Positions 1 to 64,000 of a DNA stretch of 64,000 bases are shown here, piece by piece. Source of the DNA: Bifidobacterium catenulatum DSM 16992 = JCM 1194 = LMG 11043. GTDB taxonomy: Bacteria > Actinomycetota > Actinomycetes > Actinomycetales > Bifidobacteriaceae. The stretch is from positions 1 to 64,000 of the forward strand of contig NZ_AP012325.1 of assembly GCF_001025195.1 (NCBI RefSeq), read 5' to 3'. Both the position numbers and the translations under genes were made by a program. The notes under the pieces are model-generated. The model did not search any database, had not been told where the DNA came from, and saw only the letters and a program-made list of their open reading frames with translations. How positions within the stretch are numbered: the stretch's first letter is position 1; each line of letters starts with the position of its first letter.

Positions 1-1476
1 GTGGCCGATACGACAACCGATCCTCTCGATCAGGCTCGCGGGGTATGGTCCGACGCGCTGGCGTTGCTGCACCAGAATCCCGCACTTTCTGTACGTGACA
101 AAAGCTGGCTGGAAAATGTTTTTCCGGAAGGTATGTGGGGTCCCACCATCGTGTTGTGCGTGCCCAGCGCGGCCGCGCAGCAGACACTGCAGAACGAATT
201 GAACCAGCCTCTGCTGGAAGCCTTGCGGGAGTCTGCGGAACAGGACATTTTCCCCGCATTCAAGATTGCGGAAAAGAAAGAACCGGCACAGCCGCCCGTT
301 GAAGAATACCCCCATTTCACCCCTGCGCCACATGTTGAGGAAACCACGCAGGGCCAGCTTCCCATTCCGGTCGCCATGCCTCCGGAACGCCCCAACACAT
401 TCCAACGAGGCCAGAACAGGCCTTTGCTGGACCCTAAGACCCATCTGAACAAGAACGCCACCTTCGACACCTTCGTCCCTGGCGATTCCAACCGTTTCGC
501 GCGCACTGTCGCATTAGCCGTCGCGGAAGGTTCCGGCCATGATTTCAACCCGCTGTGTATCTACGGCGGCTCCGGCCTGGGCAAAACCCACTTGCTGAAC
601 GCCATCGGCAACTACGCACTGGTCAAGGATCCCTCGCTAAAGGTCCGTTACGTGACCAGCGAGGAATTCACCAACGAATTCATCGAAGCATTGGGCGATA
701 CCAACCAGAATTCCGGCCAAATCAAGGAATTCAACCGTCGCTACCGTGAAGTCGACGTGCTGCTGATCGACGATATTCAGTTCCTCAGTGGCAAGGACGC
801 GACGCTCGAACAGTTCTTCCACACGTTCAATACCCTGCATCAGGCGAACAAGCGCATCGTGATCGCATCCGATGTACCTCCGAAGGATCTGCAGGGCTTC
901 AACGAACGCCTAATCTCCCGCTTCGAATCCGGCCTGACCGTTGACGTCAAGCCGCCGGATCTGGAGACGCGAATCGCCATTCTGCGCATGATCGCCCATG
1001 AATCCAACGTTCAAGACGACGTGCTCAACCTTATTGCGGAACGTTTCACCGAGAACATCCGCGAGCTGGAAGGCGCACTGAACCGCGTGACTGCCATGGC
1101 TTCCCTGAGCGGACAGCCGGTGACTCGCGCGCTGGCGGAGCATACGCTGCAAGACTTCTTCGCGACCGATGTGGAGATCAAGCCCACCGACATCATCACT
1201 CAGGTGGCGAAATACTTCTACATCACGTTCGACGACATCGTCGGCCGTTCTCGCACGAAGAAAATCGCGCTGGCCCGCCAGATTGCCATGTATTTGGTGC
1301 GTGAGCTCACCAGCATGAGCCTGAACGACATCGGCCAGGTGTTTGGCGGCAAAGACCACACCACAGTAATGCACGCCTACACCCGTATCAGCGATGAAAT
1401 GCAGGAAAAGCAGGAAATCTACAACTATGTGACGGAGCTGACGCTGCAACTCAAACAGCGTTCCGGCGAAAAATAA
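1..1476 (+). CDS. dnaA: Chromosomal replication initiator protein DnaA
   Basis: DnaA is the AAA+ ATPase that binds TTATCCACA boxes at oriC and opens the origin for helicase loading. The protein has 491 residues. The N-terminal domain I and a Pro-rich linker reach about residue 140. Walker A (GGSGLGKT) is at residues 189-196 and Walker B (LLIDDIQF) near 254-261. The C-terminal DNA-binding domain carries the signature GGKDHTTVMHAYTRI near residues 450-465. The start is the GTG at base 1, which is also the window edge, so no ribosome binding site can be seen. The origin follows directly, then dnaN, which is the usual bacterial order. Length and motifs are complete. Confidence 0.98.
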   Translation: MADTTTDPLDQARGVWSDALALLHQNPALSVRDKSWLENVFPEGMWGPTIVLCVPSAAAQQTLQNELNQPLLEALRESAEQDIFPAFKIAEKKEPAQPPVEEYPHFTPAPHVEETTQGQLPIPVAMPPERPNTFQRGQNRPLLDPKTHLNKNATFDTFVPGDSNRFARTVALAVAEGSGHDFNPLCIYGGSGLGKTHLLNAIGNYALVKDPSLKVRYVTSEEFTNEFIEALGDTNQNSGQIKEFNRRYREVDVLLIDDIQFLSGKDATLEQFFHTFNTLHQANKRIVIASDVPPKDLQGFNERLISRFESGLTVDVKPPDLETRIAILRMIAHESNVQDDVLNLIAERFTENIRELEGALNRVTAMASLSGQPVTRALAEHTLQDFFATDVEIKPTDIITQVAKYFYITFDDIVGRSRTKKIALARQIAMYLVRELTSMSLNDIGQVFGGKDHTTVMHAYTRISDEMQEKQEIYNYVTELTLQLKQRSGEK

Positions 1477-2036
1477 CGTTTTTTGCGCGACTTTGCGCGT
1501 TTGCATGTGTTTTCGCACGCCTCAAAAAAACGGTTTTGGTGTTTTCTGCCTTTCTCAGGCGATTTTCAAAAGCCAAGCATGAGTATTGGTAAATTCTTTA
1601 CCTACTGATTTACCGACCATTCTGACACGCCGGGTTGTGGAATATTTTTATCGAAGTTATCCACATAGTTATGCACAAATCAAGGATTCCTCGGTGGAAA
1701 AGCCGTTGGAAACGCGAAAATCGGCGGTGGATGACTTGTGGACTATACACAGGCTTTTGTGGATAACTTTTTTGCATCTCTGAGGCTGTGGATAACCCGG
1801 TAGCTTGTCCACACTCCGTTCAAAAGTTATCCACAGGTAGTGAGGTGAACTGAGCCCTTGAAAAACATGGGGTCTGTGCACTTACCCACATTATCCACAG
1901 GCCTTATTATGACGAATGTAGGTTGTTATAAGAAAATCATCATCGTCATCATAAGTGGGGAATTCCCCACGCTTCGTCAAAACGCTGGCAGCTCGCTAGA
2001 ATGACTTATGGACCGAACGAAACGAGGAAATTAGCC
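1477..2036. other. Chromosomal origin oriC (dnaA-dnaN intergenic)
   Basis: This 560-bp gene-free stretch holds five perfect DnaA boxes: TTATCCACA on plus at 1657-1665, 1827-1835 and 1891-1899, and on minus at 1758-1766 and 1787-1795. Near matches are TTATGCACA at 1669-1677, TTGTCCACA at 1805-1813 and TTACCCACA at 1882-1890. The AT-rich stretch at about 1903-1955, after the last box, is a candidate unwinding element; that part is inference. Position and box density match the established oriC layout of Actinobacteria. A 65-codon reading frame inside it is not considered a gene. Confidence 0.92.
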
Positions 2037-3161
2037 ATGAAAGTTGAAGTCAATTCCCAAGCGCTGGCAGACGCAGTAGCCTGGACCACCCGCGTGATCG
2101 ACGCTCGCCCTGCATCTCCCATTTTGGCAGGCGTCCGTTTGGAGGCCATCGACGGCACTCTCCAACTTTCCGCCTTCAATTACGCCATTTCCGCCCGTCA
2201 TCACATTGAAGCAGGCGTCGATGAAGCCGGATCCGTCTTAGTGCTCGGTAAGCTGCTGGCGGATATCACCAAGTCGCTTCCTGCTGCGAAAACCTATCTT
2301 TCCACCGATGGATCGACCATGACCATCACCTCCGGCAAGTCCACATTCACCATGCAGCTCATGCCGGACGCCGAATATCCGGATCTTCCGGTAATTCCGT
2401 CCAAACTGGGCCAAGTGGACGCGCAAACCTTCACCCAAGCCGTCACCCAGGCATCCGTTGCCGTTTCCCGTGAGGAGAATCGCCCCGTACTCACCGGCAT
2501 CCGCGTGCAGTTCCAAGGCGACAAGGTGATCATGAGCTCCACCGACCGTTTCCGTCTGTCTCGTTCGAGCTTCACGTGGACGCCGGAAAACCCGGACACC
2601 AACGCCACCGCACTCGTTCGCGGCGCACTGCTGCGCGACGTGGCACGCTCTTTGGATGAGCATCAGAACATCGTTGTGGACTTCGACACGGAGAATCCGT
2701 CGCTGCTGGGCTTCGAGAACGCCGGACGCGTATCCACCTCGCAGCTGATCGACGGCGAATTCCCCGCGGTCGACCGCCTATATGCCGACGAATACCCGAT
2801 TCACGCGGTCATCAACAAGCAGGATCTCATCAGCGCCATCAAGCGTGTCTCCCTCGTCGCCGAGCGCAACGCGCCGATCCGCATGGCCTTCACCAGCCAG
2901 GAGCTCACGCTGACGGCAGGAACCGCGGACGAAGCCCAAGCCAAGGAAATCCTCGACATCGACATGGATGGAGAAGACATCACCGTGGCCTTCAACCCGA
3001 CCTACCTGATCGAAGGCCTGAGCGCCATTGCGGAACCGTTCGTGCGCATGAAGATGACCACCGCTGTCAAGCCTGTGGAATTCAACGGCCAGCAGGAGTC
3101 GGATTCCGAGGAATCCATGGACTATCGCTACCTGCTTGTGCCCATGCGTTTCAACAGCTGA
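2037..3161 (+). CDS. dnaN: DNA polymerase III beta sliding clamp
   Basis: The protein is the ring-shaped processivity clamp that tethers DNA polymerase III to DNA and also serves ligase and repair polymerases. It has 374 residues, the normal length, made of three clamp domains; the C-terminal YRYLLVPMRF resembles the conserved end of DnaN proteins. An in-frame ATG at 2001 exists, but the GAGGAAA at 2024-2030 sits correctly for the ATG at 2037, so the shorter start was chosen. It lies between oriC and recF, the standard order. Confidence 0.97.
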   Translation: MKVEVNSQALADAVAWTTRVIDARPASPILAGVRLEAIDGTLQLSAFNYAISARHHIEAGVDEAGSVLVLGKLLADITKSLPAAKTYLSTDGSTMTITSGKSTFTMQLMPDAEYPDLPVIPSKLGQVDAQTFTQAVTQASVAVSREENRPVLTGIRVQFQGDKVIMSSTDRFRLSRSSFTWTPENPDTNATALVRGALLRDVARSLDEHQNIVVDFDTENPSLLGFENAGRVSTSQLIDGEFPAVDRLYADEYPIHAVINKQDLISAIKRVSLVAERNAPIRMAFTSQELTLTAGTADEAQAKEILDIDMDGEDITVAFNPTYLIEGLSAIAEPFVRMKMTTAVKPVEFNGQQESDSEESMDYRYLLVPMRFNS

Positions 3162-3204
3162 ACATAAGCCAATCCACACAAAACGTGGACGCATCGCAAA
3201 AATA

Positions 3205-3238
3205 GGGCTGAACATGGCTGTTACTGCCGGTTCAGCCC
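3205..3238 (+). terminator. Probable dnaN terminator hairpin
   Basis: GGGCTGAAC at 3205-3213 pairs with GTTCAGCCC at 3230-3238 and is followed by GTTTGCAT. The T-run is weak, so it could be an incomplete terminator or an mRNA-stabilising hairpin between dnaN and recF. Confidence 0.55.
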
Positions 3239-3325
3239 GTTTGCATGAATATTCATAAACAATCATATTCGTTAATAATTGTGATTATCCACGTAAGAAA
3301 TTTGCTTGATTCTCAAGGATTGTGA

Positions 3326-4528
3326 ATGTATATTTCCCGCCTAGCACTCGACCACTACCGTTCCTGGGAACATTGCGTGCTCGACTTCGAACCGGGAATC
3401 AACATTCTGCAAGGAGCCAACGGACTCGGCAAAACCAATATTGTGGAAGCCGTCGAAGTGCTTTCCACGGGATCAAGCCATCGCACGTCATCATCATTGC
3501 CACTAATCGAAAAAGGGTGCACTTCGGCTACCATCCGAGCCAATGTGGAAGACGATGAAACGCAACACACCTACGAAGCGACCATCGTGGCACGAGGCGC
3601 GAATCGGGCGCGAATCGATGGCGGAAAATCGCAATACATGCGCGATCTCATCGGACGTACGCCCTCCGTCTCCTTCACCCCCGAAGATCAGCGTTTGGTG
3701 GCAGGCGATCCAGCAACCCGACGTAACTTCATCAACCAGGCCGCTTCCCTGCTACTCCCCCACTACGCGCAGCTGCTGCAACAATTCACGCATGTGGCGA
3801 AACAACGTACGGCACTGCTCAAACAACTCGGCGACGGCACGAATCTCGACCCGCAATACAGCCAGCAGACGGTTTTAAGCGGACTGGAAATCTGGACGGG
3901 ACAATTCATCGATCTCGGCATGAGACTGACACGTGAACGCAACGATGTCATCGCACGTCTGGGGGAGCCTTTCGCGCGAATCTACGCGTCTTTGGCAGGC
4001 GACGACGAGCGGGCGGCGCTCTCATACGAGCCGTCCTTCGACGAAGTGATGCTGTTCGACGATCCGAGCGCGGAAATCAGCCGTCATTTCCAGCGCATCT
4101 ACCCGGGCGAAGTGGCACGCGGACAGAATCTGATCGGCCCGCATCGCGACGATCTGACCTTGCTGCTCAACGACATGCCCGCCCGTGAATTCGCGTCCAA
4201 CGGCGAGATGTGGACCATGGCTTTGGCGCTGAAAATGGCGCTATATGAAGCGGTTTCCGCGCAATTCGAAAGCAAGCCGATCGTGATTCTCGATGATGTG
4301 TTCGCACAGCTTGACGAATCCCGTCGTGGGCAGATCCTCGATTTTGCGATGCGGCAGGATCAAGTGCTGATCACCGTCGCCGCGGCAAGCGACATTCCAC
4401 AAACGGACGCCGTGCACGCGCATGTGATTGACGTGGCCGCGTTGCGTCGACAATCGCAAGATGGCGGCGATGACGATTTGGCGGCGATGATGGCGCAGCT
4501 TGCGGCAGGAAGGGAGACTGACCGCTGA
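3326..4528 (+). CDS. recF: DNA replication and repair protein RecF
   Basis: RecF is an SMC-like ATPase that loads RecA at gapped DNA and helps restart stalled forks. The protein has 400 residues. It begins with the family-typical MYISRLALDHYRSW, has Walker A GANGLGKT near residues 30-37, the late signature GPHRDDL near residue 270, and the Walker B-like IVILDDVFAQLDESR near residue 320. Its TGA stop shares one base with the ATG of the next gene, which implies translational coupling. There is a 164-bp gap to dnaN with a possible terminator. Confidence 0.97.
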   Translation: MYISRLALDHYRSWEHCVLDFEPGINILQGANGLGKTNIVEAVEVLSTGSSHRTSSSLPLIEKGCTSATIRANVEDDETQHTYEATIVARGANRARIDGGKSQYMRDLIGRTPSVSFTPEDQRLVAGDPATRRNFINQAASLLLPHYAQLLQQFTHVAKQRTALLKQLGDGTNLDPQYSQQTVLSGLEIWTGQFIDLGMRLTRERNDVIARLGEPFARIYASLAGDDERAALSYEPSFDEVMLFDDPSAEISRHFQRIYPGEVARGQNLIGPHRDDLTLLLNDMPAREFASNGEMWTMALALKMALYEAVSAQFESKPIVILDDVFAQLDESRRGQILDFAMRQDQVLITVAAASDIPQTDAVHAHVIDVAALRRQSQDGGDDDLAAMMAQLAAGRETDR

Positions 4529-5013
4529 TGCCTAATCCTCCAATCTGCGAAACATTGCATCTCGACCAACGCAAGTTGCCCGCCGAAGTGTTCGAACGCA
4601 TCAGCAAACGCGCCGGACGCTACAAGGAACGTGAGGAATGTGCGCGGCAGGCATGGGAGAATTTTGGCAAACCCGGACGCGACCCGCAGACGGTCGGCAA
4701 TATATTCAACGTGATCGCAACGCAAGGTTTGTGGACGCCGCATTTGAAAATCGCGCAAATGCAGAATCATTGGAACCAGGTGGTCGGTGACGAAAACGCG
4801 CGCCACTCCTACCCCGTTGACCTGCGTGACGGCATTTTGACGATTCGATGCGACAGCCCCGCATGGACCACCACCTTGACGTACATGATTCCGCTGCTGA
4901 CCGACACCATTCGCAGGAGACTTGAGGGGCTGACCATCAACGAAGTGCGCGTCACCGGCCCCCAGCAACAGGGATTCAGCCGAGGGCGAATGACCAGAAG
5001 GACCCGGTATTAG
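4528..5013 (+). CDS. DUF721 (DciA-like) family protein
   Basis: This 161-residue protein belongs to the DUF721 family found after recF in most Actinobacteria. Family members in other bacteria (DciA) act as ancestral loaders of the replicative helicase; for this copy that role is inferred. The conserved DUF721 core is visible from about residue 70 to 150: a helix with WNQVVG, then DGILTIRCDSPAWTTTL and a C-terminal region with RVTGPQQ. The N-terminal third is basic. The start overlaps the recF stop by one base. Confidence 0.85.
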   Translation: MPNPPICETLHLDQRKLPAEVFERISKRAGRYKEREECARQAWENFGKPGRDPQTVGNIFNVIATQGLWTPHLKIAQMQNHWNQVVGDENARHSYPVDLRDGILTIRCDSPAWTTTLTYMIPLLTDTIRRRLEGLTINEVRVTGPQQQGFSRGRMTRRTRY

Positions 5014-5302
5014 CAAAATATCACGCGATATTGGTGTGATAGTTGGTCTGCGATCGGGCGTACGTCGAATATGTCCCCGGAGATGACCTTTGCGAGGGCT
5101 GGCAGATACTTTTCCGAACGCGAAAAACAGGGGTAAACGGCTGAATTTCAAGGATAAATGCCTCTGGCGCGCTGTCCCCCTGCATGAGTAGAATATCAAG
5201 TAGTGTATGTAAACGCCTAGAAGGGGCCTTTATTTGCGTTCTAGGTGGTATCACCTGCGTGAATGACCCTCATTGGCGGGAAAAATGCAGGAAGGAATCT
5301 CT
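5014..5302. promoter_or_regulatory. gyrB upstream region with inverted repeat
   Basis: This 289-bp gene-free stretch precedes gyrB. CCTAGAA at 5216-5222 and TTCTAGG at 5239-5245 form an inverted repeat around a 16-base spacer, about 60 bases before the chosen gyrB start. It could be an operator or a leader hairpin; no function is shown. A possible -10 box TAGAAT lies at 5189-5194. Confidence 0.35.
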
Positions 5303-7402
5303 GTGGCAGACCTTGATGCGGATTCGCTGAACGAATCAGCTGAAAACACGCAGGAAGATCAGATCCAAAACGATCAGCTCGAAGATGCGCAGCTCGATGA
5401 CACCTTGGCTCCGGAGCATTACGACGCGTCCGATCTGAGAGTGTTGGAAGGCCTCGAAGCGGTGCGAATCCGCCCAGGCATGTACATCGGCTCCACCGGC
5501 CCCCGTGGCCTGCACCATCTGGTGTATGAGATCGTCGACAACTCCGTCGACGAAGCGCTGGCGGGCTATGCCTCGCATATCGAAGTGACGATTCTGCCGG
5601 ACGGCGGAGTGCGCGTGGTCGATGATGGCCGAGGCATTCCGGTCGACGAAGTGCCGGGCGAAGGCGTTTCCGGTGTGGAAACCGTGATGACCAAGCTGCA
5701 CGCAGGCGGCAAGTTCGGTGGCGGCGGCTACGCGGTCTCCGGCGGTCTGCACGGCGTGGGTATTTCCGTGGTGAACGCGTTGTCGACCCGCGTCGACATC
5801 GAAGTGCGCCGTCAGGGCTTCCACTGGACCCAGACCTACATCAACCAGAAGCCGACCTCGCGTCTGCTCAAGGGCGAACCGATGGGCGAAGACGAATCCA
5901 CCGGCACTTCCGTGACCTTCTGGGCCGACGGCGCGATCTTCGAAACCACCACCTACGATTTCGAGATTCTGCGTAACCGCTTCCAGCAGATGGCATTCCT
6001 CAACAAGGGACTGAAGCTGTCCCTAACCGATCTGCGTGAACCGGACCAAGCAGGAGACGAAGTCGCAGGCGACGGTGACGACAATGCCGAACCGAAGCAT
6101 CAGACAGTCACCTACCAGTACAACGACGGCATCAAGGATTACGTCGATTACTTGGTGAAGTCCCGCAAGGCAACCCCGATTGAACCGGATGTCATCGATT
6201 TCGAAGCGGAAGATCTGAAAATCGGCATTTCCGCGGAAATCGCCATGCAGTGGACCACCGCATACTCCGAAGCGGTGCACACCTTCGCCAACACCATCTC
6301 CACCACCGAAGGCGGCACCCACGAAGAAGGCTTCCGTGCGGCTCTGACTTCGCTCGTCAATCGTTACGCACGTGAGAAGAACATCCTCAAAGACAAGGAT
6401 GAGAACCTCTCCGGCGACGACGTGCGCGAAGGCCTGACCGCAGTGGTGTCGGTGAAGCTCACCACCCCGCAGTTCGAAGGCCAGACCAAGACCAAGCTCG
6501 GCAATTCCGAAGCGAAAACCTTCGTGCAGCGCGTGATGACCGACAAGCTCGGCGACTGGTTCGATTCGCATCCTAGCGAAGCCAAGAACATCATCCAGAA
6601 GGCCATTGAAGCCTCCCGTGCGCGTCTTGCAGCCAAGAAGGCACGTGAGAATACCCGCCGCAAGTCAATCTTCGAATCCGCGGGCATGCCAGACAAACTG
6701 AAGGATTGCCAGTCCAACAATCCTGAAGAATGCGAACTGTTCATCGTGGAGGGTGACTCCGCAGGCGGCTCCGCAATTCAGGGACGCAACCCGATCACGC
6801 AGGCCATTCTGCCGCTGCGAGGCAAAATCCTCAACACCGAGCGTGCAAGCCTTGACCGCATGATGAAGTCCGAAACCATCGAATCGCTGATCACCGCGGT
6901 CGGCGGCGGTTACGGCGAGGATTTCGACCTGAACAAAGTCCGCTATCACAAGGTCATCATCATGGCCGATGCTGATGTGGACGGCGCGCATATCGCAACC
7001 CTGAATCTGACGCTGTTCTTCCGCTACATGCGCCCGATGATTACCGCTGGTTACGTGTATGTGGCCATGCCGCCGCTGTACCGACTCAAGTGGACCAAAG
7101 GCGCGCACGACTTCGTGTACACCGACGCCGAACGCGACCGCGTGCTCGCCGAAGGCAAGGCCGCCGGCCGTCAGTTGCCGAAGGGCGAAGGCATCCAGCG
7201 TTACAAGGGTCTGGGTGAAATGAGCTACCAGGAACTGTGGGAAACCACCATGGATCCTGACCACCGCATTCTGAAGCAGGTGCAAATCGAAGACGCGGCT
7301 GCAGCCGACGAAACCTTCTCCATGCTCATGGGCGACGAAGTCGAACCTCGCCGTCTGTTCATCCAGCGCAACGCACGCAACGTCAGCTGGATCGACGCGT
7401 AG
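5303..7402 (+). CDS. gyrB: DNA gyrase subunit B
   Basis: GyrB is the ATPase subunit that powers negative supercoiling and forms A2B2 with GyrA, encoded 53 bp downstream. From the GTG at 5303 the protein has 699 residues. It shows the GHKL ATPase region (YEIVDNSVDEAL, DDGRGIPVD, GGLHGVGISVVNAL), the transducer domain, then the TOPRIM motifs EGDSAGGSA, PLRGKILN and DADVDGAHI, and the C-terminal QRYKGLGEM. The GTG is chosen because AGGAAGGA lies about 7 bases upstream; an ATG at 5285 and a TTG at 5273 are in frame but have weaker sites. The acidic N-terminal extension (about 40 residues) precedes the ATPase domain. Confidence 0.96.
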   Translation: MADLDADSLNESAENTQEDQIQNDQLEDAQLDDTLAPEHYDASDLRVLEGLEAVRIRPGMYIGSTGPRGLHHLVYEIVDNSVDEALAGYASHIEVTILPDGGVRVVDDGRGIPVDEVPGEGVSGVETVMTKLHAGGKFGGGGYAVSGGLHGVGISVVNALSTRVDIEVRRQGFHWTQTYINQKPTSRLLKGEPMGEDESTGTSVTFWADGAIFETTTYDFEILRNRFQQMAFLNKGLKLSLTDLREPDQAGDEVAGDGDDNAEPKHQTVTYQYNDGIKDYVDYLVKSRKATPIEPDVIDFEAEDLKIGISAEIAMQWTTAYSEAVHTFANTISTTEGGTHEEGFRAALTSLVNRYAREKNILKDKDENLSGDDVREGLTAVVSVKLTTPQFEGQTKTKLGNSEAKTFVQRVMTDKLGDWFDSHPSEAKNIIQKAIEASRARLAAKKARENTRRKSIFESAGMPDKLKDCQSNNPEECELFIVEGDSAGGSAIQGRNPITQAILPLRGKILNTERASLDRMMKSETIESLITAVGGGYGEDFDLNKVRYHKVIIMADADVDGAHIATLNLTLFFRYMRPMITAGYVYVAMPPLYRLKWTKGAHDFVYTDAERDRVLAEGKAAGRQLPKGEGIQRYKGLGEMSYQELWETTMDPDHRILKQVQIEDAAAADETFSMLMGDEVEPRRLFIQRNARNVSWIDA

Positions 7403-7455
7403 GGATTTCAAGGACTTCAGGCAAGGTTTCATAAGGATTTAGAAGGACTTAGAAG

Positions 7456-10140
7456 TTGGCAGACGAAAACAACAGCAACGAAGACGGCCAGTTCGTGCCT
7501 GATGGCTCCATGGAGCCGTTGAGCCCGCAGGAGGCCGACAACACCGATTACGGCCTGATGGTGGGCGAACGCATCCAGAAGAAGGATCTGCAGCAGGAAA
7601 TGCGCGATTCCTACCTGGCATACGCCATGTCCGTGATCGTGGACCGTGCGCTCCCGGACGTACGCGACGGCATGAAGCCGGTGCATCGCCGTGTGATCTA
7701 CGCGATGTACGACGGCGGCTACCGCCCCGACCGTGGTTACTCCAAGTGCGCCCGCGTGGTCGGCGAGGTCATGGGTAAATACCATCCGCACGGCGATTCC
7801 GCGATCTACGACACGTTGGTGCGTATGGCACAGTCGTGGTCGATGCGTTACACGCTGGTCGACGGCCAAGGCAACTTCGGCTCCCCCGGTGACGATCCGG
7901 CCGCAGCAATGCGTTACACCGAATGCCGTATGGCTCCGCTCGCCATGGAAATGGTGCGCGACATCGACAAAGACACCGTCGATTTCCTGCCGAACTACGA
8001 TGGCAAGACGCAGGAGCCGACCGTGCTTCCGGCACGATTCCCGAACCTGTTGTGCAATGGTTCGTCTGGTATCGCCGTGGGTATGGCCACCAACATTCCT
8101 CCGCACAACATGCGTGAAGTGGCCGAAGGCGTGCATTGGGCGCTTGACCACCCGGACGCAAGCCGCGAAGAGCTGCTCGAAAACCTGATCCGCATCATCA
8201 AGGGGCCGGACTTCCCTACTGGCGCAACGATTCTCGGACATAAGGGCATTGAACAGGCCTACCGTACCGGCCGTGGTTTGATCACCATGCGCGCGGTTGT
8301 GAACACCGAAGAGATCAAGGGCCGTATGTGCCTCGTGATCACCGAACTGCCGTATCAGGTGAACCCGGACCGACTGGTCGTTTCCATCCGCGAAGCGGTG
8401 CGTGACGGCAAGATTCAGGGCATCGCCGACATGCGTGACGAAACCTCCGGCCGTACCGGACAGCGTCTCGTGCTCGTGCTCAAGCGCGACGCCGTGCCGA
8501 AGGTTGTGCTCAACAACCTGTACAAGCATTCCCAGCTGCAGCAGACCTTCGGTGCCAACATGCTGGCACTGGTCGATGGAGTGCCACGTACGCTGTCTCT
8601 GGACGCGTTCATCCGCCATTGGGTGGGCCACCAGCTGGAAGTCATCGCACGCCGTACCGCCTACCTCAAGCGTGAGGCGGAAGAGCGCGACCACATTCTG
8701 CAGGGCTACCTGAAGGCTCTTGACATGATCGACGAGGTCATCGCGCTTATTCGTGCGTCCGAATCTGCGGAAGTCGCACGTACGGGCCTTATGGACCTGC
8801 TGGACGTGGACGAAGTGCAGGCCGACGCCATTCTGGCCATGCAGCTGCGCCGACTGGCCGCATTGGAACGCCAGAAGATTCTCGACGAACATAACGAGCT
8901 GATGCGTCGTATCGCCGACTACAACGACATTCTCGCCAAGCCGGAGCGTCAACGCAAGATCGTGGGCGACGAGCTTGACGAAATCGTGTCCAAGTATGGC
9001 GACGAACGTCGAACCAAGATCCTGCCGTACTCCGGTGAAATGAACGTCGAAGATCTGATTGCGGAAGAAAACGTGGTCGTGACCGTCACTCACTCCGGTT
9101 TCATCAAGCGCACCAAGGCTGACGAATACCGTGCGCAGCACCGTGGCGGAAAGGGCATCAAGGGCGCCAAGCTGCGTGAGGACGACGTGGTCGACCACTT
9201 CTTCCTGACAAGCACGCACAACTGGCTGCTGTTCTTCACCAACAAGGGACGCGTGTACCGTTTGAAGGCTTACGAGCTTCCGGAAGGATCGCGCGATTCC
9301 AAGGGACAGCATGTGGCCAACCTACTGCAGTTCGGCCCTGACGAGACGATCCAAACCGTGCTGTCGATTCCGAACTACGAGGTGGCCAAGTACTTGGTGC
9401 TCGCCACTCGTTCCGGCAAGGTCAAGAAGACCGCGCTTGCCGAATACGATTCCCCGCGTCAGGGCGGCCTGATCGCAGTGCGTCTCATGGCTGACGAAAA
9501 CGGCGAGAACGCCGACGAGCTGATCGGTGCCGCACTGTGCAATGCCGAGGATGACATCATTCTCGTGTCGAAGCTGGGCATGAGCCTGAAGTTCCAGGCC
9601 AACGACGAGCAACTGCGCCCGATGGGACGCCAGACTGCCGGCGTGCAGGGCATGAAGTTCCGCGAAGGCGACGAACTGCTGGACATGGACGTGGTCTGGG
9701 GTGATTCCGACAAGGATCTGTTCGTGGTCACCAACGAAGGCTTCGCCAAGCGCACCGCCATCAGCGAATACCGACTGCAGGGCCGTAATGGCTTCGGTGT
9801 CAAGGCCGTGCAGCTCGCCGAAGGCCGTGGTTCCCTCGTGGGTGCGGTGATCGTTGAGGAAGATGACCAGATCATGGCCATCATGAAGTCCGGCAAGGTC
9901 ATCCGTTCCAACGTCGACGAGGTCAAGCGCACTGGACGTACCACCCAGGGCGTGACGTTCGCCAAGCCTGACAAGAACGACGAGATCATCTCCATCGCGC
10001 GTAACGAGGAAAAGGACGACGACGAATCCGCGGAAAACGCGACCGTGAACGAGGATACTGCACAATCGTCTGAATCCGCCGTTGAAGCCCCTGCTGAAAC
10101 CAACGCCGAATCCGGCGATGGCGAGAATGTAGAGGCCTGA
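7456..10140 (+). CDS. gyrA: DNA gyrase subunit A
   Basis: GyrA is the DNA cleavage-rejoining and wrapping subunit of gyrase. The protein has 894 residues from a TTG start preceded by GAAGGACTTAGAAG. The catalytic tyrosine is Tyr154 in AAMRYTE. The quinolone region reads [12 protein letters not shown], keeping the Ser and Asp found in sensitive enzymes. The GyrA-box region carries QGGKGIKG-type residues ([12 protein letters not shown]) near residue 560, and beta-pinwheel repeats follow. The last 50 or so residues are acidic and low-complexity. It is probably co-transcribed with gyrB and the DUF3566 gene. Confidence 0.97.
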
Positions 10141-10215
10141 CCGCAGCACGGGCAATCGTCTGTGAAAACTGGTAGCCTCAGCTAAGAACTGGGCACAATC
10201 TTGCAAGGAGCAACG

Positions 10216-10755
10216 ATGAGCGAGAACAACGAAGGACAGCAAATGCCAGAGGTTGGGCATGCCCCGCGCGTGGCACGTTCCGCTTCCAGCCAGCCGCTGA
10301 TTGGTGAGGATCAGGTTCAGGCACATGAGGGTGCCTCCTCCCCCGCTTCCGGTGGTGTGAAGGTTCGCGAGAAGCGTCGTGGCGGCGCTCCGCGCGCGCG
10401 CCGTATGAGCCTGTCTCTGACGCGTATCGACGCATGGTCGGCCGCCAAGGTGGCGTTCATGCTTTCCATCGCTGGGGGAATTATTCAGATCGTTGCGGTA
10501 GCTATTCTGTGGGGCATGCTGAACATGGTTGGCGTGTTTGACCAGGTTACGCAGATCGTGTCTTCCACGGGCTTGGATGCCGGCGGATTCGACCTGACGA
10601 ACGTGTTTTCACTGAGCACCGTGCTGAGCACCGCCACCATCTTCTCCATTGTGGAAGTGGTGCTGATCACTGTGCTTGTGGTGATTCTCACGCTGCTGTA
10701 CAACGTGGTGAGCACCCTCGTCGGCGGTATCCACGTCACACTCGGAGATGATTAA
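10216..10755 (+). CDS. DUF3566 membrane protein
   Basis: This 179-residue protein has a disordered, basic N-terminal 75 residues ending in RRMSLSLTRIDAWSAAK and then two hydrophobic membrane spans (about residues 80-105 and 145-175). It matches the actinobacterial DUF3566 family that habitually follows gyrA; its biochemical role is unknown. The ATG at 10216 is used because AAGGAG ends 5 bases before it; an upstream TTG at 10201 is in frame but lacks a site. Confidence 0.85.
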   Translation: MSENNEGQQMPEVGHAPRVARSASSQPLIGEDQVQAHEGASSPASGGVKVREKRRGGAPRARRMSLSLTRIDAWSAAKVAFMLSIAGGIIQIVAVAILWGMLNMVGVFDQVTQIVSSTGLDAGGFDLTNVFSLSTVLSTATIFSIVEVVLITVLVVILTLLYNVVSTLVGGIHVTLGDD

Positions 10756-10862
10756 CAGCCCTGTGGGCTGTTAATGGCAGCGAGCAGCGATAGCGTCGCG
10801 AGCGTCGCATGTGATGCTGGAACAGCCCTGTGGGCTGTTAATAGCAGCGAGCAGCGGTAGCG
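10754..10862. repeat. Two tandem 42-bp hairpin repeats after DUF3566 gene
   Basis: Nearly identical 42-base units occupy 10754-10795 and 10821-10862 (67-bp period). Each opens with AACAGCCC-TGT-GGGCTGTT, a perfect 8-bp stem with a 3-base loop, followed by a shared GCAGCGAGCAGCG tract. The first unit overlaps the TAA stop of the preceding gene. There is no T-run, so these are not simple terminators. The rest of the 10756-11126 gap holds the two hairpins listed next. Confidence 0.7.
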
Positions 10863-10876
10863 AACTCAAACGCAAC

Positions 10877-10920
10877 AAGGCGGCCTGCATTGTGATTCCA
10901 ATCACGGCACAGGCCGCCTT
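10877..10920 (+). terminator. Rho-independent terminator of the gyrase operon
   Basis: AAGGCGGCCT and its complement AGGCCGCCTT enclose an AT-rich loop and are followed by CGTATTTTTT. This is the likely end of the gyrB-gyrA-DUF3566 transcript. Confidence 0.75.
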
Positions 10921-11038
10921 CGTATTTTTTAGACCAGTCTGTCTCTTACCGCACTCCAACCCCTATCTGCCCCCGCCCGCAATCTGCCCATATCTTTCAG
11001 ATATAACTGCAACTAGATTAGGTGCGTGGAAATACATT

Positions 11039-11073
11039 GAGGGTCTGCCTGGAATGAAACCAGACAGACCCTC
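11039..11073 (-). terminator. Probable gdhA terminator hairpin
   Basis: GAGGGTCTG and CAGACCCTC arms form a strong hairpin 54 bases after the gdhA stop on the minus strand. It is followed by AATGTATTT, a weak T-run. Confidence 0.6.
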
Positions 11074-11126
11074 AATGTCTTCTCGATAAGTCGGCCGTAT
11101 TGGCTAAATCGGTTAGATTAGCTAGA

Positions 11127-12497
<1,371 letters not shown>

Positions 12498-12714
12498 TTA
12501 CCAATAGACGGTCTCATTCTATGTGTACGAATATGGACGGCACAAGACCTTGTTCAGGATTTGGAGACGCTTTTTTACGAGCGCTGGTTCCGAACTTGCT
12601 TCTTTTTACGGGATTGCCATGCCTTGCGTTGACTATAGGATGGAAATGCGGAAAGCGTGGGAGAGAGTACGTTCGCAACAGCATCTCACAGTCTCACATA
12701 ATGGGAGAATCATC

Positions 12715-13158
12715 ATGATTGAAGGATTCAAGAAATTCATTGCACGCGGCAACATGATCGACATGGCGGTCGGTGTTGTCATGGGCGGTGCCGTCACCAC
12801 AGTGGTTAATTCGATCGTCAACAATGTGATTAATCCGTTCATCGCCATGATTTTCGGCAAACCGAATATGGATGGTCTGCTGGCAATCACATTCAATAAT
12901 GCGACGGTTTCGTTCGGCGCGGTACTTGGTGCGATATTGAATTTTCTGATCATCGCGGCGGCCGTGTATTTCTGCATTCTCGTACCGATTAACAAATTCC
13001 GTGACGTGACCGAGGCGTTGCTCGCCAAAACCAAGCTTGCGGAAGAGCGGAGCAAAGCCGAGGAGGAGGCCATCAAAGAGCCGGAAATCTCCACCGAAGA
13101 GCAGACGATCCTGCTGTTGCAGCAAATCCGCGACGAACTTGCCAAACGGAATGCATAG
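12715..13158 (+). CDS. mscL: Large-conductance mechanosensitive channel MscL
   Basis: MscL is the homopentameric emergency channel that opens under membrane tension on hypo-osmotic shock. The 147-residue protein starts with an amphipathic helix (MIEGFKKFIARGNMIDMAVG), has TM1 to about residue 45, a periplasmic loop, TM2 at about 70-95 and a charged C-terminal bundle. The frame stays open 64 codons upstream, but MscL family alignment and the GGGAG at 12703-12707 fix the ATG at 12715. Confidence 0.95.
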   Translation: MIEGFKKFIARGNMIDMAVGVVMGGAVTTVVNSIVNNVINPFIAMIFGKPNMDGLLAITFNNATVSFGAVLGAILNFLIIAAAVYFCILVPINKFRDVTEALLAKTKLAEERSKAEEEAIKEPEISTEEQTILLLQQIRDELAKRNA

Positions 13159-13250
13159 GGTGCACAGAACGTGCCGAACGATTCTGTCACTGTTGCCGAC
13201 GTGGTCGCAATGCAGTAGTCATCGCCAGCAATCGTAATAATCAATAATCC

Positions 13251-13295
13251 AAGGCCGTTTCAAGCGGTGACGCAAGTCCCGCCTGAAACGGCCTT
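13251..13295 (+). terminator. Rho-independent terminator after mscL
   Basis: AAGGCCGTTTC at 13251-13261 pairs with GAAACGGCCTT at 13285-13295, with an inner GCGG/CCGC pairing, followed by TCGT. It lies about 90 bases after the mscL stop. Confidence 0.7.
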
Positions 13296-13346
13296 TCGTA
13301 ATGGTCTTTCAGCGGGTGGAGGAATTGGGATGCGGATGCGGGTATG

Positions 13347-13379
13347 AAAAAAGGGTTTCCGGAAATCATCGGAAACCCT
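13347..13379 (-). terminator. Rho-independent terminator of the tRNA cluster
   Basis: On the minus strand, GGGTTTCCG and CGGAAACCC arms are followed by TTTTTT (13347-13352 as A on plus). It lies 6 bases after the last tRNA gene. Confidence 0.85.
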
Positions 13380-13384
13380 ATCTG

Positions 13385-13457
13385 TGGAGCTAAGGGGATT
13401 CGAACCCCTGACCCTCTCCATGCCATGGAGATGCGCTACCAGCTGCGCCATAGCCCC
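13385..13457 (-). tRNA. tRNA-Ala (GGC)
   Basis: The 73-base minus-strand gene begins GGGGCTATGGCGC and ends TAGCTCCA. The acceptor stem pairs fully with one G-U. The anticodon loop ATGGCAT within TCTCC/GGAGA gives anticodon GGC. The T-loop is GGTTCGAATCC and CCA is not encoded. Confidence 0.95.
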
Positions 13458-13458
13458 G

Positions 13459-13531
13459 TGGAGCTAGCCGGGTTCGAACCGGCGACCCTCTGCTTGCAAA
13501 GCAGATGCGCTACCAGCTGCGCCATAGCCCC
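13459..13531 (-). tRNA. tRNA-Ala (TGC)
   Basis: The 73-base gene shares its 5' half with its neighbour and is separated from it by one base. The anticodon arm TCTGC-TTTGCAA-GCAGA gives TGC. CCA is not encoded. Confidence 0.95.
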
Positions 13532-13570
13532 ATAGTTGAAAAAAAGCGGCCGCGCCGCTCTTAATCACTG

Positions 13571-13644
13571 TGGGCCCGGGAGGACTTGAACCTCCGACCT
13601 CATCCTTATCAGGGATGCGCTCTAACCACCTGAGCTACGGGCCC
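13571..13644 (-). tRNA. tRNA-Ile (GAT)
   Basis: The 74-base gene has acceptor arms GGGCCCG and CGGGCCC and discriminator A. The anticodon arm CATCC-CTGATAA-GGATG gives GAT. It is first in the minus-strand cluster Ile-Ala-Ala. Confidence 0.95.
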
Positions 13645-13735
13645 GTTCTTGCTGTACTGTTAAGCACAACGAGTTGAAATAATACGTGATAATCAGCGAA
13701 AGTCAAAATCCGGCGTGTCGTGGCATAATGCAGGC

Positions 13736-14386
13736 ATGCCAAACAATCATCGCAATGCCAGCAGGGGAGTGCGCAACCGCAATCGCACGCTATCGGAAGA
13801 AACTGTGCAAATCGCTGGAATGACGGTGACTATCATGCGTAAGCCCATTAAAAACATGTATCTGCGAATCAAGCCACCGAACGCGCAGATCGTCATCTCC
13901 ACACCTTCTCGCATGTCCCAAGCGGCAATCGCACGATTCGTGACGGAACGCAAATCATGGATCGAACAAGCGCAACGAGCCATGCTGCAAGCCAGAGATC
14001 AGCAGATCCATGAAGGAAACAATCCTAATGATCCGCATTCTTTCACATGGAACGACGCAACCAGAAAGCGAGCGGTGCAGACCATCAATGCGCAACTACC
14101 GGTGCTGCTTGCGAAATGGTCGCCGATTATCGGGCGCGAGCCAACGCATGTCACACTGCGCGTCATGACGTCGCGATGGGGGTCATGCACGCCGAAAACC
14201 GGCCGCATCCGCCTCAACCTACAACTCGGTCTTATGGACCCCAGATTCCTGGAATACGTGCTTGTGCACGAAATGACGCACCTGTGGGAAAACGGGCACG
14301 GAGAGGGCTTTCAGCGGCGTATGAGCGCATATTTGCCGCAATGGAGGCAATTACGGCGGGAGTTGAACCGTCACGTTGTACTGTGA
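13736..14386 (+). CDS. YgjP-like (DUF45) putative zinc metallopeptidase
   Basis: This 216-residue protein belongs to the YgjP/DUF45 family related to SprT and M48 peptidases. The zinc motif HEMTHLWENGHG is near residue 178, preceded by TSRWGSCTPKTGRIRLNLQL, the family's conserved block. No signal peptide or membrane span is seen, so it is cytoplasmic. The substrate is unknown. The ATG at 13736 lies 6 bases after a -10-like CATAAT (13724-13729), which suggests a leaderless mRNA; a GTG at 13715 is the alternative. Confidence 0.85.
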   Translation: MPNNHRNASRGVRNRNRTLSEETVQIAGMTVTIMRKPIKNMYLRIKPPNAQIVISTPSRMSQAAIARFVTERKSWIEQAQRAMLQARDQQIHEGNNPNDPHSFTWNDATRKRAVQTINAQLPVLLAKWSPIIGREPTHVTLRVMTSRWGSCTPKTGRIRLNLQLGLMDPRFLEYVLVHEMTHLWENGHGEGFQRRMSAYLPQWRQLRRELNRHVVL

Positions 14387-14594
14387 CGCTCGCGATGTTG
14401 TTGCGTTGCCTGCGATGTTGAAATACTTGCGATATTATGCCACTGCCGTCACATTGCGCGGATTGCCATGACTTGCCACGGCTTGCGAACTTTTGATAAC
14501 GACGTATAGGTGATTCGTATAGCTTTTCCGTTCATAAGATGTTCCAAACGCTTAACATTCGCGAATTGCAAGCCTACAATCATGGCGGCTGAGA

Positions 14595-14610
14595 TGTTTG
14601 CTTGCAAACA
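14595..14610. promoter_or_regulatory. Palindromic operator upstream of hydroxyacid dehydrogenase gene
   Basis: TGTTTGC-TT-GCAAACA is a perfect inverted repeat with a 2-base centre, ending 41 bases before the ATG at 14652. It is the size of a dimeric repressor site. The rest of 14387-14651 shows nothing else supportable. Confidence 0.5.
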
Positions 14611-14651
14611 GTTCACGCAGAAAGATCAAACAAGTGAGGAAGGGAGCGATT

Positions 14652-15635
14652 ATGGCTGTATTGAGAAAAGTCGGCATTATCGGAATCGGACACGTGGGCG
14701 CGCATGTTGCAAATGCCGTGCTTTCCGCAGGACTGGCTGAAGAACTGAAACTGTGCGACATCAACGAGCAAAAAGTAGTCAGCGAATGTCAGGATTTAAG
14801 CGACACGTTGAGTTTCTACCCGCATAACTGCGTGATCGGCAACTACGGTACGCAATACGAGCAGCTGGCTGACTGCGACGTGGTAATCAACGCTGCCGGT
14901 GACGTGAAAACCAGCGCCAAAGATCGTGATGGCGAACTGTTCGTTACCACCGACATTGCACGCACTTGGATCTCCCGACTGTTCAACGCAGGCTTCCACG
15001 GTGTGATCATCACCATCTCAAATCCGTGCGATGTGGTCGCAACCGAAATCTGGCACATCACCGGCTACGATCCGCGCAAAATCATTGGCACCGGAACCGC
15101 GTTGGATTCCGCACGACTGCGCAACGCCATCGCGAAACGCGTCAACGTGGATCAGAAATCAATCGGCGCATACATGCTGGGGGAGCATGGCAATTCACAG
15201 TTCGCCTACTGGTCGAACGTGAACATCGCAGGCAAGCCGCTCACCCAACTCGCACAAGACAATCCGCAACGATTCACCCTTGACGAGGACGAAACCGAGC
15301 AGGATGCCCGTCGAGGCGGATACCGCGTGTACGCCGGCAAAGGGTGCACGGAATACGCCATTGCAGCCACCGCGGCACGCCTTACGCAAGCCGTGCTCTG
15401 CGACGAACACTATGCGGCCGCCTGTTCCACGCTGCTTACCGGCGAACAAGGCGAAAGCGGCAATTACGCCAGCCTGCCGTGCATCGTCGGCGCGAACGGC
15501 GTCGAAGAAGTCCTCAATCCTACACTCACCGAAAGCGAACAGGCCAAATTCCACGCGTCCTGCGAACATATCCGCGCCAATATCGCGCAGCTTGCATGGT
15601 GGAACGACGAATGCCATCCCACACTGCGTAGCTGA
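14652..15635 (+). CDS. L-2-hydroxyacid (lactate/hydroxyisocaproate-type) dehydrogenase
   Basis: This NAD-dependent enzyme of the LDH/MDH family interconverts 2-oxo and L-2-hydroxy acids. The 327-residue protein has the NAD motif GIGHVGAHVA, the nucleotide loop ITISNPCDVV, the substrate Arg region GTALDSARLRNAI and the catalytic His in GEHGNS. The flexible specificity loop reads AAGDVKTSAKDRDGE rather than the AGANQKPGETR of standard lactate dehydrogenases, so an L-2-hydroxyisocaproate-type substrate range is more likely than plain lactate. The ATG at 14652 follows GAGGAAGGGAG. It is a single gene ending in a terminator. Confidence 0.85.
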   Translation: MAVLRKVGIIGIGHVGAHVANAVLSAGLAEELKLCDINEQKVVSECQDLSDTLSFYPHNCVIGNYGTQYEQLADCDVVINAAGDVKTSAKDRDGELFVTTDIARTWISRLFNAGFHGVIITISNPCDVVATEIWHITGYDPRKIIGTGTALDSARLRNAIAKRVNVDQKSIGAYMLGEHGNSQFAYWSNVNIAGKPLTQLAQDNPQRFTLDEDETEQDARRGGYRVYAGKGCTEYAIAATAARLTQAVLCDEHYAAACSTLLTGEQGESGNYASLPCIVGANGVEEVLNPTLTESEQAKFHASCEHIRANIAQLAWWNDECHPTLRS

Positions 15636-15702
15636 ATCTATGATTAAATCTGCGGCTGAATCTGTAGTAAATCGACAGATTTAATAACATGACAAACGTA
15701 AT

Positions 15703-15775
15703 AAACAGACTTGCGATTACTGATGTTGATCGTATGAAAAATCAACATTTACATAATCGCAAGTCTGTTTTTATT
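15703..15775. terminator. Bidirectional terminator between convergent genes
   Basis: AAACAGACTTGCGATTA at 15703-15719 pairs with TAATCGCAAGTCTGTTT at 15754-15770, with an inner TGTTGAT/ATCAACA pair. T-rich sequence follows on both strands. It separates the dehydrogenase gene from the convergent CBS protein gene. Confidence 0.8.
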
Positions 15776-15810
15776 TTGATTTATCTCAAATTATTTCGAT
15801 TAATTTCAGA

Positions 15811-17142
15811 TCATTTTGCAGTCTTTGCGGATTTCGCATTATCACCATCAACCATGTGCTTGCGGATTTCCAACGTTTCGATACGGCGGCCGTCCACTTG
15901 CGTGACAGTCATGTCGTAACCGTCGTCGGAAGGCAACGTATCGCCGACTTCGCCCATCTTGCCAGTGTGCGCCAGGAAATAGCCGGCAACCGTCTCGTAC
16001 GGGCCATCCTCAAGCTCAATACCGGTCAAATCAGCGAAATCCTCAATCGTCATACCACCTTCGATAGTGGCGACGCCATTGACGAACGCGGTACGCTCCG
16101 TGCGCTCGCCGCCCTTTTCCTCCGGCAGATCGTATTCGTCGCGAATGTCGCCGACCAGCTCCTCTGTCATATCCTCCAACGTGACGATGCCGTCGGTACC
16201 GCCATATTCGTCGATGACCACCGCCAGATGAATGCCACGCTTACGCAGCAATTCAAGGCTTGGCAGCAGCTTCGACGTGCCCGGCAGCGAAATGCCTTCG
16301 CGCGTCACGTCGGCGACCGTCTTCGCCTCGGGATTGCGAATGTCGAGCAAATCGCGCACGTGCACAAAGCCGAGCACGTCATCGAAATCCTTGCCGGTCA
16401 CCGGATAACGGGAGTATGGCATTTCGCGCACGTACGCGGCCGCATCCCCGATCGGCATGGCACCATCCAGAAATACCACGTCGGCGCGTGGACGCATCAC
16501 TTCCGCCACAATCGTTTCGGATGCGTCGAACACGTCATCGAGAATCGTGCGCTCGTCCTTGCTTAAGTTCGTATTGGTGTTGACGAGCACGCGCAGCTCC
16601 TCGTCGGACACTTCGCTGTCAGTTTCGTTCGGGTCGAAACCAAGCAAGCGCACAATAATGTTCGTATTCTTGCCGATCAGCCAAATAATCGGCTTGCACA
16701 CCTTCGCAAACACGTGAATCGCAGGCACCACGGAACGCGCGATCTGCTCGTTGCGCTGCATCGCGATACGCTTCGGCACCAACTCCGAAATCACGATCGA
16801 ACAGTACGAAATAATCAACGTCAGCACAATGGTGGTTAGGGGAGCGGCCACGCTCGTTGGCACGCCCCAACTTTCAACAATCGGCACAATGTATGGCGAA
16901 ATCGACGATTCGCCGAACGATGCGGAAAGAAAACCGCTCAATGTCACGCCAATCTGCACAGTCGACAGAAACGTGTTCGGATCGCGTGCGATTTGTGCGA
17001 CGCGCTTGCCGCGGGCATCCTCCTGTTCCATTTGGTCGATCTGCGATCCGCGCAGGCTGACCAACGCCAGTTCGGTGCCGGCGAACACGGAACCGAGCAG
17101 CAGGAAGATGAAGATCAGGAGAATGTTCAAACCTAGAGACAT
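15811..17142 (-). CDS. Hemolysin-family CNNM/CBS membrane protein (CorC-like)
   Basis: This 443-residue protein has the DUF21/CNNM membrane domain (about residues 1-190, with four hydrophobic segments), a tandem CBS pair (about 205-330, with VMRPRADVVFL and HLAVVIDEYGGTDGIVTLED) and a C-terminal CorC/HlyC domain (about 350-430). The family is linked to divalent cation (Mg, Co) transport, and the older hemolysin name is not informative. It is read towards the terminator at 15.7 kb; the start has only a weak GAGTGG upstream. Confidence 0.88.
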   Translation of the reverse strand: MSLGLNILLIFIFLLLGSVFAGTELALVSLRGSQIDQMEQEDARGKRVAQIARDPNTFLSTVQIGVTLSGFLSASFGESSISPYIVPIVESWGVPTSVAAPLTTIVLTLIISYCSIVISELVPKRIAMQRNEQIARSVVPAIHVFAKVCKPIIWLIGKNTNIIVRLLGFDPNETDSEVSDEELRVLVNTNTNLSKDERTILDDVFDASETIVAEVMRPRADVVFLDGAMPIGDAAAYVREMPYSRYPVTGKDFDDVLGFVHVRDLLDIRNPEAKTVADVTREGISLPGTSKLLPSLELLRKRGIHLAVVIDEYGGTDGIVTLEDMTEELVGDIRDEYDLPEEKGGERTERTAFVNGVATIEGGMTIEDFADLTGIELEDGPYETVAGYFLAHTGKMGEVGDTLPSDDGYDMTVTQVDGRRIETLEIRKHMVDGDNAKSAKTAK

Positions 17143-17290
17143 GGTTCCACTCTATCGAGGTGGTATGTCAAAGTGTCTGTATCTCCTGATTTTTTGGATT
17201 TTCTCAATTATTCTTAGATTGCTTAGCTTCGGATTGTTCTTTTTCGGATTTCTGTTTCGCAAATCTCCGTTTTCCGAATTGTACTTCGTT

Positions 17291-17986
17291 TCAGAAGCTG
17301 AGAACCTCGACTTTGCCGGAGTCCAGCTGGTACCTTGCGCCGACGATCATGAGTTTGTCAGCTGCCAGAGCCTGCTGGATCGCTTCGGATTGTTCCACCA
17401 AGAGTTCGATGGTGCGCGCGATGTGCACGCGTTCGAAATCTTCGCTGGATTCCAATTCCGACTCGTGTGCCTGCCAGATCGAGAAACCGACAGTGCGCAT
17501 CATGATCGAATCCGAATCGCAGATGCGTTCGTCGATGTCGGAAATGCTGTCGGCGGCCATCAGCGAATCTTCCGCATCGGCGGTCAATTCGTGCAGTAAC
17601 GCTTCGTAATCCTTGGAAACTTGCTTGATCGCACCGCAATTCTGATGGCCGAGCACTACCAGCAAACGTACGCCGAGTACGGTCACCGCGTATTCTAGGG
17701 ACGCAATCACGGCTTCGTCGATGATTTGACCGGCCGTGCGAACCGTGAACAGGTCGCCAAGACCGGAATCGAAAATAATATCCGGGCTTACTCGCGCGTC
17801 GGAGCAGCTCAGCATGGCCGCTTCCGGTGCGTGTGTGTCCACAAGTGCCTCGCGTGCTTCAGCGCCACGATTCGGATGTTCCGGTTTGCCCTCCGCAAAC
17901 CTGCGATTACCTGCCAGCATGCGGCTCCAAACGCCGCTTGCCGTGCCTTCGACCTCGTCTTGGTCTACAAACAGTTCGTCTGCCAT
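17291..17986 (-). CDS. Beta-class carbonic anhydrase
   Basis: The zinc enzyme interconverts CO2 and bicarbonate in the cytoplasm. The 231-residue protein has the two beta-class zinc motifs, CSDARV and HQNCGAI, supplying the Cys, Asp, His and Cys ligands. The ATG at 17986 is preceded by GAGGGG at 8 bases; a GTG three codons upstream is less well placed. It lies just downstream of ppc on the same strand, and PEP carboxylase uses bicarbonate, so supply of that substrate is a likely role. The two genes are separated by a terminator. Confidence 0.93.
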   Translation of the reverse strand: MADELFVDQDEVEGTASGVWSRMLAGNRRFAEGKPEHPNRGAEAREALVDTHAPEAAMLSCSDARVSPDIIFDSGLGDLFTVRTAGQIIDEAVIASLEYAVTVLGVRLLVVLGHQNCGAIKQVSKDYEALLHELTADAEDSLMAADSISDIDERICDSDSIMMRTVGFSIWQAHESELESSEDFERVHIARTIELLVEQSEAIQQALAADKLMIVGARYQLDSGKVEVLSF

Positions 17987-18058
17987 TGACTCCACCCCTC
18001 ATTGTTCAGGCTAGCCAACATCATACGTTTTGGTCTGACCGTTCGCTGGGAAATAGAG

Positions 18059-18248
18059 CGATATCTCGCTTATGTATGGCAGATTTCGTGTTCTGTCCGG
18101 TGATATTTCGCTTATGTGTGGCAGTCCCAAAGGTGAAAAACCGGAAAAATGTACCCCCGAAGTGGGTTTTTCGCATGATGGTCTGCCATATATAAGCGAG
18201 AAGGCTCATGACAAGGCTCCGATTCTGCCATATATAAGGCAGATATAG
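18059..18248. repeat. Four-box palindromic repeat element, copy 1
   Basis: Four copies of a 14-base core (consensus CTTATRTRTGGCAG) lie between carbonic anhydrase and ppc: plus at 18069-18082 and 18111-18124, minus at 18183-18196 and 18225-18238. Within each pair the spacing is exactly 42 bp, and the two pairs face each other across 58 bp. Sequence between boxes is not conserved. The central segment holds TACCCCC between AAAAACC and GGGTTTTT arms. The same design occurs at 55.36-55.56 kb. Confidence 0.8.
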
Positions 18249-18253
18249 GTATG

Positions 18254-18291
18254 AAAAAGGGTCCCCGATCGGCAGTGCGAACGGGGACCCT
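18254..18291 (-). terminator. Rho-independent terminator of ppc
   Basis: On the minus strand GGGTCCCCG and CGGGGACCC arms are followed by TTTTT, about 20 bases past the ppc stop. Confidence 0.88.
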
Positions 18292-18309
18292 GAAAGAAAC
18301 TGGCTAAAA

Positions 18310-21066
18310 TCAGCCGGTGTTCTGCAAGCCTGCTGCGACACCCGACACGGTGCACAGGATCAGGTAGGTGTAGTTCTCCTTCTGTCCGTGCGTGAGCTCT
18401 TCCTTGTCCACGCGCTTGCGTAGCGAGCCGAGGGCGAGCACCTGGGTGGCGGACAGCGCATCTACGTACGGCGAGCGGATGCGGATGGCCTGGCCGAGCA
18501 CGTGGCGGTGCTGCAGAGGCCACTTGTCGCCTACGATTTCGAGCACCCACTTGCGAGTGAGCTCCATCTCGTCGAGGACCTTCTTGTTGAGGTCCTCACG
18601 GTCTCCGAGAGCAAGGTACATCTTGGCGATGCGCTCGTCAGTCTTGGCCAGCGACATTTCGATGTTGTCGATGAACGTGGAGAACAGAGGCCATTCCTCA
18701 TACGCTTGACGCAAGGTGTTCAAATCGCCGAACTGCTCGCACGCGGTGCCCAGGCCGTACCATGCAGCCAGATTGATGCGTGCCTGCGCCCAGGAGAAGA
18801 TCCACGGAATGGTACGCAGATCGTCGAGGGACTTGGCTCCAAGGCCGCGTTTGGCCGGACGGGAGCCGATCGGCAGCAGGCCGATTTCGGTCAGCGGCGT
18901 GACGGTGGAGAACCACGGTGCGAATCCGTCGGTGTTCAGCAGGTCGAGGAAGCGGTTATGCGCGGCCTCGTCGAGCTTGCTGGCCATGTCGGCGTACTTG
19001 GCGGTCATGTCCGTATTGCGCTTCTCCACGCTCGGAGCGGACTGCAGCAGCGTTGCAGCCGCAACGGACTCGACGTGGCGGATGGCCAGTGCCGGGTTGC
19101 CGTAGCGCGCGAAGATGACCTCGCCCTGCTCGGTGAGCTTGAAGCGGCACTTCACGGAGCCGACCGGCTGTGCGAGCACGGCACGGTTAGCCGGGCCTCC
19201 GCCGCGGCCGACGGCGCCGCCGCGGCCATGGAACAGGGTCAGATCGATGTCATGCGATTCCGCCCACTTGGCGATGCGTTCCTGTGCGGAATGCAGGGCC
19301 AGGGTTGCGGAGGTCGGGCCGGCGTCCTTCGAGGAGTCGGAGTAGCCGAGCATGACTTCCATCTTGCCGCCGGTGGCCTTCAGACGAGCCTGGACCTCCG
19401 GAATCTTGATCATTTCCTCGAGTACGTCTACCGAGTTCTGCAGATCCTCAAGCTGTTCAAACAGCGGGATCACGTCGATGGTTGGAACATCCTTGGGATG
19501 GGAGAACGCCAGACGGTTCAGCTCGTACACGTCCTTGATGTTTTGGGCGCTCTTGGTGAAGGAGATGATGTAACGACGGGCAGCCTTGATGCCGTTGCGC
19601 TTCTGGATGGAACCAAGGGCGCGGAAGGTGTCGAGCACCTCGTGGGTCATCGGCTGCAGTTCGCCACGCTCACCGTGCAGACCATGTTCGCGGATATCCT
19701 CCAGCGCTCGGGAATGCACGACGGAGTGCTGGCGGAACTCCATCTCGACCATATGGAAGCCAAAGGTCTCTGCCTGCCAGATGAGGTCCTGCAGCGGGCC
19801 GTAGGCGGAACGTTTGGCGTTGGCTTCGGCGAGGGAGCGCTGCACGACCTTCAGGTCGGCGATGTAATCCTCGCAGGAGTGGTACATGAGATCAGCATCG
19901 CGGTCGATGGTGGCCTTCAGACGATCGGCCATGACCAGCATGACGGCACGGTGCAGCTCCTTGGTGGAGATCAGTGCGGCCTTGTCGGTCAGGCGCTCGC
20001 TCATTTCCTTCTGGTGGTTCCACAGGGACTTGAGCTCGGCACTCGGCGGAGTGGTCTCAGCTTCCATCGTCAGGTTCTTGCCAACGCGGCGGGTCTCGAT
20101 CTCCAGCGCGCCCAGCACGTGGTCGCTGAACTTGCGGGCCACCTGACGGCTCACCTTGGCGGTGACGTTCGGGTTGCCGTCACGGTCGGAGCCGATCCAG
20201 CTTCCCGGGTGGAAGAACGCCGGGCATACCGGCGGCACGAGGCCGGCCTTGTCTCCGAGGACCCAATCGTCGAAACGACGGTAGACCTGTGGAATGGTAT
20301 AGAACAACGTATTGTCGAAAATATCGAGAATGGTTTCAGATTCCTCAACCGGAGTCGGCTTCTTCAGTGCGATCGGAGAGGTGCGGAACAGCGCGTCAAT
20401 CTCGTTGAAGAGTCGACGGGAGTTTTCCTTCTTGTCTGAACCGCCAAGCAGCTTGTGCGTTGCGAGCAGCTGGGAGATGCGGCGGATTTTGCCTTCCACG
20501 GCTTTGCGGCGGGCTTCAGTCGGATGCGCGGTGAACACCGGATGGAACTCGAGCTTGTCGAGCAGTTCCTTGGCTTTGGCCGGACCCATTTCGTTAATGA
20601 GCTGGTGGTAGGCACAGGTCATTTCGTTCACTGGGTCGACGGCTTGGGTGTCATCTACGGCGGCCTCACGGCTGTGCAGCACGGAGACACGGTAGTTCTC
20701 CTCGCATAGGTTGGCCAGATGGAAGTAGGTGGTGAAAGCGCGGGCCAGCAGTTGTGCCTCATGCACATCCGTTTTATCGATGATGTCGACGACCTTCTGC
20801 AGGTCATCCTGATTCGGATTCGTATCCGTCAGAATGCCGGAGAAGCGTTTGGCGCTAGCGTTCAGTGCGTGTTCGCGCACTTCATCGAACTTGTCCAGCA
20901 GCTTTTCATCGAATTCGCCGAGCACCTCGCGAAGAATCTGCAAACACAGATCCATTTCCTCTTTGAGGGAAGCGGGAAGATCACGCTCCTCGGGGCCTTT
21001 GGTGCCGGTGCCGGACGAGACGATAGCTGCGTCGGCAGGCGTGATCTGTTCGTTTTCAGTTGTCAT
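18310..21066 (-). CDS. ppc: Phosphoenolpyruvate carboxylase
   Basis: The enzyme adds bicarbonate to PEP to give oxaloacetate, which replenishes the partial citric-acid pathway that bifidobacteria use for biosynthesis. The protein has 918 residues, the normal bacterial length. Visible motifs are VFTAHPTEARRK with the catalytic His, GYSDSSKDAG, the glycine loop FHGRGGAVGRGGGP and the C-terminal QNTG end. The ATG at 21066 is chosen because GGAGGT sits 4 bases upstream, although the frame is open for 81 more codons. Confidence 0.97.
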   Translation of the reverse strand: MTTENEQITPADAAIVSSGTGTKGPEERDLPASLKEEMDLCLQILREVLGEFDEKLLDKFDEVREHALNASAKRFSGILTDTNPNQDDLQKVVDIIDKTDVHEAQLLARAFTTYFHLANLCEENYRVSVLHSREAAVDDTQAVDPVNEMTCAYHQLINEMGPAKAKELLDKLEFHPVFTAHPTEARRKAVEGKIRRISQLLATHKLLGGSDKKENSRRLFNEIDALFRTSPIALKKPTPVEESETILDIFDNTLFYTIPQVYRRFDDWVLGDKAGLVPPVCPAFFHPGSWIGSDRDGNPNVTAKVSRQVARKFSDHVLGALEIETRRVGKNLTMEAETTPPSAELKSLWNHQKEMSERLTDKAALISTKELHRAVMLVMADRLKATIDRDADLMYHSCEDYIADLKVVQRSLAEANAKRSAYGPLQDLIWQAETFGFHMVEMEFRQHSVVHSRALEDIREHGLHGERGELQPMTHEVLDTFRALGSIQKRNGIKAARRYIISFTKSAQNIKDVYELNRLAFSHPKDVPTIDVIPLFEQLEDLQNSVDVLEEMIKIPEVQARLKATGGKMEVMLGYSDSSKDAGPTSATLALHSAQERIAKWAESHDIDLTLFHGRGGAVGRGGGPANRAVLAQPVGSVKCRFKLTEQGEVIFARYGNPALAIRHVESVAAATLLQSAPSVEKRNTDMTAKYADMASKLDEAAHNRFLDLLNTDGFAPWFSTVTPLTEIGLLPIGSRPAKRGLGAKSLDDLRTIPWIFSWAQARINLAAWYGLGTACEQFGDLNTLRQAYEEWPLFSTFIDNIEMSLAKTDERIAKMYLALGDREDLNKKVLDEMELTRKWVLEIVGDKWPLQHRHVLGQAIRIRSPYVDALSATQVLALGSLRKRVDKEELTHGQKENYTYLILCTVSGVAAGLQNTG

Positions 21067-21326
21067 CAGACCTCCTTCTCCAAACCATCGGGTTGCCCGG
21101 TCTGTCGGTCCTTCGCGGCACCTCCGCGATTGTTTTGGCCGTCTGTTGCGAGCCCACAGCCCTAAGTCTGGTGGGTAAATGCGTACCCATTGTATGCTCG
21201 GCAAATCGACAGTTTGGTTACGGAAATACCGGAAATGTCCGCATCGTGGTCCGACGGTGTCCACAAAGTGAAATCGATGGAAATTTCGAAAATCCTCCGA
21301 CCAGCCCACACGTTAGACCTGAACTT

Positions 21327-23156
21327 GTGAGCGCACAATACGAACATGAACATGAGACGAATTTCGATAGCGCGGAAAAAAGCGCTTCGGCCGTCAGCAA
21401 ATTCCATACACACTCCATTCCGCTCGATATGGAAGATATCGAACGGGATTGGGACAAGCCGGTCGCTGAAGCGGGAATCGCAGCAAAAGCCAGCGTGATC
21501 GTACGCGTCGGTATGCTCGATCTCGGCGCGGGCACCGGAAGCTTCCGCGTCCGCGAAATGATGCACCGCATCGCCTATCCGCTCGGCGTGCACGTACGCG
21601 CCGACGTGAACCTCACCGATATCGAAGCCTCCTGCACCGACGGCAAAGACCGCATCACCGAAGTCGTCGACCTACCAACCACCGGCGTCAATACGGAACG
21701 CATTTGGCTGCTCGAACACTTCGCTGACTGGTTCAACGTGAACCTCGGCAAAGGATCGATGTACCACAGCCAATCCGACGTGTCCGAAGGGCTTATGCAG
21801 CATCTCGACAAGCGTGATGCGTCGCAGGTGTCGGCTGACCTGTCGAAGCGTCTTCGCGAACGTCAGAAAGCCGAACAGAATCAGGAGGGATCTGACGATC
21901 CCGTGCTCGACGCGCTTGAAATGGTGACGGAACGCGCCGAAGCGACCGATACCATCGCGCAGCCGTTGCACTTGCGTGACATCGAAGCGGCAAGCGAGCA
22001 GCATAATCGCAGTGAACGTGAAACCAAGCGTGAAACTGCCAGCGCGGCCAACGTTGCGTCAAGCGAAGCGACCACGAAAAAAACGCGCAAAAATCGCAAT
22101 CACAAGCCGCCAAAAGGCCAATACGCCGAACATTTCGACCATGTCGGCAAAGAAAAGAACCAAACGCAAGGTATCACCGTTCGTCAAGCGCACGAACGAC
22201 TCAACATGATCGAACGGCGCAAGCCCCTGTATTCGCCGGCATTTGCGGGATTCGCCTCGGCCTGCGCCTGCGCATCCTTCGTGTTCCTGCTTGGCGGCGG
22301 CCCCTTCGACATGATTGGCGCGTTCATCGGCGCGGGACTTGGCCACTGGCTGCGCCGCCGCCTGTTCGCCCACCACCTCAACCAGTTCTTCGTGACATTC
22401 GTATGCGTGGCCGTCGCGGCACTCGCCTGCACGGGCACCCTGCGATTGATTGGTATTTTCGAGCCCGTCGCATTGCAGCATGACACGGCTTACATCGGCG
22501 CCATGCTGTTTGTGATTCCTGGATTCCCGCTGATTACGGGCGGACTTGATATGGCGAAAATTGATTTTCCGTCAGGTATTCAGCGCATTGCGTACGTGTT
22601 GTGCATTATTTTGATGGCGACGCTCGCAGGGTGGATGGTCGCTTCGATAGTGCACCTGAATCCGCAAGGATTCGAGCCTCTCGGATTGAACCCCGTCATC
22701 AACTGCCTGCTGCGCATGGTGTTCGCGTTCATCGGTGTGTGGGGCTTCTCTGTGATGTTCAATTCACCACAACGCATGTGCCTTGTGGCAGCCACCATCG
22801 GCTTGATCACAGACACCCTGCGCCTTGAAATCGTGGACATGGGCGTTCCCGCCGAAGCCGGCGCATTCATTGGCGCACTGCTCGCAGGCCTGCTCGCCTC
22901 TGCATGGCGTTCCGCGGTTCGTCGCGGTTGGCTCGCCCCGCATCTCGGCTACCCGCGCATCTGCCTGACCGTGCCGTCCATCGTGATCATGGTTCCCGGT
23001 TTGTACATGTATCAAGCCATGTTCCACCTCGGCCAATTCGATACCTTGAACGCCCTCGACTGGGCTTTCCGCGCCTTCATGGTGATTATCTGCCTGCCGA
23101 TCGGTCTGGCCATGGCTCGCGTTATCACCGATAAGTCTTGGAGATACGACATCTAA
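21327..23156 (+). CDS. ThrE-family threonine/serine exporter
   Basis: The protein fuses the two parts of the ThrE family: a DUF1212-like N-terminal domain (about residues 40-150, with AGTGSFRVREMMHRIA) and a polytopic C-terminal membrane region (about 300-605, with some ten hydrophobic segments, including a DUF3815-like half). ThrE of Corynebacterium exports L-threonine and L-serine; substrate here is inferred. A hydrophilic, Lys/Glu-rich linker of roughly 120 residues separates the halves. The GTG at 21327 (609 residues) has no clear ribosome binding site, and an ATG at 21429 is possible. It is divergent from ppc. Confidence 0.82.
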   Translation: MSAQYEHEHETNFDSAEKSASAVSKFHTHSIPLDMEDIERDWDKPVAEAGIAAKASVIVRVGMLDLGAGTGSFRVREMMHRIAYPLGVHVRADVNLTDIEASCTDGKDRITEVVDLPTTGVNTERIWLLEHFADWFNVNLGKGSMYHSQSDVSEGLMQHLDKRDASQVSADLSKRLRERQKAEQNQEGSDDPVLDALEMVTERAEATDTIAQPLHLRDIEAASEQHNRSERETKRETASAANVASSEATTKKTRKNRNHKPPKGQYAEHFDHVGKEKNQTQGITVRQAHERLNMIERRKPLYSPAFAGFASACACASFVFLLGGGPFDMIGAFIGAGLGHWLRRRLFAHHLNQFFVTFVCVAVAALACTGTLRLIGIFEPVALQHDTAYIGAMLFVIPGFPLITGGLDMAKIDFPSGIQRIAYVLCIILMATLAGWMVASIVHLNPQGFEPLGLNPVINCLLRMVFAFIGVWGFSVMFNSPQRMCLVAATIGLITDTLRLEIVDMGVPAEAGAFIGALLAGLLASAWRSAVRRGWLAPHLGYPRICLTVPSIVIMVPGLYMYQAMFHLGQFDTLNALDWAFRAFMVIICLPIGLAMARVITDKSWRYDI

Positions 23157-23258
23157 AAATTTGGCAATGGAGCGTTATCTGCGTTGATCCTCAGTCGGTG
23201 TACCTTCGTACGCCTTCCTTTGGTATGCCTTGATACCGCACACATTGCCAAATTTTTC
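23155..23258. repeat. Dispersed structured repeat, copy 1
   Basis: The core runs GCGTTATCTGCG ... GTACCTTCGTACG ... GCCTTGATACCGCAC and matches a second copy at 30.18-30.26 kb. It is enclosed by perfect arms, AAAAATTTGGCAATG at 23155-23169 and CATTGCCAAATTTTT at 23243-23257, that differ from the arms of copy 2. It starts directly at the exporter stop codon. A structured RNA or hairpin-type mobile element is possible. Confidence 0.65.
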
Positions 23259-23321
23259 CTAGGATTCCGAACGATACATAACAAATCGCAGAGTTTCGGA
23301 ATTTGGGCGCGTAAATGAGAT

Positions 23322-23373
23322 AAATGCGATTGCCGCAATGTTCAACCGGTACATTGGGACAATCGCATTTTTT
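23322..23373 (+). terminator. Rho-independent terminator downstream of repeat element
   Basis: AAATGCGATTG and CAATCGCATTT arms, with an inner CAATG/CATTG pair, are followed by TTTTTT. It ends the exporter transcript, which therefore includes the repeat element. Confidence 0.8.
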
Positions 23374-23379
23374 CAGAAG

Positions 23380-23438
23380 AGATTCGAAAGAAATTCGTTT
23401 CGACAGAGATTTGAAGAAAGAGATTCGAAAGAAATTCG
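23380..23438 (+). repeat. Direct repeat upstream of putP
   Basis: AGATTCGAAAGAAATTCG occurs at 23380-23397 and 23421-23438, a 41-bp period, ending 26 bases before the putP start. These could be activator or repressor sites; function is not shown. Confidence 0.5.
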
Positions 23439-23464
23439 GCTAGAAATCTAAGAAGAGAGAATTC

Positions 23465-25093
23465 ATGATTACCAAAGATTTTTGGGTGCTGCTGGCGATG
23501 GTCATCTATTTTGTGGCCATGCTCACCATCGGCTTCATCTACTCCAAGCGATCCAATTCCTCCACTCGCCAGTATTTCGCGGGTGGTCGAGGCGTTGGTC
23601 CGTGGCTGACGGCTTTAAGCGCCGAAGCCTCCGATATGAGCGGCTGGCTGCTCATGGGCCTGCCGGGCGTCGCCTACTTCACCGGTGCCGCCGACCCGCT
23701 GTGGACGGCCCTTGGCCTGGCTCTCGGCACCTACCTCAACTGGAAGCTCGTCGCACGTCGTTTGCGCCGCTACTCCGTGGTGGCAGGTGACGCGATCACC
23801 ATTCCGGACTTCTTCTCCAAACGATTCCATGACAAACGCAACATCGTCTCCACCATCGCGGCGCTGATCATTCTCGTATTTTTCTGCGTGTATGTCGGCA
23901 GCTGCTTCGTGACGGTCGGCAAACTTTTCTCGACCCTGTTTGGCTGGGACTACCACCTGACCATGGTGATCGGCGCGGCCATCGTGTTCGCCTACACCCT
24001 GATCGGAGGCTATCTTTCCGTGGTCGTGACCGACTTCATCCAAGGCTTGCTCATGTTTTTCGCGCTGGCCGTGGTGTTCATCGGTTCCATCGCATCCGTC
24101 GGCGGCGTAGACAACACCGTCGCCTTCCTCAAAGGCATTCCAGGCTTCCTCGACGGCACGCAAATGGCCACGCCGATTCTGAACGATGCCGGTGAGCAGA
24201 TTATCAAGGCTGGTCAGGCCATGTTCGGCGCTCCTACCGAATACGGCGTGATCACCATGATTTCCATGCTTGCGTGGGGTCTCGGCTATTTCGGTATGCC
24301 GCAGGTGCTTGTGCGATTCCTGTCGATTCGCAGTTCCGAAGAGATCAAAAAGTCCCGTATCATCGCCACCACATGGTGTGTGGTGTCGCTTACGTGCGGC
24401 GTGTGCATTGGCTTGGTCGGCCGTGCGATGATGCCGACGCAGTTCGTCACGCAGTCCGCTGCGGAGAATATTTTCATTGTGGTTTCGCAGGCGCTGCTGC
24501 CGAGCTTCATGTGCGGCATCGTGGTGTCGGGCATTTTCGCCGCGTCCATGAGCTCCTCGTCGTCATACCTGATTATCGGCGCTTCCGCGGTCGGTGAGAA
24601 TATTTTCCGTGGATTGCTCTATCGCAAGGCCACTGATCGTCAGGTGATGATGGTTGCCCGCATCACGCTGCTCGTCATGTTCATTTTCGGCATTGTGGTT
24701 GCGTTCGATCAGAATTCGTCGATTTTCCAGGTTGTGTCGTATGCATGGGCTGGTTTGGGCGCTTCGTTCGGTCCGCTGATGCTCTGCTCGCTGTATTGGC
24801 GCCGCACCAACAAATTCGGTGCGATTGCGGGCATGCTTTCCGGTACTGCGACCGTGCTGATCTGGCATAATCTCATCAAGCCGCTTGGTGGTGTCTTCGC
24901 TATTTACGAGCTGCTTCCGGCGTTCATTATCTCACTGCTGTTCATTGTGGTGGTGTCGCTGCTGACTCCGGCTCCCGATGCTGAAGTGCTGCACGAGTTC
25001 GATCATTATCTTGATGATCCCGATGACCGTAAAGTGGATGACGATTTGGTCGCAGCGGAAATCGCTTCCGGCGAAAAGCGCGCGCAAATCTAA
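23465..25093 (+). CDS. putP: Sodium/proline symporter PutP
   Basis: PutP imports proline with sodium through an SSS-family (LeuT-fold) permease. The 542-residue protein shows about 13 membrane spans. Family sequences include YFAGGRGVGPWLTALSAEASDMSGW early in the protein (sodium and substrate site region) and a loop with GYFGMPQVLVRFLSIRS. The charged C-terminal tail is cytoplasmic. An AGAAGAGAG lies before the ATG. It stands alone between two terminators, with a direct repeat upstream that may be regulatory. Confidence 0.93.
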   Translation: MITKDFWVLLAMVIYFVAMLTIGFIYSKRSNSSTRQYFAGGRGVGPWLTALSAEASDMSGWLLMGLPGVAYFTGAADPLWTALGLALGTYLNWKLVARRLRRYSVVAGDAITIPDFFSKRFHDKRNIVSTIAALIILVFFCVYVGSCFVTVGKLFSTLFGWDYHLTMVIGAAIVFAYTLIGGYLSVVVTDFIQGLLMFFALAVVFIGSIASVGGVDNTVAFLKGIPGFLDGTQMATPILNDAGEQIIKAGQAMFGAPTEYGVITMISMLAWGLGYFGMPQVLVRFLSIRSSEEIKKSRIIATTWCVVSLTCGVCIGLVGRAMMPTQFVTQSAAENIFIVVSQALLPSFMCGIVVSGIFAASMSSSSSYLIIGASAVGENIFRGLLYRKATDRQVMMVARITLLVMFIFGIVVAFDQNSSIFQVVSYAWAGLGASFGPLMLCSLYWRRTNKFGAIAGMLSGTATVLIWHNLIKPLGGVFAIYELLPAFIISLLFIVVVSLLTPAPDAEVLHEFDHYLDDPDDRKVDDDLVAAEIASGEKRAQI

Positions 25094-25127
25094 TCAAACA
25101 TAATGTGGCACATGCCGCTCAGACGCA

Positions 25128-25166
25128 ACAAAGGCCGGATTGCACAATACGCAATCCGGCCTTTGT
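25128..25166. terminator. Bidirectional terminator putP / trpS
   Basis: ACAAAGGCCGGATTGC and GCAATCCGGCCTTTGT form a 16-bp perfect stem between the convergent putP and trpS genes. T-runs are short (TTTG on both sides). Confidence 0.75.
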
Positions 25167-25215
25167 TTGATGGCTGAAACGCTGTTTAAAGCATGATTAT
25201 GGCGTTTCTGGAGCT

Positions 25216-26316
25216 TTAGTAGCGCATGCCCATGGCTTCGCGGACTTGCTCCAAGGTTTCGTTGGCGATGGCGTTGGCCTTCTTGTTGCCTTCGGCGAGC
25301 ACGTCGCGCACGTAATCCATATCCTTGGCGAGTTCCTCACGGCGGGCACGATGCGGCTCAAGGAAGCTGTTCACCGATTCGATCACATACGCCTTCAGCG
25401 CGCCTGCACCGGAATCGCCGATTTCCTCGGCGATTTCTTTCGGATCGCGACCGGTGACCAAACCGGCGGTCGTCAGCAGTGCGGAAACCTGCGGACGACC
25501 GATTGGATCGAACGTGATGCGACGCTCGGAATCGGTCGGACTCTTCTTGATGAGCTTGGCGGTTTCCTGCGCGGTGGCGCCCAACATGATGGAATTGCCG
25601 TACGACTTGCTCATCTTGCGGCCATCCAAGCCTGGAATCTCCGGCGCTTCAGACAGAATCGCGGCCGGCTCGGGGAACACCGGATGTTTCTTGGCGTAAC
25701 GTTCGTTGAAACGACGTGCGATGGTGCGCGTGATCTCGACATGCGGCAGGTTATCCTTGCCGATCGGCACCACATTAGCCTTGCAGAACAGAATGTCGCA
25801 TGCCTGGTGCACCGGATAAGTCAGCAGCAGACCAGTCAACGCATGGCCGGAAGCTTCCATTTCCGACTTCACCGTAGGATTACGATGCAGCTCGGCCTCA
25901 GTCACCAACGACAGGAACGGCAGCATCAGCTGGTTCTCCGCTGGAACGGCGGAATGCGTGAAAATCATGGTCTTTTCCGGATCGATGCCGGCAGCCATGT
26001 AGTCAAGCACCAAATTGAGCACATTGTCTTCGATATGCTCGGTCGTGTCACGATCGGTGATCACCTGATAATCGGCGATGATGATATTCGAATTCACGCC
26101 GCGATTCTGCATGGCGACGCGCTCACGAATCGAACCAAAATAATGGCCGAGATGCAGGCGTCCGGTCGGACGGTCGCCGGTAAGCATGGTGAACTTGCCC
26201 GGATTCTGTTCGATTGCGGCGAGCGTTGCGTCGGAACGCTTCTTCGCGGCGAGGAAGCTCGCGCTCATTTCATTGCCGACAGCGGTGATCTGCTGCTCCT
26301 GGGTTTCGTCCGTCAT
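25216..26316 (-). CDS. trpS: Tryptophan--tRNA ligase
   Basis: This class I aminoacyl-tRNA synthetase charges tRNA-Trp. The 366-residue protein has the HIGH-type motif GRLHLGHYFG near residue 54 and the KMSKS loop in GRKMSKSYGN near residue 240. The ATG at 26316 follows AAGGACATGT; the frame is open 23 codons further, but without a site or family support. Confidence 0.95.
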   Translation of the reverse strand: MTDETQEQQITAVGNEMSASFLAAKKRSDATLAAIEQNPGKFTMLTGDRPTGRLHLGHYFGSIRERVAMQNRGVNSNIIIADYQVITDRDTTEHIEDNVLNLVLDYMAAGIDPEKTMIFTHSAVPAENQLMLPFLSLVTEAELHRNPTVKSEMEASGHALTGLLLTYPVHQACDILFCKANVVPIGKDNLPHVEITRTIARRFNERYAKKHPVFPEPAAILSEAPEIPGLDGRKMSKSYGNSIMLGATAQETAKLIKKSPTDSERRITFDPIGRPQVSALLTTAGLVTGRDPKEIAEEIGDSGAGALKAYVIESVNSFLEPHRARREELAKDMDYVRDVLAEGNKKANAIANETLEQVREAMGMRY

Positions 26317-26443
26317 ACATGTCCTTTTCTTAAGAAAATCAGCGATTTTATCGTAAAAGTCTGAGCCGACAACGAAATATGGCATAACAAGTGGTACTCT
26401 CTTGTTTGATGAATTGATAGCACAGTAATCCTCAGGGGGTCAG

Positions 26444-26824
26444 ATGGGCCGCGGACGTCAGAAAGCCAAACAGCAGAAAATAGCCCGAAAGCTCAAGTAC
26501 CTGACCACCGACACCGATTACGATGAGCTCGCCAAGGAGCTCGGTGCCCAGGAGCCTGGTTCGGGTTCTTTTGATCCTTTCGCCGATATCGAAGCAAAAT
26601 ATTCTCACGATGCGGACGCTGAAGATGAGATTCCTGAAGATGTTCAGGAATCCGCGCAGGGCGACGCCGAGGATGACCTCGACGAGTATGCGAAGTGGGC
26701 CGCGGAGGCGGCGGCGAAGGCCACGAGCGGAGAGTTCCCGGCAGCCAAGTCCGCCGCACCGAAGCCACACAAGCCCATCCCGATGCCGATGCCCAGTGTG
26801 CTGAAGCCGAAGAAGCAGGACTGA
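26444..26824 (+). CDS. DUF3073 family protein
   Basis: This 126-residue actinobacterial protein of unknown function has a very basic conserved N-terminus (MGRGRQKAKQQKIARKLKY), then an acidic middle and a Pro/Lys-rich tail. The basic start hints at nucleic-acid or ribosome contact, which is inference. GGGGG lies 7 bases before the ATG. Confidence 0.88.
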   Translation: MGRGRQKAKQQKIARKLKYLTTDTDYDELAKELGAQEPGSGSFDPFADIEAKYSHDADAEDEIPEDVQESAQGDAEDDLDEYAKWAAEAAAKATSGEFPAAKSAAPKPHKPIPMPMPSVLKPKKQD

Positions 26825-26846
26825 TCGGCATATCAGGTACTTTGTG

Positions 26847-26894
26847 AAACCGCGATGCGGATATGCCTGCTAGGTGTATCCGCATCGCGGTTTT
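26847..26894. terminator. Bidirectional terminator DUF3073 / SCP gene
   Basis: AAACCGCGATGCGGATA and TATCCGCATCGCGGTTT form a perfect 17-bp stem, followed by TTGC on plus and CACAAAGT on minus. It separates two convergent genes. Confidence 0.8.
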
Positions 26895-26935
26895 GCTATG
26901 CGTCTTTGTGCCTGTGACGGTCTTCTCGCAGCCTG

Positions 26936-27373
26936 TCACACCAACGGCAGTAGATCGCTTAAATCGTCACGTTCGCCGACGGCGGTGATGCGGCCGGCAT
27001 CTTTTTCCTCCTGCCAGCTGGTGATGCCGGCGGCGAGCCGCATCCACACGTCCGGTTCCAGTTCGATCACGTCCGGCGGTGTGAGATTATGCGGATCGGA
27101 TGCCGGTCCGTCGAGAATCTTGATAGCGCCCCACGGTGCGACACGCACTTCCACGCCCTCTCCGGGCGCTTTTTTCTCCAGCAGATGCAGCGAGTAGCGC
27201 ACTGCCATCGCCCACAGCTGGCGTGGCAATCGTGGAGAGAATTCCAGACGGAAATCGCGTGCCGCGTCGGTATTCGTGGGAATACTGTCGGCGATCATGC
27301 GATGAGACGTTTGCAGCCATTGCGCAAATGCGTCATGTCCCTTATGCAGATCTTGTTCTCGAATAACAGCCAT
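26936..27373 (-). CDS. Sterol-carrier-family (SCP-like) protein
   Basis: This 145-residue protein matches the small bacterial SCP-like family annotated as sterol carrier protein in actinobacteria; the name does not prove lipid binding. It shows GEGVEVRVAPWGAIKI and LEPDVWMRLAAGITSW. No signal or membrane span is present. No ribosome binding site precedes the ATG, so a leaderless mRNA is possible. A perfect 16-bp palindrome lies 11 bases upstream. Confidence 0.75.
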   Translation of the reverse strand: MAVIREQDLHKGHDAFAQWLQTSHRMIADSIPTNTDAARDFRLEFSPRLPRQLWAMAVRYSLHLLEKKAPGEGVEVRVAPWGAIKILDGPASDPHNLTPPDVIELEPDVWMRLAAGITSWQEEKDAGRITAVGERDDLSDLLPLV

Positions 27374-27384
27374 ACGTGTTATTT

Positions 27385-27400
27385 TGTCGCTTGCAAGCGA
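27385..27400. promoter_or_regulatory. Perfect 16-bp palindrome at SCP gene promoter
   Basis: GTCGCTTGCAAGCGAC is perfectly palindromic and sits at -12 to -27 from the SCP-like start, where a repressor would block transcription. Its centre GCTTGCAA is shared with the operator at 14595. Confidence 0.5.
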
Positions 27401-27729
27401 CTATGATGGGGTGTTGCAGACAGCGTAGTCACAACTGAATAGGGGTGTGAAGAGAGGAAAAATATTTGCGATTGCTGACGGCGTTCTCAATTTTGTTGTA
27501 TGTCGTTTGCATGTTGTTCACAACGTTTTGGCAGCCGGTTTGCATCATTTTTTGCAAACGAATGCTGACCTGTAATCGCTTGAAATTTCGTCTTTTTTCT
27601 GATTATGTAGTATGCTGTGTATGAGAACGTATGCATGATGTTACTTAGTGTTCATGTAGCCGCTAATGCAAGGACGCTGGAGCAAGGCATAATGTTTCTG
27701 GAGAGTAATCCGTCAAAGGGAGTCGACTA
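27401..27729. promoter_or_regulatory. glgP upstream region with inverted repeat
   Basis: This 329-base AT-rich, gene-free stretch precedes glgP. GTTTGCA at 27538-27544 and TGCAAAC at 27553-27559 form an inverted repeat with an 8-base spacer, and GTTG-TTCA-CAAC lies nearby at about 27515. These are plausible operators for sugar-responsive control of glgP, which is inference. Confidence 0.4.
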
Positions 27730-30177
27730 ATGACTGAAATTACCGCACCGAAGTCCGCGATCACCGCGGAGCAGTTCGCAGATGAGATCCGCGAGCAGCT
27801 GAAGTACACCCAGGGCGTCACCGTCGAACAGGCCAAGCCGGCCGACGTGTATGTCGCCGCGTCCGCCGCGGTGCGCCGCCACCTCATGGATTCCTGGTTC
27901 AAGACCCAGGCTGACATGGTCAATGGCAACACCAAGGCAGTCGGCTACCTGTCCGCAGAGTTCCTCATGGGTAAGCAGCTGCGCAACGCTCTGCTCAACG
28001 CCGGTCTGACCGAGCAGTTCAATGCTGCGGTCAAGGAACTCGGCTTCTCCGTGCAGGACGTCGTCAACGCCGAGCACGAGCCAGGCCTCGGCAACGGTGG
28101 TCTCGGCCGTCTGGCCGCCTGCTTCATCGATTCGCTCGCTTCGCTGGGCGTGCCGGCATTCGGTTATGGCATCCAGTACAAGTACGGCATCTTCGAGCAG
28201 AAGTTCGACGAAAACGGCAAGCAGATCGAAACCCCGGACTACTGGCTGACCAACGAAGAGCCGTGGGGCCACATCGACTACAACCGCGACCAGAAGGTCT
28301 CCTTCGGCGGCGAAGTCGTCGAAGAGAACGGCAAGAAGGTTTGGAAGCCGGCTTGGTCCGTGCGTGCAGTCCCGGTCGACTACATGGTTCCGGGCTATGC
28401 TTCCGGCCGTGTGAACACCCTTCGCCTGTGGACCGCCAAGAGCTACGACGAATTCGACCTGCTCACCTTCAACAAGTCCGAGTACCTTGACGCCGTCAAG
28501 CCGCAGGTCGAAGCGGAAAACATCTCCAAGATCCTGTATCCGGAGGATTCCACCCCGCAGGGCAAGGCGTTGCGTCTCGAGCAGCAGTACTTCTTCGTGT
28601 CCGCCTCCATCCATGACGCCATCCGCGTCTTCTACCCGGGCCAGGACAAGCCGGATCTGACCACCTTCGCAGACAAGATCACCTTCCAGCTTAATGACAC
28701 CCACCCGGTCATCGGCATCCCGGAGCTCATGCGCGTCCTCATGGACGAGTACGGCTACGATTGGGACACCGCCTGGACCGTCACCAACAAGACCTTCAAC
28801 TACACCTGCCACACCCTGCTTCCGGAAGCCTTGGAAGTGTGGCCGTCCAAGCTCATCGGCGAACTTCTGCCGCGTCACCTCGAAATCATCGAGAAGATCC
28901 AGGACCAGTTCGCAGCCGAGCTCAAGACCAAGGGCGTCGACGAGGCCACCATCAAGGACATGGCCATCTACACCGGCGACTCCGTGCGCATGGCCTATCT
29001 GGCCACCTACGGCGGCTCCCACGTCAACGGCGTTGCCGAGCTGCATTCCCAGCTGCTCAAGGACGTCACCCTGAAGAACTTCTCCGACGTGTATCCCGAC
29101 AAGTTCACCAACGTGACCAACGGCGTGACCCCTCGCCGCTTCGTCAAGCTCGCCAACCCGCGCCTGTCCGACCTCATCACCGAAGGCCTCGGCACCGACA
29201 AGTGGGTGAGCGACCTCGAACTGCTCAAAGGCCTCGAACCGCTTGCCGCAGACGACGAATTCGTCAAGAAGTTCGCCGCCGTCAAGCAGGCCAACAAGGT
29301 TGACTTCGCCAACTACGCCAAGCGCGAATACGGCTTCGACATCGACCCGAACACCATGATCAACACCATGGTCAAGCGTCTGCACGAATACAAGCGTCAG
29401 GCACTGAAGATCCTTGCCGTGATCGCACGTTACGCCGACATCAAGTCCGGCAAGATCTCTGCAGACGACATCATGCCGCGCACCATCGTGTTCGGTGCCA
29501 AGGCCGCTCCGGGCTACTATCTGGCCAAGCAGACCATCCAGCTGATCAACAACGTCGCCCGCGTCATCAACAACGACCCGGACGTCAAGGGCAAGCTGAA
29601 CGTTTACTTCCCGTGGAACTACAACGTTCGCCTCGCACAGCACCTCATCCCGGCCACCGACCTTGACGAGCAGATCTCCCAGGCCGGCAAGGAAGCCTCC
29701 GGTACCGGCAACATGAAGTTCGCTCTCAACGGTGCCATGACCGTCGGCACCCTCGACGGTGCCAACGTCGAAATCCGTGAGCGCGTCGGTGCTGAGAACT
29801 TCTTCCTCTTCGGTATGACCGTTGACGAGGTGGACGCCCTCTACGCCGAAGGCTACGAGCCGAAGAAGTACTACGAGGCCGATCCGCGCCTCAAGGCCGC
29901 CATCGACATGGTCGCGGACGGCACCTTCTCCAACGGCGACAAGACCGTGTACGAAGACCTCGTCCACGATTGGCTCACCAAGGACTGGTTCATGACCCTC
30001 GCCGACTTCGGCGCCTACACCGCCATCCAGTCGGAAATCGAGGCTCTCTACGCCCAGCCGCTCGAATGGAACCGCAAGGCCCTCATCAACGTGGCGAACT
30101 CGGGCTACTTCAGCTCCGATCGTTCGATGGAGGATTACCTCGAGCGCATCTGGAAGACGGGTCCGCTCGCAGACTGA
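27730..30177 (+). CDS. glgP: Glycogen/alpha-glucan phosphorylase
   Basis: The PLP enzyme releases glucose-1-phosphate from alpha-1,4-glucans, saving ATP before the bifid shunt. The 815-residue protein is full length. Visible motifs are SAEFLMGKQLRNAL, the GNGGLGRLAACF loop, PLP-lysine region EASGTGNMKFALNGA and DGANVEI. Codons are strongly biased to C/G-ending forms, more than in neighbouring genes, suggesting high expression. The ATG follows AGGGAG. It ends in a structured repeat and then a strong terminator. Confidence 0.97.
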   Translation: MTEITAPKSAITAEQFADEIREQLKYTQGVTVEQAKPADVYVAASAAVRRHLMDSWFKTQADMVNGNTKAVGYLSAEFLMGKQLRNALLNAGLTEQFNAAVKELGFSVQDVVNAEHEPGLGNGGLGRLAACFIDSLASLGVPAFGYGIQYKYGIFEQKFDENGKQIETPDYWLTNEEPWGHIDYNRDQKVSFGGEVVEENGKKVWKPAWSVRAVPVDYMVPGYASGRVNTLRLWTAKSYDEFDLLTFNKSEYLDAVKPQVEAENISKILYPEDSTPQGKALRLEQQYFFVSASIHDAIRVFYPGQDKPDLTTFADKITFQLNDTHPVIGIPELMRVLMDEYGYDWDTAWTVTNKTFNYTCHTLLPEALEVWPSKLIGELLPRHLEIIEKIQDQFAAELKTKGVDEATIKDMAIYTGDSVRMAYLATYGGSHVNGVAELHSQLLKDVTLKNFSDVYPDKFTNVTNGVTPRRFVKLANPRLSDLITEGLGTDKWVSDLELLKGLEPLAADDEFVKKFAAVKQANKVDFANYAKREYGFDIDPNTMINTMVKRLHEYKRQALKILAVIARYADIKSGKISADDIMPRTIVFGAKAAPGYYLAKQTIQLINNVARVINNDPDVKGKLNVYFPWNYNVRLAQHLIPATDLDEQISQAGKEASGTGNMKFALNGAMTVGTLDGANVEIRERVGAENFFLFGMTVDEVDALYAEGYEPKKYYEADPRLKAAIDMVADGTFSNGDKTVYEDLVHDWLTKDWFMTLADFGAYTAIQSEIEALYAQPLEWNRKALINVANSGYFSSDRSMEDYLERIWKTGPLAD

Positions 30178-30260
30178 CAGAGCGTTATCTGCGCTGTGGA
30201 AGGCTCGACGTACCTTCGTACGCCTTCGCCTTCCACGCCTTGATACCGCACGCGTCAGTC
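30172..30260. repeat. Dispersed structured repeat, copy 2
   Basis: The core GCGTTATCTGCG ... CGTACCTTCGTACG ... GCCTTGATACCGCAC matches copy 1. Arms GACTGAC (30172-30178, covering the glgP stop) and GTCAGTC (30254-30260) enclose it, and an inner GTGGAAGGC/GCCTTCCAC stem is present. The arm sequences differ from copy 1 yet still pair. Confidence 0.65.
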
Positions 30261-30305
30261 CACTCGCTCCGCTCGCCTGATAGCGCTAGATAAGGCGTGA
30301 TGACG

Positions 30306-30336
30306 AAGGGACGATTCTTTGGAATCGTCCCTTTTT
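30306..30336 (+). terminator. Rho-independent terminator of glgP
   Basis: AAGGGACGATTC-TTTG-GAATCGTCCCTT followed by TTT is a textbook terminator, located after the structured repeat. Confidence 0.9.
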
Positions 30337-30349
30337 GTGTCTGGATAAC

Positions 30350-30382
30350 AAAAAGCCCTGCGCGAAAGGGCGGCAGGGCTTT
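30350..30382 (-). terminator. Terminator of small membrane protein gene
   Basis: On the minus strand AAAGCCCTG and CAGGGCTTT arms are followed by TTG, 16 bases past the stop at 30398. Confidence 0.75.
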
Positions 30383-30397
30383 GAAAAGAAGTAGGAA

Positions 30398-30625
30398 TCA
30401 GGCGGCTTCGGGAGTGGCGGCGGCCTCAGTGCCGGCTTCCTTGGCTTCTTCGGCATCCTTGGCCAGACCAAGATCGACAGGAGACGAGCTGTTCTCCCAC
30501 GGCTCCTCCCACGGATCGTAATCCGGATTCTGCTGCTTGTACACATACAGACCGACGACACCGGCAAGCAAAGCTCCGAAGAGCAGTGCGAAGAACTTCC
30601 AACCGTTAGAAGACTTGTTCTCCAT
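30398..30625 (-). CDS. Small single-span membrane protein
   Basis: This 75-residue protein is not recognised. It has one hydrophobic span (about residues 10-28) after a short basic N-terminus, then an acidic Trp-containing segment (DPWEEPWE) and an Ala/Glu-rich tail. GAAAGGAG precedes the ATG at 30625 and a terminator follows, so it is likely a real gene. The frame extends further upstream, but without a start signal. Confidence 0.75.
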   Translation of the reverse strand: MENKSSNGWKFFALLFGALLAGVVGLYVYKQQNPDYDPWEEPWENSSSPVDLGLAKDAEEAKEAGTEAAATPEAA

Positions 30626-30811
30626 GACGGCTCCTTTCCCAAATATCGGCGAACATTGGCTGACCTGCTCGTTCAAGCCAACTCTGTTCACTATATTAAT
30701 TCCTTGAATGTGTTGATTGGGTGGATTTACGCGCCGAGGATTCACAAGAATGCAATCATTTGCAATGATTTCGCGGATTCGCGGATTCGCACGTTCCAGT
30801 AGGGTTGAAAC

Positions 30812-31606
30812 ATGGCTTATCAACGTTTCAGTCTGTTTCCCGATTCCCCGTCGTTCAAAGACCTCTTCTCTGCACGTTCCATGAGGTACCGCTGGCGTAA
30901 TGGCGATCCCGTAATCACCGTCGCGATCATGGTGATATGCGTCGCGGTCTGGATTGTCGAAACACTATTGAAAATCGCCTGGCCAGCCGGCTATAACTCG
31001 TTCGTCGGCACAGGCGTATTCATGCCCGCGCTGGCGACCCACCGTCCATGGACTTTCATTACGTCAATGTTCCTGCACCAGCCGGCATCCCTATGGCATA
31101 TTCTTTTCAACATGCTGACCTTGTGGTGCGTCGGGCCTGTATTGGAACGCATGATGGGGCATCTGCCATATCTTGCGTTATACGTGCTGTCAGGACTCGG
31201 CGGAAGCGCCGGCATGATGGTCTGGGCACTGCTTTCGCAAGACGGTTGGCTAACATCCGCATATGGCGCTTCCGGCGCACTATTCGGCCTGTTCGCGTCG
31301 ATTCTGGTGGTATACCAGCGCATTGGTATAGACATTCGATCCATGCTGATCTGGATGCTCATCAACTTCCTGATGCCGATCATCACGCCGAACATCGCAT
31401 GGCAGGCGCATATCGGCGGATTCATCGTCGGAGGCGTGTTCGCCTGGCTGCTGGTTTCCGGCCTGCATGCGTTGCGCGGCAAAAGCCTGCAGCAGCGCAC
31501 GCTGATTTACGGCGTAATCATGTTGGGCGTGATTATTGCGGTTGTCATCGCGTGTAATATGAGCAATCCACTTCGTGTAAACCCCCTTCTTGGCATGTTC
31601 TTCTAG
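30812..31606 (+). CDS. Rhomboid family intramembrane serine protease
   Basis: The protein cleaves substrates within the membrane. It has 264 residues and about six to seven spans. The catalytic dyad is visible: Ser154 in YGASGALFG and His200 in AHIGGFIVGG. The Asn/His of the oxyanion region is in HILFNMLTLW. The N-terminal 40 residues are cytoplasmic. An AGTAGGG lies before the ATG. Confidence 0.93.
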   Translation: MAYQRFSLFPDSPSFKDLFSARSMRYRWRNGDPVITVAIMVICVAVWIVETLLKIAWPAGYNSFVGTGVFMPALATHRPWTFITSMFLHQPASLWHILFNMLTLWCVGPVLERMMGHLPYLALYVLSGLGGSAGMMVWALLSQDGWLTSAYGASGALFGLFASILVVYQRIGIDIRSMLIWMLINFLMPIITPNIAWQAHIGGFIVGGVFAWLLVSGLHALRGKSLQQRTLIYGVIMLGVIIAVVIACNMSNPLRVNPLLGMFF

Positions 31607-31983
31607 TCGACAGGTAGAAGAAAAAAGAAGTTTTTGGAATTGCAGATATGCAGTTATCCACATTTGTGGATAACTTTGTGGATAAGTGAGGAGCGAGCTG
31701 TGGGTAAGTCGGGGATAACTCGGTGCATTATCCACAAGGATATTCACAAAACGGCGAATTCCCCAGCTTTTCAACGGTGGAAAATGTGGATAACCAGCCT
31801 GTGCATAGCGAAAAATGGGAAAAAATACCGTCCTATATCTTGTGTGCGGTCGTAAAACTGTCCACAAGATATAGACGCTATCCACATTCGTCCACAATAA
31901 TCCACGACTTATCCACATCGTGCGGAACTAGAAAATCCCCAGAATGACGGCGGATCAACAAAACGAAATCAGGTACGTCACCA
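31607..31983. other. Second DnaA-box cluster
   Basis: This 377-base gene-free stretch holds six perfect TTATCCACA boxes between 31654 and 31917: plus at 31654-31662, 31728-31736 and 31909-31917; minus at 31665-31673, 31677-31685 and 31785-31793. Near matches are at 31699-31707 (TGTGGGTAA) and 31878-31886 (CTATCCACA). The first two boxes face each other 2 bp apart. This exceeds the five perfect boxes of oriC. Confidence 0.85.
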
Positions 31984-33522
31984 ATGACAATCATGAATGA
32001 CAAGACGCGCGAATTCGTGGCGATGCATCGCGACGAGGACGTGCGCGAACTGGCGTTGAAGGCCAAACGTGTGGAAGGGCTCGACCTGTCGTTGGCTCTC
32101 GACCAGATTGCCGGATGGCAGATCGCAAGCAAAAAACTGCCGCAATGGGCCTCATGCGAGGGAATCATATACCCTCCGCACATTTCCATGGAACAGTGCT
32201 CATCGCAGTTCACAGCCCAATACAAGTCCGAAATCGCGCAAACCCTGCTTGCGTCGGCCGCAACCGTGCGCGCCAGAGTGTCCGATTCTGCAGAATCGGA
32301 CAACCAAACCACGAAAAGTGAGCCACAGTTGTCTGATTCGCCAGAATCGGACACATTGGTGGCGAAAAGGGCGATGGTGGATCTGACGGGCGGGTTCGGT
32401 GTAGACTTCTCGTATCTGGCGCGCGGATTCAGCCAAGCCACTTATGTGGAACGGCAACGACACCTGTGCGATCTGGCCGAGCACAACATGGCCGCACTGG
32501 GACTCGACCAGGCGCGTATCGTGTGCGACGACGGCGTGGAATACCTTGACAATATGGATCCGGTGGATCTCATCTACATCGATCCGGCCCGCCGCGACGA
32601 GCATGGCGCGCGCACCTACGCGATCGAGGATTGCACACCGAACGTACTCGAATTGCGTGACCTGTTGCTCGCCAAATCGCAGTGCACGCTGGTCAAACTG
32701 TCTCCCATGCTGGACTGGCGCAAGGCGGTCGCCGATTTCGACGGGGCCGTACGCGAAGTGCATATTGTGGCCACCGGCAACGAATGCAAGGAACTGCTGC
32801 TGGTACTGGGACGGCCGGCGCAAGTGGATGCGCGCGACGGCGTGGATGGCGCGGGTTCGCACCGGCGCCCTGCGGCGCACGCACACATGGGGCAGATGGA
32901 TATACGGGCAAGACAGACAAGCAACGACAAGACGCCATTGGCACGCACGCGCGTGGAGCAGATGAATGGCGGCATGGATTTGGCGGACACGGTGGGCTCG
33001 TTTGACGGTGAATCGAAAGCCGAACGTACCGTAGCCGCATCGCATGATGGCCGGTATGCCGCGCCGCACGTGTTCTGCGTGAACGACGATCAGCGGATCG
33101 ATTATGATTCTGCCGCATATACGCAAGGCCTGCGCATTGGCGGCAAACCGCTGCCGGAGGCGAAAAACTACTTGTATGAGCCGAATGCGTCGATTATGAA
33201 GGCCGGCTGTTTCGATCTGGTCGAGGAACGATTCGGTGTGACGCAGATCGGTCCGAGCAGCCATCTGTTCGTGTCGGAACAGCAAATCGCCGATTTTCCG
33301 GGACGAGGATTTGCGATTGAAGCAGTCGGAAGCATGAATAAAAAAGATATAAAACGATTGCTGAATGGTGCGAAACAAGCGAATATCGCGGTACGTAATT
33401 TCCCGCTTACGGCACCGCAGTTACGCAAGAAATTGAAGCTTGCTGACGGTGGGACGGTCTACCTGTTTGGTACCACCATGCAAGGCGGCGATCATGTGCT
33501 GCTGCGCACGTCGAAAATCTGA
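31984..33522 (+). CDS. Class I SAM methyltransferase with THUMP-like domain
   Basis: This 512-residue protein resembles actinobacterial SAM-dependent methyltransferases with a C-terminal THUMP-like domain, whose target is probably RNA but unproven. The SAM loop is MVDLTGGFGVDFSYLARG near residue 135 and the catalytic-type motif LIYIDPARRDEHG near residue 195. Residues about 99-124 (VSDSAESDN ... LSDSPESDT) come from two copies of a palindromic repeat, and a second poorly conserved insert lies at about 280-365. Several in-frame ATGs occur at the start; the first, 31984, is used with moderate certainty. Confidence 0.82.
   Translation: MTIMNDKTREFVAMHRDEDVRELALKAKRVEGLDLSLALDQIAGWQIASKKLPQWASCEGIIYPPHISMEQCSSQFTAQYKSEIAQTLLASAATVRARVSDSAESDNQTTKSEPQLSDSPESDTLVAKRAMVDLTGGFGVDFSYLARGFSQATYVERQRHLCDLAEHNMAALGLDQARIVCDDGVEYLDNMDPVDLIYIDPARRDEHGARTYAIEDCTPNVLELRDLLLAKSQCTLVKLSPMLDWRKAVADFDGAVREVHIVATGNECKELLLVLGRPAQVDARDGVDGAGSHRRPAAHAHMGQMDIRARQTSNDKTPLARTRVEQMNGGMDLADTVGSFDGESKAERTVAASHDGRYAAPHVFCVNDDQRIDYDSAAYTQGLRIGGKPLPEAKNYLYEPNASIMKAGCFDLVEERFGVTQIGPSSHLFVSEQQIADFPGRGFAIEAVGSMNKKDIKRLLNGAKQANIAVRNFPLTAPQLRKKLKLADGGTVYLFGTTMQGGDHVLLRTSKI
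32279..32353. repeat. Two in-frame 24-bp palindromes, 51-bp spacing
   Basis: At 32279-32302 lies TGTCCGATTCTG followed by its exact reverse complement; at 32330-32353 is a slightly degenerate copy. They sit inside the methyltransferase gene and are read as SDSAESD and SDSPESD. See the findings for the family. Confidence 0.9.
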
Positions 33523-33622
33523 ACAAGCGAACCGGAATTGAGAAGAACACGAGACAAGTGATAGACGAGTCGCAGGAATAGCAAGACGATTGCGAAAGAA
33601 TCGTAAAAAGGGTACGCGAAAA

Positions 33623-33655
33623 GGGCGTCTGACTGTGCGAAGAGTACAGACGCCC
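33623..33655 (-). terminator. Terminator of crgA
   Basis: GGGCGTCTG and CAGACGCCC form a hairpin followed on minus by TTTTCG, 54 bases past the crgA stop. Confidence 0.75.
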
Positions 33656-33708
33656 CTACTTCAAACGTGCTACCGAGGCTGCCTAAACAATAAACGTGAA
33701 ACGGTGGG

Positions 33709-34188
33709 TCAGCGCCACCACATGGTCATGATGAATCCGACCATGATGATCGCGAACGCGATGGCCAGATTCCATGCGCCGATGTTCGGAATCGGGTAGT
33801 CGGAAGTCAGGTAGTAGACCACGGCCCAAACCAGGCCGATGATCATCAGCGCGCAGAACAGAGGCACGAACCAGCGTGGATTGGACTTGGTGCCCTTGAT
33901 GGTCTCCTCCACGCGGCGGGTGTTTTCCGCCTGACGGTTCATCATGCGCTGCATCTGCGGGCTCAGGGAATCCTTGTCGGCAGTGGCGTTCAGCACCGCT
34001 TCGACGCGGTCCATCGGAATATCGAGATCGTCAACGTCGTTGGAATCAGCGGAAGCGGATTCGACGGTGGTCTCATCAGCGTCATCCTGAACGGTTTTGT
34101 TGCCCTCTTCAACGGCAGCGGTGTCGTTCGTGGACTGCAGATCGTTCTGATCGTCCGCGGTGGTTTCGTGCAGCTCTTCGTCAGCCAT
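33709..34188 (-). CDS. crgA: Cell division protein CrgA
   Basis: CrgA is a small actinobacterial membrane protein that coordinates division and peptidoglycan synthesis, binding FtsZ/FtsI-type partners in mycobacteria. The 159-residue protein has about 90 acidic, disordered N-terminal residues and then the CrgA domain with two spans (NPRWFVPLFCALMIIGLVWAV and IAFAIIMVGFIMTMWW) ending in WWR. The acidic extension is longer than in mycobacteria. AAGGAG is 9 bases before the chosen ATG at 34188; an ATG two codons upstream lies too close to it. Its neighbours are the division locus. Confidence 0.9.
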   Translation of the reverse strand: MADEELHETTADDQNDLQSTNDTAAVEEGNKTVQDDADETTVESASADSNDVDDLDIPMDRVEAVLNATADKDSLSPQMQRMMNRQAENTRRVEETIKGTKSNPRWFVPLFCALMIIGLVWAVVYYLTSDYPIPNIGAWNLAIAFAIIMVGFIMTMWWR

Positions 34189-34311
34189 CAGCATAGTCTC
34201 CTTTAATAGGCTAAAAGTCATAATAGTGGGTAGACTCGAAAGCGGCGAACTCACAGCGTAAAAACTGTTCTCGATCAGAGCAAATGCTTAACAGGAATCA
34301 GGAAGGTCCGC

Positions 34312-35133
34312 ATGGCTAAGCACACCGGAAAGCACACTGCGAAACGGTCGAAAGCGGCCGGAGCGGCGGCAGTCCTCGTGCTCATGTTCTCCGGATTCCT
34401 GCTCGTCACAAACCTGCGCGTGAACCGTTCCGTCGTGGTGACCAATGATACCGCCGAACTCGTGGAACAACGTGTGAAAAAAGTCAACTCCCTGCAGACG
34501 GAAGTTGACGCGCTCAGCTCCCGCGTGAACGATTTGAGCAAGACACTGAGCAGCCAGGACGGCACCGACCCGCAAGACAGCGAAAGCGCAGGCACCGGCA
34601 CCATGCTGCCCGCGGTGGAAGGTCCCGGACTCGTGGTGACGCTCGACGATTCGCCACTTTGGGAAGACATGGTCGACTCCAGCGGATCGACATCCAACAT
34701 CAACGACTACGTGGTGCATCAGCAAGACATTGAAGCCGTGGTGAACGCGCTGTGGGCGGGCGGTGCGGAATCCATGATGATCATGGACCAGCGCGTGCTC
34801 TTCAACTCCGCGGTGCGCTGCTCCGGCAACGTGTTGCTCCTGCAGGGCAAAAAGTATTCGCCGCCATTCACCATTTCCGCGATCGGGCCAGTCGACAATA
34901 TGAAAAAAGCGCTCGACGATTCGCAGGACGTGACCATATACCGGCAGTACGTCAGCGCGTTCGGCTTAGGCTGGCAGGTCGAAGAAAAAGAAAAACTGCA
35001 TTTCGAGGCGACCGACGCTCTGCAGCAGCCGCTGCAATACGCGCAGGCGATGAGCGACGGAACAGAAGAAACGCAGCAAACGGACGCAACGCAGCAATTA
35101 CAAGATGTGCAGGAATCGCAAGAGGGGAAGTAA
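34312..35133 (+). CDS. DUF881 family protein
   Basis: This 273-residue membrane-anchored protein has a basic N-terminus, one span (about residues 20-40), a coiled-coil-like segment (about 50-85) and a DUF881 domain (about 100-245, with GPGLVVTLDDSP and NDYVVHQQDIEAVVNALW). The family is common beside pknB/trpG loci in Actinobacteria, but its function is unknown. It precedes the sortase gene by 3 bases, so they are co-transcribed. AGGAAGG precedes the ATG. Confidence 0.88.
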   Translation: MAKHTGKHTAKRSKAAGAAAVLVLMFSGFLLVTNLRVNRSVVVTNDTAELVEQRVKKVNSLQTEVDALSSRVNDLSKTLSSQDGTDPQDSESAGTGTMLPAVEGPGLVVTLDDSPLWEDMVDSSGSTSNINDYVVHQQDIEAVVNALWAGGAESMMIMDQRVLFNSAVRCSGNVLLLQGKKYSPPFTISAIGPVDNMKKALDDSQDVTIYRQYVSAFGLGWQVEEKEKLHFEATDALQQPLQYAQAMSDGTEETQQTDATQQLQDVQESQEGK

Positions 35134-35136
35134 ACG

Positions 35137-36228
35137 ATGAAGCACGTGGCACATAGACAACGCCGCAAAAGCGTGGTATGGACGATACTTGGCATACTCG
35201 CCGAACTCATGCTGACCGCAGCGGCCGTCTGCGCGCTTTACATCGCATGGCAAATGTGGTGGACGGGCGTGCAAGCAGAACACAACCAAATCGAAACGCG
35301 CCAATCCGTATCATGGTCCGACCCGGGCCAATCCGACAACGTCACCATCGCGCAGGCGCAGGAAGGCGACCCGCCAACGCAACCGCAAAGCGCGCAGGAA
35401 GGTGAGCTGATCGCCCAAGTCTACATTCCGCGATTCGGCAGCCAATGGCAACGCAACCTCGTTGAGGGAACTTCCCTCACCGAACTCAACAAACACGGCC
35501 TCGGCCACTATAAAGACTCGCAAATGCCCGGCCAAGTCGGCAACTTCGCTTTTGCAGGCCACCGCAACGGCTACGGACAGCCACTCGGCGATGTCGACAA
35601 ACTGCAGGAAGGCGACCCGATTATCATCCGCACGCAGGATTACTGGTATGTGTACCACTACACGAGCTACAAAATCGTGCTGCCGACCGACATCGAAGTG
35701 GTCGCCGCCAACCCCGAAAATCCCGGCGCTACACCGACCAAACGCATGCTGACCATGACTACGTGCGAACCGAAATATTCCACGCCGACGCACCGCTGGA
35801 TCAGCTACGCGGAATTCTCATACTGGGCGAAAGTGTCCGACGGCATCCCCCAGGAGCTCACATCCACCGACTCCAACGGCAAAGTCAAATTCGTCAACAA
35901 CGAAAAATCGTCGATCGTCGCATCCGTCAGCTCGCTTGAACCGTGGATTTTCGGCGCGCTTGCCGCATACGTGATCATCTTCCTTTCCGCGCTCGTGGCA
36001 TGGCGTTGGCCGTACCTCGCCGACGTGCGCGCGGGACGTCGCGAAAAGCCGGAATTCAGCTTGTACGGAGGATTGATGCGATTGCAGCCGGGCGTACTTC
36101 CGATTCGACTCGTGCTGATGGCGTTGTTGATTTTCGCGGCGGCCGCATCGTGCTTTGAATGGTTGTTCCCGTGGGCTGCGACGAATATTCCGGCATTGCG
36201 GGAAATGTCGAATTACACGGCCGTATAA
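35137..36228 (+). CDS. Class E sortase
   Basis: The transpeptidase anchors surface proteins to the cell wall; class E enzymes prefer LAXTG-like motifs. The 363-residue protein has an N-terminal span (about residues 18-40), the sortase core with His142 in FAGHRNG, Cys210 in TMTTCEP and Arg220 in THRW, and a C-terminal span (about 275-295) plus another near 325-340. The catalytic triad is intact. It is translated with the DUF881 gene (3-base gap; GAGGGG before the ATG). Pairing with this locus is typical of Actinobacteria. Confidence 0.92.
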   Translation: MKHVAHRQRRKSVVWTILGILAELMLTAAAVCALYIAWQMWWTGVQAEHNQIETRQSVSWSDPGQSDNVTIAQAQEGDPPTQPQSAQEGELIAQVYIPRFGSQWQRNLVEGTSLTELNKHGLGHYKDSQMPGQVGNFAFAGHRNGYGQPLGDVDKLQEGDPIIIRTQDYWYVYHYTSYKIVLPTDIEVVAANPENPGATPTKRMLTMTTCEPKYSTPTHRWISYAEFSYWAKVSDGIPQELTSTDSNGKVKFVNNEKSSIVASVSSLEPWIFGALAAYVIIFLSALVAWRWPYLADVRAGRREKPEFSLYGGLMRLQPGVLPIRLVLMALLIFAAAASCFEWLFPWAATNIPALREMSNYTAV

Positions 36229-36416
36229 GGCGCTTTTTGCAGTTGCTGCGGTTGCTGCGTGAGACGCGCGTCATGCTATGACATGTTGCGCACGTAGACT
36301 GCTGTTCAAGCGCAAGTATTCGCACAACGCAAACATTCGGAATATTCGAAGGATTTGAAGCATTCGAATGATTCGAAATATTCGGATGTCGGCATTCCAA
36401 CGTCGATAGGAGCATG

Positions 36417-37061
36417 ATGACCGATTCCGCACGCATTCTGGTCGTGGATAATTACGATTCGTTCGTGTACACGATCGTCGGATATTTGAAGACGTTGGGT
36501 GCCACGGTGACGGTGGTGCGCAACGATGCGATCGACCCGAGCGAGGACGGTGTGATCGACGAATATGACGGCGTGCTGATCTCCCCAGGGCCTGGTGCTC
36601 CGGCGGAATCCGGTGCCAGCGAAGGCATGATCCGCCTATGCGCGGAGCAGTCCAAGCCCATGTTCGGCGTTTGCTTGGGCATGCAGGCACTGGCCGAAGT
36701 GTTCGGCGCCACCGTAAGCCATGCGCCTACCATCATGCACGGCAAAACCAGTCTGGTGGAGCACATCGACGACGAGATCTTCGAAGGAGTGGCCAATCCT
36801 ATGACCGCCACTCGCTACCATTCGTTGGCCGTGGAGCCTGATTCCGTGCCGGAAGAGCTGGTGGTGACCGCGTGGACGCAGAGCGACCACATCGTGCAGG
36901 GCATTAAGCACCGCAGCAAGCCGATGTACGCGGTGCAGTTCCACCCCGAATCCGTGATGACGCAGGACGGCTACCGATTGCTTGCGAACTGGCTGAAGGT
37001 GTGTGGGCAGGAGTCGGCAGTGGAGAAGTCGATTGGATTGAGGCCTAAGGTGAACGAGTAG
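36417..37061 (+). CDS. Anthranilate/aminodeoxychorismate synthase component II (glutamine amidotransferase)
   Basis: The class I amidotransferase releases ammonia from glutamine for para-aminobenzoate or anthranilate synthesis. The 214-residue protein has the nucleophile Cys in FGVCLGMQ and the His/Glu pair in VQFHPES; the oxyanion segment ISPGPGAPAESG is present. This locus in Mycobacterium carries the equivalent trpG/pabA gene, so the placement is conserved, but which pathway it serves cannot be told. The ATG at 36417 sits 4 bases after AGGAG; the ATG at 36414 is too close. The 36229-36416 gap has imperfect ATTCGAA repeats. Confidence 0.9.
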   Translation: MTDSARILVVDNYDSFVYTIVGYLKTLGATVTVVRNDAIDPSEDGVIDEYDGVLISPGPGAPAESGASEGMIRLCAEQSKPMFGVCLGMQALAEVFGATVSHAPTIMHGKTSLVEHIDDEIFEGVANPMTATRYHSLAVEPDSVPEELVVTAWTQSDHIVQGIKHRSKPMYAVQFHPESVMTQDGYRLLANWLKVCGQESAVEKSIGLRPKVNE

Positions 37062-37115
37062 TTTTCTTTTTGGGCGCTGCCCTTGACTGCTTTTGTTGGT
37101 TGAGGGGAAGAAGAG

Positions 37116-37150
37116 AGGGGAGGGAGCGGCTCGACGCCGCTCCCTCCCCT
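37116..37150. terminator. GC-rich hairpin between trpG/pabA and pknB
   Basis: AGGGGAGGGAGCGGC and GCCGCTCCCTCCCCT form a perfect 15-bp stem with a 5-base loop between two convergent operons. A T-run is lacking, but the stem is strong. Confidence 0.7.
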
Positions 37151-37155
37151 GATTA

Positions 37156-39234
37156 CTAGTTATCTTGCTGGTTGTTGGTGCCGGTGTTGCTCGTGTCGGT
37201 GTTGGGGGTGTCGGTGTTGGGGGTGTCGGTGGATGACTTCTTGGTGGTGGTCAGTGTGATGGTCGATCCGCTGTCGGCTTGGCTGCCGCCATTCGGAGAC
37301 ATCGACACGACGGTCGCATCGCCATCCTGCGGCCCGTTGACACTCACTTGGAATCCGGCGGCCTGCAAAATGCTTTTCGCCTCGGCCAGCGTGGATTTGG
37401 TAACGAACGGCACGCTGATCTGCTGCTTGCCGGTGGACACCCAAATCGTGACCGCGGTACCAGCCTCAACCGTGCTTCCGACACCTGGATCGACACGGGT
37501 CACAGCGCCGGAAGCGATGGAATCGGAATACTCGTTTTCGATGGTGATTTGCGCCAGACCGGCCTGCTTGAGCTGCTCAATGGCCGAATCCTTCGGCTGT
37601 CCTATCAGATTGTCGGGAATCTTGGTCATGCCGGACGAAATGTACAGCGTGATGATCGTGCCCTCGGTTTGCTTCGAATTGGCGGCAGGATCGGTGCTTA
37701 CCACCTTGTCTTTTTCGATGGATGCGTTGTCTACCGTACGCACGTTGCCCACTTTGAAGCCGGCGGCCTCAAGAATGGACTTCGCATCGTCCTGGCTCTT
37801 GTTCGACACATCCGGCACTGCGACCGACTGCGGGCCGGTGGAGAACCATACGGAAACCGTGGAGCCCTTGGAAACCTTCTTGCCGCCCCTTGGATTCTGC
37901 TTGGTGATTGTGCCTTTCGGCTTGCTCGAATCGGAATCCTCGCGGGCGTCGAGCTTCAGTCCTTTGGCTGCGAGCTGCTCTTCGACGCGAGCCTCGGAAA
38001 TATTCGCCGTGGCGGTGAAATCAGGCACTTCCACCATGTCGGCTGCGGAGTCGCTCTTGTTCAGCATGAAGAACACGCCCAGAATGACCAGCAAAGCCAC
38101 CAGACCGCCCACGACGGAGCCGATAATGATCTGCTTCTTCTTGCGTGCCTTCGCGGCCTCCGCACGCTGTTCCGCACGGGTTTTCGTGGCAACGCCGTTC
38201 TGTGGGTTCGGCACGGCTTCGAACTGGCCTGTGACGGGATTGAACGCCTGCGTTGCGGTCGTTTCGCCGGCAGGGGTCATGGCCACGGTATTCGCAGTCA
38301 TTTCGGCCTGCTTGCGTGCCTTCATATTGGTCAGATCGGTCAACGGATTGAACGCGGCAGCCATCGGCACACCGCCGTTCATGAACGTCAGCAGATCGTT
38401 CTTGAATTCGGAAGCCGTGGCGTAACGGTTCTGACGATCCTTCGCCATCGCTTTCGCACAAATCGAATCCCACATCTTCGGCAATCCTGGAACAACCGAA
38501 CTTGGGGGAGTGGCGACCTCTGAAACATGCTGGTAGGCGATCGCCACTGCGGAATCGCCGGTAAACGGCGGTCTTCCAGTAAGCATTTCATACAGCACAC
38601 AACCTGCGGAATACAGGTCGGAACGCATGTCGACGCTTTCGCCGCGCGCCTGCTCGGGAGACAGATACTGCGCGGTGCCGACCACGCCCTGCGACTGCGT
38701 CATCGTGGCGGCGGAATCGTCGAGCGCGCGGGCGATGCCGAAGTCCATGACCTTGACCATGCCCTGCTCGGAAATCATGATGTTGCCGGGCTTGATGTCG
38801 CGGTGGATGATGCCCATGCGATGCGAATAATCGAGCGCGTTGAGCACGCCCATCATCACCTGTTCGGCGTCGCGCTGGCTCAAAGCGCCGTTCACTTTGA
38901 GAATGTCGCGCAAGGTCTGGCCCTTGACATACTCCATCACCAGATACGGCAGATGCTCGGTCTGGCCGGTTTCGGTGGTGACGACTTCCTCGCCCGAATC
39001 GTAGATGTTCACAATGTTGGGATTGTTCATTTGCGCCACGGAATGGGCTTCGCGACGGAAACGCTCAAGGAAGATCTTGTCGTTGGCGAAGTCGGCGCGC
39101 ATGATCTTGACCGCGACGGTACGCCCAAGACGCGTATCGAGCGCCACGTGCACTTCGGCCATGCCGCCACGGCCGACCAGTTGGCCGAGCTGGTAACGTT
39201 CACCAGCCAAAGAGGTAGGCATGTTGATGTTCAT
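37156..39234 (-). CDS. pknB: Membrane Ser/Thr protein kinase PknB with four PASTA domains
   Basis: PknB phosphorylates division and cell-wall proteins and senses muropeptides. The 692-residue protein has the kinase domain (about residues 12-275; GRGGMAEVH, catalytic HRDIKPGNIM, DFG in VMDFGIARA), a juxtamembrane linker, one span (about 372-394) and four extracellular PASTA repeats (to about 665), then a Thr/Asn-rich tail with TPNTD repeats. Its ATG overlaps the pknA stop by 4 bases (ATGA). It is the last gene of the fhaA-to-pknB operon. Confidence 0.96.
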   Translation of the reverse strand: MNINMPTSLAGERYQLGQLVGRGGMAEVHVALDTRLGRTVAVKIMRADFANDKIFLERFRREAHSVAQMNNPNIVNIYDSGEEVVTTETGQTEHLPYLVMEYVKGQTLRDILKVNGALSQRDAEQVMMGVLNALDYSHRMGIIHRDIKPGNIMISEQGMVKVMDFGIARALDDSAATMTQSQGVVGTAQYLSPEQARGESVDMRSDLYSAGCVLYEMLTGRPPFTGDSAVAIAYQHVSEVATPPSSVVPGLPKMWDSICAKAMAKDRQNRYATASEFKNDLLTFMNGGVPMAAAFNPLTDLTNMKARKQAEMTANTVAMTPAGETTATQAFNPVTGQFEAVPNPQNGVATKTRAEQRAEAAKARKKKQIIIGSVVGGLVALLVILGVFFMLNKSDSAADMVEVPDFTATANISEARVEEQLAAKGLKLDAREDSDSSKPKGTITKQNPRGGKKVSKGSTVSVWFSTGPQSVAVPDVSNKSQDDAKSILEAAGFKVGNVRTVDNASIEKDKVVSTDPAANSKQTEGTIITLYISSGMTKIPDNLIGQPKDSAIEQLKQAGLAQITIENEYSDSIASGAVTRVDPGVGSTVEAGTAVTIWVSTGKQQISVPFVTKSTLAEAKSILQAAGFQVSVNGPQDGDATVVSMSPNGGSQADSGSTITLTTTKKSSTDTPNTDTPNTDTSNTGTNNQQDN

Positions 39235-40175
39235 CCCTGTTCCTTCCCATCAGTGATCAAGGAGATATGAGGTCTGCTAACCACGCGGCGCGGAAGCCTT
39301 CCACCTGTAGGCACCACCATCGTGTCAGCCAATTGTGTCTGCTGGTCGAGCAGACGGCGTTCGATGCGGGACAATGTGCGCGACACCGTCAACGCGTCCT
39401 TCGGACGGTCAAGGGGATCCTTGGCCAGCATTGACATGACGAATTCACGCAGCTGCACATCGACGGAGTCAGGCAGCGGCGGAACCGGATTGTTGACATG
39501 GGCTGCGGCGATGTCAACCGGCGTGGCACCCGTGAACGGACGATGCCCGCACAGGCCCTCGTAGGCGACGACGCCAAGCGAATAGATATCGGATTGAGGT
39601 GTGGCATGCTGGCCCTGCGCCTGCTCCGGGGAAATGTACTGCGCGGTGCCCACCACCATGCCATCCTGCGTGATCTGCTCCTGATTAGTGGAGTAGGAGA
39701 CGCCGAAATCGGTGATCTTCACCTCGCCGGAATCGGACACCATGATGTTCGCCGGCTTCACATCGCGGTGGATCACGCCATGCGAATGGGCGACGAACAG
39801 GCCACGGGCGGTCTGGATGAGAATCGGCAGCAAGCGGGTCGGCTCCATCGGACCATTCTGCTCGTGGAACAGGTCGGCCAACGACTTGCTGGGCACATAC
39901 TCCATAATGAGGAATCCGATGCCGTCATGCTCGTAATATTCGAACAACGCGGCGATGTTCGGGTGTGCAAGATTGGCGGAATTATGTGCTTCCGCACGCA
40001 AGCGAAGCAGTTTGGCCTCCTGCGTGACCCCTAAATCGCCACGCAACGCCTTGATGGCCACTGGTCGGCCCAACTGGATGTCGTAGCCTTTCCACACTTC
40101 GCCCATGCCACCTTGGGCTAGACGGGCATCCAACCTGTAGCGTCGGTGGATGAGCTGTCCTTCAATCAGTTTCAC
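39231..40175 (-). CDS. pknA: Ser/Thr protein kinase PknA-like
   Basis: This kinase has 314 residues. It shows GGMGEVWKGYD, the catalytic HRDVKPANIM and DFG in ITDFGVSYS, and an activation segment with GTAQYISPEQA. Unlike mycobacterial PknA it has no visible membrane span after the kinase domain, so it is probably cytoplasmic. It overlaps pknB by 4 bases downstream and pbpA by 4 bases upstream, indicating coupled translation. Confidence 0.93.
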   Translation of the reverse strand: MKLIEGQLIHRRYRLDARLAQGGMGEVWKGYDIQLGRPVAIKALRGDLGVTQEAKLLRLRAEAHNSANLAHPNIAALFEYYEHDGIGFLIMEYVPSKSLADLFHEQNGPMEPTRLLPILIQTARGLFVAHSHGVIHRDVKPANIMVSDSGEVKITDFGVSYSTNQEQITQDGMVVGTAQYISPEQAQGQHATPQSDIYSLGVVAYEGLCGHRPFTGATPVDIAAAHVNNPVPPLPDSVDVQLREFVMSMLAKDPLDRPKDALTVSRTLSRIERRLLDQQTQLADTMVVPTGGRLPRRVVSRPHISLITDGKEQG

Positions 40176-41638
40176 TCTGCCAGCGCCTCCTGCATCATCG
40201 CTTTCATAATCGGTCCTGCGGCGAACGAGCCATACAAGTCCACATTGTGCACCACCACGGCAACGGCGATTTTCGGATCATCCGCAGGGGCGAATCCTAT
40301 CACCCAGCCGTCGATGGACGTGTTGCCGTCGCCGATCTGCGCGGTGCCGGTTTTCGCTGCTACTCGCACGCCGTCGATGGCCAGATTCTGGTTTTCCTTG
40401 GTGACCACGGCTTCCATCATCTGCGTGAGCTTGCCCGCGGTGTCCGAACTGAACGCGCGGCTCATCACCCGCGGCTTGGTCTGCGAGATGACCGACAGAT
40501 CGGAGGAACGCACGCAATCCACCAACGTCGGGCGCATGACCTTGCCGCCGTTCGCCACTGCAGCAGCCACCAGCGCGTTCTGTAGCGGGGTCGCCACGGT
40601 GTCTCCCTGACCGATGGACGCCAAGGCGAGCTTGTCGTCGGACGCATCGGTTGGGAAATTCGACGCCACGCTCACCCACGGCGTGCCCGTGGATTCGGAA
40701 CCGTCGACGGCGATCGGATTGTCGAAACCAAGTTTTTCGGCCATGGATGAGACCTTTTCGTCACCCAAAGCCACTCCCAGCTGGGCGAATGCGGTGTTCG
40801 ACGAATACGCCATCGCGTTTTCCAACGTGATCTTGCCATCCGAACCGTCGGCCTGCGACACGGCGTTCGTCAACTGCGTGGCCGTGCCTGGAAGCGTATA
40901 GCTCGATCCGGCCGGAATCTCGGTGTCAGTCTGGTATTCGCCCGTTTCCAACGCGGCGGCCGCCACCACCGTCTTGAACGTGGATCCCGGAGGATACAGC
41001 TGCGAGGTGACGCGGTTGAGCATCGGGTTCGATTCGTTTTGCGAGAGCGTGGAATAGTTGCCGTTCGCTTCGGACGTGTCGTGGCTTGCCAGCTGGTTCG
41101 GATCGTAGCTTGGCGTGCTCGCCATGGCGAGAATACGGCCGGTCTTCACTTCGATGGCCACGGCCGCGCCGTCATTGTTGGCGAGACCGTTGTAGGCGGC
41201 CTGCTGGATCTTCGGATCGATGGACGTTTCGATGGTCGCGCCCTTGTTCTCTTGGCCGGTGAACAGCGATTTGAACCGCTGCCACACCAGTTGGTCGGAT
41301 TGGCCCGACAGCAGCGAGCTGCGCGAGGCTTCGATACCGCTCCAACCGCGCTGGCTGATGGAGAAGAAGCCGGTGACCGGCGCATACAGCTCGCCGGCCG
41401 CATAGGAGCGCTGATAGGAGAACGCGTCGTTCGACGGGTCGGATTTGGCGATGACGGAGCCGTCCGACGCGAGAATCGCGCCACGCGGAGCACCATACTC
41501 GTGGTAGAGGGCGCGGGTGTTGCGCGGGTCGCTGTTGAGCTGGTTCGCGCGAATCGCCGTGATGATCGTGGTGGACATGCCCAGAATGACGAACAGCGCC
41601 ACCACGATGGTGAACAGTTGGCGAAGTGATTTATTCAT
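40172..41638 (-). CDS. pbpA: Class B penicillin-binding protein (PbpA)
   Basis: This transpeptidase crosslinks peptidoglycan. The 488-residue protein has an N-terminal anchor (about residues 8-28), a PBP dimer-type domain and the transpeptidase motifs: SxxK in PGSTFKTV, SxN in SSNTAF and KTGTAQ. It pairs with the RodA gene next door, encoding the matching glycan polymerase. Start and stop overlap neighbours by 4 bases (ATGA). Confidence 0.95.
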   Translation of the reverse strand: MNKSLRQLFTIVVALFVILGMSTTIITAIRANQLNSDPRNTRALYHEYGAPRGAILASDGSVIAKSDPSNDAFSYQRSYAAGELYAPVTGFFSISQRGWSGIEASRSSLLSGQSDQLVWQRFKSLFTGQENKGATIETSIDPKIQQAAYNGLANNDGAAVAIEVKTGRILAMASTPSYDPNQLASHDTSEANGNYSTLSQNESNPMLNRVTSQLYPPGSTFKTVVAAAALETGEYQTDTEIPAGSSYTLPGTATQLTNAVSQADGSDGKITLENAMAYSSNTAFAQLGVALGDEKVSSMAEKLGFDNPIAVDGSESTGTPWVSVASNFPTDASDDKLALASIGQGDTVATPLQNALVAAAVANGGKVMRPTLVDCVRSSDLSVISQTKPRVMSRAFSSDTAGKLTQMMEAVVTKENQNLAIDGVRVAAKTGTAQIGDGNTSIDGWVIGFAPADDPKIAVAVVVHNVDLYGSFAAGPIMKAMMQEALAE

Positions 41639-43260
41639 GCTTGGCTCCCCTCTGACGTGTTGCCCGATGGGTTCGGCGTGCTCGTCATGTCAGATGTGCC
41701 GAACCCATTCGATGGGGGAGCAGGGGGCACGATTGGCGTGCCTGCGACCGGCGTTTCCGTGGAGATGATTTCCGTTGCCTGCGATTGCTGCATGGTGGCC
41801 GGTATGGCGACTTGCGGAACGGCTTGCGTGGCTGCTTGTGAAACAGCTTGCGATTGTGCAGCGGATTGCTCGGAGGCAACGCTTCTGCGGGCGCGGCTCT
41901 GCTTGCGGGCGCTCAGTGCCTGCATCGCCTCGTATTGGAACGTGTCGCTGTCGATATCGGATTCGGGTTTGTTTGCCGAGTTGGAAATCACCATTAAGAG
42001 TGTTGCCAACATGTAATTCGCTATGAGTGAGGATCCGCCGGCGGCCATGTACGGAAGAGTCAAACCCGTAAGCGGTATGACTAATGTGATGCCTCCCACA
42101 ACGGTGAACACCTGGAAGGCCATGGTGAACACGAGGCCCGATGCGAGAAGTTTGCCGAACCCATCCTTGATTTTCATCGCAGTGATCATCCCAGCGGCGA
42201 TGATGAGCAAATAGAGCATCAGAATGGCCATCAGGCCGGTGAGGCCCAGCTCTTCGCCAAGTGCCGCGTAGATGTAGTCGGAGTTGGCGATCGGAGTGAG
42301 CGACGGGTGACCTTGCCCAAGGCCGGTGCCCATCAAGCCGCCTGATGCCAGGCCGAAAATACCTGTGACGAGCTGGTATGAGCCGCCATACTCCTTGTTG
42401 TATTGCGTCGAGTCGAACGGATGCAGCCAGGCACCAACACGGGCGCCGACATGGCTGAAAATGTTGGCCGCCGCAAACGCGCCCACGGCGAACGCGATGA
42501 AACCAATCACAATCCAACTGGTACGCCCTGTGGCCACATACAGCATGGACACGAACATGGCGAAGAACATGAGCGACGTGCCCAAATCGTGCTGCATGAC
42601 CAGCACGCCCATCGACACGATCCACACCACGATGATCGGCCCCAGATCCTTGATGCGCGGCAACTGCAGGCCCAACACCTTCTTGCCGCCGACCGCAAGC
42701 TGGTCGCGGTGGTCATATAGGTAGGAGGCGAAGAAGAACGCAAGGAACAGCTTCGCGAATTCGCTTGGCTGGAACGATCCCAAACCGGGAATCTTCACCC
42801 AAATACGGGCGCCATATTGTTCGGAACCGACCACCGGAAGCATCGGCGACAGCAGTAATACCAAACCGATTACCATGCTGACGTACGAGAACCGCCGCAA
42901 CACACGGTAATCCTTCATGAAAATCACCAGCAGATCCGCCACAACCAGCGCGATCGACAGCCAAAGCAACTGTTTGAACGCGACGGACGTGTTCAAATCC
43001 TGATCGATGCGGGCGATCATCATGATGCCGGTGCCCGTCAGCACCATCACGCAGCACATGATCGCTTGGTTGGCGTACGGCTGGAACCGCAGCAGCAATC
43101 CCCAGGCAGTCAGGAACAATGCGCCGACGAATGCAAGCATCCACAGGTAACTATGCGGAAAACCGCCAGCGGTGCGTTCGAACATCTGGAAGAATGAGAC
43201 GCCGCAAATCAGCATGCTGAACAAGAGTAGGCCGAATTGCTTCAGACGGGTTGCCATCAT
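41635..43260 (-). CDS. rodA: SEDS glycosyltransferase RodA/FtsW
   Basis: SEDS proteins polymerise glycan strands from lipid II and work with a class B PBP. The 541-residue protein has about ten to eleven membrane spans (to about residue 425) with family motifs such as QPSEFAKL and the catalytic Asp region near WIVSMGVLVMQHDLGTS. A 115-residue cytoplasmic tail rich in Gln, Ala and Pro follows and is unusual in length. The gene is coupled by ATGA overlaps to pstP and pbpA. Confidence 0.94.
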   Translation of the reverse strand: MMATRLKQFGLLLFSMLICGVSFFQMFERTAGGFPHSYLWMLAFVGALFLTAWGLLLRFQPYANQAIMCCVMVLTGTGIMMIARIDQDLNTSVAFKQLLWLSIALVVADLLVIFMKDYRVLRRFSYVSMVIGLVLLLSPMLPVVGSEQYGARIWVKIPGLGSFQPSEFAKLFLAFFFASYLYDHRDQLAVGGKKVLGLQLPRIKDLGPIIVVWIVSMGVLVMQHDLGTSLMFFAMFVSMLYVATGRTSWIVIGFIAFAVGAFAAANIFSHVGARVGAWLHPFDSTQYNKEYGGSYQLVTGIFGLASGGLMGTGLGQGHPSLTPIANSDYIYAALGEELGLTGLMAILMLYLLIIAAGMITAMKIKDGFGKLLASGLVFTMAFQVFTVVGGITLVIPLTGLTLPYMAAGGSSLIANYMLATLLMVISNSANKPESDIDSDTFQYEAMQALSARKQSRARRSVASEQSAAQSQAVSQAATQAVPQVAIPATMQQSQATEIISTETPVAGTPIVPPAPPSNGFGTSDMTSTPNPSGNTSEGSQA

Positions 43261-44882
43261 GACTGGTCACCGCCTGACTTGTCTGCCGAAGCGTTGCCCG
43301 AATCACCTGATTTGCTTGACGATTTGTCGGAAGTCGTATCAGAGGATTTGCTTGACGACTTGCTGTCGGATCCGCTGTTCGTCTTGTTTTGCACCTTCTG
43401 CGCTTCGGCGTCCTGCTGCTGTTTCAGCTGCTTTTTGATCAGGCGCGTATGCGTTTTCGCCTCGCCGTACGTATCGAAGGAAATGCCCTGCGTGAGTTGC
43501 TCCTGCCAACTTGGCGGCAGTTCGCTCGTCTTCATATTGGTGTCGGTGATGGCATGCGATAGCTGGAAGCCGAACAGACTGGTCGGCACGCCTTGGAAAA
43601 TCGACACTTCGCCGTTATTGTCGCCGATATAGTACTTGGTTTGGCTCCAGCGGTAGGTTGCGAAAGCGCCGCCTGCCAGCCCTAGCAGTATCACGATAGT
43701 GACGATGATGGCGATCACGCGGTTGCGTCGGGTGCGTGATCGCTTCGTCTTGCGTTGCTCGATATGTTCGTTGTGGATGGCTTTGGCGACTTCCGGATCG
43801 TTTGGATCGGCGGAAATACGGCCGTCATCCTTTTGCACGACGGGGATTTCTCCGGTATCGGGATTGGTGCGGTCGCCGTTTTCCTCGCGTACCGTGGACG
43901 GTTGTGCCACGCGCTGTTCCTGAGGATTGTCGTTTTCGTCGGGATTCTTGCCGTTGCGCAATGCCGCCGCGCGGGCCGCCGGCGACTTCTTGCCTTCGCG
44001 CAGTGCGGGTGCGGATGCGACCGGCTCGTTGATGATGTCGGCGATCGGTTCGAGGCTTGCGCTGGCCGCGCCGCCGACCAGCGGTGTCTGATGTGGCAGG
44101 TCGAACGCGTCCGCGTCGAGGGCGAGCGTCGCGTCGGCGATGACCGCGGTGACATTGTCGGTACTGCCGGCACGAAGCGCCATCGAAACCAGCTGTTGAG
44201 CGCATTCTTCCTGATCGGAGCAGGTGGATAGCACCTCCTGCAACGTGGAATCCTCAAGCACGCCGCACAAGCCGTCGGAGCATAGCAGCCAACGGTCGGA
44301 CGGATGCGCCTTGCGTACGGCGATGTCCGGGCGCGAGTCGATATCGAAATCGCCCAAAACCCGCATCACGACGTTGCGCTGCGGATGATTGCGCGCCTCG
44401 GACTCGCTGATGCGGCCGGTATCGATCAAATGCTGCACATAGCTGTGGTCGGATGTCATGCGGATCAAACGGCCGTCATGCAGTAGATACGCGCGGGAAT
44501 CGCCGATATGCGCCACAACCCAATATCCCGCAACCAGTGCGACAGAAGTGACGGTGGTGCCCATGCCCGCGAGACGACGTTCACGTTTCGCCTTGCCGAC
44601 GATCGCGTCATGCGCGGCCATCACCGAGGTTTTCAGCATGTGGGCAATAATCTGGACATCGCCCTGCACATTGTCTTGCTCGATGTGGGCCAGCGAACGG
44701 ATGGCGATGGTGGAGGCGGTGTCGCCTCCCGCATGGCCTCCCATGCCGTCGCAGATGGCGATCAGATGCTCGCCTGCGAACGCGGAATCTTGATTATTGG
44801 AACGTACGGTACCCACGTCGGAAACGACGGTGGAATACATGAACAGCGGTTGTGAAGCGGGGGAAGTCGGCAAACAGGTCAC
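43257..44882 (-). CDS. pstP: PP2C Ser/Thr protein phosphatase PstP
   Basis: The phosphatase reverses the action of PknA/PknB. The 541-residue protein (from GTG 44882) has a PP2C domain with the metal Asp motifs VSDVGTVRSNNQDS, CDGMGGHAGG and SDGL, a linker, one span (about residues 405-430) and an extracellular Ser/Lys/Asp-rich tail. The GTG overlaps the fhaB stop as GTGA, the pattern seen across the operon; an ATG at 44840 is the alternative. Its stop overlaps rodA by ATGA. Confidence 0.92.
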   Translation of the reverse strand: MTCLPTSPASQPLFMYSTVVSDVGTVRSNNQDSAFAGEHLIAICDGMGGHAGGDTASTIAIRSLAHIEQDNVQGDVQIIAHMLKTSVMAAHDAIVGKAKRERRLAGMGTTVTSVALVAGYWVVAHIGDSRAYLLHDGRLIRMTSDHSYVQHLIDTGRISESEARNHPQRNVVMRVLGDFDIDSRPDIAVRKAHPSDRWLLCSDGLCGVLEDSTLQEVLSTCSDQEECAQQLVSMALRAGSTDNVTAVIADATLALDADAFDLPHQTPLVGGAASASLEPIADIINEPVASAPALREGKKSPAARAAALRNGKNPDENDNPQEQRVAQPSTVREENGDRTNPDTGEIPVVQKDDGRISADPNDPEVAKAIHNEHIEQRKTKRSRTRRNRVIAIIVTIVILLGLAGGAFATYRWSQTKYYIGDNNGEVSIFQGVPTSLFGFQLSHAITDTNMKTSELPPSWQEQLTQGISFDTYGEAKTHTRLIKKQLKQQQDAEAQKVQNKTNSGSDSKSSSKSSDTTSDKSSSKSGDSGNASADKSGGDQS

Positions 44883-45394
44883 CTCAATTCGAAGGTGGTT
44901 GCGCCAATGCGTACGGGAATGCGTGTTCCGAGGATCATCGGCGCGTTCAGACGCTGCTGGTTGACCACAGTGCCGTTGGTGGAACCCAGATCTTCGACGG
45001 CCCATTTGCCGGTGGCGGGATCCGTGTAGACGCGCGCATGGTGGGATGAGACGAATTCATCATCCAAGACCACGGTGTTCGATGCGGAACGGCCAAGCGT
45101 GATGGTGTTGCCGGTCAGGGGGACGGAACTGCCGGCAAGAGGGCCATCGATGATGACCAGCAAGGTAGGTTTGGCACTTGATGTAGCGCCGACCGCCGGC
45201 GCGAGGGCGGCCACGGGCGCTGGCGCTTCGACGGCCTTGCGCGCGCGACGCTCCTTACGGCGATGAGCCCGCGACTTGCGCGGGCTGAGCGTTTCCACAT
45301 CCCTGTACAGCGAACGCACCGTGCAGGCTACGAAGATCCAAAGCAGTACGAGGAAGCCGTACTTGAGGATCGCGAAAGTAAGTTCAGTGAGCAT
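44879..45394 (-). CDS. fhaB: FHA-domain protein FhaB
   Basis: FHA domains bind phosphothreonine peptides, such as those made by PknA/PknB. The 171-residue protein has an N-terminal span (about residues 10-28), a basic Arg/Lys-rich linker and an FHA domain (about 85-170; GRSASNTVVLDDEFVSSHHARV and DLGSTNGTVVN). The conserved GR, SSHHA and STNGT residues are present. It follows fhaA by 27 bases. Confidence 0.94.
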   Translation of the reverse strand: MLTELTFAILKYGFLVLLWIFVACTVRSLYRDVETLSPRKSRAHRRKERRARKAVEAPAPVAALAPAVGATSSAKPTLLVIIDGPLAGSSVPLTGNTITLGRSASNTVVLDDEFVSSHHARVYTDPATGKWAVEDLGSTNGTVVNQQRLNAPMILGTRIPVRIGATTFELR

Positions 45395-45421
45395 AGAGGC
45401 AACTCCCGAGATTGGGGTTGG

Positions 45422-46129
45422 TTACTCCTGATCCTGCGAAGAGGCCCAATACAGGATTCGGGTGCGGCCGATGGTGATGGTGTTGCCGTCGAGCAGCGTG
45501 GCCGCCTCGACATGGTGGCCTTCGACATACATGCCGTTGGTGGAGCCCAGATCGCGCGCGATGACGGTGCTGCCATTGTCGGTGACGTCAATCTCCATAT
45601 GGCGGCGGGAGATGCCCGGATCGTCGATCACGATGTCGCAGTCGGATCCGCGGCCGATGATGGTCTTGCTTTCCGTAAGCAGATACTGGTGCTCGCCGAT
45701 CTCCAGCATCGGGCAATCCTCGGTTTGCGCCTCGGTGGTGACGGGCACGGTGTTGCCCTGTACGGATTCGCTCGTCAGCTTGAAGTTGCTCTTGGTCAAG
45801 TCGAGGTCCTCTTCGAAGATCACCACGACCGGGCCTACGAATGCGTAATGCTGGTCCTTCGCATACTGGGTGAGGTTGTCGGCCAGCTCGTTGGCTAGCG
45901 CCTCGGCACCCCAATCGACGATGTTGTTGAAATCCGGTGTGCTGAGCTTGAAACGGTACTCGTTCGGCGCCACGGTACGGTCTCGCGTGACGGGCATGGC
46001 CTCTTTATCAATCTCACGTTCCAGTGCGCTGGAAAGGTCGACGGGCTGCAGGTCCTTGGACCCGAACTTGGCGAAAACCCCGTTGACGGCGCCTTCCACG
46101 CTCTTCTCAAATCGGTCGAGAACACTCAT
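45422..46129 (-). CDS. fhaA: FHA-domain protein FhaA (DUF3662)
   Basis: The 235-residue protein has an N-terminal DUF3662 domain (about residues 1-125, beginning MSVLDRFEKSVEGAVNGVF) and a C-terminal FHA domain (about 150-235; GRGSDCDIVIDDPGISRRHMEI, DLGSTNGMYVEGH). In mycobacteria FhaA links PknB to lipid II flippase control and wall synthesis. It heads the minus-strand operon fhaA-fhaB-pstP-rodA-pbpA-pknA-pknB. GGAAAGGG lies before the ATG. Confidence 0.94.
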   Translation of the reverse strand: MSVLDRFEKSVEGAVNGVFAKFGSKDLQPVDLSSALEREIDKEAMPVTRDRTVAPNEYRFKLSTPDFNNIVDWGAEALANELADNLTQYAKDQHYAFVGPVVVIFEEDLDLTKSNFKLTSESVQGNTVPVTTEAQTEDCPMLEIGEHQYLLTESKTIIGRGSDCDIVIDDPGISRRHMEIDVTDNGSTVIARDLGSTNGMYVEGHHVEAATLLDGNTITIGRTRILYWASSQDQE

Positions 46130-46340
46130 GCTTGTCCCTTTCTATCCTCACCCATCCTACGCGGTAGAGCGCCGAGCGCCAATTCGTAAGCTCTTTAATT
46201 GCAAAAATTTCATTCAATATTTCGGTCTTTATACCATCTAGGGGGTATATGATTCTGGGTTTGTCACCATCATTTCGATTCCATGCTGTGCGATGGATGT
46301 CTGTGGGAAAGGAGATATGGAATGGTGATAGGTTGGAAAT
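46130..46340. promoter_or_regulatory. Divergent promoter region fhaA / S9 peptidase
   Basis: This 211-base intergenic stretch contains TATACC-ATCTAGGG-GGTATA at 46230-46249, an inverted repeat that could be an operator for either gene. Confidence 0.4.
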
Positions 46341-48788
46341 ATGACAGATGCGATTCGACAGTTTCCTCGTAAAAAAGCTCGTACACTGCGGTTTTCCTGC
46401 GGAGCTCCGCGTTCCGCGCGTGTGATTGCAGACGGTTCCCGTGCATTGTTCCTGCGTTCCGACGGATCGGAAGACACCGTCACCTCACTGTGGATGAGCG
46501 TGATCGACGAAAACGGCAACGCCAGCGAAATGCTGCTCGCCGATCCACGCACGCTGCTCGCCGATGCCGACGCCGAAGACGTTCCCGCTGAGGAACGGGC
46601 GCGTCGCGAACGTGCACGCGAAGGTGGTTCCGGAATCGTCGGCTATTCCACCGACGCAAGCGGCAACCGCGTGACCTTCACCATCAACGGACAACTCTTC
46701 CTCACCGACATCGCAGTCGGCGTGACGCGAGCTATCGCCATAGAAGAAGACGAGCTCAAGCCGGTACTGAATCCGCGTATCAGCCCTGACGGGCAGCATG
46801 TCATGTACACCACCGGCACCTATCTGGTGAATGTCGATCTTGCCGATACCGCTTTCGACACGGCTTTCGGTGACGACGATTGCGAAATCGGAGACGCGAT
46901 TTCGGTAGTCGCTTCAATCCCGCAAGACGGCGAATGGAAGATCGGCTTGGCGGAATTCGCAGCAGGCGAGGAAATGGACCGCTACGACGGCTTCTGGTGG
47001 TCTCCCGATTCCAAATATGTGCTGTTCGAAACCTACGATGAATCCCCGGAACCAATCTGGCATCTTTCGGACCCAGCTAATCCTGCGAATCCTGCACGAT
47101 CCAACCGCTATCCGCAAGCATTGACCGCCAATGCCAACGTGCGACTGACCCTGCTGGAACTTGGCTTCGACAACGACAACTGCTGCTACGGGGCAATCGC
47201 GAATGAGGTGCAGTGGGATCATGAAACTTACGAATATTTGGCCGCAGTCAGCTGGACGAGCGGGCATGAGCCGATCATCCTCGTGCAAGACCGACTCCAG
47301 CAGCACGATCAGGTGCTCGCCATCCACGTGGGCGAACCGATCGTTACCATGCGAGACGCGGAAAACGGATTTACCGACGATGAAGGCGATCAAGTCGAAA
47401 CCTTCTCCATCGCCATTCCCGAATATGCCGAAGGTGAACGCCCGGGCAGCACGCGCGTGCTCGAAAAACACAGCAACGCCTACTGGCTCGATCTGATCCA
47501 CGGCACGCCCGCATTCACGCCGAATGGACGCCTGATCTGCGCGATGAACGACATGGATGCCGACACGAACCGCCTTACCGTCGATGGCGTGCCCTTCACG
47601 CCGGCCGGACTGCAGGTGCGCGAAGTGCTCAATGTGACCGACGACGACGTGCTCTGCGTGGTACAGCGCACCCCCGAACTGTTGTCTGACGACAGCCTGC
47701 CATTCCTCTGGCAGTCCAACGCCGCCGATCATGACGCCCGCAGCTTCGACGTGGTGTCGATCCGCTATGACGGCACATGGGAACCCCTCACCTACGCGCC
47801 CGGCCAGTGGACCATGTCTCGCGCAGGCAACGGCTGCGTGGTGACCGGACGCGGCATGGATGATGCAACTGTGCAAATGCAGCATTGCATGAACATCGTC
47901 ACAACCGACGAAAATGGTACAGACGTGGCGTCAATGGTGGTCTCACCAATCGAAAACCATGCCGAAACCCCCGGATTCACGCCGAACGTACACTTCACCC
48001 GACTTGGCGAACGTGGCCTGTACACGGCAATCGTGCTCCCCTCGGCTAGCAGCGAATACGCGCATGCCGACACTCTGCCGGTGCTCATGAAGCCTTACGG
48101 CGGTCCAGGATTCCAGCAAGTCGTCGAAAACCAATCCTTCTACTGGGATGCGCAATGGTGGGCCGACCAAGGCTACATCGTGGTCACCGCCGACGGACGC
48201 GGCACCACCGGACGCGGGCCGAAATGGGACCGTGCCATCTACGAAACCATGAAATCCGTGACGCTCGAAGACCAAGTAGACGCCGTACGTGCGCTACCGG
48301 AAGCGTTGGCAACACTGGCTGCGCAAGAAAACAAGGAATCCTCGGAAACCACCATCCCGCAACCCGACCTCAACCGCGTAGCCATGATCGGCTGGTCGTA
48401 CGGCGGATTCCTTTCCGCGCTCGCCGTGCTGGAAGCGCCGGAAACCTTCGCTGCGGCCTGCGCGGGCGCACCCCCGACCGACTGGACGCTGTACGACACG
48501 CACTACACTGAACGCTACTTGGGTCTTGACCCGGCCGTGTACGAACGTAACAGCATCATCTCCGACGCGCCTCAGCTTGATCGCCCGCTCATGCTCATTC
48601 ACGGATTCGCCGACGACAATGTGACGATCGCGCACAGCCTACGCCTGAGCCAAGCGCTGATGGCGGCCGGACGCAAGCACACATTCCTGCCGCTGACCGG
48701 CATCACGCATATGACCAATGACGAAACCGTCGCTGAAAATCTGCTGATCCTGCAGCGCGATTTCCTCGCGGAAGCATTGGAACGGTAG
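46341..48788 (+). CDS. S9 family peptidase (dipeptidyl peptidase IV-like)
   Basis: This serine peptidase of the prolyl-oligopeptidase family cleaves proline-containing dipeptides or small peptides. The 815-residue protein has a beta-propeller-like N-terminal half (about 1-560) and a C-terminal alpha/beta hydrolase domain. The nucleophile is near residue 685 in GWSYGGFLS, with Asp near 756 in HGFADDNV and His near 788 in THMTND. No signal peptide is seen, so it acts in the cytoplasm. The ATG is moderately supported. Confidence 0.9.
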   Translation: MTDAIRQFPRKKARTLRFSCGAPRSARVIADGSRALFLRSDGSEDTVTSLWMSVIDENGNASEMLLADPRTLLADADAEDVPAEERARRERAREGGSGIVGYSTDASGNRVTFTINGQLFLTDIAVGVTRAIAIEEDELKPVLNPRISPDGQHVMYTTGTYLVNVDLADTAFDTAFGDDDCEIGDAISVVASIPQDGEWKIGLAEFAAGEEMDRYDGFWWSPDSKYVLFETYDESPEPIWHLSDPANPANPARSNRYPQALTANANVRLTLLELGFDNDNCCYGAIANEVQWDHETYEYLAAVSWTSGHEPIILVQDRLQQHDQVLAIHVGEPIVTMRDAENGFTDDEGDQVETFSIAIPEYAEGERPGSTRVLEKHSNAYWLDLIHGTPAFTPNGRLICAMNDMDADTNRLTVDGVPFTPAGLQVREVLNVTDDDVLCVVQRTPELLSDDSLPFLWQSNAADHDARSFDVVSIRYDGTWEPLTYAPGQWTMSRAGNGCVVTGRGMDDATVQMQHCMNIVTTDENGTDVASMVVSPIENHAETPGFTPNVHFTRLGERGLYTAIVLPSASSEYAHADTLPVLMKPYGGPGFQQVVENQSFYWDAQWWADQGYIVVTADGRGTTGRGPKWDRAIYETMKSVTLEDQVDAVRALPEALATLAAQENKESSETTIPQPDLNRVAMIGWSYGGFLSALAVLEAPETFAAACAGAPPTDWTLYDTHYTERYLGLDPAVYERNSIISDAPQLDRPLMLIHGFADDNVTIAHSLRLSQALMAAGRKHTFLPLTGITHMTNDETVAENLLILQRDFLAEALER

Positions 48789-48853
48789 TGCTGAGCCGAT
48801 AGCGCTGTAATGATAGCTGCAACAGCGCAAGCAAAAGCGACGAACAAAAGCAA

Positions 48854-48986
48854 AACGCGTTCCCCCGCGACTCCCGGACTGCCAAGCATCCGAGCGTCGT
48901 GGGCGAACGCGTTCCCTTCTCGATTGCCAACATAAAACAGGTGAAAGCGACTTCGCAAGCGAGGGGGTACCACATTTGTGTACCCC
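48854..48986. terminator. Hairpins between S9 peptidase and histidine kinase genes
   Basis: AACGCGTTC (48854-48862) pairs with GAACGCGTT (48905-48913) around a long loop. A second hairpin, GGGGGTAC and GTACCCCC around CACATTTGT, spans 48963-48986. Both lie between convergent genes; the first is the better terminator candidate, though T-runs are short. Confidence 0.5.
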
Positions 48987-49052
48987 CCCCCAATTTGGGC
49001 TTGGAAAAGCCGAAAATCGTTAGAAATAGGCGAATATCAAGCAAAGTCGAAA

Positions 49053-49089
49053 CGTGAATCACATCAGAAAACACGTGAATCACGTCAGA
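49053..49089. repeat. Tandem 16-base repeat, 21-bp period
   Basis: ACGTGAATCACATCAG at 49053-49068 and ACGTGAATCACGTCAG at 49074-49089 are direct repeats two helical turns apart, just past the kinase stop at 49112. They look like binding sites, but are on the downstream side of both genes. Confidence 0.45.
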
Positions 49090-49111
49090 TTTGCAATAGC
49101 AATATGCACGA

Positions 49112-50377
49112 TCACGCCTGCACTTGCTCAAACAATCCCGGCGAATCGTCGATGACAGTCACCGGAATATACGCGAAAAGCGTCCAACTGCCGTCCTGCG
49201 CGGACGCGGTGAGCGTGCCCTGATATGATTCAAGTTGCTTCTTGAACGAGGCAAGCCCATGGCCGCCAGGAAGTTCGTTATCGTGCCCGTCAGCTCCGGC
49301 TATCCCTTCTTTCATGGGATTGATTTGAGTGATTTCAATGGCATTCGGTCTAAGTATCACCGAAAGATCAACCTTGCTTCCCGGGGCAGCATGACGAGCG
49401 ATATTCGCATAGATTTCACGCAGCAGATTATTGACAAGCTCGGCGGTCTCCCGCGATGCACTCGGTTTGCCACCCGCACAGTGCCGTATGGACGTGATTT
49501 CGAAGCCGAGTTTACGCAAACGTCGGTCGCCGTCGTTCATGGTGGCTCGCAGCAGATTGGCCAGCGCTTCGCCGTCAGCATCGCCGGGGAGGACGGTGGC
49601 ATCCATATTCAATTCGTCGATAACGCGATGCACATTCGTCAATGCGAAAAGAATGTATTCGTTGATCTGACGCCAGTCTTCGGCGTCGGCTGCATCGGCT
49701 GCGCTGACAGGGCCTCCGGCAGTGGCACTAGGGCTGCCTGAAACGCCGCCAACATGCCGTTGTGCCACAAACGCCGCCGCCGACAAATCGCCCGTCACCG
49801 CATCGTGAATAGCGTCGGCAATGCGTGCGCGGCTTTCCAACTCCTGCAACCGATTCTTGTTTTGCGCCGCTTCAAAACGCTTCCGCGTCGTTTTCTCGCT
49901 CCAACTCAACGCCCTGCCGAGCAGCAGCACCATGGCATACATGCTGATCATGGAGACAGGGTTAGTGCCTGGGCCAGGAGGCGAAATCAGCAGGATAGTA
50001 GCAATGTAATATGTGAACAGCGCTGCCGCGATAATGACATTGGTACTGTACGCAAGCATGCCATAAGCGTAGAGATGCGTGGGAAGAGAATTACCCGAAC
50101 TTGCGTAAGAGGTAAACAGATCACCAGCATAGGCAATCACAATAATCGCCACCGACATGCTTTTTGGAAATAATGGAGATACCACGAGCGCTGCAACCAG
50201 CATCGCAATCCAAACCACGCCAGATATGTCGGTAGGCGGTTCGTAACAAACTCCATATGCGGTCCATACGAGCACGATCAACATGATGGTAAAACGGATT
50301 GGATGCCACAAATTCGGATGCAACGTGCGCACATGATTCCGCCACGTAATGTACTGAGCTGCAGGTTTAGAACGCAT
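49112..50377 (-). CDS. Polytopic sensor histidine kinase
   Basis: The kinase has 421 residues: about five to six spans in residues 28-155, a coiled-coil-like linker, the phospho-acceptor His191 in AIHDAVTGDLSAAAF (HisKA_3-type) and a C-terminal ATPase domain with EIYANIARHA (N-box) and GGHGLAS (G-box). With no large extracellular domain, the membrane region is the likely sensor, as in peptide-receptor kinases. Its ATG lies 11 bases inside the regulator gene's end, so they are translationally coupled. GAGG precedes the ATG. Confidence 0.9.
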   Translation of the reverse strand: MRSKPAAQYITWRNHVRTLHPNLWHPIRFTIMLIVLVWTAYGVCYEPPTDISGVVWIAMLVAALVVSPLFPKSMSVAIIVIAYAGDLFTSYASSGNSLPTHLYAYGMLAYSTNVIIAAALFTYYIATILLISPPGPGTNPVSMISMYAMVLLLGRALSWSEKTTRKRFEAAQNKNRLQELESRARIADAIHDAVTGDLSAAAFVAQRHVGGVSGSPSATAGGPVSAADAADAEDWRQINEYILFALTNVHRVIDELNMDATVLPGDADGEALANLLRATMNDGDRRLRKLGFEITSIRHCAGGKPSASRETAELVNNLLREIYANIARHAAPGSKVDLSVILRPNAIEITQINPMKEGIAGADGHDNELPGGHGLASFKKQLESYQGTLTASAQDGSWTLFAYIPVTVIDDSPGLFEQVQA

Positions 50378-51023
50378 TGGACCTCACCCACAATGCCACT
50401 GCCTGACGCGAAGTCTTACAGTTGAGTTTCCTTAAAATACTTTGTATATGCTTGCGGATGGTGGCTTCGGAAATCCTCAAACGCTCGGCAATCTCTCGAT
50501 CAAGCATGCCCTCCGCACACAAAGAAATAATCTGCTCCTCACGAACAGTGAGCGAAGGCGCAGTCTCAGCCTCCCTGCTAATACGCAAATTAGCCAACGC
50601 AGGCGTCTCAAACCCCTCCATCACCTCGCCATTGCACATACGCATAATAATCTGCGCCAACTGGTCGGCATTCTCCTTACCAACCAAACCCTGCGCACCA
50701 GCCTCCACCAGTTTGTCCCGATAACTCTTGATGGAAAAACTCGTCGCACCAAGAATCGGCATATGCTTGCCCATCAAACGCAACCGACGACAAGTAGCAG
50801 GCCCCTGCAAACCCTCCATCGACATATCAAGAATCAACAAACTGACATTGCTGTTCGCGTCCTGACAGCGTTCTATCGCCTCATCGCCAGAAGTCGCAGT
50901 CCACACCACATATGCGGTCGGCACTTTGCAGGCAATGACGGCACTGAGCGAATCCAGCGCTCGCGGATCATTGTCGACCAGCGCGATGCGATGAATCTTA
51001 GGATGCTTTTCCGACGTGGTCAT
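50367..51023 (-). CDS. LuxR/NarL-family response regulator
   Basis: This 218-residue regulator has a receiver domain (residues 1-130; Asp18/Asp20 in VDNDPRA, phospho-acceptor Asp66 in LLILDMS) and a LuxR-type helix-turn-helix (about 150-210; LTVREEQIISLCAEGMLDREIAE). It is the partner of the kinase encoded next to it. The ATG at 51023 lies 7 bases after the stop of a small peptide gene, whose last codons carry AAAGAAAG as the possible ribosome site, so translation is probably coupled. Confidence 0.92.
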   Translation of the reverse strand: MTTSEKHPKIHRIALVDNDPRALDSLSAVIACKVPTAYVVWTATSGDEAIERCQDANSNVSLLILDMSMEGLQGPATCRRLRLMGKHMPILGATSFSIKSYRDKLVEAGAQGLVGKENADQLAQIIMRMCNGEVMEGFETPALANLRISREAETAPSLTVREEQIISLCAEGMLDREIAERLRISEATIRKHIQSILRKLNCKTSRQAVALWVRSNAF

Positions 51024-51030
51024 TATGCGA

Positions 51031-51192
51031 TCACTTTCTTTTCCCACACAGCCATTGCAGCCATGTTGGGCAGTTGGGATTCGCGGCAGTGGAGATATCG
51101 TCGTTGCCGTCAACGGGAGTTGTTGCATACGCATATGCTGGTGTGATGGTGAGAGACAACGTCACCACCATCAGTAGTGAAACACATTTCAT
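51031..51192 (-). CDS. Small secreted peptide, candidate signal of the adjacent two-component system
   Basis: This 53-residue gene product begins MKCVSLLMVVTLSL..., a signal peptide with a likely cleavage after AYAYA (residue 23). The mature part is about 30 residues, acidic at first and then NPNCPTWLQWLCGKRK. The two Cys enclose a nine-residue Trp-rich segment (CPTWLQWLC), as in disulfide-ring peptides, and the end is strongly basic. The gene precedes the regulator by 7 bases on the same strand. No family is recognised. A reading frame continues upstream, but the signal peptide supports the ATG at 51192. The role as autoinducing peptide is inference. Confidence 0.6.
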   Translation of the reverse strand: MKCVSLLMVVTLSLTITPAYAYATTPVDGNDDISTAANPNCPTWLQWLCGKRK

Positions 51193-51231
51193 GCTTCCAT
51201 AGTATGCGAGGATGACGCGCGGGGTGGCGAT

Positions 51232-51272
51232 ACAGTGCGTGACGCACTGTTGATACATCGTTATACAGCGCA
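51232..51272. promoter_or_regulatory. Inverted repeat operator between peptide gene and hydrolase gene
   Basis: ACAGTGCG-TGA-CGCACTGT at 51232-51250 is a perfect 8-bp inverted repeat, centred about 49 bases before the peptide ATG. A third half-site TACAGCGCA follows at 51264-51272. In the 130-bp divergent region it could serve the response regulator as an autoregulatory site. Confidence 0.5.
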
Positions 51273-51322
51273 CATGCTTGTGCTTAGTTTTGTCTTGGCT
51301 TTGTTCGCCTAAGATGGAATTC

Positions 51323-52393
51323 ATGACTATCACGCTCATCGATGAGGCGCGCTACGACGCCGAAATGGACGAAACGGTACTGCCTGCGCTGCGTAACTGC
51401 ATGGCGGAGGGCTGGATGGAACCTGCCACCGTTGATTGGGACGGCAATATGCTACCTAAGCTGGAGCATTCTGGACGGTTGCATTACTACTGCTACGACG
51501 CGCACAAATTCGACGCATTGCGTGAAGACGGCGCATCGGGCATATTCCGCGGTGCGGTGGTGATTTCGCACGGATTCACCGAATTCGGACGCAAATACAG
51601 CGAAATGGTGTGGTACTTCCTACTGGCCGGCTATTCCGTATGCGTGTTCGAACATCGCGGACATGGCCATTCCACGCACGACATGAGCAACCCGAGCTTG
51701 GTATGGATCGACGATTGGCGCCGGTATGTGGCCGATTTCGCCACGTTCGCGCAGACCGTGGGTCGCGAAGTGGCTGGAGATGGCCCAATGTACTTGTACT
51801 GCCATTCCATGGGCGGCGGCATCGGCGCGGCCGTGCTGGAACGCTACCCGTCATTGTTCGACAAAGCGGTGCTGTCCGCGCCGATGATTGCGCCGGTGGT
51901 CGGCATGCCAACGTGGATTGCACGCATTGTGGTCGGCGTGATCTGCGGGCTTGGCTTCGGCAGATCGCGCGTGTTCGGCCATACCGATTTCGACGGAAAC
52001 CTCAATCCCGACGATTACAAGGGAGCTTCCGAAGCACGCATCCGCTGGTTCCACAAACAGCGCTTGACAGACAAGTCATGCCAGACCAATGCTGCCACTT
52101 TCGATTGGGCAAACCAGGCGATGGCGCTTTCCCGAGCTGTGCTCAAACCCGACATGTGCGGAGCCATCGAAGCCCCGGTATTGCTATTCCAAGCCGGCCG
52201 CGACGTGTGGGTGCTCAACGGACCACAAGATGACTTCGTTGAACGTGTGCGAGAAGGTGGCGGTTCCATCGAAAAAGTGCGGTACAGCCAGTCATTGCAC
52301 GAAATTTTCTCCATGCCGAATGCCGTGCTCGAATCATATCTTGACAAAATCCTCGTTTTTTTGGCGGCACCGAACGCAAGTTTGGCGGAATAA
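51323..52393 (+). CDS. Alpha/beta hydrolase (lysophospholipase/monoacylglycerol lipase-like)
   Basis: This 356-residue enzyme has the oxyanion motif ISHGFTEFG near residue 80, EHRGHGHS, and the nucleophile Ser in YCHSMGGGIG near residue 160; a variant of GxSxG with Cys at the first position. Asp and His are expected near residues 290 and 320 (GRDVWVL, SLHEIF). Substrate is unknown, perhaps lysolipid or monoacylglycerol. The ATG at 51323 lacks a clear site; an ATG at 51314 is also possible. It is divergent from the peptide-regulator cassette and shares its upstream region. Confidence 0.85.
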   Translation: MTITLIDEARYDAEMDETVLPALRNCMAEGWMEPATVDWDGNMLPKLEHSGRLHYYCYDAHKFDALREDGASGIFRGAVVISHGFTEFGRKYSEMVWYFLLAGYSVCVFEHRGHGHSTHDMSNPSLVWIDDWRRYVADFATFAQTVGREVAGDGPMYLYCHSMGGGIGAAVLERYPSLFDKAVLSAPMIAPVVGMPTWIARIVVGVICGLGFGRSRVFGHTDFDGNLNPDDYKGASEARIRWFHKQRLTDKSCQTNAATFDWANQAMALSRAVLKPDMCGAIEAPVLLFQAGRDVWVLNGPQDDFVERVREGGGSIEKVRYSQSLHEIFSMPNAVLESYLDKILVFLAAPNASLAE

Positions 52394-52490
52394 AATCTGT
52401 TTTGCATAACTGACGTTTAGTATGCGCACCGTGTGCGTTACAATCGCCGTGAATTTGCCGTGAAAGCCGTGGAGAGAGCGAGGATAGGCC

Positions 52491-53474
52491 GTGGCAAAGC
52501 AAACGTCGGGACAGGCGTCGCAATCGCAGAAAACTTCCGAATCGCAAAAAAATGCGAAAAAAACCGCGAAAAAAATGGAACATGTGCTGGAGCAGACGCC
52601 GAAAAGTCTGCTCATCGGCACTGGCATGACACTGCTGGGTGGTGCCATGTGGGGCATGAACAGCACCGTGGCCAAACTGCTGATGCGCGACTACCAGCTG
52701 GATCCGGTCTGGCTTTCCTGCGTGCGCGCGCTATTCGCCAGCCTGATCTTCCTGGTCGGATCGGCCATCACCACGCCGCAGAAACTCGCCGGAGCGGTCA
52801 AAGACGTCAAATCGTATCCGAAATATCTGGTCACCACGCTGATATGCGTGCTTCTGGTGCAGGTCTCCTACCTGATGACCATCGACTGGACGAACTCCGG
52901 AACCGCCACCGTATTGCAGACGCTCAACCTAGTCTTCGTGCTCACCTGGGTATGCCTGCGCGTCAAACGACTGCCTCTCAAGCATGAATTGGTCGGCGTG
53001 CTCCTGGCATTCGCAGGCACGTTCCTCATCGCCACCGGCGGCAACTTCGCCTCGCTGTCGCTGCCATGGCAGGGGCTCGCATGGGGACTGGTTGACGCAG
53101 TGAGCACCGCGGCCATGTCCATCCTGCCGGTCATGCTCATGCTCAAATGGGGCGACATGACCATCAACGGCATCACATTCCTTATGTCCGGACTCATTCT
53201 ATGCCCGTTCGCGCAACCGTGGGCGAACATTCCCGCACTGGACGCGCGAGGCGTGCTCCTGCTGCTCTACACCATCGTATGCGGCACGTTCCTCGCGTTC
53301 TGGCTCTACATGGCAGGCGTGATGCGCGTCGGCGCGGTGCGTGCCACCATGCTCGGCACCAGCGAACCGGTCATGGCCACCATCACCGCAGTGGCATGGG
53401 CTGGCGAAACGTTCACCTTCACCGACCTGACCGGCTTCGCCATGATCATCATCATGGTCTTCCTCGTGCGCTAA
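52491..53474 (+). CDS. DMT-superfamily (EamA) transporter
   Basis: This 327-residue permease has ten predicted spans in two EamA repeats (about residues 40-180 and 190-325), preceded by a 40-residue Lys/Gln/Ser-rich cytoplasmic N-terminus. Members export or import amino acids, nucleotides or drugs; the substrate here is unknown. The GTG at 52491 follows GAGGATAGG. A 30-bp extended palindrome lies 13 bases after the stop. Confidence 0.88.
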   Translation: MAKQTSGQASQSQKTSESQKNAKKTAKKMEHVLEQTPKSLLIGTGMTLLGGAMWGMNSTVAKLLMRDYQLDPVWLSCVRALFASLIFLVGSAITTPQKLAGAVKDVKSYPKYLVTTLICVLLVQVSYLMTIDWTNSGTATVLQTLNLVFVLTWVCLRVKRLPLKHELVGVLLAFAGTFLIATGGNFASLSLPWQGLAWGLVDAVSTAAMSILPVMLMLKWGDMTINGITFLMSGLILCPFAQPWANIPALDARGVLLLLYTIVCGTFLAFWLYMAGVMRVGAVRATMLGTSEPVMATITAVAWAGETFTFTDLTGFAMIIIMVFLVR

Positions 53475-53486
53475 CCATTCTCCACA

Positions 53487-53516
53487 AACTGTCCGATTCT
53501 GCAGAATCGGACAGTT
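53487..53516. repeat. Palindromic element copy after DMT transporter gene
   Basis: This copy of the 24-bp palindrome (53490-53513) is perfect and extended to 30 bp by AAC/GTT flanks. It sits 13 bases after the stop and has no T-run. Confidence 0.9.
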
Positions 53517-53606
53517 ATGGTGCGCACGTCCGACCACGAGTCCTGATTTTTCCAGTCACTGGAGGTGTCGGGAGCCGCTGAGCCTTACTGCCGCTTGGGA
53601 AACGAA

Positions 53607-53636
53607 AAGGCCGGAACCTTTCGGCTCCGGCCTTTC
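53607..53636 (-). terminator. Terminator of tRNA-Leu
   Basis: AAAGGCCGGA and TCCGGCCTTT arms lie just past the tRNA 3' end on minus, followed by TTCG. Confidence 0.75.
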
Positions 53637-53640
53637 ATCA

Positions 53641-53726
53641 TGGTGCGAGCGGGGGGAGTTGAACCCCCACGAGCATACACTCACTGCCACCTGAAGACAG
53701 CGCGTCTACCATTCCGCCACGCTCGC
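53641..53726 (-). tRNA. tRNA-Leu (CAG)
   Basis: This 86-base gene begins GCGAGCGTGGCGGAATGG, has a long variable arm, and encodes its 3' CCA. The anticodon arm CTGTC-TTCAGGT-GGCAG gives CAG. The T-loop is GGTTCAACTCC. Confidence 0.95.
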
Positions 53727-53771
53727 AGACAGTGAATTAATTTACACCAAAACCCACACAACCTCAAATCG

Positions 53772-53821
53772 GCGTGTCGCGCCGCCATTTTCCGTAGGAA
53801 AATTCAAGCGGCGCGACACGC
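53772..53821. repeat. Nested 50-bp inverted repeat
   Basis: GCGTGTCGCGCCGC at 53772-53785 pairs with GCGGCGCGACACGC at 53808-53821, and inside it ATTTTCC-GTA-GGAAAAT forms a second perfect stem. It lies between tRNA-Leu and tgt, separate from the tgt terminator. Function unknown. Confidence 0.7.
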
Positions 53822-53824
53822 ATG

Positions 53825-53862
53825 AAAAAAAGACGCCGACGGGTTTGTTCGTCGGCGCCTTG
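53825..53862 (-). terminator. Rho-independent terminator of tgt
   Basis: On the minus strand GGCGCCGACG and CGTCGGCGTC arms are followed by TTTTTTT. It lies 56 bases past the tgt stop. Confidence 0.9.
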
Positions 53863-53917
53863 GAATGCGGAAGTGTGGTTCAGCATTCGTTTGGGCAGAA
53901 AGCCCACGTGAAATGCA

Positions 53918-55300
53918 TTAGCCGCGGGAACCGTTGGCGTAGAAGCGGGCCAAGGCTTCGTCGCGGAATTCGTCGAAATATCCGCCGTCAATCGACGCGC
54001 GAATGTCGTCCAGCAGCTTCACGAAGAAATGCTCGTTGTGGATTGTGGCCAATGTGAAACCGTTGAATTCGCGGGCGCGCAACGCATGATCCACGTAAGC
54101 ACGCGAATAATGCGTGCACGTGTAGCAATCGCAGCCCTCTTCAAGCGGGCCAAAATCATGCTTGAATTGCGCGCGCTTGATGTTGTAACGTCCGTCGCGC
54201 GTGAAAATCGCGCCATTTCGGCCGCAACGCGCCGGTGCGACGCAATCGAACGTGTCTCCACCATTCTCGACACATGCGAAAATGTCGTCGACTGCAGCGA
54301 TACCGAGCACGTGACGTGGCCGGTTTTCCGGCATCGCATCGCAAATCCAAGCGCAAGTGTCGCCGATAATGCGCTTTTCAATCGCGCCTCCGATGCCAAC
54401 GCCGTCAAAATCCAGCGAAGCGATCTGTTCGGCCGCATGCCTGCGCAAATCCTCATAATTCGCGCCCTGCACCACACCATACAGCGCCTGATACGGCTTG
54501 CCGACGCGCTCTTCGGTAAGCCTCTTATGCTCGGCAACGCAACGCTGCGCCCAACGGTAGGTGCGTTCCACGGAACGTTCCTGGTAGCCGCGCGTGTTCA
54601 TCAGTGTGGTCAGCTCGTCGAACGCAAACATGATGTCGGCACCGATCTTATGCTGGATTCCCATTGAAATTTCGGCGGAAAAACGGTGCAGTGAGCCGTT
54701 GAGCGGCGATTTGAACGTTACGCCGTCCTCGTCTACGAACGCGAGGCGCTCTTTACCTTCGGCGATCACGTCGTCTGATTTCATTCCGGTCACATCCATG
54801 GCGAGGGTTTTCTTGAAGCCCGCGCCGAGCGAAAGCACTTGGAAACCGCCGGAATCGGTGAAGGTCGGACCGTTCCAGTTCATGAATTTGGCAAGACCGC
54901 CGGCTTCGTCGAGCACTTGCTCACCGGGGCGTTCATACAGGTGAAACGCGTTGGACAGCAGGCATTGTGCGCCGAGGTCCTTCATGGTTTCGGGCAGCAC
55001 GGCTTTCATCGCGGCCTGCGTGGCCACGGGCACGAACGCCGGAGTGTGAATATCGCCGTGGGGGGTATGAATGGTACCGGTGCGGCCGTATCGTGCGCCG
55101 CCGCGTCCCTTGCCGTCGGCCGCGTCGGGAAGGCGGGTTTTCTGCTCGAAATAGAAGGCGTCGCGGCGGCCCGGCTTGCCTGGTTCCGCTCCACGCGGAT
55201 GTTCGATGAGGTTTTCGACTGGTGCCGCCATGTTCGCTGCGGCTGTTGCCGCGGTTTCGTGCGCCGCCGCGTTGATCTGTGGTTCGTTCAAGCTTGTCAT
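53918..55300 (-). CDS. tgt: tRNA-guanine transglycosylase (Tgt)
   Basis: Tgt swaps G34 of Asp, Asn, His and Tyr tRNAs for preQ1 or queuine. The 460-residue protein has a 60-residue Ala-rich N-terminal extension, then the TIM barrel: TDSGGFQVLSLG with the substrate Asp, the catalytic region with GVGIGGAIEKR and the zinc site CDCYTCTHYSRAY. The catalytic and zinc residues are intact. No queuosine synthesis genes are in the window, so it may use salvaged bases. The start has only GAAAG before it. Confidence 0.93.
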   Translation of the reverse strand: MTSLNEPQINAAAHETAATAAANMAAPVENLIEHPRGAEPGKPGRRDAFYFEQKTRLPDAADGKGRGGARYGRTGTIHTPHGDIHTPAFVPVATQAAMKAVLPETMKDLGAQCLLSNAFHLYERPGEQVLDEAGGLAKFMNWNGPTFTDSGGFQVLSLGAGFKKTLAMDVTGMKSDDVIAEGKERLAFVDEDGVTFKSPLNGSLHRFSAEISMGIQHKIGADIMFAFDELTTLMNTRGYQERSVERTYRWAQRCVAEHKRLTEERVGKPYQALYGVVQGANYEDLRRHAAEQIASLDFDGVGIGGAIEKRIIGDTCAWICDAMPENRPRHVLGIAAVDDIFACVENGGDTFDCVAPARCGRNGAIFTRDGRYNIKRAQFKHDFGPLEEGCDCYTCTHYSRAYVDHALRAREFNGFTLATIHNEHFFVKLLDDIRASIDGGYFDEFRDEALARFYANGSRG

Positions 55301-55362
55301 GCTTTCAACTGTATGCGATAGCGCCGATTGCCGACGGTGGCTACGTCGTTCGCCGGCTGAAT

Positions 55363-55560
55363 ACGATTTTCCTTATATGTGGCAGATTCGTTCCGTTGAA
55401 AAATGTGATTTCCCTTATATGTGGCAGTTTTCCGAAAACAAGAGTCGTTAGGGGGTATTGAAACGACGTTTTGAACCCATCTGTGCAGAGGAAAGTGCCA
55501 CATATAGCGCAAATGAGTTTTTGTGTGGCTGCATTTCTGCCACATATAACGCGAATGAGT
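55363..55560. repeat. Four-box palindromic repeat element, copy 2
   Basis: Cores lie at 55372-55385 and 55414-55427 on plus and at 55495-55508 and 55537-55550 on minus. Each pair is exactly 42 bp apart, and the pairs face each other across 67 bp. The centre holds GTCGTT ... AACGAC around GGGGGTA. The remaining bases of 55301-55785 hold only the hairpin listed next and the htrA promoter region. Confidence 0.8.
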
Positions 55561-55703
55561 TATCGAATTTCTTGCGATGGTTGTGAGAAGGCGTATCGGC
55601 TGAGGTTTGTCAAGTTGCATCGCATAGCCTCTGGCACCGTATGGAGAGAACTGCCAAGAGATTCGGTTGCTACTTTCAACAAACATTCAGGAAACTTCCA
55701 GAG

Positions 55704-55719
55704 CGAGTATCTTTACTCG
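55704..55719. promoter_or_regulatory. Inverted repeat upstream of htrA
   Basis: CGAGTA-TCTT-TACTCG lies 66 bases before the htrA start and could be an operator or hairpin. It does not match CIRCE or HAIR heat-shock sites. Confidence 0.4.
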
Positions 55720-55785
55720 TAGATAGCAGTTCGAGCGGCACGATTGCTGATTTGTGAAATGCCGCGAGACGAATAAGGAGCGAAA

Positions 55786-57789
55786 ATGGCTGAAGAGAAC
55801 GACCAGAACGCCGTGCAGCCGCAGAATGACGAACAGCAGACCGTGCCGATGCCGCCGGTTGATGCGGAACAGACGCAAACTTACGCAGGCGAGCCGTATG
55901 CTGCAGAGTCGGCTACCGAACCGATTGACATGCAGAGCGGTATTGAGAATCAGCCGACGGCCGCCATGCCTGTTGCGAACGACGACGCTTCGGCGGAATC
56001 CGCGACTGCGGCGGGCGATACTCCGGATTACGCTTCCGCAGCGGGCGAGCGTACCGTGGTTGGCGGTTCCGCGCAGGATGCGCCGGCCCAGCAGTACCGT
56101 CCGGCACCGGAATATGGTGCGTACGGTCCCGTGCCGACGCAGCCGACTGATGGCACCGCAGCCGCGAACGGCACTGCGAACGGTACGGCGAGTGACGCGC
56201 CGAACATGCCTCCGCAGCCGCAATATGGCACATACGGGCAGGCTCCGCAGCAGTCGCAGCGGCCTCGCAATCCTTTCTTCGGAAATCCGTATGTGGGTGG
56301 AAATCAGCAGAACAATCAGCAGAACGCGCAATCGAATAACGGTAATCCGTTCATGAAGCCCACGGCGCAAGGCGGTGCCAACGTGCCGCCGGCCGGGCCG
56401 AATAATCCGAATAACGGTAATCCGTTTGGGAATCCGAATAACGGTAATCCGTTCGGTACCCCGCAGCAAAATGGCGCTGCAGCCAAGCCGAAGTTCGCTT
56501 CCGGCGTGACCGGTCATGTGATGACCGGCGTGGTGGCGGCACTTGTTTCCGCGGTCCTCTGCCTCGGAGTCGGCTACGCGGCAATCACCAATGGATGGGT
56601 GACCGTACCCACCTCCAGCTCACTGGCCAGCGTGAAATCCAACACGTCCGGATCTGGTTCGGCGAAAGCCAAATCCGGCGAGGCCGCAGACTGGAGCGCA
56701 GTGGCGAAAGAAGTGTCCGATTCTGTGGTGTCCATTGACGTGGCAACCAGCGACGGCAGCGCCAAAGGCTCCGGCGCAATCATCAGTGACAAAGGCTACA
56801 TCGTCACCAACAACCATGTGATTTCCGGCGCGAAGCAGATTCAAGTGACGCTTGCCAACGGCACCATCTACTCAGCGCAAATCGTCGGCACTGACACCAC
56901 CACCGATCTGGCCGTAATCAAGCTCGACAATCCTCCGAGCAGTCTGAAGGCCGCGGAATTTGCCGATTCCGACAATCTTGCCGTGGGTGAATCCGTGATG
57001 GCCATCGGCAACCCGCTCGGCTACGATGACACCGCAACCGTCGGCATCGTTTCCGCGCTCAACCGCCCGGTGACCGTGGCCGATGACAACAACAACGACA
57101 TCGTCACCAACGCCGTGCAGATCGACGCGGCCGTCAACCCAGGCAATTCCGGCGGTCCGACCTTCAATGCGGCCGGCCAGGTGATCGGCATCAACTCGTC
57201 CATCGCATCCACCACAACGTCTTCCGGCACAGCCGGATCCATCGGCATCGGCTTCGCCATTCCATCGAACCTGGTAAAGCGTGTGGCCAACGAAATCATT
57301 GACAACGGCACCGTGCAGCATGTGGCGCTCGGCGTCACCATCAAGAGCTCCACGGTTGAGGCGGACGGCGTGACCCGCGGTTGCACGCAGGTGCAGTCCG
57401 TGGTCGACAACAGCCCGGCAGCCAAGGCCGGAGTGAAGGCTGGTGACTCCATCGTGGCGTTCAACGGCAAGGCGGTGAACAACAACTATTCGCTGCTCGG
57501 CTACGTGCGCGCCTCCGCCATGAATGACAAGGTGACATTGACGGTCGTGCGTGACGGCAACACCATGGAGCTTGACGTGACGCTTGACCAGGAGGAATCC
57601 CAGACGAACTCCTCCAACAGCCAGAACCAGCAGAACAACGGCAATGATGGCCAGAGCCAGAACGGCAACGGTTACGGTAACGATGGTAACGGCGGCAATA
57701 GCGGCAACGGAAATGGACAGAGCGACGGCAATGGTAGCAACGGCTACGGTGATGGTGGCGGCCTGTTCGACCCGTTCGGTCTGTGGTAA
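55786..57789 (+). CDS. HtrA/DegP-like trypsin-fold serine protease with PDZ domain
   Basis: This envelope protease degrades or refolds damaged exported proteins. The 667-residue protein has a 240-residue disordered, Gln/Asn/Pro-rich cytoplasmic region with NNGNPFGNPNNGNPF repeats, one span (about 245-270), the protease domain with His344, Asp374 and Ser455 (PGNSGGPT) and a PDZ domain (about 515-600). The Asn/Gly-rich tail ends in the aromatic GGLFDPFGLW. The ATG follows AAGGAGCG. A four-box repeat element lies upstream and a terminator downstream. Confidence 0.93.
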   Translation: MAEENDQNAVQPQNDEQQTVPMPPVDAEQTQTYAGEPYAAESATEPIDMQSGIENQPTAAMPVANDDASAESATAAGDTPDYASAAGERTVVGGSAQDAPAQQYRPAPEYGAYGPVPTQPTDGTAAANGTANGTASDAPNMPPQPQYGTYGQAPQQSQRPRNPFFGNPYVGGNQQNNQQNAQSNNGNPFMKPTAQGGANVPPAGPNNPNNGNPFGNPNNGNPFGTPQQNGAAAKPKFASGVTGHVMTGVVAALVSAVLCLGVGYAAITNGWVTVPTSSSLASVKSNTSGSGSAKAKSGEAADWSAVAKEVSDSVVSIDVATSDGSAKGSGAIISDKGYIVTNNHVISGAKQIQVTLANGTIYSAQIVGTDTTTDLAVIKLDNPPSSLKAAEFADSDNLAVGESVMAIGNPLGYDDTATVGIVSALNRPVTVADDNNNDIVTNAVQIDAAVNPGNSGGPTFNAAGQVIGINSSIASTTTSSGTAGSIGIGFAIPSNLVKRVANEIIDNGTVQHVALGVTIKSSTVEADGVTRGCTQVQSVVDNSPAAKAGVKAGDSIVAFNGKAVNNNYSLLGYVRASAMNDKVTLTVVRDGNTMELDVTLDQEESQTNSSNSQNQQNNGNDGQSQNGNGYGNDGNGGNSGNGNGQSDGNGSNGYGDGGGLFDPFGLW

Positions 57790-57977
57790 AGCACGACGGA
57801 CCGCCGCGGTTGGCCGTGGATGGCTGCGGTCGGCTGCGGCGGGCTGCAATAAGGGTGATGACTACCCGATAGGCTGACGGCGAAGACGCGACTGGAGTTG
57901 CTTAATCGCAAGAACGTCTTGTGAACGTCATCGCGAGAACGTTAAAACCGCGGAAAACCAATAAAAGTTAAAAGCAG

Positions 57978-58015
57978 AAGCAGGACTGTGCGAACAATCG
58001 TACAGTCCTGCTTTT
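57978..58015 (+). terminator. Rho-independent terminator of htrA
   Basis: AAGCAGGACTGT and ACAGTCCTGCTT arms are followed by TTCTATTTTT. The rest of 57790-58155 shows nothing else supportable. Confidence 0.85.
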
Positions 58016-58155
58016 CTATTTTTGGCAATTGCGACACGAAAATCGCAAATGTTTGCTACGCTGGAAATATCTTTTTACGCCGTGTATCGATGGCTCGCGC
58101 GGGCGAGGCGCCGATGGGTTAACAAGGCGTCCGATACGAGCGTAAGGAGATTCTC

Positions 58156-60591
58156 ATGCGTAGAATCATCGATATTTGCTGGCGACTGTGCAAGCAGGTT
58201 CCGTTATTGCCGATCACCATTCTGGCCGCGATTCCGTTGGCATTGCTGGGGGAGTGGAGGCCGTGGGGCGAGGCTGCGTGGGTTTCTCACGATTTGCATG
58301 CTGGCTTTGGTTGGCTGAGCGCGTTTAATCCGGGTGCTGGACAGTGGATAGTGATCGCGCTGGTCGCATACACGATTGTGGTGACGGTGCGTGGCATGAT
58401 CGACGATCTGCGGCACGGCCATGTTGGCGTTGATCTGCTGGCGGTCGTTGCGATTGCGTCGACGGTTGCAGTGCAGGAGTATTGGGCCGCTTGGGCCGTG
58501 GTGCTGATGATCTCATCCGGCGAGGCGATCGAGGAATTCGCACAGTCGAAGGCCGAAAGCAACCTGACTGCGCTGATTGACGCGGCGCCCCGAACCGCGC
58601 ACGTGGTTGCGCTGCCGGGAGTGCGCGGGCATGTGCATGCGACAGGCAGCGAGCATACGGCCGACGTGACAGCCGACGGATTCCGTGCCGTCAGAATGTC
58701 CGATTCTGCAGAAACGGACAACCAAGACGGTGGGAAGCATGATTATGTGTCCGAATCTCCAGAATCGGACACAAAAGATGCTTCGCAAACGTATGATGCG
58801 GCTGGAGAGCGCTTCGAAACGGTCCCCGTCGATCAAGTGCGGCTCGGCGACGTGATTCTGGTTCTGCCTGGCGAAACAGTGCCTGTCGACGGCGAGTTGC
58901 TGTCGGGTGTGGCCACGCTGGACCTGAGCAACATCAACGGCGAGCCTGTGCCGCGTGAAGTGTATGCGGGCGCTCGCGTGATGTCTGGCGCAGTCAATGG
59001 CTCGACCACGTTGACCATGCGTGCCACGCAACTTGCGCAGGATTCGCAGTATCAGAAGATTCTCGAGCTGGTTTCGTCGGCGCAAGAGTCGCGCCCCGCT
59101 GTCGTGAAGACCGCGGATATGCTTGCAGTGCCGTTTACCGTGCTTTCGCTTGCGATTGCTGGGATTGCATGGGCGGTTTCCGGATTGCCGCTGCGATTTG
59201 CGCAGGTGCTGGTTCTCGCCACGCCTTGCCCGCTTCTGATTGCCGCACCGGTTGCGTATGTGGCTGGAACAGGGCGTCTTGCCAAAGCGGGAATCCTGAT
59301 TAAAGCACAGGACGTGTTGGAAAATCTAGGTCGCGTATCGCATATTTTCTTCGATAAAACCGGCACGCTTACCGTCAAGCAACCGCAGGTCGTGCGCGTG
59401 GAGAAGCCGTTCGAAACGAGTTCGCCGTTCAACGAAGACCATATTCTCATGATGGCCGGTGTGGTGGAAAGTTACTCGGTGCACATTCTGTCGAAAGGCA
59501 TTGCGGCGGCCGGGCGCAAGGCCATGAACGACTTGTACGCGCGGTATACGTCGGGGCAGCGGTTGTGCGCTGAGCGTGATCTGTCTGGGCATGGGCGCGA
59601 CTATCCGGTGGTGAAGAACATTGTGGAGGATTCAGGCAAAGGTGTTTCCGGCGAAGTGAATGGGCATCGGGTGCGTGTGGGGCGTTTTGCGTATGTGACG
59701 GCTGACGGATCCGGATTCATGCCGGTCCTGCATGCGTCGGGTGAACGCTACGTGTCCGATTCTGCCGAATCGGACACTCTAGGAGTGCGAGACGGAATGT
59801 CTGACGATGCGCAGCCTACAGTTGTAACCCCCTTCATCACCCCTTCCGCTGAGGCGTCGCAGACGACGCCCGTCCGCAAGTCCGAAACCGCAAACTCGCT
59901 GTTCGCTCCGCTTGCGCCGGACGAGATGGCCGCATACGTGGCGATTGACGGCAAACTGGCCGCCCGCATCGTGCTTCGCGACGTGCCCCGTGCGAATGCG
60001 AAACGTTCCTTGGCCCGTCTGCATGAGCTTGGTATCAAGGAGCTGTCCATGCTTACCGGCGACAAGGCCGCGTCCGCTCGCATCATCGCAAATGAGGTCG
60101 GTATCGATGACGTGCAATCTGAGCTGTTCCCTGAAGATAAGGTTGCCGCTGTTAAGAACGCCACCGAGTCCACGCATCAAAACCAGTCCATGCCCGCCCG
60201 CATCATGCGGCGTATAACTGGCGAATCCAGGAATCGCCAAGTCACCATGATGGTCGGCGACGGCGTCAACGATGCTCCTGTACTTGCAGTCGCCGACATC
60301 GGCATGGCCATGACCGACGGCACGTCCACCGCAGCTTCCGAATCCGCGCAAGTGGTCATCATGAATGATGATATCGCCTCTGTGCCGCGTGCCATCGCCA
60401 TCGCACGCCGTACGAAAAACGTGATGCTTCAGGCGGTGTTGATCGGTCTCAGCCTCGCCATCATCGGCATGGTCGCAGCCGCATTCAACCTGATTCCCGT
60501 GGTCGTTGGCGCATTCATGCAGGAGGTTATCGACGTGGTCAGCATTCTGTGGGCGCTCACTGTGCTTTTCGACCGCGGCGAATCCGCGTGA
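58156..60591 (+). CDS. Heavy-metal P1B-type ATPase
   Basis: This transporter moves a metal ion across the membrane using ATP. The 811-residue protein has about seven to eight spans, no N-terminal CXXC metal-binding domain, the membrane metal motif TPCP (residues 356-359), the phosphorylated Asp400 in FDKTGTLT, MLTGDKA and GDGVNDAPVLA. The TPC motif is not the CPC of common Cu/Zn/Cd pumps, so the metal is uncertain, perhaps iron or nickel. Two non-conserved inserts are visible, one in the actuator domain (about 155-225) and one in the nucleotide-binding domain (about 525-590); both carry palindromic-repeat peptides. AAGGAG precedes the ATG. Confidence 0.88.
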   Translation: MRRIIDICWRLCKQVPLLPITILAAIPLALLGEWRPWGEAAWVSHDLHAGFGWLSAFNPGAGQWIVIALVAYTIVVTVRGMIDDLRHGHVGVDLLAVVAIASTVAVQEYWAAWAVVLMISSGEAIEEFAQSKAESNLTALIDAAPRTAHVVALPGVRGHVHATGSEHTADVTADGFRAVRMSDSAETDNQDGGKHDYVSESPESDTKDASQTYDAAGERFETVPVDQVRLGDVILVLPGETVPVDGELLSGVATLDLSNINGEPVPREVYAGARVMSGAVNGSTTLTMRATQLAQDSQYQKILELVSSAQESRPAVVKTADMLAVPFTVLSLAIAGIAWAVSGLPLRFAQVLVLATPCPLLIAAPVAYVAGTGRLAKAGILIKAQDVLENLGRVSHIFFDKTGTLTVKQPQVVRVEKPFETSSPFNEDHILMMAGVVESYSVHILSKGIAAAGRKAMNDLYARYTSGQRLCAERDLSGHGRDYPVVKNIVEDSGKGVSGEVNGHRVRVGRFAYVTADGSGFMPVLHASGERYVSDSAESDTLGVRDGMSDDAQPTVVTPFITPSAEASQTTPVRKSETANSLFAPLAPDEMAAYVAIDGKLAARIVLRDVPRANAKRSLARLHELGIKELSMLTGDKAASARIIANEVGIDDVQSELFPEDKVAAVKNATESTHQNQSMPARIMRRITGESRNRQVTMMVGDGVNDAPVLAVADIGMAMTDGTSTAASESAQVVIMNDDIASVPRAIAIARRTKNVMLQAVLIGLSLAIIGMVAAAFNLIPVVVGAFMQEVIDVVSILWALTVLFDRGESA
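58697..58771. repeat. In-frame palindrome pair in the ATPase actuator domain
   Basis: Copies at 58697-58720 and 58748-58771 are 51 bp apart and encode SDSAETD and SESPESD in the ATPase frame. Confidence 0.9.
59753..59776. repeat. In-frame palindrome in the ATPase nucleotide-binding domain
   Basis: A single copy with centre TGCCGA encodes SDSAESD in the ATPase frame, within a non-conserved insert. Confidence 0.9.
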
Positions 60592-60632
60592 TTGCGGGGA
60601 GTGGTGTCATGCGCGGCGTTTTGGGGAAGCGT

Positions 60633-61643
60633 TTACAACGAGCTTGGCGAGATTTCTCCAGCGATCGACACGCGCATCCACTTGCCAAAGTCGGCTCCGG
60701 TCACGCCTTGCGACAGCAGGAACATGATTTTCGCATACGCGGCTTCCAGCGTCATATCACCGGATCCGATCGCGCCGGCACGAGCGATCGCATCTCCCGT
60801 CTCGTAATGGCCGAGCAGCACTTCCGCCTGCTGACATTGCGACGCGATCACAACGGGAACATCGTCATGCAGCACGTCGGCAATCACGTCGGTCAATCCC
60901 GGTTCGTTGCTCGGCACATTGCCGACGCCGTACGCGCGCAGCAATACCGCTTCCGGATGCGGCGTAAGCATCGCTTCCAATCGCGCCGCGGAAATGCCGG
61001 GCGCCATATCAATCACAGCAACATCGTGACGGGAGTAAGGCTGAGGTGACGTCCAGCCGCAACCGACTGAAGCAACATCGTCTGCATACCAGTGCCATGG
61101 CATGCCCGTACGAGCCAGCGGTCCGACGGAAGGCGCCGAAAATCCTTCAAACGCCCAACTCGACGACTTGCTCACGCGATTTCCGGCAAACAGGTGATGT
61201 CCAAAAAACAGTCCCACACCGTGGAATCGTCCGCTCATCGCGGCGTTCAGCGCGCCCGTGACATTCGCAATGGCATCCGATTCGATTTTACCGAGCGGAT
61301 GCTGCGAGCCCGTGAAAATCACCGGCTTGCCGAAATCGGCCAGTGCATACGAAATCGCGGCGCTCGAATAGCTCATCGTGTCGGTGCCATGCAGCACCAC
61401 GAACGCGTCGGCATCATCGTGATGCGCACGCAAGTCATCAACCATCGTCTGCCAATTGTCAGGCGTCGCGTTCGACGAGTCGATAAGCGGATTAAGTTCG
61501 GTGAACGTGAACAGGCTTGCGTCCATGTGCGCGTCCTCCAGCAGGCGGAACAGCCATCCGCGAGTGTCGGCTCCCGGAATTAGGCCGTTCGGAGAGTCAA
61601 TCATGCCGATGGTGCCGCCGGTATATGTGATGTGAATGCGCAT
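60633..61643 (-). CDS. L-asparaginase
   Basis: The enzyme hydrolyses asparagine to aspartate and ammonia. The 336-residue protein begins with the active-site block TYTGGTIGM (catalytic Thr) and contains the second conserved block VLHGTDTMSYSSAA. No signal peptide is seen, so it is the cytoplasmic type I form. AAGGTGG lies before the ATG at 61643; the frame is open 46 codons upstream without support. It is convergent with the ATPase gene and divergent from fpr. Confidence 0.9.
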   Translation of the reverse strand: MRIHITYTGGTIGMIDSPNGLIPGADTRGWLFRLLEDAHMDASLFTFTELNPLIDSSNATPDNWQTMVDDLRAHHDDADAFVVLHGTDTMSYSSAAISYALADFGKPVIFTGSQHPLGKIESDAIANVTGALNAAMSGRFHGVGLFFGHHLFAGNRVSKSSSWAFEGFSAPSVGPLARTGMPWHWYADDVASVGCGWTSPQPYSRHDVAVIDMAPGISAARLEAMLTPHPEAVLLRAYGVGNVPSNEPGLTDVIADVLHDDVPVVIASQCQQAEVLLGHYETGDAIARAGAIGSGDMTLEAAYAKIMFLLSQGVTGADFGKWMRVSIAGEISPSSL

Positions 61644-61693
61644 TGCCACCTTCTTACGATTGCTTGGTACTTGATAAGTACTTGCTTGCGATT

Positions 61694-61736
61694 GCGGGAT
61701 GGACGAATTCCGATATTTCGGATTCCTACATCCCGC
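61694..61736. promoter_or_regulatory. Nested inverted repeat in asparaginase / fpr divergent region
   Basis: GCGGGATG at 61694-61701 pairs with CATCCCGC at 61729-61736, with an inner GAATTCCGA-TAT-TTCGGATTC pairing. It is 51 bases upstream of asparaginase and could be an operator. Confidence 0.4.
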
Positions 61737-61924
61737 GATTCTGCGACTACTTGTGATTGTACGTGCATCTGCCGCGCTCATCGCGTACGATTAATGCGGC
61801 CACACGTTGGATTCATCTGGATTCAGTGCAAACACCAACGCCAGTGCGCACAAGGCGAAGAAGTCGTAAGAAAGTGCATAAGCACCCCTGTCGCAAATGC
61901 AGGGAATGCATTAGGCTAGAGCGC

Positions 61925-63379
61925 GTGACTGAAACTAATGAACTTCGTATTGCTGTAATCGGTGCCGGCCCTGCAGGCGTCTACTCCTCTGACATTTTCC
62001 TGCGCCAGTTGAAGAAGCTCGGCGAGGGGCTTGGCCTCGGCACTGCCGCGCGCATCGACCTGTTCGAAAAGCTGCCTGTGCCGTTCGGCCTGGTGCGCTA
62101 CGGAGTGGCCCCCGACCACCCGTCCATCAAATTCATCGCGTCAGCGCTCGAAAAGACGCTCGACAACCCCGACATCCACCTATATTGCGACGTGGAATTC
62201 GGCAAGGATGTGACCCTCGACGAGCTGCTTGAGCGTTACGATGCCGTGCTGTTCGCCACCGGTGCCGTTGAAGACAAGCCGCTTGGACTGCCGGGCGCCG
62301 ACCTGGATGGCGTGTATGGCGCAGCCAAGTTTGTGGAATGGTACGACGGTTATCCGACCGGCGCTCGCGAGTGGCCGCTCGACGCTGAGGAAGTCGCCGT
62401 GATCGGCGGTGGCAACGTGGCCATGGATGTGGCGCGCGAACTCATGCGCAATGCCGACGATCTGAAGGAACGCACTGACATTCCAGACAATGTGTACGAG
62501 GGTGTCAAGGCGAACAAGGCTCGCGTGCTGCACCTGTTCATCCGCCGCGGTGTGGCGCAAGCCAAGTTCTCCGTACAGGAATTGCGTGAGATGGAGAAGC
62601 TGCCGGGAGTGCAGCTGATCATTAACGAAGACGATTTCGATTTGGATGAAGACACGATTGAAGAGGCCGGCAAAGACAAGCTGACCCGTCAGATGGTCGA
62701 AGAGCTGTTCACGATTCGTGAGATGGCGGAAGACATGGAAGATGACGGTGACGTGGATTACGAGGGTAATACGGCTGATCGCAAGTATTATGTGCACTTC
62801 AATTCCGCGCCGGTCGAAGTGCTGGGCGAGGACGGCAAGGTCGTTGGCATTCGCGTGGAGAAGACCGAAACGTCGGCTGACGGCAAGATGAGCCGCACCG
62901 GCGAATTCGAGGAGTATCCGGTGCAGGCCGTGTACCATGCGATCGGCTACAAGCCGGCCACCGCGCCGGGCATCGCGTACGACGATCGTCACGCGCATCT
63001 GGCGAACGCGAACGGTGACGGACGCATCACCACGACCGCTTCGGCCGAGGACGGCGCGCAGGTGCGTGAACGTCTGTATGCCACCGGTTGGGCTAAGCGC
63101 GGCCCGGTCGGACTGATCGGCTCCACCAAGTCCGACGCGCTGCTCATCGTCACCAACATGCTGGAGGATCTGTCCAAGGCAGCCGAAGGTGGTCGTGTGG
63201 CGGCGGACCGAGATCCGGAATCCATCGACCGTTTGCTGGCCTCCCGTGGAGTCAAGCCGATTGACTTCGCCGGTTGGAAGAAGGTCGACACGTTCGAACG
63301 TGCCGAAGGTGCGAAGGAAGGTCGCGAGCATAAGAAGGTCATCGACCCGGAGCAGATGCGCGCTCTGGCCCATGCGTGA
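61925..63379 (+). CDS. Ferredoxin--NADP+ reductase (FprA-like)
   Basis: This FAD enzyme passes electrons between NADP(H) and ferredoxin and resembles adrenodoxin reductase. The 484-residue protein has the FAD motif AVIGAGPAGVYSS near residue 10, the family block LPVPFGLVRYGVAPDH near residue 47 and the NADP motif VIGGGNVAMDVARE near residue 160. The GTG at 61925 has no clear ribosome binding site, but a -10-like TAGGCT precedes it, so the mRNA may be leaderless. It ends in a terminator made from a palindromic repeat. Confidence 0.9.
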   Translation: MTETNELRIAVIGAGPAGVYSSDIFLRQLKKLGEGLGLGTAARIDLFEKLPVPFGLVRYGVAPDHPSIKFIASALEKTLDNPDIHLYCDVEFGKDVTLDELLERYDAVLFATGAVEDKPLGLPGADLDGVYGAAKFVEWYDGYPTGAREWPLDAEEVAVIGGGNVAMDVARELMRNADDLKERTDIPDNVYEGVKANKARVLHLFIRRGVAQAKFSVQELREMEKLPGVQLIINEDDFDLDEDTIEEAGKDKLTRQMVEELFTIREMAEDMEDDGDVDYEGNTADRKYYVHFNSAPVEVLGEDGKVVGIRVEKTETSADGKMSRTGEFEEYPVQAVYHAIGYKPATAPGIAYDDRHAHLANANGDGRITTTASAEDGAQVRERLYATGWAKRGPVGLIGSTKSDALLIVTNMLEDLSKAAEGGRVAADRDPESIDRLLASRGVKPIDFAGWKKVDTFERAEGAKEGREHKKVIDPEQMRALAHA

Positions 63380-63428
63380 GACGGTCCGAATCTGACGGGT
63401 TGATTGCTTGATGCCATTCTTGGCGTGA

Positions 63429-63476
63429 CGCCTTGCGTGTCCGATTCTGCAGAAACGGACACGCAAGGCGTTTTTT
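63429..63476 (+). terminator. fpr terminator built on a palindromic element
   Basis: CGCCTTGCG at 63429-63437 and CGCAAGGCG at 63462-63470 flank a copy of the 24-bp palindrome (63438-63461), making one long stem followed by TTTTTT. This is a functional-looking terminator 50 bases past the fpr stop. Confidence 0.9.
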
Positions 63477-63486
63477 ATCCTGTACT

Positions 63487-63561
63487 TGTCCGCTTCTGGT
63501 GAATCGGACATGTAATGTGCGCGAAGGACCTGCTGCTTGTCCGTTTCGCCAGAATCGGACA
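63487..63561. repeat. Two further palindrome copies downstream of fpr
   Basis: Degenerate copies at 63487-63510 and 63538-63561 follow the terminator copy at 49 and 51 bp spacing, giving an array of three. They are intergenic, before htpX. Confidence 0.85.
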
Positions 63562-63673
63562 TCCGGGAGAAGCTGAGCGTGCGAACTTCCGCAACTGCCC
63601 CTAGTCCTTCCCACGGCCCAGTCTCCAGCGCATATCCAGCAAAAACTCAGACTCCGTTTCTACGCTGGTGCCC

Positions 63674-64000
63674 ATGAACGGCAAATTGCAGGTGCATGGC
63701 CATTGCAATGGCTTGAAGACAACGCTGTTATTCGCGTTGATGTGGGGCGTCATCATGCTCATTTGGTGGGCGACCGGTGGCAGCCAGAGTACGCTCGGAT
63801 TCTACATTCTCATCGGTCTGGGATCGACGTTTGCCTCCTACTGGTTTTCCGACAGGCTGGCGATCGCCAGCATGCACGCGCAGGAAGTCAGCGAGCAGGA
63901 AGCGCCGGTACTGTACAAAATCGTGCGCGAACTGTCGGCGAAGGCGGGCAAACCTATGCCACGTATTTATATCGCCCCAACCATGAGTCCCAATGCGTTC
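63674..64000 (+). CDS. htpX: Zinc metalloprotease HtpX, partial
   Basis: The window cuts this gene after 109 codons. The start MNGKLQVHGHCNGLKTT, two spans (about residues 17-35 and 42-60) and the following AGKPMPRIYIAPTMSPNAF match the M48 HtpX family, membrane proteases for misfolded membrane proteins. The HEXXH motif would lie beyond the window. No clear ribosome site is seen at the ATG. Confidence 0.85.
   Translation, partial: MNGKLQVHGHCNGLKTTLLFALMWGVIMLIWWATGGSQSTLGFYILIGLGSTFASYWFSDRLAIASMHAQEVSEQEAPVLYKIVRELSAKAGKPMPRIYIAPTMSPNAF

Follow-up and report, generated by a model that had tools for sequence, protein, structure and literature searches.

The window analysed here is a stretch of 64,000 nucleotides from Bifidobacterium catenulatum DSM 16992 (contig NZ_AP012325.1, positions 1 to 64,000). 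Three genes follow one another on its minus strand: a small peptide precursor gene, then a response regulator gene, and then a sensor histidine kinase gene (Table 1). Seven bases separate the peptide stop codon from the regulator ATG, and the regulator and kinase genes overlap by 11 bases. The initial annotation had described a 53-codon gene placed in this way before a LuxR-type regulator and a polytopic kinase, and each of these points was borne out, the regulator by its GerE and Response_reg domains and the kinase by its predicted membrane helices. The precursor, MKCVSLLMVVTLSLTITPAYAYATTPVDGNDDISTAANPNCPTWLQWLCGKRK, can be divided, in a division of our own, into a leader (MKCVSLLMVVTLSLTITPAYA), a spacer (YATTPVDGNDDISTAANPN), a loop (CPTWLQWLC), and a tail (GKRK). 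The signal peptide that was also claimed for it stands as a prediction from composition, namely from the uncharged run at residues 3-17 and the AYA at 19-21.

An EamA transporter gene also lies upstream, and genes for an FHA protein and a tRNA-ribosyltransferase (TGT) are found further out (Pfam, window neighbours). Within the window, no maturase or dedicated exporter gene adjoins the peptide gene. A palindrome, CAGTGCGTGACGCACTG, is present upstream of the peptide gene at about 51230-51250 and is broken in close relatives.

Table 1. Features of the peptide-regulator-kinase locus and its flanks, in window coordinates.
Feature	Coordinates	Strand	Basis
Cys-loop peptide precursor gene, 53 aa + stop	51031..51192	-	ORF translation; family HMM match 1.1e-21 (the window row is a seed)
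Putative secretory-type leader, residues 1-21, ending AYA	51130..51192	-	Uncharged 15-residue run at 3-17 and AYA at 19-21; authors' own division
Loop C41-PTWLQWL-C49 (Cys-x7-Cys)	51046..51072	-	Codon conservation; Cys spacing among type I peptides
GerE (NarL/LuxR-type) response regulator	50367..51023	-	Pfam Response_reg and GerE
Polytopic sensor histidine kinase	49112..50377	-	Sub-threshold HisKA_3/HATPase_c; invariant H/D/N/G; structure model; hydropathy; core matches
Intergenic region between the peptide gene and the divergent alpha/beta hydrolase gene	51193..51322	.	No operator identified
Alpha/beta hydrolase gene, upstream, divergent	51323-52393	+	Pfam
S9/DPP-IV-type peptidase gene, downstream, convergent	46341-48788		Pfam

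The regulator matched the Pfam families Response_reg (1.5e-15) and GerE (5.8e-15). Its best NCBIfam models are NarL-type, with scores far under the cut-offs of these models. The kinase matched HisKA_3 and HATPase_c in Pfam, both only below cut-off. In an alignment of 30 kinases, H191-D192, N325, G374, and G387 are invariant. The predicted structure of the kinase, for which 30 sequences served as input (mean pLDDT 78, pTM 0.46), shows about six helices of membrane length feeding a long kinase helix and is without an outer sensory domain, and hydropathy gives five clear peaks. A structure search with this model returned many kinase cores, with a bacteriophytochrome at rank 1 followed mostly by DesK entries. 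A 96% identity to the kinase of Bifidobacterium catenulatum subsp. kashiwanohense JCM 15439 supports the species label of the window. Peptide-sensing kinases often consist of membrane helices without an outer sensory domain.

A conserved peptide tied to one kinase-regulator type

Conservation of the peptide gene extends across the family, as does its link to one type of kinase-regulator pair. When 112 genomes of the genus were searched with the peptide by tblastn, the peptide itself, four strong matches (in G040, G019, G037, and G060), and many weak ones were returned. A kinase search over the same genomes found kinases directly beside many of the weak peptide matches. A peptide HMM was then built from 19 aligned peptides chosen by their Cys-loop pattern, and the invariant C, P, W, and C of the seed alignment are partly due to this choice. 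Two seeds (L041 and L049) were taken from kinase-centred loci, and the peptide search also listed both places (E 0.23 and 0.71).

The peptide-only HMM gave 36 matches at E<=1e-4 in 32 of the 112 genomes. The DNA around all 36 was scanned with kinase and regulator HMMs, and a kinase or regulator of the same type was found within 250 bp in 35 of them and within 150 bp in 33. Matches that were neither seeds nor near-copies were adjacent to a kinase or regulator without exception (11/11). The linkage of a small precursor to a kinase that characterises peptide pheromone and two-component systems is present when viewed from the peptide side (35/36, and 5/5 in other genera). The sole exception, L100 (G026:C36, peptide 1988-2140), is a strong type I peptide on a 3.7-kb contig that carries no kinase. 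The L100 peptide adjoins a lipoprotein-like gene of a recurring group described below. Eight of the 17 matches between 1e-4 and 1e-2 were adjacent (seven within 150 bp and one at 210 bp), as was one of the eight inspected from among the many that were weaker still.

The same pairing occurs across differing gene orders, which argues for a functional link. The 35 adjacent loci comprise 11 peptide-regulator-kinase operons, as in the window, 22 loci in which the peptide is encoded on the opposite strand and converges on the 3' end of the kinase gene, and 2 with other arrangements (L084 and L086). Convergent peptide frames abut or overlap the kinase 3' end, and an antisense artefact of that end was considered as their origin; it is ruled out by convergent loci without overlap, such as L083, L087, L095, and L101, and by the 11 of 35 loci that are one-strand operons. 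Chance or an annotation artefact is likewise ruled out by the HMM matches, the adjacency in 35 of 36 cases, and the five of five in other genera.

These other genera were reached in a search of 189 Bifidobacteriaceae genomes, 39 of which had a match at E<=0.001. Five of the 39 belong to four genera other than Bifidobacterium (G513, G518, G524, G527, and G538; 5/77 provided that the 189 include all 112 genus genomes). Each of the five peptides has such a kinase or regulator next to it, with only the regulator seen in G524, at a contig end. Their loops (CPAWLSWLC, CPAFLSWLC, CPEWLQWYC, CPPVLQWLC, and CPPPIQWLC) all retain the opening C-P, the closing Cys, and a W at the second position ahead of that Cys. 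The initial annotation had looked to a co-occurrence of peptide and kinase across Bifidobacterium, and the pairing is indeed found in many species and in five genera. Beyond the family, no convincing match came from a sample of the order (396 genomes, E<=0.01), which gave matches in four genomes outside the genus (G441, G218, G150, and G223), none of them a loop ending a short frame, or from a sample of the phylum (396 genomes, E<=0.001), where the peptide of the window was the sole match. At most 16 candidates were scored per genome in these two samples versus up to 59 in the genus search, so distant or diverged relatives can have escaped.

How often do such kinases have the peptide? The peptide lies beside all seven kinases of at least 50% identity. 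Apart from the window, it adjoins the kinase in G019, G040, G037, G060, G001, and G069. Among the best 72 kinase matches, taken in match order, 28 have a two-Cys peptide beside them, a count in which three loci (L113, L115, and L118) keep only a leaderless loop-bearing fragment; the 44 without a peptide include a kinase fragment at a contig end (L061) and two loci that may hold decayed loops (L156 and L160). The kinase of L050 is a near-twin of that of L084, yet no peptide is detectable beside it, and a lipoprotein-like frame instead of a peptide adjoins the sister kinases of L039 and L047. The kinase lineage is therefore wider than the peptide. A kinase standing without the peptide in most relatives had been named as a point against a functional pair; this is the case among the best 72 matches but not among the close relatives, where the peptide is present in 7/7.

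Leaderless or Cys-deficient loop frames were also seen near such kinases in L112, L113, L115, L118, L133, and L087 (around 4273-4335). These are apparently decaying systems.

Loop designs, kinase tree, and neighbouring sequences

The consensus of the type I peptides consists of a secretory-type leader, a variable spacer, and CPxWLxWLCG (Cys-x7-Cys). The Cys spacing is seven in 32 of the 33 listed type I peptides, a set chosen by pattern and HMM. Among five close relatives, all 11 codons of NCPTWLQWLCG keep their amino acid, and the sole loop-codon change is silent. Amino acid changes occur at 3 of the 21 leader codons and in 9 of the 19 spacer columns, one of the nine being an in-frame one-codon indel. 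The GKRK tail of the window peptide corresponds to GKGK in the other four. The Trp-rich loop between two Cys, whose conservation had been put forward as a check, is constant in these relatives while the spacer varies.

Other loop designs are found beside related kinases. Type II loops are CIPLPWWHC and CVPFPWHHC (L040 and L044), with the pattern CxPxPWxHC. Type III loops follow C-x4-H-x2-G-x-C, with all four named residues invariant (for example CPAWMHALGWC, CNAVMHWLGLC, and CPPWAHALGLC), and occur at nine loci where the peptide precedes the kinase; at E<=1e-10, a type III HMM matched exactly the 9 genomes of these loci among the 112, all seeds or seed copies. Type IV loops are ACSFMPWLCHH (L158 and L167) and HCPPWIPPQYCS (L146).

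A kinase tree of 91 rows was made by a quick method that left 34 of 88 inner branches open. Five fragments shorter than 280 residues were dropped (L047, L153, L168, L171, and L172), and L054, L061, L103, L140, L144, duplicate loci, and the second kinases in L080 and L087 were left out. The nine type III kinases form one clade (SH-aLRT 100). Type I kinases are spread yet clustered, with 17 changes versus a mean of 30.2 with shuffled labels and none of 500 shuffles as low, a contrast that is inflated by near-copies. Covariation between loop and kinase is weak over 34 pairs, with r=0.15 for the sensor half (p=0.003) and r=0.12 for the catalytic half (p=0.025) when ancestry is ignored.

An operator shared by the peptide and regulator promoters was not clearly above control in 19 convergent loci. 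The mean best 20-bp match was 14.7 in these loci versus 14.0 for promoters of other loci and 14.1 for control stretches of the same locus. A best match of at least 16 was reached in 3/19 convergent loci versus 2.6% for promoters of other loci and 7.2% of 475 same-locus stretches. Two loci, L087 and L089, have a suggestive shared promoter stretch. In L087, a near-identical CGGTxGTAAAACGTGAA stands at 12154 and 14342, with one copy ahead of the regulator gene and one ahead of the convergent peptide gene, and is a candidate operator.

Lipoprotein-like neighbours were present at 12 of the 45 loci examined. They form a linked group of proteins of roughly 220-290 aa, lipoprotein-like where read and often multi-copy, which lie beside L084, L086, L087, L093, L099, L100, L104, L108, L109, L113, L115, and one more locus. 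None of the five that were tested had a Pfam match.

Possible roles of the peptide

What does the peptide do? The most plausible working model is that of a peptide-signal cassette, and the sequence comparisons make it probable that the product of the gene is a precursor from which an extracellular peptide signal for the adjacent kinase is made. The varied gene orders, the constant loop and varying spacer, the short leader, the other loop designs, and the membrane-helix input half of the kinase together argue for a ligand-receptor pair. The precursor would be exported via the Sec route, after which the leader would be removed, and the two cysteines would close a nine-residue Trp-bearing ring by a disulfide. 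The candidate exported form is CPTWLQWLCGKRK, with or without the spacer. The ring, perhaps cut free of the variable spacer, would be detected by the membrane portion of the neighbouring kinase, as linkage and loop conservation suggest, and the kinase would phosphorylate the GerE-type regulator. Kinase-to-regulator phosphorylation is general for such pairs. The regulator may then alter transcription, perhaps of the peptide operon itself, a step for which no support was found.

The main rival is a membrane-tethered modulator in the style of MgrB acting on PhoQ, in which the leader would stay as an anchor and the outer Cys loop would tune or inhibit the kinase of the same cell, with nothing diffusible. 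MgrB is a small protein with a single membrane helix, whose essential pair of outer cysteines is in contact with its kinase (PMC10576120). The peptide nearly always adjoins the kinase, as such a modulator might, and [AV]xA, which lies between the uncharged run and the loop in 28 of the 45 listed peptides, is absent in the other 17. However, the longest uncharged runs of these 45 peptides are short (median 14 residues), closer to signal peptides than to membrane anchors, the loop starts a median of 24 residues past the run, and the leader ends in AFA or AMA in several family members. A diffusing ring is favoured over a tethered one because of the short runs and these AFA or AMA sites, and we regard tethering as unlikely.

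Another possibility, to which we give little credence, is that of an antimicrobial peptide whose synthesis is under two-component control or which induces through it. A small peptide with two Trp, two Cys, and a basic tail would suit such a role, and so would the ABC transporter or lipoprotein-like neighbours at some related loci. The part that follows the leader, however, has no net charge, and no export- or immunity-like gene is among the window neighbours (S9 peptidase, alpha/beta hydrolase, EamA, FHA, and TGT). A search of the window's genome for the recurring lipoprotein-like family also gave no convincing match (best E 0.016). It is highly improbable that the frame is untranslated and its conserved stretch a regulatory RNA or a chance frame: the peptide has no Pfam or NCBIfam match, but its similarity at the protein level extends across genera, varied gene orders, and either strand relative to the kinase, and among the five close relatives the loop-codon change is only silent and the single indel is in frame.

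An extracellular signal read by the adjacent kinase remains the preferred reading, and the family is probably an undescribed one that serves for talk between bifidobacteria or to self. A broader proposal, which we find evenly balanced, is that Bifidobacteriaceae have their own class of unmodified, Sec-exported disulfide Trp rings (CPxWLxWLC, CxPxPWxHC, and CxxxxHxxGxC), each sensed by the particular kinase encoded beside it, without a maturase or dedicated exporter. If true, this class would give species-specific signalling among bifidobacteria. Bifidobacteria are major infant-gut colonisers and are widely used as probiotics. Kinase-linked peptides that can be made by ordinary synthesis would allow direct probing of the traits under cell-cell signalling, and the family would provide a tunable input for engineered strains.

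Comparison with known signalling systems

LuxR regulators of Bifidobacterium are included in the counts of a published survey (PMC3466318). No description of such a peptide in bifidobacteria was found in the excerpts of open-licence PubMed Central papers that were covered (preprints excluded; PMC2679651 included). The quorum sensing that reviews name for Bifidobacterium is AI-2 (LuxS) (PMC4748050, PMC9179481, PMC9611604, PMC7876071). LuxS/AI-2 is chemically and genetically unrelated to the Cys-loop peptide.

Agr (AgrBDCA) combines a small precursor, a ring-shaped signal, and a polytopic kinase in one operon, and its signal has one thiolactone Cys. The window system is alike in its small precursor, its putative ring-shaped signal, and its polytopic kinase in the same operon, but its peptide has two Cys rather than one thiolactone Cys, and its regulator is GerE-type rather than LytTR-type. 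AgrB (PF04647) had 0 matches in the window's genome in a search whose control was weak (one of 14 control genomes gave a signal, and none was over cut-off). The window system does not qualify as Agr because no AgrB was found and the regulator is GerE-type. Two LytTR-type matches stand elsewhere in the window's genome, at G000:C1:1962856-1963122 and 2009992-2010258 (L216 and L215), and are a possible second peptide-signalling lead. At L139 (G040), a related kinase-regulator pair follows a hydrophobic peptide of 46 aa (1661-1801) whose only Cys lies close to its end (SSICPILS), and this ending resembles those of AgrD.

MgrB-PhoQ is similar in that a tiny protein, hydrophobic at its N terminus and bearing two outer Cys, acts on a kinase (PMC10576120). 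The window system differs from it in that the peptide gene adjoins the kinase gene, the hydrophobic run is shorter, and the spacer is long, as well as in its Gram-positive host and in a kinase without an outer domain.

ComQXPA (ComX-ComP-ComA) of Bacillus likewise has a small precursor with a C-terminal Trp, a histidine kinase, and a GerE-type regulator, encoded by adjacent genes with overlaps and with a variable peptide (PMC4008528). A kinase and a GerE-type regulator adjoin a Trp-bearing small precursor in the window as well, a resemblance of architecture only. ComX carries an isoprenylated Trp (PMC5331326), and the ComQ isoprenyl transferase is absent among the window's neighbouring genes (Pfam, neighbours only); with no ComQ among the neighbours, the window system does not qualify as ComQXPA. 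The two-Cys loop and secretory-type leader also set the window peptide apart from ComX, and its host belongs to the Bifidobacteriaceae, whereas the comQXPA census gives no locus outside Firmicutes (PMC4008528). The peptide pheromone cassette of the initial annotation, which had been likened to Agr- and Com-type quorum systems, is upheld in part: the failure to find AgrB, a regulator that is not LytTR-type, and the lack of ComQ among the neighbours speak against placing it in Agr or ComQXPA, but the linkage, the peptide at 7/7 close loci, and the constant loop speak for a peptide-signal cassette.
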